DNA from: Pseudomonadota bacterium
GTDB taxonomy: Bacteria; SAR324; NAC60-12
Assembly (NCBI GenBank): GCA_004213175.1
Contig: SHAT01000020.1
Location: forward strand, 1-34,412
Length of the DNA stretch: 34,412 bases
Reading direction: 5' to 3'
Program-made: the position numbers and the translations under genes
In this document: piece by piece, positions 1 to 34,412 of the stretch
Numbering within the stretch: position 1 is the stretch's first letter
Layout: every line of letters begins with the position of its first letter
Notes under the pieces: generated by a model
Databases searched by the model: none
What the model was told of the DNA's origin: nothing
Seen by the model: only the letters and a program-made list of their open reading frames with translations

Positions 1-1
1 C

Positions 2-106
2 GGAGAAAGAGGAGGAGAAATAGTATATGAAGGTACTCCTTTTAATTGCACAAAATTTAATGGAAGTTTTACTGGAAAGTTTTTGAAATCATCCTTTTTA
101 ACTTAA
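2..106 (+). CDS. uvrA: UvrA C-terminus (partial, 5' end outside window)
   Basis: The second frame is open from the left edge to a TAA stop and encodes 34 residues. They contain GGEIVYEGTP, then GSFTGKFLK, then the stop. This matches the conserved end of the excinuclease ABC subunit A ATPase (GGEI...GTP...S.TG.(F/Y)LK). UvrA is the DNA-damage-scanning ATPase of nucleotide excision repair and works with UvrB in the cytoplasm. Only the extreme C-terminus is inside the window, so nothing can be said about its ABC motifs or zinc fingers. The gene runs on the same strand as rmuC, which starts about 150 bases later, so both neighbours concern DNA maintenance. The assignment rests on a short but characteristic tail. 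Confidence 0.82.
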   Translation, partial: GERGGEIVYEGTPFNCTKFNGSFTGKFLKSSFLT

Positions 107-252
107 AAAGTAAATCAATATTTTTTAAATGCTTTTCAGCAATTTCAATCTTCCAATTAGACTAAGCAAAACTATCCAAATAGAATATTTTCTGCTTCTG
201 CCATTGGTACTTTATCCCAAGTTCCAAAAACCTTTTCACTACTACTTAAGTA

Positions 253-1650
253 ATGAACATTGAATCTATCGACTATACCTTATTAATATATTCGTTCTTG
301 TGTATTTTACTTGGTATGTTTATATGCTGGATTTACATGAAAAAATCTATTTTGGTTCAATTAACTGAAAAAGAAACTATTCAAGAAACTTTTAATATCC
401 TCCAGAATAAATATGAAATTCTACAGTTGGAAAAAAATGAGATCGATAAACAGGTTGCAATTCTAAAACAAGAAGTTCAAAGGATTCCAGAGATTGAAGA
501 AAATCTTGAGTTACAGCAAAAAGAATTTTCCGCCCTTCAGGTCTTGAATGCTACTTTAGAAGAAAGACTTGAATCAAAGGAGAACGAATCGAGAGAAAAA
601 TTAAAATTTTTGGAAGAAGCGAAGATACTTATGGGTACCGAGTTTGAAAATCTCTCTACGAAGATTTTTGAAACTAAATCGAAGCAATTTACAGAAGTTA
701 ACAAAGACAGTATCCAGAATCTGCTTAATCCAATTCAGACAAAAATGAAGGAATTTCAGGAAAAGGTAGAAAAGTTCCACCTTGAAGATGTAACCGGACG
801 GGCTTCGATCAAGGCAGAATTTGAACATTTTAAGGAAGTAAGTACAACTTTGAGCCAGGATGCACAAAACCTTACTACCGCACTTACGGGCGACTCAAAA
901 CAACAAGGTGACTGGGGGGAGATGATTCTGGAAAAATGCTTGCAGAATGCGGGTTTAATCGAGGGTGAGCACTATCAAAAACAAACCCAGATAATAACTG
1001 AAGATGGCTCTCAACAACGTCCCGACTTTATCATTAAACTGCCGAATGAACGTATAATGATCGCGGACTCAAAGGTTTCGCTGAAAGCATACAACAATTA
1101 TATGTCTGAAGAGGATGACGAAAAACGTAAAGCCTACGCCAAAAAACATCTCCAGTCAGTGCGTAATCACATCCTTGGATTATCTTCAAAAAGTTATCAG
1201 GATGGATTCGAAGAATACGGTTCATATGAATACGTCCTCATGTTTATGCAGATCGAATCGGCCTACTCCCTTGCTCAAAAACTTGATAACGATTTGACCT
1301 CTGATGCATTTAACAAAAATATCATCATTGTTACTCCTGCTAGTTTAATGATGGTGGTCGGGATTGTAAATCAGGTCTGGAGACAGGAAAAACAGGCTCA
1401 AAATGTGAAAGATATTTTTGAACGGGGAGCTAAACTTTATGAAAAAATAAATGGTTTCCTGGAAGATTTTGTTAAGATTGGTGAAAGACTTAGTGATGCC
1501 AATGCGTCTTATGATAATGCGTATAATAAATTGAGTGAAGGCAGAGGTAGTGTCGTACGTCAGGCTGAGTTGCTGAAACAATTAGGTTTGAAAACGACTA
1601 GGTCAGTTCCCAGAGGATTTAAGAAATCCATCGAAGATTCTTCAGAGTAA
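253..1650 (+). CDS. rmuC: DNA recombination protein RmuC
   Basis: This 465-residue protein has the RmuC layout. One N-terminal membrane segment (about residues 8-28) is followed by a long Glu/Lys-rich coiled coil (about 35-130) and then the RmuC nuclease-like domain (about 150-430). The domain shows the family signature GDWGEMILEKCL, then RPDFIIKLPN and IADSKVSLKAY, a PD-(D/E)xK-like core. In E. coli RmuC limits inversions at short inverted repeats; its biochemistry is poorly defined. An in-frame stop six bases upstream leaves ATG 253 as the only possible ATG start. No good Shine-Dalgarno sequence precedes it. The 146-base leader after uvrA is AT-rich and contains the nonamer TAGACTAAG discussed in the findings. 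The next gene, an MFS transporter, is convergent. Confidence 0.93.
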   Translation: MNIESIDYTLLIYSFLCILLGMFICWIYMKKSILVQLTEKETIQETFNILQNKYEILQLEKNEIDKQVAILKQEVQRIPEIEENLELQQKEFSALQVLNATLEERLESKENESREKLKFLEEAKILMGTEFENLSTKIFETKSKQFTEVNKDSIQNLLNPIQTKMKEFQEKVEKFHLEDVTGRASIKAEFEHFKEVSTTLSQDAQNLTTALTGDSKQQGDWGEMILEKCLQNAGLIEGEHYQKQTQIITEDGSQQRPDFIIKLPNERIMIADSKVSLKAYNNYMSEEDDEKRKAYAKKHLQSVRNHILGLSSKSYQDGFEEYGSYEYVLMFMQIESAYSLAQKLDNDLTSDAFNKNIIIVTPASLMMVVGIVNQVWRQEKQAQNVKDIFERGAKLYEKINGFLEDFVKIGERLSDANASYDNAYNKLSEGRGSVVRQAELLKQLGLKTTRSVPRGFKKSIEDSSE

Positions 1651-1696
1651 CGCTGAAAAATTCTTAAAAAATTTTATATGGCTGTTATGGATAGTT

Positions 1697-2980
1697 TCAC
1701 GAACCTTGCGGAATCCAGCCTACAGGAGTCTTTTTGATAACCGATGGGATAAGTCCAAGTGTGACTGTCATCAACAACACCATCAATCCAAATAACATCA
1801 ATAGCCCATCGTAATGGCTCATGGACTGCCCAAACCAATTCCACGAGTCACTCAAAAGCCCAAGGTCAAGAACCTGTCCGCTCAATACACCTGAAAGTCC
1901 TGTTCCCCCACTGTAGAGCGTGAACCATAGTCCTGTTGCCAGTGATTTGTTTTCCGCTGGAATCAGCACAAGCGTTTCTGAAGTCATGGCAATGCTTGAA
2001 GCAGCTTGAACTAATCCAAATAAAATAGTTAGAACTCCAACGGTTATTTGAACTTCTCCAGGGAAAATCCCACGCCACATGAAAAAAAACAGTATTAAGC
2101 CAAAGCCAAAATGACACCAGAGAAAAACATATTTTGTTCCAAATCTATCCACCATCCGGCCGCCTAAAATAAATCCGGCTAAGGCACCGACGACCAATAA
2201 ATTACCAATAAAAACTATTTCGACCTTGCTTAAATGGAGAACATCTTTTTCAATTAAATTGAAAATTTGCGGACAGGCCCCGGTAAAAAGAGTCAATAAA
2301 AAACAATATGCGCAAAAGGACAAATATTCGGGAATGGCAAGAACTTTTAAAAAAGATTTGCGAAATGTCTCTTTTTTGGACTGGATTTGATCCAACTCTG
2401 GAATAAGTTGATAGTATATCATCCTTAATGCCATCAAGATCGTGATGATCCCAATTACAATTTGATACATTCCAAGAGTAGGATACTGCTCCAAAATGTA
2501 GATAACCACCAAAGTGAAAATGATGCCAATCGATTGCCAGGTCAAACGTAAACGACCAAAAAACCGCCCCCGAATATTTTCAGGAATGATAGGGTGAAGT
2601 AGGGCAAACCAGTTTCCGATAATTAATGCAGTGCCTGCACCAAAGCTACCAGCACCTAGACTGACTACCAAAGTCCTGTAGGTCTCTGGAAAAACACTGG
2701 CAATAGCCATCAGGAAAAATCCAAATATTGATAAAACCATGCCAAAATTTCCAATCAGTTTTTTCCCGTATATGTCTGATAAATAGCTGAAGGGTATCAT
2801 AAAGACAAATTGAGATAAGGGCGGAAGGGCCAGCAAGATTAGGATAGTTGCGCTCGGAATGCCCAAATAAGAGAAATAGGCGAGCAACAATCCATTATTA
2901 AAAGAAAGGTATGACATCCCGCCTAAGGATGTCGTGATCAAAATCATGCGGATAGCTTTTTTTGTCTCTAAATCATTCAT
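1697..2980 (-). CDS. Major facilitator superfamily (MFS) transporter
   Basis: This 427-residue protein is very hydrophobic, with about 12 predicted membrane helices in two halves. An MFS motif-A-like loop follows helix 2 (SYLSDIYGKKLIG), and a second copy (GGRMVDRFGTKYVF) opens the C-terminal half. A central cytoplasmic loop rich in charged residues (about 200-215) separates the halves. These are standard traits of secondary transporters. Nothing in the sequence identifies the substrate. It is the last gene of the minus-strand run and lies about 190 bases downstream of the methyltransferase gene, so it may be transcribed with it or on its own. Its start has only a weak purine-rich upstream stretch. 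Calling it a sugar, drug or anion carrier would be a guess. Confidence 0.85.
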   Translation of the reverse strand: MNDLETKKAIRMILITTSLGGMSYLSFNNGLLLAYFSYLGIPSATILILLALPPLSQFVFMIPFSYLSDIYGKKLIGNFGMVLSIFGFFLMAIASVFPETYRTLVVSLGAGSFGAGTALIIGNWFALLHPIIPENIRGRFFGRLRLTWQSIGIIFTLVVIYILEQYPTLGMYQIVIGIITILMALRMIYYQLIPELDQIQSKKETFRKSFLKVLAIPEYLSFCAYCFLLTLFTGACPQIFNLIEKDVLHLSKVEIVFIGNLLVVGALAGFILGGRMVDRFGTKYVFLWCHFGFGLILFFFMWRGIFPGEVQITVGVLTILFGLVQAASSIAMTSETLVLIPAENKSLATGLWFTLYSGGTGLSGVLSGQVLDLGLLSDSWNWFGQSMSHYDGLLMLFGLMVLLMTVTLGLIPSVIKKTPVGWIPQGS

Positions 2981-3170
2981 GATTTTCTTTAAATTATGTG
3001 TTTTATTAGTAATCGTGACATTCTAGCTTCTAAATAGTTTTTCAAGAATGTTTTTGCTTAATTTTATGTCCAGTAAGATTTTGGTATATTCAAGACAAGC
3101 TAAACGGAGCAGGGCAATATTTTTAATCTCAGAATTATAACTGAGCTCAAACCAATTCAGAAAGCAAGCT

Positions 3171-4004
3171 TCAACCTTTTTGCTGGTAAAGAAAAAGGCG
3201 GTAGGTTTTGAAATGGGCGAATTGTTCACCGCTGGTACTTCCGGAAAGATATTTACGGTGAGCCTGCGCGATTTTTTTACGGAAGGCAAAACTGAACATC
3301 TTTGTAAAACGGGGGTAATTGCTCCTCATGTAATAGGCTACAATATTCCAGGTAGGTGCGATGACTTCCTGAATCAAATCTCGCATGATGTCGAGTGATG
3401 GCGCAGCTTCTTTGGTGATATCAAGATCAGTTAATTTAGTGAAAGGTTGTCGTTCCATATATTTAAGGAAACGTTTAATTTTGTGTCCTCCACTGACCGG
3501 ACTTTTACCGGGGACATCACGTTTGAAGAAATCACAGATAAGCAGATATCCTTGCTTATTTAAAAATTTCTTTGTCTGCTCAATTGCTTTTTCCAAAAGT
3601 AGATATTGAAAACTCTCACTACAAAGAATCAAATCATAATGCTTTTCGGTATGAACATCTTCGTATCGGTTTTCGAAAATTTCGGCGCGGTCACCCAATC
3701 TATTACGAACATGTTTTGTCAAATTCGGACTTGGAGAAACACAATCCACACTGTATCCTGCATCAAGCATTTTTTCTGCAAATTTTCCAGAACCACAACC
3801 TACATCCAAAATGGAGCTGACTCCTTCAGGAATGTTTTTAAGTAGAAAATTCGCGTAGTTTTCTTGTGCCTCAAAAACATTGGCTGGTTCTACCGAAAGT
3901 CCCTGCGGCCAATAACCATAATGCAGATAGTCTGTTTTATAAAAATGTTTGGAAAACGCCAAACCTATGTCCAGACCAACTTCTTTTAATTCGACCTTGT
4001 TCAT
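3171..4004 (-). CDS. Class I SAM-dependent methyltransferase
   Basis: This 277-residue protein has a Rossmann-type S-adenosylmethionine domain. Motif I is ILDVGCGSGKFAEKML (about residues 64-79). An acidic residue at the end of strand 2 follows (GYSVDCVSPSP), then motif IV-like YDLILCSESFQYL and a post-motif strand (GYLLICDFF). The N-terminal part (HYGYWPQGLSVEP, then an EAQENYANFL helix) resembles small-molecule and lipid methyltransferases with a flexible lid. The tail ending in FKTYRLFLYQQ looks like a complete family C-terminus. The methyl acceptor cannot be named. The gene follows gap at a gap of about 100 bases on the same strand. No Shine-Dalgarno sequence is evident before the ATG. 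Confidence 0.83.
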   Translation of the reverse strand: MNKVELKEVGLDIGLAFSKHFYKTDYLHYGYWPQGLSVEPANVFEAQENYANFLLKNIPEGVSSILDVGCGSGKFAEKMLDAGYSVDCVSPSPNLTKHVRNRLGDRAEIFENRYEDVHTEKHYDLILCSESFQYLLLEKAIEQTKKFLNKQGYLLICDFFKRDVPGKSPVSGGHKIKRFLKYMERQPFTKLTDLDITKEAAPSLDIMRDLIQEVIAPTWNIVAYYMRSNYPRFTKMFSFAFRKKIAQAHRKYLSGSTSGEQFAHFKTYRLFLYQQKG

Positions 4005-4102
4005 GAAAGTGTTGCTGAAAAGAAGAACTGGGTGCTATAGGGTTAAGCCTAGTATGAGGTAACGCGGAACGAGAAGGTGAAAAACTATAATCTCGGCAAT
4101 GT

Positions 4103-5899
<1,797 letters not shown>

Positions 5900-5903
<4 letters not shown>

Positions 5904-6355
5904 TTGGTTCTAGTTTTTTTGTCAGTTGTGAGGATAGAACGCAATTTTTGAAAAGAATCCGGAAAGCATGGTTGTTTGGAAGAATTTAGGATGGTACCAG
6001 TTATTTTTGCACTGATGATCAGAGTATTCCTTGGCAGGCTAAGGATTTCTTGCGTGAAAATGAACTTTATTTTGGAAAGAGAGGTTAATTGAAGATTTAC
6101 CACAAAGTCATTTCTGCTTTGTAATGAACTACAATATTCTACTTCAGCCTTAGTAATTAAAGGGCTGTAGCCGCATTTAATCAAAGTTTCCAGACTGACG
6201 CCGTTTGTCTCTAAAAACAAATGGCGTGTGTGCTCAAGGTAGTTCTGATAAACAGCATTATTAATAACTCCGAAACGATCCAGCTCATAGTCCCGGACCT
6301 TCATTTTATGAGTGAAGTGAAGAGTTTCTATGCCTTGAAGCATCCTATAGACCAA
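5900..6355 (-). CDS. Hotdog-fold acyl-CoA thioesterase (YbgC/4HBT-like)
   Basis: This 151-residue protein has the 4-hydroxybenzoyl-CoA thioesterase signature near its N-terminus: VRDYELDRFGVINNAVYQNY, with the catalytic Asp in ELDRFG, then the LEHTRHLFLE helix. Such enzymes hydrolyse acyl- or aryl-CoA thioesters in the cytoplasm; the substrate is not evident here. The gene begins 16 bases after rpoC and its stop overlaps the rpiA start, so it is probably transcribed with both. The first in-frame start is TTG 6355 with a GCAGG element upstream. ATG 6343 (fifth codon) is a plausible alternative. The C-terminal tail is Lys/Thr-rich and variable. Family assignment is firm, substrate is open. Confidence 0.82.
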
Positions 6356-6371
6356 ACATGCCTGCTAAGAA

Positions 6372-9300
6372 TTATGCTGCTTCCGGAACTGATTCTTCAA
6401 GAGGCGCATCTTCATTATTTTTATTTTCATTTGTTTCCACAATTGCCTTTTGGAGCGCTACCCTTGCTGCTTCGTCAGCTGCACGACGCATTTCTTCGGG
6501 ATCAATTACTCCTTCTCCTAGTTCATAGTCAACACCGCTGAAAGAATCAAAACCGGTTCCTGCAGGTATCAACCTTCCGAGGATCACATTTTCTTTCAAT
6601 CCACGGAAAGTATCATGTTTCCCCCCTAGAGAAGCGTCTGTCAGCACTTTTGTTGTATCCTGAAAAGAGGCAGCGGAAATGAAAGAATCTGTACTCAGAG
6701 ACGCTTTGGTAATACCAAGTAATTTTGGTTTTGAACGAACTGGTCGAAGACCCTCAGCAACCATTTCACGATTGATATGATTCATTTCTGTACGAGCGAT
6801 TTCCTGACCCACGAGTAAAGTTGAATCACCCGGATCTTCAACATATGCCCTTCTTAACATTTGTCGCACAATCACTTCAATGTGTTTGTCATTGATTCCA
6901 ACACCCTGAAGTCTATATACTTGTTGAACCTCATCAACCAGATATTTCTGCAGGTCTTTTGAGCCTTTAACAGCAAGAATGTCATGTGGATTTGGTGAGC
7001 CATCAATCAGTGGATCTCCGGCACGGACATATTCTCCCATATGAACTGTAATATGTCTTCCGCGTGGAATCAAATATTCTTTTGAATCACCTTTACCATC
7101 TTCTGGACGGATGCGGATTCTCTGTTTTTTCTTTACATCAGTGTCGAATTCAACAATTCCATCAATCTCGGTGATAATAGCCTGATCTTTAGGGACTCGT
7201 GCTTCAAAGAGTTCCGCTACCCTTGGAAGTCCTCCGGTAATATCCTTGTTCCTTGCGAGTTCCCTTGGAATTTTCGCAAGAACATCGCCTGCGTGTACCT
7301 CTAACCCATCTTCGACCATCAATTCGGATTTAATAGGTAAGGCAAACTCTGTTGGAGTATTATTTTCACGAATGATAGTCTTTTTCTTGCTGTTGTGAAT
7401 TGCAATTGTAGGACGTTGATCCATACTTTGAGATTCATGAATTACTTTACGTGAAACACCTGAAACTTCATCAACTTGCTCCTTGAAGGTTTCACCTTCA
7501 CTGATATCCTGAAAATGAACGATGCCAGTTGCATCTGTTATTATGGGAATGGAGAAGGGGTCCCACTCAGCTATTAAACTACCCTGCTCAACAAATTCGC
7601 CTTCACTTTTAAGTAGAGTTGCGCCCATTGGTAAGGGACGTCTCTCACGTTCTCTTTCATTTGCAAGGTCAACTAATTTTGTGGCTGGAACAGTTTTGTC
7701 ACCTTCAACAATTATTGCTTCTCCTCGACGTCCGAGAATTGTAAAGTTTCCTTCACGGTTTTTTACTTCCTTAAGTTCACTGAAACGCAGAATGCCGCTG
7801 AAACTTGCTTCCCATTTGTTCTGTTCCGCAAGTCTACTTGCTGTACCACCAATATGAAAGGTGCGCATTGTAAGCTGAGTCCCAGGTTCTCCAATACTTT
7901 GAGCGGCAATCACTCCTACAGCTTCACCCAAATTTACTAGACCACCATGGCATAAATCACGACCATAACAACTTCGACAAACTCCTGTTTCTGTCATACA
8001 TGTCAAGGCAGAGCGAATACGGACATTTTCAATTCTAGATTTTTGGATTATATCTCTTTCATGTTCATTAATGAGTTTTCCTGCAGGTATCAAGATTTTA
8101 TTTTCTGCATCAGGATCGATAACATCATCCAGCAAAACACGTCCCAAAATTCGGTCACCAAGCGGTTCTATGATTTCTCCAGATTCTATTAAAGCAGTCA
8201 TTTCAATACCATCCAGTGTGCCACAATCTTCTTCCAGAATGACGCAGTCTTGTGAGACATCAACCAAACGTCTAGTCAAGTATCCCGAGTTTGCAGTTTT
8301 TAGAGCTGTATCAGCAAGACCTTTTCTTGCACCGTGAGTTGAAATAAAATATTCTAGAACATTAAGTCCTTCGCGGAAATTTGCGTGAATTGGGGTTTCA
8401 ATAATTTCACCTGAAGGTTTAGCCATCAAACCACGCATTCCTGCCAATTGCTTCATCTGTTGATTACTTCCACGTGCTCCGGAATCCGCCATCATGAAAA
8501 TTGAGTTAACTTTATGAACGCCTTCTTCATCTACGATTTCATCAGAAAGTCCAGCTGACATTTTTTCTGCAATTTTTTCTGTTGTTCTCGCCCAAATATC
8601 AATTACCTGATTGTAGCGCTCACCATCAGTGATTAGACCATCCTGGTGCTGCATGTTAATTTGGTTGACATCTCCTTGTGCTTTGTTCAACTGACTGGCT
8701 TTTTCTTTTGGTATAACCATATCATCCATCCCAATTGAAAACCCAGCTTTAGTCGCGTATGAATAACCTAAATTTTTAAGCTCATCCAGCATCTTTACTG
8801 TTTTAACACTGCCTGCTTTACGGTAAGACTCATCAACGAGTTCAGCCATTTGTTTTTTCTTGAGATGCACATTGATCGTTTCAAAAGGTACTTCTTTTGG
8901 TACTACCATTGACAGTAAAATACGTCCACATGTTGATTCAACAATCTGTCCGTTATTTTCTTCTAATGAAGAATTTTCATTTGTCTCACCCACGAATAAA
9001 TCTGCTATGCGGACTTTTATCATTGCCTGCAAATCTATACGTCCATGTTCAAAGGCAACTTGAACTTCTTCACGGTTGGAAAATATTTTCCCTTCTCCGA
9101 GAGCGTCTTTACGCATTCTGGTAAGCCAGTATAGACCGAGCACCATATCCTGAGTCGGTGTCATCACAGGCTTCCCATTTGCAGGTGAAAGGACATTATT
9201 TGTTGACATCATCAAAATTTTTGCTTCCAGTTGTGCTTCCACAGAAAGTGGAACATGAACTGCCATCTGATCACCGTCAAAGTCAGCGTTAAATGCTGTA

Positions 9301-10655
9301 CAGACTAATGGATGCAGTTGAATGGCTTTGCCTTCTATTAAAATAGGTTCAAAGGCTTGGATACCAAGACGGTGTAGAGTTGGCGCGCGGTTCAGTAAAA
9401 TAGGATGTTCTCCGACAACCTCTTCCAGAATAGCGAATACTTCCGGTGGATTTTCTTCTAAGATTTTCTTTGCGTTCTTAATTGTATGAATTTCCTGATA
9501 ATCAATCAATTTATGAAAAATAAAAGGCTTAAATAGTTCCAAAGCCATTTTTTTAGGCAATCCGCATTGATGTAGTTTTAATTCAGGTCCGACGACAATC
9601 ACTGTACGTCCTGAATAATCTACTCGTTTGCCAAGCAAATTTTGACGGAAACGACCCTGCTTACCTTTAAGCATATCACTGATTGACTTGAGTGGTCGTT
9701 TATTGGAACCGACCATTGGACGGCCACGACGGCCGTTATCAAAAAGAGCATCTACAGATTCTTGCAGCATACGCTTTTCATTTTTTACAATAATTCCCGG
9801 AGCACGCAATTCTATCAGTCGTTTAAGTCTGTTGTTTCTATGAATTACACGGCGGTACAGATCATTAAGGTCACTGGTCGCAAAACGACCCCCTTCAAGA
9901 GGAACCAAAGGTCGAAGTTCTGGAGGTAGGACTGGTAAATTATCAATAATCATTGAGTCTACCGCATTTCCTGACTTTAAAAGTTGGCTGACGACTTTTA
10001 ACCTTTTTGCAATCCTTTTACGACGGGTTTCAGAATTAACTTCACGCATTTCAACCTGCAACTCCTTTTCAAGTCCTTCTAATTCAATCCTACGTAAAAG
10101 TATTTGTATTGCTTCTGCACCCATACCCAATATTAAATCAGGATGTTTCTCTTCCAATTCCCGGTACTGATCCTCTTCAACCAATTCTAGCACTTCCAGT
10201 TCAGAATCTCCTGGTTCGAGTACAATGTATGCATCAAAGTAAAGCACTCGCTCTAAATCCCTTAACATCATGTCCAGAACAGTTGCAATCCTACTTGGTA
10301 CACCTTTAAGAAACCAGACGTGAGAAACTGGGCACGATAGTTTGATATTTCCGATACGGTCACGGCGTACCTTCGACTCGATAACTTCTACACCACATTT
10401 TTCGCAGGTAATTCCTCTGTGTTTCATACGTTTGTACTTTCCGCAAATACATTCGTAATCATGTACTGGACCAAAAATTTTTCCGCAAAATAAACCGTCA
10501 CGTTCTGGTTTAAACGTTCGGTAATTGATAGTTTCCGAGGTGCGTACTTCTCCAAAAGACCAGGATGATACTTCATCGGAAGTAGCAATTTTTATCCGAA
10601 TTGCCGAATAATTTTTCGGATTTTCTGCAATTTCAAACAAATCTCTGAGCGCCAT
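6372..10655 (-). CDS. rpoC: DNA-directed RNA polymerase subunit beta'
   Basis: This 1427-residue protein is close to the proteobacterial beta' length. It forms the polymerase active site with beta. The N-terminal zinc site ([20 protein letters not shown]), the catalytic magnesium loop [14 protein letters not shown] (near residue 460) and the second zinc cluster ([17 protein letters not shown]) are all present. The trigger-loop/bridge-helix region ([19 protein letters not shown]) is intact. The C-terminus ends in a Glu/Asn-rich tail after the conserved core. It starts 45 bases after rpoB and is certainly in the same operon. Downstream come a thioesterase and rpiA rather than rpsL/rpsG, which is unusual. 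No clear Shine-Dalgarno sequence precedes the ATG. Confidence 0.99.
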
Positions 10656-10700
10656 ATTTAGTTGCTGTTTGGTTGGTTATAGGTTTATATTATTTATAAT

Positions 10701-13700
10701 TTAGGCTGTAACTTCTTCCTCTATTTCTTCAGTAGGCTCTTGAGGCATATCAGAAGCTTCTATCTTTTGAAGAAGATTTCCAGGAACAATTTCTGTCTCT
10801 ACATTATCTTCTATTTCATCTAGTGGATCTACCTCGTCATTTTCCTCTGTTTTTTGAAGCAATTCAATATTCAAGCACAAACTTTTAAGTTCACTGATCA
10901 GCACCTTAAATGATTCTGGAAGACCTGTTTCCAACTTATGGCGGCCTTTGACGATTGACTCATAAATCTTGTTACGGCCTAAGACGTCATCAGACTTAAC
11001 AGTAAGCAACTCCTGTAGAGTATAAGCGGCACCGTAAGCTTCTAAAGCCCAAACTTCCATCTCACCAAATCGTTGACCGCCGAATTGAGCTTTACCACCT
11101 AAAGGTTGTTGTGTGACAAGTGAGTATGGACCAATCGAACGCGCATGAATTTTTTCATCAACAAGGTGATGTAGCTTCATAATGTATGCATAACCGACAG
11201 TCACTTTTTGACTGAAGCGTTCACCAGTCATCCCGTCATAAAGCCATACTTGTCCAGATTTTGATAAACCGGCCAGTTCCGCCATCCGATGGATGTCTTT
11301 TTCTTTTGCACCATCAAAAACTGGAGTTGACATATGAATTCCGGGTTTATACTTTTGCACAAACTCCAAAAATGTATCATCATCCATTGAATTAAAATGT
11401 TTTTGCGTAATCTCACATTCATAGATATTTTTTAGAAATTCACGAATCTGGGTTGCAGGACTATTTTGCTGAAGAAACTCAGCAATCTTTTTCCCCAACC
11501 CATTTGCTACGCGACCCAGATGCGTTTCAAGCACCTGTCCGACATTCATTCGGGAAGGAACTCCAAGAGGGTTAAGCACAATATCAACAGGTGTACCATC
11601 ATCCATATAGGGCATATTTTCGACAGGTTGGATGGTAGAAACCACACCTTTATTTCCATGTCGTCCTGCCATTTTGTCACCAACTGAAAGCTTACGTTTG
11701 ATAGCAATATAAACTTTTATCATTCTGATTACGCCTGGTGGAAGATCGTCTCCTTTAGAAACTTTCTCACAACGATCCTGATATACATTTTCTAGCAGGT
11801 ACATTTGTTGGAGGGCATTGCGTACAAATGTTCCAATTTTGAGATTGATTTTTTTATCGGTAACCTGAATCCCGTCAGTTGAATTTAAGGGAATTTGCTG
11901 CAGTATCTCGTTGGTTATCTTTGTGCCTTTTGAGGCGAGTAATTCACCCTGCACGGACAGCACATCAGCAGAGAAAGTTTTTTTCTCGGCAACAGAAAGT
12001 ATACGATTCACGAGGTTGCTGTGAACTATACGTATTTCGTCAAAATGGTCGTTTTCATAACGTGCTAGCAGTTCCTGTTCAATTTGTCTAGTCCGCTCAT
12101 CACGCTCAACACCCTCTCGATTGAAGACTACAACATCAGTTACCACTCCGTCAACACCTTGAGGAACACGTAAAGAAGTGTCACGGACATCTCCGGCTTT
12201 TTCACCAAAAATTGCGCGTAGCAACTTTTCTTCCGGATTAAGTTGTGTTTCTCCTTTTGGTGTTACTTTCCCAACCAGAATATCCTTTGAAGTTACACTT
12301 GTACCAACCGAAATAATTCCGCTTTCGTCGAGATTTTTAAGTGCTTCTTCACTGACGTTTGGTATATCACGAGTGATTTCTTCTTTTCCTAATTTTGTGT
12401 CACGGGCAACTGTATCAAGGACATCGATATGCACAGAAGTAAAAGTATCCTCATGCATTAAACGTTGTGAGACTAAAATCGAATCTTCAAAGTTGTAACC
12501 TCGCCATGGCATGAAAGCTATATTGATATTTTGTCCCAATGCGATTTCACCACTTTCTGTACATGATCCATCTGCAATGACATCACCTGCATTAACTCGA
12601 TCTCCTTTGTTGACAATAGGGCGCTGATTGATACAAGTGTTTTGGTTTGAGCGTTGGTATTTAATTAAATGGTAAATATCAACGTTTGCCGGAACAATCG
12701 TGTCTTCGCTTGAAAGATCAACATCTGCCTGAATTACAATACGTCCTGCATCAACATTATCGACAACGCCGGTACGACTTGCGACTACACAACTTCCTGA
12801 ATCCAGAGCAGCCTGATATTCTATTCCTGTTCCTACCAGAGGAGCTTTAGGTTTTACCAGAGGCACTCCCTGACGTTGCATGTTTGAACCCATCAGGGCA
12901 CGGTTTGCATCATCATGCTCAAGAAAAGGGATCATGGCTGCTGCTACAGAAACGAGTTGACGTGGGGAAATGTCAATGTAGTCTATGTTCTCTTTTAAGA
13001 CCATGCTGAATTCACTACCTACTCGTGATGTAATGAAATCATTGATAAAGGATTTTTTATTATCAAGTTTGGAATTTGCCTGGGCAATGCTGTATTTTTC
13101 TTCTTCAATTGCAGAAAGATATTCAACTTTGTCTGTAACAACTCCGTTTTCAACTTTCAAATAAGGTGTTTCAATGAAACCAAATTCATTTACTCTACCA
13201 AAAGTAGCAAGTGAGGCAATCAGTCCAATGTTCGGTCCTTCGGGCGTTTCAATCGGACAAATCCTGCCGTAATGAGAAGAATGAACGTCCCGAACATCAA
13301 AACCGGCACGTTCACGTGTTAAACCCCCAGGTCCTAAAGCACTCAAGCGTCTTTTGTGGGTAATTTCAGCAAGTGGATTTGTTTGATCCATAAATTGAGA
13401 AAGCTGACTGCTTCCAAAAAATTCGTGAATCGCACCCGCAACCGGTTTTGCGTTCACAATGTCATGTAGCATCATGGTTTCTGAATCCTGGAGTGACATG
13501 CGTTCCTTAATCGTACGTTCCATCCTTACCAGTCCGATACGGAATTGAGTTTCCAATAGTTCACCAACACTTCTAACTCTCCTGTTGCCAAGGTGATCAA
13601 TGTCATCAATCATCCTGTTCGGGTGACCTTCTTTTAGTTCCAGCAAATATTTAACAGTCTTCAAAATATCAACCTTGGTCAGTATTGTATTTTCAAGTGA

Positions 13701-14990
13701 ATCATCGAGTTCCAGTTTTTCATTTATCTTTAAACGTCCGACCTTGGAGAGACTGTAGCGATCTTTTTTGAAGAAGAAATTCTCCAGCATCAACTTAGCG
13801 GCCTCAAGAGTGGGAGGATCTCCAGGCTTCATTTTTTTATAAAGTTCTATCAGAGCCTGTTCTGATGAAGTCACTTTATCCAATTCCAAAGTATCACGCA
13901 AAGCGGGGCCAGCCTTTTGCGGACTGATGTGTAATAATTCAATCTCTTTAACACCATGTTCTGCTAGAGTATTCAATAAATCAGTCGTTAAAGGCGTATT
14001 ACATGGTACAAGTATTTCTTCATTACCATCTTTGAAAATAGTTTTTGCAATGATACGGCCTTTTATTTCGTTGAGGCTTGCTCTTAAGCGTGAGATTTTT
14101 GCGGTTTCAAGTTTTTTTAATAAGCGCTTATTAATCCTTTGCCCGGATTTCACCAGAATTTCGTTGGATTTTGGATCTGAGATTGGGATTTGTGGACGTT
14201 GGTCTAGAATAATTTCTGGATCCATAATCCGAAAAAAATTCTGTTTTTCAAGATCATGTCCTGCTTTAACCTCGCTTAAGTCGATTTTTTCAAACTGATA
14301 GAAATATTCCAGTAATTCATCATCAGTATAACCCAAAGCTCTAAGGAGTACTGTCCCATGAAATTTACGGCGTCGGTCGATACGTACAAAAAGAATATCT
14401 TTTTTGTCAAACTCAAAATCAAGCCATGAACCGCGCTGCGGAATTATTCGTGCTGAATAAATTATCTTCCCGCTGGAGTTGCTTTTGCCCTTATCATGTG
14501 TAAAAACAACACCTGGACTTTTGTGCATCTGACTAACGATCACACGTTCAGTTCCATTTATTATAAAAGAACCCGTTGGAGTCATTAACGGCAACTCACC
14601 TAAATATATGTCTTGCTCTTTAATATCACGAATGTGTTTTAAATCGGATTCAGTTTCCTTTTCCCAGACAATTAAACGCAGAGCTGCCCTAACAGGACAA
14701 GCGAAAGTAACACCCCGGACACGACATTCTTCGACTGAATATTTTGGGTCTCCCAAACGATAATGGACATATTCAAGAGTGGAGGAACCACTAAAGTCAG
14801 AAACAGGAAATACTGAACGGAATACGGCTTCAAGTCCTTTGTCCGCTCGTTGATCAGGCGGAACGTCACGTTGAAGAAAGCGTTCAAAAGATTCTAATTG
14901 AACTTTCAACAAGTGCGGAACTTTGATTGGAGCAGATAGCTTTCCAAAAGATCTACGAATACGATGACGATTTTCTAATGTTGAAGGCAT
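10701..14990 (-). CDS. rpoB: DNA-directed RNA polymerase subunit beta
   Basis: This 1429-residue beta subunit is longer than the roughly 1340 residues usual in Proteobacteria. The rifampicin-pocket segment (near residue 530) reads [20 protein letters not shown] followed by [10 protein letters not shown]. It carries the wild-type Asp, His and Ser at the common resistance positions, so sensitivity is predicted. [28 protein letters not shown] and [13 protein letters not shown] are conserved. After the usual beta end ([22 protein letters not shown]) there is an extra tail of about 52 residues with 19 acidic ones. The gene is first in its operon. No rplJ/rplL lies upstream; instead there are about 560 noncoding bases and a Bax-inhibitor gene. 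The ATG lacks an obvious ribosome binding site. Confidence 0.99.
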
Positions 14991-15109
14991 AAGAACTGAC
15001 TAAGGTTAGGGTTTTTTGTTGGTCTTATCTGCTGCTATATTTGATTTAAAGCAGGCTTATAATTTGAGTCTTATTTTAGCTCAGAATTGTTTTGTCACAC
15101 AATCCGGAG

Positions 15110-15159
15110 CTGGAAAAGAGCAGCTTTGATCCTCTTTTTCTCCGGAGACACTTTTCCAG
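15110..15159 (-). promoter_or_regulatory. Inverted repeat in probable rpoB leader
   Basis: CTGGAAAAG at 15110-15118 and CTTTTCCAG at 15151-15159 form a perfect 9-bp inverted repeat with a 32-base loop. The palindromic string TCCGGAG occurs just outside the left arm (15103) and again inside the loop (15141), so alternative pairings are possible. It lies about 120-170 bases upstream of the rpoB start, where leader structures could control polymerase synthesis. Function is inferred only from position and symmetry. Confidence 0.35.
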
Positions 15160-15498
15160 TATTATTTTCTGTATGGTGGAAAATTTGCAATTTCGGTCCT
15201 GATATACGTTATGCATTCGGATAATGGCCATGGCTCATGCGGAGGGAGTTGTGATTAAATATGCCATCTTTTAAACGACATCTTCAAATCTAACCCTTAA
15301 ATATAATTCTTTCTCTATGGAAAAGCAAATATATTTTTAATTTTTTTTAAAATTCTTTTAGATTGTTCTCAAAACCTTTGGAATACCAGAAGTTAAAGAA
15401 ACTGATGTAAATTTCCCAAGGGTTCCTATTTGGAGTAATAAAAGCTAAGCGACTTAATTTTGGGAAGGAATTTTAAAGTTTGATGCACAATAGAGATA

Positions 15499-15535
15499 GA
15501 ACGGGAATAGAGAACTTATTTCTGTATTCCCGTTC
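15499..15535 (-). terminator. Strong hairpin after the Bax-inhibitor gene, probable terminator
   Basis: GAACGGGAATA (15499-15509) pairs perfectly with TATTCCCGTTC (15525-15535). After one G-G mismatch, four further pairs leave a five-base loop. The hairpin begins about 20 bases past the stop of the upstream gene, the normal place for an intrinsic terminator. No good U-tract follows on either strand, so it may act with Rho, protect an mRNA 3' end, or serve as a processing site. Confidence 0.55.
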
Positions 15536-15554
15536 ACTTTAAAGCAACTTTCTT

Positions 15555-16238
15555 TTAATCATCGCTCATGATTCCGAGGATACTTAAAAGTGCAATAAAC
15601 AGGTTTAGCACGTCGAGGTACAGAGCCAGAGTGGCAGAGACATGTTCGTCTGTTCCATAGTAGCGCAAAATATTTGAGGTATCATATAGGATAAACCCAC
15701 TGAACAGTAACACACTTGCACCTGACATTACGAAGTGCATCATCCCACTTTGTATGAAGAACATATTTAGTAATCCTCCTACGACGAGGACAATAAGTCC
15801 TGTCATTAAAAATCCAGACATGAAGCTGAAATCTTTTTTAGAATATACTACATATAGACTTAGACATACAAAGGTGATTGCTGTTAGGGCGAAAGCTTCT
15901 GCAGCGATGGTAGGGCCTACTCTTGCTAGCAGAGGTCCTAATGTTAATCCCGAAACAGTTGTAAAACTAAAAAGAGCAATAATATTTAAACCGGGCTTTC
16001 GGGCCGCAAAAGAAGCAAAAAATATAAGTCCAATTTGAAGTATAAAGAAAAGCATCATATTTGGTGCCACCAAAAGGAAAAGTGGACCGGAACCTAAATA
16101 TGCTCCAACCGCAGCTGTCAGCATTGACAGGGCAAGCAGGCTGTATACTTTTTTTATAAAAACCAGTCTTTCTGTTGTTGAAACAGAAGCTGCGGCAGTA
16201 ACGCCGCGGCCAAGTGTTGTTGTAGATCCCAATCTCAT
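15555..16238 (-). CDS. Bax inhibitor-1 (YccA/YetJ-like) family membrane protein
   Basis: Starting at ATG 16238 this is a 227-residue, very hydrophobic protein with about seven predicted membrane helices. The C-terminal segment GFILYDTSNILRYYG followed by ALYLDVLNLFIALLSILG is the BI-1/UPF0005 signature. The YDTSNI and LDVLNLF aspartates correspond to the pH-sensing pair known in the bacterial homologue YetJ, a calcium leak channel. E. coli YccA instead modulates FtsH proteolysis. The longest frame begins 18 codons upstream. ATG 16238 is preferred because GGAGAT sits seven bases before it and the protein then starts MRLGSTTTLGRG. A promoter-like sequence lies about 75-100 bases upstream and a strong hairpin follows the stop, so it looks monocistronic. 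Confidence 0.88.
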   Translation of the reverse strand: MRLGSTTTLGRGVTAAASVSTTERLVFIKKVYSLLALSMLTAAVGAYLGSGPLFLLVAPNMMLFFILQIGLIFFASFAARKPGLNIIALFSFTTVSGLTLGPLLARVGPTIAAEAFALTAITFVCLSLYVVYSKKDFSFMSGFLMTGLIVLVVGGLLNMFFIQSGMMHFVMSGASVLLFSGFILYDTSNILRYYGTDEHVSATLALYLDVLNLFIALLSILGIMSDD

Positions 16239-16313
16239 AATAATCTCCAATTTTAATTGCGAATGTATGAAAATATTAGAAATAATTCCCAAAAATTAAT
16301 TATAACCAATAGT

Positions 16314-16341
16314 ATTATACAATAAAACCTAAAAAAGTAAA
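16314..16341 (-). promoter_or_regulatory. Candidate sigma70-type promoter for the Bax-inhibitor gene
   Basis: On the minus strand TTTACT and TATAAT are separated by 16 bases, giving a perfect -10 and a four-of-six -35 match. They sit in the AT-rich gap between parB and the Bax-inhibitor start. A second perfect TATAAT lies at 16299-16304. AT-rich sequence makes chance matches common, so this is tentative. Confidence 0.4.
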
Positions 16342-16383
16342 ATACATTATCAAATGTTTTTCATTAACTTTTTTTCTAATAAA

Positions 16384-17262
16384 TTAGGAAGAAGTAAGCA
16401 AATCATAGAGCCGTTCGAATTCTTCCAATGAAAAATAATCAATCTTGATCTGCCCTTTGCCTTCACGGTATTTTATCTCCACACGTGTTCTCAGTCGACG
16501 CTGCAATTCTTCCTCAAGATTTTGCAAATGTGTTACCTTTACCTCTTTTGAAAGCTGATTTTCGGATGAATTAGCCAGTGTGGAATTTTTATCATCCTGT
16601 TTTTTCGGACTGACTGCAAGATAATCTAGCTTCAACCTGACCTGTTGTTCAGTTTCCCTGACAGACCATAACTCCACTAAAAGACGTTCCCTCATTTCCA
16701 ACTGAAAAGCGGAGCCAGGAAGTGCCAAAATTGAGCGGGCGTGTCCCGCCGTAATGCGGCCCGTTTCAAGATCATTTTTCAGGGGCGAAGGAAGCTGAAG
16801 TAAACGCATTTGATTGGCGATTGTGGAACGGTCTTTTCCAATTCGCAGGGCAAGTTCTTCCTGGGTGTACCCGTGACTTTGTAGGAGATCTTGATAAGAT
16901 TGGGCTTCTTCGATGACACTCAGATTTTCACGCTGGATATTCTCCAGTAGTGCTACTTCCAGAAGTTCGTCATCATCCACTTTCCTTAAAATTACCGGGA
17001 CCTTAGTTACTTCAAGTTGTTTTAACGCACGCCAGCGCCGTTCTCCGGCAACCAGTTCATAACGATTGTCCAGACTCGGATGTTTACGGACAACCAAAGG
17101 CTGCAGAACTCCCTGAGACTTTATTGACTGTGCAAGTTCCTTAAGTGATTTATCCGGAAATTGTTTGCGGGGCTGCTGAGGATTTGGGACTATCTGTTCC
17201 AGAGAAACGCGAAGAAAAGTCTGGTCCGGTGGTAGATCAAGTTCTGTGAGATCACTGCTCAT
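16384..17262 (-). CDS. parB: Chromosome partitioning protein ParB
   Basis: This is a 292-residue ParB/Spo0J protein when started at ATG 17262. The N-terminal CTPase/ParB domain has VSLEQIVPNPQQPRKQFP, LVAGERRWRAL and the arginine-containing ENIQRENLSVIEEAQSY. The central helix-turn-helix (LALRIGKDRSTIANQMRLL) binds parS. A short C-terminal dimerisation segment ends in YFSLEEFERLYDLL. A longer frame begins 13 codons upstream inside tlyA. The ATG chosen overlaps the tlyA stop as TAATG, typical of translational coupling. The usual partner ATPase gene parA is absent next to it, and no perfect parS site was seen in the window. ParB normally organises the replication origin region. Confidence 0.93.
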   Translation of the reverse strand: MSSDLTELDLPPDQTFLRVSLEQIVPNPQQPRKQFPDKSLKELAQSIKSQGVLQPLVVRKHPSLDNRYELVAGERRWRALKQLEVTKVPVILRKVDDDELLEVALLENIQRENLSVIEEAQSYQDLLQSHGYTQEELALRIGKDRSTIANQMRLLQLPSPLKNDLETGRITAGHARSILALPGSAFQLEMRERLLVELWSVRETEQQVRLKLDYLAVSPKKQDDKNSTLANSSENQLSKEVKVTHLQNLEEELQRRLRTRVEIKYREGKGQIKIDYFSLEEFERLYDLLTSS

Positions 17263-18017
17263 TACTTGTCTGAGTCTGAATTTTGAGGTTTCTGTAGCCA
17301 CAGAAAAAATTCTTCATTGCCGCTTTTTTTACCCACAATTGAAGATTTTGTTTGCCCCTTTACAATGAAACCCTGTTCCCGAGCCTCAATTTTTAGAGTT
17401 TTAAGGACTTTCTCATGTACACCGGTGTCGCTTACTTTGCCACGCTTGCCAACATCGTCAACACCTGCTTCAAACTGTGGTTTGACCAATGCTACTAGAG
17501 CTCCGCCAGGTTTAAGAAATTCTAGGGCTTTTGGAAAAATCAACCTCAGTGAAATGAAGGAAACGTCGATAACAACAAGGTCTACGTTTTCACCAAGTTT
17601 TTCAAATTCAAGGTGGCGGATATTTGTACGCTCAATTGACTTGACCCGTCTATCCTGTCGCAATTCCCATGCGAGCTGGCCGTAACCTACATCTACTGCA
17701 AAAACTTTTTTTGCTCCACATAGCAGCAAACAATGAGTAAATCCCCCTGTTGAAGCGCCAATATCCAGTGCAACAAGACCTTGTGGATCAACATCAAAAT
17801 GTTCTAAGGAAGTCTTAAGTTTAACCCCTCCGCGACTGACATAAGGCTGGTCTTTACCTAGTACTTCTATAAATGATTCATTACTGATCAGACGTCCGGA
17901 TTTTACTGCAGGCTGACCATCAACTCTAACTTTTCCTGCCATTATAAAGGCCTGAGCTTTTTCTCGGGAAGGCGCGAGTTTTTGCTCTACTAGCAGTCGA
18001 TCAAGACGCTGTTTCAT
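17262..18017 (-). CDS. tlyA: TlyA family rRNA 2'-O-methyltransferase
   Basis: This 251-residue protein has the TlyA architecture. An N-terminal S4 RNA-binding domain (about 1-65, beginning KQRLDRLLVEQKLAPSREKA) is followed by an FtsJ/RrmJ-type SAM methyltransferase domain with ALDIGASTGGFTHCLL. It also has VVIDVSFISLRLI and the catalytic-Lys region ALVKPQFEAG. In actinobacteria TlyA methylates cytidine riboses in 16S and 23S rRNA and sensitises ribosomes to capreomycin. It was once called hemolysin A; that label is not supported by the domains. The gene lies 13 bases after the cyclase gene and overlaps parB by one base, so the three appear to form an operon. Confidence 0.92.
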   Translation of the reverse strand: MKQRLDRLLVEQKLAPSREKAQAFIMAGKVRVDGQPAVKSGRLISNESFIEVLGKDQPYVSRGGVKLKTSLEHFDVDPQGLVALDIGASTGGFTHCLLLCGAKKVFAVDVGYGQLAWELRQDRRVKSIERTNIRHLEFEKLGENVDLVVIDVSFISLRLIFPKALEFLKPGGALVALVKPQFEAGVDDVGKRGKVSDTGVHEKVLKTLKIEAREQGFIVKGQTKSSIVGKKSGNEEFFLWLQKPQNSDSDK

Positions 18018-18030
18018 CTGTTATTCTGAT

Positions 18031-20106
18031 TCAACCTTTTTCTGTAAAAGTAAAAACACCGTCCCAGTCTTTTTCGGGGGGAGACTCAAGGAACATCCCG
18101 CAGCGTTTAATATAAGTCTGGGAAGGGCCATCTTCAGAATCGATGGCTAAGACTTTTTCAAATTCCGAAATTGCATCCTTGAAATTTCTGTCCTGATAGA
18201 GTTTTAAACCTTTCTGATATTGTTCAACTACTCCGCTCATTTCGCTACTTGTTTCATTCTTTCGGGCCAGTAATTCATGAACAGGAACAGGTTCATTTTT
18301 ACCAACCACCCTTATTACATCCAACAGACGACTGTCAATGTCATCTTTTGCAAGTTCATAAGTACTGCCGGAAATCATACTGAAAGTTTTATAAAATTTA
18401 TTCGCGCCTTCAAGCCTTGCGGCCAAATTTACAACATCACCCATCATGGTGTAATCCATCCGTTCTGCTGAACCCATATTCCCTACTACCACAGGACCGC
18501 TGTTCAAGCCCATGCGGGTGAAAAGAAGGGGGCGGCTCTGTTCACGCAGCATTTTACGAAGTTCCTCACCTCGTTTTTGCATTTCTAAAGTTGCATGACA
18601 GGCTACCGTGGCATGGTTTGGCAGATTTAAAGGTGCCCCCCAAAATGCGATGATCGCATCTCCTTCAAATTTATCTATTGTACCTTGATGTGAAGAAATG
18701 ATGTCACACATAGCTGTCAAATATTCATTGAGCAACTGAACCAATTCTTCTGGAGTCAACCCTTCTGAAATAGTTGAAAAACCTTGTATATCCGAAAAAA
18801 ATGGCGTCATTTCACGTTTTTCACCACCGAGCTGCAGCATCTCTGGATTTTCCACAATTTGATCAATAACTGTGGGAGAAAGATATTGTGAAAAAGCACC
18901 CTTAATAAATCCTTTTTGCTTGCGTTCCATCATAAACAGGTAGAGGTTTATGGTGCCTGTGCTAAGCACACAGGAAATTAGCGCATAACTCATGGAAAAA
19001 GCGACACCATAATATATATAAGTGAAAAAACCAAATCCTGCATAGGCTATAATGATTAGCAGAAACAATAGGTTTTCATATTTTGGAATCAGTGCAACAA
19101 TTACGAAACATATGAAAAGTATCAAAAGCACCAGTATTTCACTTTGTGAACTAGCAGGACGTATCGGTGCATTTTTCATCAATGTCATGATTGTATTCGC
19201 TAGAAACTCAATCCCGTAAACCTCTCCAATCGGACTGGTAAAGATATCGTGAGAAACTTCAGATGTATCTCCAACCAAAACAATTTTTCCACTGATCATT
19301 TCTCGAAGATCCTCAGTTTCTTCGTCCCACTCATCATCCGGAATATCCTCAAGTTCCAACAAAACTTCAGCCGCAGAAATTCCTGCAGGGGTATCTTTTG
19401 CTAGAAAAGTTGCCATTGGTGGGAGTGAAGGAAAATCTATCCACAAATCATTAAAAGGATCCAGAGGTACTTCAATGTCTCCGATTATGAGCTGTCCATT
19501 TTTTAGCTTAGGTTCAACTCCTTTGTACATAGCGAGTGTTTTTATTGCAAAAGGCCAGACATTAGTATCCTTTATCTCTTTTGGAAAAAAGCGTACTCGT
19601 GAAAGCTTATTCCCGATCAAAGTGTGGTTTGTGTAACCGCTTTCTGTTGCAGCTTTTAAAGTTTCGGTTGGATAATTTACTTCTTTGAATTTACCATCAC
19701 CACCGAATTCAAGTTGCGCAACAACAACCGTATTTCCTGAATTTTTCAAGGCTTCCGCCAGAATAGGATCCTCATCGTATCCGTTTGGAAAATCCATCAA
19801 CATATCAAGCGCAATTACTTTTGCACCAAGCCTTTTTAAATTTGTAGTCAGTTTTGCAATATCAGAGCGTTTAAGTGGCCAGCTACCATACTCATCAAAG
19901 AATGTTTCCTCAGTATCTACAATCATAATATCATCATATGCAAATTGAGTCTTCTCTGGTTCTAAAGTATTTAAGCGGACAATATGTCTGTTACCTAGCA
20001 GCCAATTTTCTAGGGAAGAAAAAAGCTCCATTCGCTCTGCTGGAATCATCAATAGAAACAACAAGAGAGTGATCCACATGTCTGGACGTCGAATTAGTTT
20101 TTGCAT
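18031..20106 (-). CDS. CHASE2-domain class III adenylate cyclase
   Basis: This is a 691-residue membrane sensor. One N-terminal membrane helix (about 10-25) leads into a large extracytoplasmic CHASE2 domain (about 30-315). Three membrane helices (about 325-395) and a class III nucleotidyl cyclase domain (about 430-610) follow. Both metal aspartates are visible (Asp439 in FFSDIQGFS, Asp483 in DKFEGDAIIAFW). Lys479 and Thr553 (in MDYTMMGDVVNLAARLE) are the adenine-specifying pair, so cAMP is the likely product. A TPR-like repeat (about 635-670) closes the protein. The signal sensed is unknown. AGAGAT precedes the ATG by a good spacing. The gene leads the operon with tlyA and parB. Confidence 0.92.
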   Translation of the reverse strand: MQKLIRRPDMWITLLLFLLMIPAERMELFSSLENWLLGNRHIVRLNTLEPEKTQFAYDDIMIVDTEETFFDEYGSWPLKRSDIAKLTTNLKRLGAKVIALDMLMDFPNGYDEDPILAEALKNSGNTVVVAQLEFGGDGKFKEVNYPTETLKAATESGYTNHTLIGNKLSRVRFFPKEIKDTNVWPFAIKTLAMYKGVEPKLKNGQLIIGDIEVPLDPFNDLWIDFPSLPPMATFLAKDTPAGISAAEVLLELEDIPDDEWDEETEDLREMISGKIVLVGDTSEVSHDIFTSPIGEVYGIEFLANTIMTLMKNAPIRPASSQSEILVLLILFICFVIVALIPKYENLLFLLIIIAYAGFGFFTYIYYGVAFSMSYALISCVLSTGTINLYLFMMERKQKGFIKGAFSQYLSPTVIDQIVENPEMLQLGGEKREMTPFFSDIQGFSTISEGLTPEELVQLLNEYLTAMCDIISSHQGTIDKFEGDAIIAFWGAPLNLPNHATVACHATLEMQKRGEELRKMLREQSRPLLFTRMGLNSGPVVVGNMGSAERMDYTMMGDVVNLAARLEGANKFYKTFSMISGSTYELAKDDIDSRLLDVIRVVGKNEPVPVHELLARKNETSSEMSGVVEQYQKGLKLYQDRNFKDAISEFEKVLAIDSEDGPSQTYIKRCGMFLESPPEKDWDGVFTFTEKG

Positions 20107-20674
20107 GATTATCTCTAACTTAAGGTTAAATTTTTTTTAAAATTCCCTAATGGTATTGAACTGTCCATCTGAAAAACCTAATTCATTGCTGTGCAATTAA
20201 CAATACATTTTCTTAAAGAATTTATACATCTGAGCATCATTTAACCTCAGTAATTCGAAAAAAATGTCTTATCTATTATGGTGCTGACATAGGTTTTTTG
20301 CTGCAGAGTTATATGAAAAAGGTATTATACTTTCATAGCTAGTGATAGTCGCATTGAATAACGTGGAAGCAGAAATTAATAGTCGTAACATTCTGCAAAT
20401 CAAAATCGTCAATGAAAAACGAGCCGCTTGCAAGAGTTGAAAACTGGCATTACACTCAGGATGACTCTTTGCTTGATTAGAGGACATTAATAATCACGAT
20501 AATAATGGGATTTAGCTTAAAATCTGCCTTTACTTCAACCTATTTAAAGATAAGTATGCAAGTAAGAGCTCCAATCATGTGTTGGGTTTAGTAACTCTAA
20601 GACGTTTATTTTGCTATTATAAAACAGCAATTCCAGCTTTTTTCCCAGATGAAAAATGTCAACAAAACTTTGTA
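20107..20674. other. Divergent intergenic region between cyclase and lpxK
   Basis: These roughly 570 bases separate the divergently transcribed cyclase operon and lpxK, so they should hold promoters for both. I see no tRNA or clear terminator. A 72-codon minus-strand frame (20269-20487) has no recognisable features and unconvincing composition. A weak 5-bp hairpin (CTGAG/CTCAG near 20231) is the only symmetry noted. The part from 20579 can also be read as a 32-codon in-frame extension of lpxK. Confidence 0.5.
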
Positions 20675-21754
20675 ATGGAAACTATGATTTTTTCAAACAA
20701 ATTTTTAAAACCTTTGCTTTTTGTAACGTCACAGGTTTTTAAAATTTTTGTTCTATTACGACTTCTTGCCTACAAAAATGGCTGGTTAAAAACAAACCGT
20801 GTTAACACACCTGTTATTTCTGTAGGAAATCTGACCATCGGCGGAACTGGGAAAACACCTGTTGTTGATTTGCTGGCAAAGGATTTACAACGGTTGAAAA
20901 AACAACCTGTTATTTTAAGCAGAGGCTATAAACGTAAAAACAAATCGTCTCAGCAGAGGTTACTTTTTTGTGAAGATAGCAAGATCGATCCAGCTTTTTT
21001 TGGGGATGAACCTTATTTACTGGCACAGCGGAATCAGGAGGTCCCCGTCTATGTAGGTGGTTCACGATTTATTACAGCGAATTTAGCTGAAAAACAGGAC
21101 CATCCAGATGTATTGCTACTCGATGATGCATATCAGCATTTAGCAATTCACCGGGATCTTAACTTGCTTTTGATAGACGCAGAACAGGGCTTAGGTAATC
21201 TACATCTGTTTCCTTTTGGTTTGCTACGTGAGCCTGTTAAACAATGGAAACGTGCGGACGCAGTCATTATCACAAAAACAAATTTAGCAACCTCGGACTT
21301 AGTTTTGAGAATGCTCAAACATGAACTGCAGGTCAGCTGTCCCATTTTTAATTTCAATTATGAAATACAACGAATTACCCGACTTGACGGCAAGGCTCAT
21401 TTAAACTTAAATGAAATATCAAATAAGCGCCTGCTTATCACATCAGGTATTGCCCAACCTAAAGGCTTTGAGAGGCTAATAGAACAACAAGGCATAGAGA
21501 GTATATCTAAAATTACATTCCCTGACCACCATGATTTTCGTAGAGAAGATGTGCGGAAGATTTTGGAAGAACAGAAAAAATTAAGACCAGACTACCTGTT
21601 GACTACGGAAAAAGACGCTGTTAAGCTAAGAAACTTTGCTGAACTGGATGAGAAAATTTGGGTTATAGAAATGGAAATGATTCCCGATAAATTGTGGAAC
21701 GATTTTTTTTCGGAATTCCTGCGTGATACATTTGAAACTCCAAAAAATAAATGA
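20675..21754 (+). CDS. lpxK: Tetraacyldisaccharide 4'-kinase
   Basis: LpxK phosphorylates the 4' position of the lipid A disaccharide precursor at the inner membrane, an essential step of lipid A synthesis. The membrane-associating N-terminus (FLKPLLFVTSQVFKIFVLLR) precedes the Walker A segment VGNLTIGGTGKTPVVDLLA. LSRGYKRK, DVLLLDDAYQHLAIHRDLNLLLID with the catalytic Asp, and PFGLLREP follow. FPDHHDF and LLTTEKDAVKL near the end are also typical. The open frame extends upstream to a GTG at 20579. ATG 20675 (359 residues) or ATG 20684 fits the family's usual length better, though ribosome binding sites are weak. It stands alone here, without msbA, waaA or kdsB. Its presence shows an LPS-type outer membrane. 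Confidence 0.93.
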   Translation: METMIFSNKFLKPLLFVTSQVFKIFVLLRLLAYKNGWLKTNRVNTPVISVGNLTIGGTGKTPVVDLLAKDLQRLKKQPVILSRGYKRKNKSSQQRLLFCEDSKIDPAFFGDEPYLLAQRNQEVPVYVGGSRFITANLAEKQDHPDVLLLDDAYQHLAIHRDLNLLLIDAEQGLGNLHLFPFGLLREPVKQWKRADAVIITKTNLATSDLVLRMLKHELQVSCPIFNFNYEIQRITRLDGKAHLNLNEISNKRLLITSGIAQPKGFERLIEQQGIESISKITFPDHHDFRREDVRKILEEQKKLRPDYLLTTEKDAVKLRNFAELDEKIWVIEMEMIPDKLWNDFFSEFLRDTFETPKNK

Positions 21755-21773
21755 CTCTTAAAGAAGACTAAAT

Positions 21774-21784
21774 AGACTAAGTCT
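21774..21784. promoter_or_regulatory. Palindrome AGACT-A-AGTCT upstream of ssnA
   Basis: A perfect five-base inverted repeat around a central A lies 30-40 bases before the ssnA start. It overlaps a direct repeat of AGACTAA. It contains the nonamer TAGACTAAG, which also occurs upstream of rmuC and (reverse strand) oadG. Operator function is only a possibility. Confidence 0.3.
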
Positions 21785-21814
21785 CTGAAAGTTCAATTTG
21801 TTAATGAGGTGTGC

Positions 21815-23146
21815 GTGAAAAAAATCCTGTTAAAAAATTTACATATAATCAATCCATGTTCCGATCATGCACTTGTTGAGAATGCCTATGTCGCAATTTA
21901 CGGAGACACGATTGAAAGTGTAAGTTCAGGTGAACCTGCCGGAGAGTTTGATGCTGTACATGACCTCTGTGGAAAAATTGCTCTGCCCGGCATGATCAAT
22001 GCTCACCATCATTTATATTCTGCACTCGCTGTGGGGATGCCCCTTCCGAAAAATAATCCTCGCAATTTCAATGAAATCCTAGAGCAGGTTTGGTGGAAAA
22101 TGGACCTAGCTCTTGACCGAGAATCTACACAGGCTTGTTTTGAGGCGGGATTAGTGGAGTCGCTTAAAGCTGGAACTACGACCATCATCGACCACCACTG
22201 CAGTCCTTCTTACATTGAGGGCTCACTCTCACTACTGGCAGAAACTTCAGAAAATTTCGGTTTAAATATTAGCACAGCATTTGAAATTTCTGATCGAAAT
22301 GGACAAGAAAAATTTGAAGCAAGTCTGCAGGAAAATATCGATGCCTTAAGCAAGTTTTCGGGAAATCAGCATGTTCATCCAATGTTAGGCTTGCATGCCT
22401 CTTTTACTCTCTCAGATCTTTCTTTAAGAAAAATTAGGGACAGTCTTGGCAAACTTAAATCCTGGGGAATTCACTCCCATGTTTCCGAAGATAAAGCAGA
22501 TGAGACTGATGCCCTGAAAAAAGGCTTCAACTCTGTTTTGGAGAGGTTAGAAGAATTTGATCTGCTCAATGAAAACGGACTCATTATTCATGGTCTGCAT
22601 ATAAAAGATTCCGATCTTGAGTTGATACAGAAACATGACTCTAAATTTGTTCACAATCCCTCCTCAAATGCGAATAACAGGGTTGGTATTACTCCTAATC
22701 AAAATCTATTAAAATTAAAATCTGGGCTTGGAACGGACGGAATGCAGAGCAACATGTTACGTGAAGCCAAAGAAGGAATGCTGATTCGCAGTTCACATCT
22801 TGAAGGAGGGAAAGACAGTGTTGACTATATGGAGTTGTTATTTAAAAATAATGCCGAAATTGCATCAAATTTATTCTCCGGAAGCATTGGAGGGAGCATA
22901 AAATTAGGTTATATTTTACCGGAGTACCAAGCGGATTTGGCTATTTTTGATTATTTGCCACGAACACCGATTTCAGAATCCACTATTTTTGGCAACATTT
23001 TTTTTGGTTTGAACAGCTTGCCCAGTGATGTCATGACAAGGGGTGAATTCCGGATTCGTGATTATCAACTTCTGGAAGTTTCGGAAGAGGAAATAAAAGC
23101 AAATGCAATTGAACAGTCGAAAAATCTATGGAGTAAGTTCAACTGA
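21815..23146 (+). CDS. ssnA: SsnA-type metal-dependent amidohydrolase
   Basis: This 443-residue protein belongs to the TRZ/ATZ amidohydrolase (TIM-barrel deaminase/chlorohydrolase) superfamily. Metal ligands are visible: NAHHHLY after GMI, HSHVSEDKADE, IIHGLHIKDSD and LGTDGMQSN. The stretch NFNEILEQVWWKMD and the HNPSSNANNRVG loop are characteristic of the SsnA branch. That branch is linked to selenium-dependent molybdenum hydroxylase loci; its reaction is unproven. GTG 21815 is chosen as start because GAGG lies five bases upstream; GTG 21809 is also in frame. It is first in the plus-strand cluster with ygfK and the molybdenum hydroxylase. A ring-opening or deaminating role on an oxidised heterocycle is inference from context. 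Confidence 0.87.
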   Translation: MKKILLKNLHIINPCSDHALVENAYVAIYGDTIESVSSGEPAGEFDAVHDLCGKIALPGMINAHHHLYSALAVGMPLPKNNPRNFNEILEQVWWKMDLALDRESTQACFEAGLVESLKAGTTTIIDHHCSPSYIEGSLSLLAETSENFGLNISTAFEISDRNGQEKFEASLQENIDALSKFSGNQHVHPMLGLHASFTLSDLSLRKIRDSLGKLKSWGIHSHVSEDKADETDALKKGFNSVLERLEEFDLLNENGLIIHGLHIKDSDLELIQKHDSKFVHNPSSNANNRVGITPNQNLLKLKSGLGTDGMQSNMLREAKEGMLIRSSHLEGGKDSVDYMELLFKNNAEIASNLFSGSIGGSIKLGYILPEYQADLAIFDYLPRTPISESTIFGNIFFGLNSLPSDVMTRGEFRIRDYQLLEVSEEEIKANAIEQSKNLWSKFN

Positions 23147-23226
23147 TATTCTATAAAACGTACATTTAACTCTTGTCTTGGAAATGGGAGGAATTCCTTG
23201 CACTAGAACTATTCTCATTTTTATTA

Positions 23227-23247
23227 CTCAGAGCCGTAGTATCTGAG
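23227..23247 (+). other. Hairpin between ssnA and ygfK
   Basis: CTCAGA and TCTGAG form a perfect six-base stem around a nine-base loop, followed by GGAATATTTTT. It could be a weak terminator or attenuator that lowers expression of ygfK relative to ssnA. A separate ten-base palindrome (AGGAATTCCT) lies at 23189-23198. Both may be chance. Confidence 0.3.
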
Positions 23248-23279
23248 GGAATATTTTTCATTTAAACTTCAAAATTGTT

Positions 23280-25358
23280 ATGGCTGAACTAATTCCACAT
23301 CCTTTTGCTTCACTTGTTAAAAGGATGTTCTATGAGTTGGAATCTGAACAATCAATTTTTGATTTTCCGTCAAAAAAATTTTTCTGCGGACTTTCTGGAA
23401 AAGATTATTCAGTAAAATTTCACGCGGAAAGAAGTTCTTCACCACTTGGACCAGCTTCAGGACCTCAAACCCAAATGGCACAAAATATTTTGCTCTCATG
23501 GCTGGGTGGATGCAGGATAATGGAACTTAAAACTGTGCAAATTCTCGATGAACTGGAAATTCCACGACCATGTATTGACATGCAGACTGTCGGTTACAAT
23601 GTGGAATGGTCACAGGAATTACTGATAAATCAGTCACTACATGAATATGTTAAAGGTGCGATGCTAATAGAAATTCTTCAGGCCAGCGGGAAGTTGGAGC
23701 TGGGTGAGAATTTCAAAGATGTGCTTTTTGATATGAGTGTTGGTTACGATTTGGCAGGAATTAAATCTGACAAAGTGCGGCAGTTTATTGAAGGTATGCA
23801 AGATGCGTCTGAAATAGTGGAGCATTACCGACAACAAATTCCAGAGCAATTTCGTCAATTTCGTGAACTGAACTTTCAAACCAGAATTTCTGACACACTG
23901 ACTTTAAGTACATTCCACGGTTGTCCTCCTGAGGAAATTGAAAAAATTATTGATTATCTTTTCCGTGAACACGGTTTGAACTGCATTATCAAACTTAATC
24001 CAACTCTCTTAGGAAGAGAAAAGGTAAGACATATATTCAACGAAATCCTCGGTTATTCTGATGTTCATGTTCCTGATGAAGCATTTGAAAATGACGCCAG
24101 TTGGGAACAGGCTCAAGGTTTTGTTGAACGTCTAGGTGAAACCGCAAAAACTCTTGGCTTAGGTTTTGGAGTGAAATTTAATAATACACTGATTGTGGAG
24201 AATCATAGAGACTTCTTCCCCCAAAGTGAAAAAGTAATGTACCTTTCGGGGACTCCTCTACATGTTTTAGGTATCCATTTGGTGCAGCAATTCCGTGAAA
24301 AATTTGCTGACCAATTCCCAATTTCATTTTCTGCTGGCATTGACAAAACAAACTTCGCAGATGCAGTCGCTTTAGGTTTGACCCCAATAACAGTTTGTAG
24401 TGATTTACTTAAAGTAGGCGGGTATAGCCGTACATTCGGATATTACAAAGAGTTAAATTCACGCATGGACAAATTCGGGGTCAATGATATCGAAAGTTAT
24501 GTACTCAAAGCATATGGAAAAGCTGAGGAGGCACTGGTAAATATAGGTTGCGGTGCTGGGAATACTTCTGGCAAAGAAGAAGAAGCAGTGAGTGCTCTCC
24601 GCCAAGCATTGGAAAACGAGGGTGAAATCGGTAAAGTTGTTCGAGCAGAAGCACCGTTGGTGAATGATATTTTTGAAAAATTACTTTCTGAAGTGAAATT
24701 TCTTAACACTGAAGCATATGTCCATGAGGTCACCAATCAGTTACGTTATACTTTGGAAAAAAACTCAAATCCTCCTAGGAAAGTTGGGACTACACTTGAA
24801 CTATTCGACTGCCTCACCTGCGATAAGTGCATTCCAGTTTGCCCTAATGATGCCAACTTTGCTCTGAAGATTCCTCAGGGAGAAACTGAAATACTGGAGT
24901 TTGAAAAAAATAAATCTGGATGGTTGATCAAAAACAGAGATAGTTTGAAATTAGCAAAAAAATATCAAATTGCGAACTTTGCTGATTTTTGTAATGAATG
25001 CGGAAACTGTGATATTTTCTGTCCTGAGGATGGTGGACCGTATTTGCTCAAACCTAGATTTTTCGGCAGTAAAGAAACGTTTCAGGAATTTAACCATCGT
25101 GATGGTTTTTACATAGAAAATATGAAATCTGAGGAGAATCTGTCAACAGTATTTTCCCGTTTCGGAGGTAAGGAATATCGGCTTGAAACTGAAGGAAAAA
25201 TTGTCAAGTATTCTGGTCCGGATTTTGAGGTTCAGTTTTCAAGAGACGATCCGGAAAATACAATCTCTGGTAAGGCAACAAATAGAGTAAGTTTTTTGAA
25301 TTATGAGATAATGAAGATGATGAGAGACTCATATGACGTCTCTGCTCGCCGTTATTAG
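23280..25358 (+). CDS. ygfK: YgfK-like iron-sulfur oxidoreductase lacking the FAD/NAD module
   Basis: This 692-residue protein matches YgfK at both ends. The N-terminal part (1 to about 470) is a TIM-barrel dihydroorotate-dehydrogenase-like domain with SSSPLGPASGPQTQMAQNI, LSTFHGCPPEEIEKI and IIKLNPTLLG. The C-terminal part has two 4Fe-4S motifs: CLTCDKCIPVC (Cys511, 514, 517, 521) and CNECGNCDIFC (Cys571, 574, 577, 581). In E. coli YgfK (about 1030 residues) a GltD-like FAD/NAD(P) reductase domain lies between these parts. Here the sequence passes straight from one to the other without any GxGxxG nucleotide site. The frame is continuous, so this looks like a designed short form. It is called a putative selenate reductase subunit in databases, a weakly founded name. 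It probably passes electrons for the next gene. Confidence 0.85.
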   Translation: MAELIPHPFASLVKRMFYELESEQSIFDFPSKKFFCGLSGKDYSVKFHAERSSSPLGPASGPQTQMAQNILLSWLGGCRIMELKTVQILDELEIPRPCIDMQTVGYNVEWSQELLINQSLHEYVKGAMLIEILQASGKLELGENFKDVLFDMSVGYDLAGIKSDKVRQFIEGMQDASEIVEHYRQQIPEQFRQFRELNFQTRISDTLTLSTFHGCPPEEIEKIIDYLFREHGLNCIIKLNPTLLGREKVRHIFNEILGYSDVHVPDEAFENDASWEQAQGFVERLGETAKTLGLGFGVKFNNTLIVENHRDFFPQSEKVMYLSGTPLHVLGIHLVQQFREKFADQFPISFSAGIDKTNFADAVALGLTPITVCSDLLKVGGYSRTFGYYKELNSRMDKFGVNDIESYVLKAYGKAEEALVNIGCGAGNTSGKEEEAVSALRQALENEGEIGKVVRAEAPLVNDIFEKLLSEVKFLNTEAYVHEVTNQLRYTLEKNSNPPRKVGTTLELFDCLTCDKCIPVCPNDANFALKIPQGETEILEFEKNKSGWLIKNRDSLKLAKKYQIANFADFCNECGNCDIFCPEDGGPYLLKPRFFGSKETFQEFNHRDGFYIENMKSEENLSTVFSRFGGKEYRLETEGKIVKYSGPDFEVQFSRDDPENTISGKATNRVSFLNYEIMKMMRDSYDVSARRY

Positions 25359-25391
25359 TGAGTCTTGTATATTGACTATGAAAGGAGATAA

Positions 25392-27941
25392 ATGGAATTC
25401 AAACTAAACGGTAACTCAATAGATTTCGAGGGAGATCCGGAATTATCTTTAATGACATATTTACGTGATATTGAAAATATAATCTCGCCTAAGGACGGTT
25501 GTGCCCCGGAGGGAGTCTGTGGATGTTGTTGTGTACTGCTGGATGGGAATCCTCTCAAAGCCTGTATTGCACCAATGAGACGTGTAGCCGGAAAAGAAGT
25601 GGTAACGATGGAAGGACTGGATGCAAATAAAAAAGAAACTGTGATCAATGCCTTTGCCACCGAAGGAGGTCTACAATGCGGATTTTGTACACCGGGAATC
25701 ATCATGAAAGTCTGGCCATTGTTGAATCAGGGATTTGTTACAGAAAGCGAAGTCAACAAAGCCCTAAATAGTAACCTCTGCCGTTGCACAGGTTATAAAA
25801 AAATCACTAAATCCTGTCTCTCTGCAGCTCAAGCTTTACGAAATAATGCTAAAATCGAGCTACCTAAAAGCAACGGGAAAGTTGGTGAAAGCCTGCTAAA
25901 ATATGACGCACTTAGACTTGCTTCAGGAGAGGCTCCATATGTCGCTGATCTTAAATTTACAGGTATGGTACACGGTGCCTTGAAATTCAGTGAACATCCC
26001 AGAGCAAAAATTTTAAATATTGACATTTCTAATGCAGAAAAACTGGAAGGTGTGTTACGTGTTTTTACTGCGGAAGATATTCCTGGCGATCGTTCCACCG
26101 GACTGATTGTACCGGATTGGCCCTTGATGTTAAAGCGTGGAGAACTAACACGTTATATGGGTGATGTTCTAGCTGGAGTTGTTGCTAAAACTGAGAAAAT
26201 CGCACGTGAAGCTGTTACTCTGATCAAGGTGGAATATGAGGTGCTTGAGCCTGTTACGGATCCTTTTGAGGCACTTGCCGCTGACTGTCCGCAAATTCAC
26301 GAAAGTGGAAATTTATTATCTAACCTTGAGATTAAGAGAGGTGACAACAAGCAGACAGAAAAAGAAAGTGCTTTTGTCACAAAAGGAAATTACAAAACAC
26401 AACGAATTGAACATGCATTTTTGGAAATCGAATGCTGCTTGGCAAAACCTTCAGGAGATGGTGTTGAAGTTTTTTCTCAGAGTCAGGGAGTCTATGAAGA
26501 CCGCAACAGTATTAGTAAAATTTTGGGGCTACCACTGGAAAAAGTTGTTGTGGTTTTAATGCCAAACGGAGGAGGTTTCGGTGGTAAGGAGGACATTTCT
26601 GTGCAGGGTCATGCAGCCCTATTTGCTCACCTTCTTCAAGTACCCGTGAGAGTTGCGCTGACTCGTCCGGAATCGCTTTGCATGCATCCAAAGCGGCATC
26701 CGATGAACATGGAAATCTCTCTTGGTTGTGATAAAAAAGGTAAGCTGACTTTCGTTAATGCGGATATAATCGGTGACACTGGTGCTTATGCATCAGTAGG
26801 CATGAAAGTATTGGAACGTGCGGCGGGACATGCCACCAGTGCGTATTCTATTCCCGTTGTAAATATTCGTAGCCGAGCGGTTTACACCAATAATGTCCCA
26901 TGTGGTGCAATGCGCGGATTTGGTGTAAATCAAATTAATTTTGCGATTGAAAGTTGTATTGATGAACTTTGTCTCCAGGGTGGTTTTGACCGCTGGCAAA
27001 TTAGATATGACAATGCTCTCCAGCCGGGAGACCGTACCTCGACGGGTCAAGAAATAACTTCCGGAATAGGAATTCAGAAAACATTGTTGGCAGTCAAAGA
27101 GCAGTTTGAAAACGCAAAATATGCAGGAATTGCCTGCGGGATGAAAAACACCGGAATCGGAAACGGGGTTTCTGACGAAAGTATAGTCAAGGTGTTGATT
27201 GAGTCACCAACTGAAATAAGTATTCATCATGGATGGACGGAAATGGGCCAGGGAGTTTTTACGATGGCAGTTCAGTTTTTATGTGAAGCAACTGGTGTAG
27301 ATCCGGATTATGTAAAAGTAAAAGTTGATACTTCCAAAGATGCGCCTTGCGGTATGACAACTGCTTCACGTGGTACATCTCTAATTGGAAATAGTGTTTT
27401 GGACGCAGGTAAAAAATTAAAAGCAGATTTGGAAAAACATTCTCTTACAGAATTGGTAGGTAGAGAATATATAGGAGAATGGTCCTGTACGTGGACCACA
27501 GCAATTGAGGATAATCTAGAGGAGCCTAAAACTCATTATTCATACAGCTATGCAACTCAGGTTGTGACTCTGGATGACTCAGGAAAAGTGGATACTGTCT
27601 ATGCTGCTCACGACGCTGGAAGGATAGTTAATCCAATTTTGTTTGAAGGTCAGCTCGAAGGCTCAGTTCACATGGGACTGGGTTATGCGCTTTCTGAAAA
27701 ATTTGAAATGGAAGAGTCCCGTCCAGTACACACAAAGTTCGGTAAACTTGGAATGATTCGTGCGGCGGCTACACCACGTATCGTTATTATCGGTATCGAA
27801 GAACCCGATGAATTTGGTCCATGTGGAGCAAAAGGTGTTGGCGAAATAGGTCTCGTTCCAACTGCATCTGCTGTTGCAAATGCTTTTTGCCAGTTCAATG
27901 GCGAACGACAATATGAGCTACCTTTAAAGAAAGTTAAATAA
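25392..27941 (+). CDS. Fused 2Fe-2S/molybdopterin hydroxylase (selenium-dependent xanthine dehydrogenase type)
   Basis: This 849-residue enzyme of the xanthine oxidase family carries the iron-sulfur and molybdenum parts in one chain. Cys37, 43, 46 and 58 form the plant-type 2Fe-2S site, and Cys96, 99, 130 and 132 (CGFC...CRC) the second. The molybdopterin part has GGGFGGKEDIS, GAMRGFGVNQ and GMTTASRGTSLIGN. The catalytic Glu818 lies in KGVGEIGLVPTASA. Length and layout fit the selenium-dependent molybdenum hydroxylase group. Substrates would be N-heterocycles such as purines. No FAD subunit gene (ygfM/xdhB) and no selD, yqeB, yqeC or xdhC is in the window. AAGGAGAT precedes the ATG, the best ribosome binding site in the cluster. 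It follows ygfK by 33 bases. Confidence 0.88.
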   Translation: MEFKLNGNSIDFEGDPELSLMTYLRDIENIISPKDGCAPEGVCGCCCVLLDGNPLKACIAPMRRVAGKEVVTMEGLDANKKETVINAFATEGGLQCGFCTPGIIMKVWPLLNQGFVTESEVNKALNSNLCRCTGYKKITKSCLSAAQALRNNAKIELPKSNGKVGESLLKYDALRLASGEAPYVADLKFTGMVHGALKFSEHPRAKILNIDISNAEKLEGVLRVFTAEDIPGDRSTGLIVPDWPLMLKRGELTRYMGDVLAGVVAKTEKIAREAVTLIKVEYEVLEPVTDPFEALAADCPQIHESGNLLSNLEIKRGDNKQTEKESAFVTKGNYKTQRIEHAFLEIECCLAKPSGDGVEVFSQSQGVYEDRNSISKILGLPLEKVVVVLMPNGGGFGGKEDISVQGHAALFAHLLQVPVRVALTRPESLCMHPKRHPMNMEISLGCDKKGKLTFVNADIIGDTGAYASVGMKVLERAAGHATSAYSIPVVNIRSRAVYTNNVPCGAMRGFGVNQINFAIESCIDELCLQGGFDRWQIRYDNALQPGDRTSTGQEITSGIGIQKTLLAVKEQFENAKYAGIACGMKNTGIGNGVSDESIVKVLIESPTEISIHHGWTEMGQGVFTMAVQFLCEATGVDPDYVKVKVDTSKDAPCGMTTASRGTSLIGNSVLDAGKKLKADLEKHSLTELVGREYIGEWSCTWTTAIEDNLEEPKTHYSYSYATQVVTLDDSGKVDTVYAAHDAGRIVNPILFEGQLEGSVHMGLGYALSEKFEMEESRPVHTKFGKLGMIRAAATPRIVIIGIEEPDEFGPCGAKGVGEIGLVPTASAVANAFCQFNGERQYELPLKKVK

Positions 27942-28007
27942 TTAAAAATGCGGGGTTATTCTTGTTTGAGATCGCCCTACTGATATAAATAAACTTGAGA
28001 TCTTTTA

Positions 28008-29240
28008 ATGTCATTATCTAATCTTCGTATAAACATAGACCGTCTTATCTCAAGAATTGAAGGACTAGCTGAAATTGGAGCAATTGACGGCGGCGGTGTA
28101 TGTAGAATGGCGCTGACCGATGAAGATCGTCAGGGGCGTGATCTGGTTGTTAAATGGATGCATGAACTTGATCTGGAAGTTACAGTTGATCAAATTGGAA
28201 ACGTTGTCGGGATTCGTGCAGGACAGGAATCCGGAAGACCTGTGATGACAGGATCACATATAGATACGGTGGCAAGTGGCGGACGTTATGATGGAAATCT
28301 AGGGGTTCTTGCAGGTTTGGAAGTAATTGAAACCTTGAATGACTCCAACATTATAACACGAAAACCGATTGGAGTTGGTTTTTTTACCAATGAAGAAGGT
28401 TCCCGTTTTGCTCCTGACATGATGGGGAGTGGAGTTCATCAAGGTGCTTTTGAACTTAAAAGGATGTTGGATGTCCTTGACATTGATGGAGAACGTGTTG
28501 GAGATGAGCTCGAAAAAATTGGTTATGCTGGAGACACCTCAACAGGTGATTTTCGTGCAGACAGTTTTTTTGAACTGCATGTTGAGCAAGGTCCAATTCT
28601 TGAGTTGGAGGATTATGAAATAGGTGCAGTTGAAGGTGTTCAGGGTATTTCCTGGAATGAATATCGGATTGGCGGTACCGCAAACCATGCAGGGACAACA
28701 CCTATGAGGCTCAGGCATGATGCAGGATACGTAGCAGCAGCTATTTCGATAGAGGTACGACGCCTTGCCAAGGAAATGGGTGGTGATCAAATCGGAACTG
28801 TCGGCGTAACAAAACTAAATCCGGGACTGATAAATGTGATTGCTAAAGAAGCACTGATTACAATTGATATGCGTAATACAGACGAACAGAAATTACAAGA
28901 AGCGGAACGGTCAATCGGGTCATTTATTGAACAAATCTGCAAAGCAGAAGGGGTGACCTGCTCAAGCCGCACACTCGCCAGATTTGAGCCTGTTTTATTT
29001 GATAAAAAAATGATTTCATTAGTATCTGAGACAGCATCAGCACTTGGTTTCCGTGTAAAATCAATGCCATCTGGAGCTGGACATGATGCACAAATGTTTG
29101 CACCGAATTGTCCAACAGCCATGATCTTTGTTCCCAGCCAAAACGGTATAAGTCACAATGTAGCAGAATATACTGAGCCAAAACACCTTCAAGCCGGTGC
29201 CGATGTGCTTCTGCAAATTATGCTGCATAAATCTTTATAA
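28008..29240 (+). CDS. M20-family N-carbamoyl-L-amino-acid hydrolase / allantoate amidohydrolase
   Basis: This 410-residue protein is a dizinc M20-type amidohydrolase. Metal ligands are in place: His84 and Asp95 (GSHIDTVASGGRYDGNLG), Glu129-Glu130 (FTNEEGSRFAP), His191 (ELHVEQGPILE) and His383 (SHNVAEYT). The dimerisation-domain segment GTANHAGTTPMRLRHDA is typical of the HyuC/AllC group. These enzymes cleave ureido groups from N-carbamoyl-L-amino acids or allantoate, releasing CO2 and ammonia. Sequence alone does not choose between the two. Standing next to an N-carbamoyl-D-amino-acid hydrolase favours the carbamoylase reading, while the purine-type hydroxylase upstream favours allantoate. 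GAGAT lies just before the ATG. It follows the hydroxylase by 66 bases and precedes the nitrilase-fold gene by 14. Confidence 0.88.
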   Translation: MSLSNLRINIDRLISRIEGLAEIGAIDGGGVCRMALTDEDRQGRDLVVKWMHELDLEVTVDQIGNVVGIRAGQESGRPVMTGSHIDTVASGGRYDGNLGVLAGLEVIETLNDSNIITRKPIGVGFFTNEEGSRFAPDMMGSGVHQGAFELKRMLDVLDIDGERVGDELEKIGYAGDTSTGDFRADSFFELHVEQGPILELEDYEIGAVEGVQGISWNEYRIGGTANHAGTTPMRLRHDAGYVAAAISIEVRRLAKEMGGDQIGTVGVTKLNPGLINVIAKEALITIDMRNTDEQKLQEAERSIGSFIEQICKAEGVTCSSRTLARFEPVLFDKKMISLVSETASALGFRVKSMPSGAGHDAQMFAPNCPTAMIFVPSQNGISHNVAEYTEPKHLQAGADVLLQIMLHKSL

Positions 29241-29254
29241 ACAATAATAGTTTG

Positions 29255-30193
29255 ATGCCAAGAATCATAAAAGTAGCTGCAGCACAACTCGGTCCCATAG
29301 CCTTAGCTGAAACACGTTCTTCAGCAGTCAAACGTATGATAAACCTAATGCAAAATGCCAAAGCACAAGACGCTGAGTTGGTTGTTTTTCCAGAACTGGC
29401 ACTAACGACTTTTTTCCCGCGCTGGTATTTCGAGGAACAGTCCCAAATTGACAAATTTTTCGAAACGGAAATGCCAAACAAACAGATACAACCTTTGTTT
29501 GATGAAGCAAGGAAACTAAAAATCGGCTTCAATTTCGGTTTTGCAGAACTTGTTGAGGAAGACGGAGTCACCCGTCATTTTAATACTGCGGTGATTGTTA
29601 ATGATCGGGGAGAAATTGCTGCTAAATACCGGAAGATACATTTACCTGGTCACATAGAAAATGAAACTTGGCGAGCGTTTCAGCATCTTGAGAAAAGATA
29701 TTTTGAAAAGGGTAATTTAGGATTTCAGGTTCATAAGTTATTTAGCGGAAAGATCGGCATGTGTATATGTAATGACCGCCGTTGGCCGGAGACTTTTCGT
29801 GTCATGGGACTGCAGGGAGTAGAGCTTGTAGTTTTGGGTTATAACACACCAAAACATTATCCGCCTGCACCTGAACATGATCATCTGCAAGAGTTTCATA
29901 ACCATTTGTCTTTACAGGCTGCAGCGTATCAAAATGGCACCTGGATTGTCGCTGTTGCGAAAGCCGGGAAAGAAGAGGACTGTGAGCTGATAGGAGGTAC
30001 GTGTATCATTGCACCTACAGGAGAAATTGTCGCCGAGTGCAAAACACTCGCAGATGAGTTGATTTTGGCTGAATGTGACCTAGAACGCTGCAAGGAGATT
30101 CAGGAAAACATTTTCAATTTTGACCTTCATCGTCAACCTGAAGACTATTCTTTAATTACCGAAGCTAAAAAAGAATCCCCCCCAAACCATTAA
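29255..30193 (+). CDS. N-carbamoyl-D-amino-acid amidohydrolase (nitrilase superfamily)
   Basis: This 312-residue protein aligns by eye, almost without gaps, to the Agrobacterium D-carbamoylase. FPELALTTFFPRW, KYRKIHLPGH, FQHLEKRYFE, CNDRRWPETFRVMGLQG and the end IFNFDLHRQPEDYSLI are shared in style and order. Counting from ATG 29255, the catalytic triad is Glu47, Lys127 and Cys172, the same numbers as in that enzyme. It hydrolyses N-carbamoyl-D-amino acids to D-amino acids, CO2 and ammonia, the last step of D-hydantoin use. A TTG lies directly before the ATG and lengthens the frame by one codon. It starts 14 bases after the M20 gene. Its stop overlaps the stop of the convergent PhyH gene. Confidence 0.93.
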   Translation: MPRIIKVAAAQLGPIALAETRSSAVKRMINLMQNAKAQDAELVVFPELALTTFFPRWYFEEQSQIDKFFETEMPNKQIQPLFDEARKLKIGFNFGFAELVEEDGVTRHFNTAVIVNDRGEIAAKYRKIHLPGHIENETWRAFQHLEKRYFEKGNLGFQVHKLFSGKIGMCICNDRRWPETFRVMGLQGVELVVLGYNTPKHYPPAPEHDHLQEFHNHLSLQAAAYQNGTWIVAVAKAGKEEDCELIGGTCIIAPTGEIVAECKTLADELILAECDLERCKEIQENIFNFDLHRQPEDYSLITEAKKESPPNH

Positions 30194-31032
30194 AATCCAC
30201 GCAAAGGCATTTCAGGAGAGCGTTTGAGCCAGTTGGACTCAGGGTAATGCGCTTCTTTTTCAATTAGATGGATTGTATAGGCGTGTCTTGTCATGTCAGA
30301 ACGATTAGCATAGCTCATATGGGGTAAGAGCCCGTCCAAAACCACCATTGTCCCGGTTTTTGCTTCAAGAGGGACCAGTTTGGAAGTCTCCCAAGCGGAA
30401 TCATCATAGACCTCCATTTCAGTTCCTTCCCCATTTTCGCTACGGTAAAACCGCGATTTCAATCCTTTTTTGTGAGCTCCCGGAATTGTCCATAAACAGC
30501 CGTTTTGTTGAGTAGCATCTTCTAAAGCAAACCAAAAACCTTTAACGCTCAACGGCTCTGTATAAAGGAAAGTTGAGTCCTGATGAAAGCTGACTTCACC
30601 GCCTATACGGGGCTGTTTGAAAATGAACATTGACTGCAGTATTCCAGGATCCTTATAACCTAAATCTTTTACTGTCTGGGCTAACTCAGTAGTTCTGGAA
30701 AATTTTTCAAAAACTGGATCCAGGTCATGCATCGCGTGACCGATTTTATTGATGGAATATTTTTTATCCTGAAGCAGTTTCCCATTTTTGTCGAATGCTT
30801 CTTCCTCAAAAAAACAACGAATTTTATCACCTGATTCCAGAAAATATTTATCAGAATGTCTTATTTGATCATTGGTGGTGAAAATGGAACTTGATTCAGC
30901 AGGATCGAAATTTTCAACTATTTCCAAGGCTCTGTGACGCAGCGATTCACATGCCTTTGGACTTACAAAGTCTTCTAAAATTAAATATCCATCATGGTCA
31001 AACAATTCAATTTGCTTTTGAGTCAATATCAT
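30190..31032 (-). CDS. Phytanoyl-CoA dioxygenase (PhyH) family oxygenase
   Basis: This 280-residue protein is an Fe(II)/2-oxoglutarate-dependent oxygenase of the PhyH family. The iron triad is visible: His150 and Asp152 (SFHQDST) and His238 (LLPHMSYANRS). Arg249 lies 11 residues later, matching the 2-oxoglutarate-binding Arg spacing of human PHYH. The N-terminal FDHDGYLILEDFVSP is typical. The closest-looking relatives act on small molecules rather than acyl-CoA, but the substrate cannot be read from sequence. AAGGAAACT precedes the ATG. The gene is divergent from oadG and convergent with the carbamoylase, overlapping its stop by three bases (TTAA shared), so it is a separate unit inserted between two plus-strand operons. 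Confidence 0.88.
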   Translation of the reverse strand: MILTQKQIELFDHDGYLILEDFVSPKACESLRHRALEIVENFDPAESSSIFTTNDQIRHSDKYFLESGDKIRCFFEEEAFDKNGKLLQDKKYSINKIGHAMHDLDPVFEKFSRTTELAQTVKDLGYKDPGILQSMFIFKQPRIGGEVSFHQDSTFLYTEPLSVKGFWFALEDATQQNGCLWTIPGAHKKGLKSRFYRSENGEGTEMEVYDDSAWETSKLVPLEAKTGTMVVLDGLLPHMSYANRSDMTRHAYTIHLIEKEAHYPESNWLKRSPEMPLRGF

Positions 31033-31078
31033 AGTTTCCTTGATCTTACTTATGAAAAAGAGTAACCTTTCAAAGAAG

Positions 31079-31092
31079 AGCGGGCTCCCGCT
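31079..31092. promoter_or_regulatory. GC-rich inverted repeat AGCGGG-CT-CCCGCT
   Basis: A perfect six-base inverted repeat with a two-base centre lies in the 133-base gap between the divergent PhyH gene and oadG. It stands out against AT-rich surroundings. It may be an operator or, on the minus strand, a leader hairpin about 50 bases before the PhyH start. Confidence 0.35.
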
Positions 31093-31113
31093 AAATCCAA
31101 AATTACGTTTATG

Positions 31114-31139
31114 AATAGACTCGATTGGCTTAGTCTATT
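31114..31139. promoter_or_regulatory. Inverted repeat AATAGACT-N10-AGTCTATT upstream of oadG
   Basis: Two perfect eight-base arms separated by ten bases lie 27-52 bases before the oadG start. Size and spacing suit a dimeric regulator half-site pair or a leader hairpin. The right arm includes the reverse complement of TAGACTAAG (31129-31137), also found upstream of ssnA and rmuC. Confidence 0.45.
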
Positions 31140-31165
31140 ATTCATTACTCAGCTTAGATTGACAT

Positions 31166-31417
31166 ATGTTGTGGGAAGGACTCAAGCTAATGGGTGTCGG
31201 CATGACGGCAGTCATGATATTTTTGATGTTGTTGATTGCCTGTATTGAGTGGGTTAAATATTTCAATCGCAACTTTACTGCACTTGAGCTGCAAACTCAG
31301 AAATCTCATAGAAAATCCCGTGATTCTCCTACAAAAAATGAAGCCAGTCCGGCAGTTCCTGTTGAGGTCTTTGCAGCGGCAATTAACGCTTTTGAAGCAG
31401 ATAATAAGAGTTCTTAA
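31166..31417 (+). CDS. oadG: Na+-pumping decarboxylase gamma subunit
   Basis: This 83-residue protein has a single membrane helix near its N-terminus (GVGMTAVMIFLMLLIACIEW). A short charged and Pro/Ala-containing cytoplasmic tail ends in AAAINAFEADNK. This is the OadG layout (pfam sodium pump decarboxylase gamma chain), in which the helix anchors the complex and the tail binds the alpha subunit. The segment PVEVFAAAINAF after a variable linker is the recurring tail element of this family. It precedes oadA by 48 bases and oadB follows, so the order gamma-alpha-beta of known decarboxylases is kept. Small size makes homology less certain, but context settles it. Confidence 0.88.
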   Translation: MLWEGLKLMGVGMTAVMIFLMLLIACIEWVKYFNRNFTALELQTQKSHRKSRDSPTKNEASPAVPVEVFAAAINAFEADNKSS

Positions 31418-31465
31418 CCTAATATATTTCAATATCTAAACTCAAATCTAATAGGAAAAATATCA

Positions 31466-33283
31466 ATGGCAAGGAAACGTATTGAGTTTATGGAGACATC
31501 TTTCCGAGACGGCTTTCAGTCTGTTTTCGGTGCACGAGTCGCAACTAAAGATTTTCTACCACCATTAGAAGCTGCACTTGAAGCTGGAATAACCTACTTT
31601 GAGGCAGGGGGCGGTGCTCGGTTTCAAAGTTTGTTTTTTTATTGTAACGAATCTGCTTTTGACATGATGGACTCGTTTCGAAAAACAGTTGGGCCGGATG
31701 CGAATTTACAGACTCTTGCACGTGGAATAAACGTGGTGGCGCTCAGTCAACAACCTCGTGACATGATTGACCTACATGCTAAAATGTTCAAAAAACATGG
31801 CATAACGACTATCCGCAACTTTGATGCATTGAACGATTTGCGCAATCTTAGATTTTCTGGAGAGTGCATCACAAACCATGGTTTGCATCATCAAATCGTT
31901 ATTGCGATGATGGATTTACCTCCTGGTTGCAAAGGTGCGCATGATACTAAATATTATTTGAAAACTCTTCGTAATATTTTAGATTCGGATGTGCCTTTTG
32001 ATTCGATCTGTTTCAAAGATGCCAGCGGAACGGCGAATCCTAGGAAAGTCCATGAGACGATCAAAGGTGCTAGAAAGATGGTTCCGGAAGGTACTATTCT
32101 GCACCTGCACACACATGATACCGCGGGTACAGCAGTGAGCCAGTACATGAGTGCAATTGAAGGCGGAATTGACAGAATTGATCTTGCGATGAGTCCTGTA
32201 AGCGGTGGGACAGGGCAGCCTGACATACTCACAATGTGGCACGCTCTAAAAGGAACTGATTACACTCTGGACATAGATCCTGATAAAATAATTAAAGCGG
32301 AAGAGATTTTTGCGGAAAGCTTTGAGGATTATTATTTCCCTCCTGAATCCCGTATGGTTTCACCACTGATTCCTTTTTCACCAATGCCTGGAGGTGCTTT
32401 GACTGCTAATACAATGATGATGCGTGACACAGGAACTTTGCACCTGTATCCGGATGTCATCAAAGAAATGTCGGAAGTTGTTAGGTTGGGAGGTTTTGGT
32501 GCGTCAGTCACGCCTGTGTCACAGTTTTATTTTCAACAGGCATATCTAAACGTGACACTTGGCAAATGGGAAAAAATCAATCCATCATACGGAAACATGG
32601 TGTTGGGTTACTTTGGTCGGACACCGGTGGAGCCGGATCCGGAAATTGTAAAACTAGCTTCTGAACAGTTGGATAAACCTGTTTTCAATGATGATCCTCT
32701 AGACTTATTGGAACCTGGAACCCCAAAAGCAGCAGCAGAACTTAAAAAACATAACCTGCCTGAAACAGAGGAAAACCTGTTCATTGCTTCAAGTTGTGAG
32801 GAAAAAGGTATTGATTTTCTTCTGGGCAAAGCCAAAACTTCAATCAGGAAAAAATCGGACGAAACAGCAAAAGAAGTCCCGGCGTCTGGAAAATCAACAG
32901 CGCCAAATCTCTCCGGGAGTGTTGAATCTCTAAAAGGACCAAGAGATTACACCATCACTGTTGACGGCAGAGCATATCAAGTTCAAGTCAACGCCGGTGT
33001 AAATGCGGTTGCACCGGTTGTTTCCGGAAATACCGCAGAGAACGCACCTGCGACTCAGCAGACATCTGGAATTGACATCCCTGCTCCAACTCCCGGAAAC
33101 ATCGTAAGGCTGGAAGTAGAGGTTGGTGAGACAATTACCGCAGACCAAACTCTACTCGTGATGGAAGCCATGAAAATGGAATCTGATGTTAAATCTCCAC
33201 AATCTGGGGTCATACAAACTATTAATGTGCAAGCAGGAGACACGGTGCAATCGGGAGATGCTTTACTTTCACTAAAGGTCTGA
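31466..33283 (+). CDS. oadA: Biotin-dependent Na+-pump decarboxylase alpha subunit (OadA-like)
   Basis: This 605-residue protein has three parts. A carboxyltransferase TIM barrel (about 1-300) and a conserved PYC/OadA domain (about 300-470) are followed, after an Ala/Ser/Pro-rich linker, by a C-terminal biotinyl domain with VMEAMKMESDV (biotin Lys570, 35 residues from the end). It transfers CO2 from a 2-oxo acid, classically oxaloacetate, to biotin. Metal and catalytic residues are visible: Asp15 in RDGFQS, the Lys in CFKDASG, and the HTHD motif. However, the usual RDAHQS loop reads RDGFQS and KDMAG reads KDASG, so the substrate may not be oxaloacetate. AGGA lies ten bases before the ATG. It is the middle gene of oadGAB. 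Confidence 0.88.
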   Translation: MARKRIEFMETSFRDGFQSVFGARVATKDFLPPLEAALEAGITYFEAGGGARFQSLFFYCNESAFDMMDSFRKTVGPDANLQTLARGINVVALSQQPRDMIDLHAKMFKKHGITTIRNFDALNDLRNLRFSGECITNHGLHHQIVIAMMDLPPGCKGAHDTKYYLKTLRNILDSDVPFDSICFKDASGTANPRKVHETIKGARKMVPEGTILHLHTHDTAGTAVSQYMSAIEGGIDRIDLAMSPVSGGTGQPDILTMWHALKGTDYTLDIDPDKIIKAEEIFAESFEDYYFPPESRMVSPLIPFSPMPGGALTANTMMMRDTGTLHLYPDVIKEMSEVVRLGGFGASVTPVSQFYFQQAYLNVTLGKWEKINPSYGNMVLGYFGRTPVEPDPEIVKLASEQLDKPVFNDDPLDLLEPGTPKAAAELKKHNLPETEENLFIASSCEEKGIDFLLGKAKTSIRKKSDETAKEVPASGKSTAPNLSGSVESLKGPRDYTITVDGRAYQVQVNAGVNAVAPVVSGNTAENAPATQQTSGIDIPAPTPGNIVRLEVEVGETITADQTLLVMEAMKMESDVKSPQSGVIQTINVQAGDTVQSGDALLSLKV

Positions 33284-33298
33284 GAAGATGTTTTCTCA
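33281..33298 (+). other. Hairpin overlapping the oadA stop codon
   Basis: TGAGAA and TTCTCA pair perfectly around a six-base loop, the first three bases being the oadA stop codon. It lies 30 bases before the oadB start. It could affect coupling or mRNA stability between the two subunits. No U-tract follows on the plus strand, so it is unlikely to be a terminator. Confidence 0.35.
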
Positions 33299-33328
33299 AA
33301 AAAGACAGATTTGCTCAGATTGACCCAC

Positions 33329-34412
33329 ATGTATATTTCTAGAAAAAAATTGAAAATTCTTCGGACAATTTTTAGCTTTTTTATTTTTTGCGGACTTTCC
33401 GGGACTTTATTTGCGCAAGCCGAAGAAGAAAGAATCAATGTTATGATGCCCAAGGATGCCAGGGTTGTAAGAGTAGATGTTAAAATTGATCAGTGGGTTT
33501 TTGCCGGGGATACATTGGCGGTTCTTAAGGATTCTAAAGGGGCAAAATTTAAGTTTCGTACAGGGATTTCCGGGAAACTTGTTTTATGGCGATTGCAACC
33601 CCTCATGCATTACAGAAAAGGAGAAACAGTCGGGATAATACAGACAGTTCCTGTTATTACCGAGCAAGTTGCGAGCAGCACATCTGTTGTTGCTTTGCCT
33701 GCATTTGATGAAATGTTGCTCAAACTATACAAATCTACAGGCATTGCAGCGCTATTTCATGGACAGAGTTTGGATTGGACAGAAGGATTTGGTCGTTTGA
33801 TCATGATAGGTGTCGGTCTAATTCTGATGTATTTAGGAATTCGGCTTCAGTTTGAACCCTTGCTTCTGGTACCTATTGGCTTCGGTGCAGTGCTTTCCAA
33901 TATTCCTTTAGCTGGCCTTTCCGAACCAGGTGGCATTTTGTATTATGTCTACGAGGCAGGAATTACCACTGGAATTTTCCCTTTGATAATTTTTATGGGT
34001 GTCGGAGCAATGACTGATTTTGGTCCTATGCTGGCAAATCCAAAAACTGCTTTACTCGGCGGCGCAGCACAGTTCGGAATTTTTGGTACATTATTAGGAG
34101 CACTGGCATTAAACAGTATTCCCGGTATTAACTTTTCTCTCCGTGACGCTGCTTCCATCGGCATTATTGGTGGTGCAGACGGCCCTACCGCAATTTTTCT
34201 TTCAAGCCAGTTATCTCCACGTTTGCTTGGATCGATCGCTATCGCGGCCTATTCATATATGGCACTTGTGCCGATCATTCAACCGCCGATTATGCGCATG
34301 CTGACATCACAAAAAGAGCGTGAGATTGAAATGACTCAACTGCGCTATGTTTCCACACGTGAGAAAATATTATTCCCTATGGTTGCTCTGGGTATATGCG
34401 GATTGTTACTTC
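33329..34412 (+). CDS. oadB: OadB-type Na+ pump beta subunit with N-terminal secreted barrel-sandwich domain (partial, 3' end outside window)
   Basis: The frame is open from ATG 33329 to the right edge (361 codons). From about residue 129 it is a clear beta subunit: [57 protein letters not shown] with Asp284 in GGADGPT, and [17 protein letters not shown]. This polytopic protein moves Na+ outward during decarboxylation of carboxybiotin. The first 128 residues are unusual. A signal-peptide-like segment (RKKLK, hydrophobic run, TLFAQA then EEE) precedes a roughly 70-residue barrel-sandwich (biotinyl/lipoyl-like) domain, about 36-108. The position of the biotinyl MKM motif reads [11 protein letters not shown], so it is not expected to be biotinylated. 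Typical OadB proteins start directly at the membrane part. No strong ribosome binding site is seen before the ATG. Confidence 0.9.

Follow-up and report, generated by a model that had tools for sequence, protein, structure and literature searches.

The reductive, oxygen-independent degradation of uric acid was worked out in 2025 in gut bacteria, and a review confines it to organisms that are obligate or facultative anaerobes (PMC12990295). An XDH-type molybdenum enzyme, YgfK, and SsnA form its characterized upper half (PMC12507026; PMC12990295). The E. coli pathway comprises XdhD-YgfM, YgfK, SsnA, HyuA, YgeW, YqeA, YgeY, and YgeX (PMC12507026), and the C. difficile/C. sporogenes variant comprises XdhD or XdhAC, UacX, SsnA, HyuA, UacY, YgeY, and YgeX. 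2,8-Dioxopurine is the product of XdhAC in C. sporogenes and of XdhD in E. coli, and identity between the XdhD proteins of E. coli and C. difficile is only ~25% (PMC12507026, PMC12990295). The review lists as open the order of ureido-group removal and the stereochemistry of the intermediates, for which an R (D) configuration has been proposed (PMC12990295). Two other systems share parts of this logic: hydantoinase-carbamoylase (hyu) systems, which contain D-carbamoylase and M20 carbamoylase families, and the reductive pyrimidine pathway (PreA/PreT, dihydropyrimidinase, and beta-ureidopropionase), in which a ring is likewise reduced and opened before a carbamoyl group is removed.

A five-gene cluster in a SAR324 genome

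Here we analyze a 34,412-nucleotide stretch of DNA (the window) from a SAR324 MAG that is 83% complete, so that absences in the host genome are soft. It carries five genes (Table 1) that, judged by homology and gene context, likely specify a variant of the reductive uric acid degradation pathway with a hydrolytic lower half. An earlier note on this DNA had described five co-directional genes forming one functional unit. The five are real, with every ORF intact and on the + strand, and the intergenic distances from the SsnA gene to the CN-hydrolase gene are 133, 33, 66, and 11 bp in turn. Their grouping is not a matter of chance, since the SsnA-YgfK-XDH order is kept across the genus and the linkage recurs in other phyla. 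The idea of a single unit is supported, as is that of linkage shared with relatives. The SsnA start given in Table 1 is favored over the alternative GTG because GAGG lies just upstream, and the ATG start of the D-carbamoylase gene is likelier than the alternative TTG at 29252. No Rfam or tRNA matches were found within the window, and promoter and terminator scans gave signal no greater than chance.

Table 1. Genes of the cluster and its immediate flanks (positions within the window)
Feature	Position	Strand	Remarks
LpxK	20579..21754	+	Pfam LpxK, 295 bits; upstream flank, outside pathway
SsnA-family aminohydrolase	21815..23146	+	GTG start; other GTG at 21809
Short YgfK: FMN-type reductase domain and C-terminal 4Fe-4S domain, without FAD/NAD(P)H section	23280..25358	+	
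Fused [2Fe-2S]/molybdopterin enzyme (XDH), TIGR03311 type	25392..27941	+	Predicted urate to 2,8-dioxopurine
M20-family carbamoylase	28008..29240	+	Predicted to take off one ureido group
N-carbamoyl-D-amino-acid amidohydrolase (D-carbamoylase, CN-hydrolase superfamily)	29255..30193	+	Predicted 2-ureido removal
PhyH-family dioxygenase	30190..31032	-	Pfam PhyH, 159 bits; downstream flank, convergent; outside pathway as far as known

The predicted upper half of the reductive pathway

The first three genes are predicted to encode the upper half of the reductive uric acid pathway. SsnA is 33% identical to E. coli SsnA, matches Pfam Amidohydro_1, and scores 380 bits against NF005540, under the curated cut-off of 444; its metal-site motifs are retained (HxH in NAHHHLY, residue 64 of the ORF starting at 21809, together with GLHAS, HSHVSED, and GTDGM). 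YgfK scores 437 bits against TIGR03315 (cut-off, 835) and lacks the middle section of that family. It is 39% identical to E. coli YgfK over residues 7 to 417 and 28% identical in the Fe-S region from residue 904, and no convincing match was found in it to the E. coli stretch between residues 417 and 904. The absent section, of ~480 residues, is the FAD/NAD(P)H part. Two CxxCxxCxxxC motifs remain, at 511 and 571, and an AlphaFold model (pLDDT 79.8) matches DHODH and DPD folds. No PDB relative was found by sequence. This short form occurs across many phyla. XDH scores 921 bits against TIGR03311 (cut-off, 830) and has Fer2_2 and MoCoBD domains; its identity to E. coli XdhD is 24%, the position of XdhD Glu606 falls in an alignment gap, and no FAD subunit gene lies beside it. 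Both the short YgfK and XDH are without NAD(P)H/FAD input, and their electrons probably come from ferredoxin or a separate flavoprotein.

By homology to reactions demonstrated in E. coli or C. sporogenes, the molybdenum enzyme would convert urate to 2,8-dioxopurine, YgfK would reduce the ring, and SsnA would hydrolyze the product to ureidomethyl-hydantoin. The earlier suggestion that SsnA opens the ring agrees with what has been shown for the E. coli enzyme (PMC12507026). The accompanying suggestion that a heterocycle is hydroxylated is not supported, as reductive dehydroxylation of urate is what one would expect of the molybdenum enzyme, and ring reduction of YgfK. Nor is the proposed link to selenium: yqeB and yqeC were each found in 0 of 31 family genomes despite a positive E. 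coli control, and a selenium-dependent molybdenum hydroxylase was thus rejected. SelD is encoded in the host genome, but it has an in-frame TGA and occurs also in relatives without YgfK, which fits a selenocysteine trait.

Relative to E. coli, the SAR324 cluster has the same adjacent trio followed by two predicted ureido-removing enzymes, but its YgfK is without the FAD/NAD(P)H section, and YgfM, HyuA, and YgeX are missing from the cluster. It resembles the clostridial variant in having a molybdenum enzyme without FAD subunit and a reductase without FAD domain, although that reductase is of the YgfK type and not UacX.

A probable hydrolytic lower half

The novelty of the locus is in the lower half of the pathway; the earlier claim of an undescribed pathway is not supported, the upper half being the known reductive route. 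Where E. coli has YgeW, YqeA, and YgeY, the SAR324 cluster has an M20 carbamoylase and a D-carbamoylase. The M20 protein scores 403 bits against TIGR01879 (cut-off, 204), its closest PDB chains belong to the L-carbamoylase/beta-alanine synthase class, and its metal-ligand motifs are retained at residues 84, 95, 130, 191, and 383. The CN-hydrolase aligns with the Agrobacterium D-carbamoylase 1fo6 over 301 residues (416 bits, E = 5e-124), and its motifs VFPEL, KYRKIHL, and CNDRRWPE provide the Glu/Lys/Cys triad and the Arg-Arg pair that forms the carboxylate clamp.

The last two genes are best read as a cassette that would strip both ureido groups from 2,3-diureidopropionate by hydrolysis alone; the earlier proposal that two ureido-cleaving enzymes complete the route is supported. 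A D-hydantoinase whose gene lies elsewhere in the genome would first convert the hydantoin to 2,3-diureidopropionate by ring opening. Of the two ureido groups, the D-carbamoylase would then remove that at position 2 and the M20 enzyme that at position 3, whichever comes first, and each would simply be hydrolyzed to NH3 and CO2. This would leave 2,3-diaminopropionate, to be deaminated to pyruvate by a PLP enzyme. Since the pair would stand in for YgeW, carbamate kinase, and YgeY, the ATP recovered by those enzymes would be forgone. As in the clostridial variant, the 2-ureido group is predicted to be removed hydrolytically, but by a CN-hydrolase D-carbamoylase in place of the amidohydrolase UacY, and the M20 carbamoylase replaces YgeY.

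The proposed R (D) configuration of the ureido intermediates fits a D-carbamoylase and counts in favor of this assignment. The CN-hydrolase that accompanies M20 in other phyla resembles beta-ureidopropionase and is not a D-carbamoylase, which counts against it, so that the pairing of each enzyme with one ureido group is tentative. Both questions listed in the review become directly testable with two soluble hydrolases, given a stereospecific D-carbamoylase of well-known mechanism that swaps with YgeW-YgeY at one locus.

Exchange of ureido modules

The flanks of the locus are constant in the genus, with LpxK upstream and PhyH-OadG-OadA downstream, and PhyH follows either module in relatives. 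Between these flanks, same-genus loci carry carbamate kinase-YgeW-YgeY in seven cases and M20 with D-carbamoylase in nine; two of the nine retain carbamate kinase, and in another (G012) the contig ends after M20, so that only M20 is visible. No same-genus slot carries both modules. When relatives were checked for regular unlinking of the five genes, the first three proved to stay together, and carbamate kinase-YgeW-YgeY took the place of the last two at roughly half of the loci in the genus. The module changes at least three times on the XDH tree and at least five times on the PhyH tree, and close relatives have exchanged two ureido enzyme sets at one genomic spot.

Exclusivity is claimed only for this slot in the window's genus, because both modules reside together in some genomes. 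In two bins (G008 and G011), which are probably mixed strains, the modules are on different contigs and a PhyH gene accompanies each, and L067, L077, and G020 have both on a single contig; a per-genome exclusivity was dropped on these grounds. In the SAR324 genome G020, M20-D-carbamoylase shares a contig with carbamate kinase-YgeW-YgeY-YgeX. Strict exclusivity of c3 and YgeX was likewise softened: the two never co-occur in collection loci, yet they lie side by side in G020.

Across several phyla, 59 long loci show perfect co-occurrence of M20 and CN-hydrolase (23/0/0/36); the counts for YgeW and YgeY are 11/1/0/47. In UBA5680 (L081), the genes for XDH, D-carbamoylase, M20, and diaminopropionate ammonia-lyase directly follow one another, with SsnA-YgfK opposite; the ammonia-lyase also adjoins the M20/CN-hydrolase pair in L047.

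Other genes in the genome and alternative roles

The host genome encodes two D-hydantoinase homologs, both over cut-off, and such a homolog is present in 17 of 18 YgfK-bearing family genomes. Hydantoinase is absent from the window cluster and lies within the cluster in only 1 of 79 collection loci. One could suppose that the last two genes are an L- and D-carbamoylase pair for N-carbamoyl amino acids or hydantoins made elsewhere, and no more than neighbors of the urate core. D-carbamoylases and M20 carbamoylases are classic hydantoinase partners, and contig C76 of the host has a D-hydantoinase beside an Asp/Glu/hydantoin racemase. Unlike hyu systems, however, the SAR324 pair sits in a urate-reduction cluster with neither hydantoinase nor racemase; it occupies the carbamate kinase-YgeW-YgeY slot, is linked with YgfK core genes across several phyla, and neighbors diaminopropionate ammonia-lyase in two loci. 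We consider this explanation unlikely.

Urate oxidase (Urate_ox_N), HIU hydrolase, and OHCU decarboxylase genes occur in the host and its relatives, which add PuuE allantoinase and allantoicase; some SAR324 thus encode an oxidative urate route too. These genes, and the allantoate amidohydrolase subfamilies that head the NCBIfam matches of M20, would suit an M20 allantoate amidohydrolase in an oxidative route fed with urate by XDH, YgfK and SsnA having some other function. That is distinctly improbable, and we rejected this role for M20: its score against the AllC equivalog TIGR03176 is 265 bits, far under the cut-off of 598, and OHCU decarboxylase does not track the M20 module, being present in YgeW-module genomes (G003, G007, and G010) and not found in five M20-module genomes (G002, G004, G011, G013, and G020, the last 93% complete). 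Moreover, allantoicase can deal with allantoate in G007, and the oxidative route has no role for a D-carbamoylase. It is slightly less probable still that the substrate is, as the earlier note suggested, an N-heterocycle other than urate, for although XDH is distant from XdhD, Glu606 is unaligned, and urate as substrate is a prediction, the YgfK-SsnA pair acts on 2,8-dioxopurine, and the low identity between the C. difficile and E. coli XdhD proteins means that low XDH identity is no argument against urate.

For the reductive pathway with a hydrolytic lower half, the final step is uncertain, since the diaminopropionate ammonia-lyase homolog on contig C7 scores 262 bits against a cut-off of 274 and is interrupted by a TAA stop. 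YgeX's place in the host may instead be taken by an undescribed PLP-enzyme pair on C27, in which a cysteine-synthase-like protein of ~500 residues is joined by one resembling threonine synthase. This pair is linked to the urate cluster in other phyla and lies elsewhere in the host genome. No YgeW was found in the host genome (best match, E = 3.9e-8, 31%).

We propose tentatively that marine and soil lineages (SAR324, Phycisphaerales, Myxococcota, Elusimicrobiota, and Acidobacteriota) may run the reductive urate pathway with a fully hydrolytic cassette and a two-protein PLP system replacing YgeX, and that some SAR324 may switch to the oxidative route. The known range of the reductive pathway would be broadened by its occurrence in SAR324 from the ocean and in many environmental phyla, in some cases alongside the oxidative route. 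The reductive pyrimidine pathway is distinct from the cluster and has its own, separate copy on contig C6 of the same genome.

A predicted variant of reductive uric acid degradation

The five-gene cluster (SsnA, short YgfK, the molybdenum enzyme XDH, an M20 carbamoylase and a D-carbamoylase) is real and conserved. It lies on contig C13, the window itself, of a 2.27-Mb, 83% complete genome whose closest named relatives, when genomes were scanned with the short YgfK, are SAR324 cluster bacteria. The genes form an unbroken, tightly packed run in one direction, and the names that the earlier note had given them match our domain and family searches after refinement. Judged by its gene content, the cluster is a putative new version of the reductive degradation of uric acid, itself a known pathway.

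The first three enzymes of that pathway, XdhD/XdhAC, YgfK and SsnA, have been characterized; they convert urate to 2,8-dioxopurine, reduce the ring and open it to give ureidomethyl-hydantoin (PMC12507026; PMC12990295). In E. coli, HyuA then yields 2,3-diureidopropionate, whose ureido groups are taken off by YgeW and YgeY, and YgeX forms pyruvate, while in C. difficile both reductases lack FAD modules and the hydrolase UacY replaces YgeW (PMC12507026; PMC12990295). FAD modules are missing from the SAR324 cluster too, but it retains YgfK where C. difficile has UacX. With subscription journals mostly outside its reach, our literature search returned only the 2025 pathway paper, its comment and reviews, and found no pairing of SAR324 with xanthine dehydrogenase; SAR324 and these genes also go unmentioned in a study of purine cross-feeding in the ocean.

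The molybdenum enzyme is a fused 2Fe-2S/molybdopterin protein scoring above the TIGR03311 cut-off, and the fifth gene carries a complete D-carbamoylase signature. The predicted structure of YgfK resembles dihydroorotate and dihydropyrimidine dehydrogenases. The short YgfK aligns to residues 7 to 417 of E. coli YgfK (39%) and again from residue 904 (28%); the stretch between these two matches, where the E. coli protein has its sites for FAD and NAD(P)H, is missing. Neither reductase (short YgfK or XDH) has an NAD(P)H module of its own; electrons could come from ferredoxin or from a separately encoded flavoprotein, for instance PreT (contig C6). The link to selenium-dependent molybdenum hydroxylases drawn in the earlier note is not supported: neither yqeB nor yqeC occurs in any of the 31 family genomes, which makes a labile selenium cofactor unlikely, the TIGR03311 name notwithstanding.

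Exchange of the lower module

Across same-genus contigs, as far as these extend, the order LpxK-SsnA-YgfK-XDH-slot-PhyH-OadG-OadA is invariant. The slot holds carbamate kinase-YgeW-YgeY in G001, G003, G007, G008c, G010, G011b and G016, and M20-D-carbamoylase in G000 (the present genome), G002, G006, G008b, G009 and G011a (letters mark separate contigs within one bin); G012 is assigned to the latter group by its M20. G004 and G013 (loci L194 and L195) retain carbamate kinase ahead of M20-D-carbamoylase, apparently as a remnant of the YgeW-type module, and no genus contig carries both modules. Switches number at least three on the XDH tree and at least five on the PhyH tree, these counts being minima on imperfect trees with many weak inner branches. 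Such repeated replacement of one enzyme set by another in a single slot is the pattern to be expected if the two modules are functionally equivalent. Sodium-pump decarboxylase-like genes follow PhyH, in an order conserved in the genus (see table).

The scan found 79 loci, in SAR324, Myxococcota, Planctomycetota, Elusimicrobiota, Acidobacteriota and others. Among the 59 of at least 10 kb (window included), which share descent and so do not provide independent tests, M20 and a CN-hydrolase occur jointly in 23 and singly in none; YgeW and YgeY occur jointly in 11 of the 12 long loci that have either. UBA5680 (L081) carries a single run of XDH, D-carbamoylase, M20 and diaminopropionate ammonia-lyase, with SsnA-YgfK opposite, and in L047 the ammonia-lyase, M20 and a CN-hydrolase adjoin; both neighborhoods link the two hydrolases to diaminopropionate. 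SAR324 and UBA5680 have a D-carbamoylase as the CN-hydrolase and other lineages a beta-ureidopropionase-like enzyme, a difference suggesting that such enzymes may have been recruited twice, separately, into the same place.

Remaining steps and the oxidative route

Features of the present genome, with their positions
Feature	Contig	Coordinates	Content
Oxidative urate genes	G000 C38	L227:9489-11602	Urate oxidase (Urate_ox_N), HIU hydrolase, OHCU decarboxylase
PLP pair	G000 C27	L116:6453-9251	c3, ~500 aa, cysteine-synthase-like; c5, ~400 aa, threonine-synthase-like
Reductive pyrimidine operon	C6	L118:7390-12552	PreA, PreT, dihydropyrimidinase, beta-ureidopropionase-like CN-hydrolase
YgeX (diaminopropionate ammonia-lyase) homologue	C7	L199:7218-8459	Slightly below cut-off; interrupted by in-frame TAA
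Sodium-pump decarboxylase-like genes	C13 (window)	31166-33283	Like gamma and alpha subunits of the biotin-dependent enzyme

The five-gene cluster contains no hydantoinase. The genome has two such genes elsewhere, one on contig C76 beside a hydantoin racemase-like gene and one inside the PreA-PreT pyrimidine operon, and a hydantoinase gene occurs in 17 of 18 YgfK-bearing family genomes versus 4 of 13 others. Transporter-like genes lie close to the pyrimidine operon. Diaminopropionate ammonia-lyase homologues are unbroken in G006 and G015.

The c3 and c5 families are also found within YgfK/SsnA/XDH clusters of other phyla. The former is present in 26 of the 59 long loci, accompanied by c5 or c9 in 25 and by YgeX in none; in the SAR324 genome G028, the c3/c5 pair follows YgeW-YgeY in one run. 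That c3 simply stands in for YgeX is ruled out by SAR324 genome G020, in which c3 adjoins a YgeX homologue.

OHCU decarboxylase does not account for the M20 gene, since its distribution follows neither YgfK nor either lower module. Oxidative urate genes also occur at L228 and L229, in SAR324 genomes bearing the reductive cluster, and G007 additionally encodes PuuE allantoinase, allantoicase and xanthine permease. This gene content suggests that some SAR324 may break down urate both oxidatively and reductively, which, if true, would fit life along oxygen gradients.
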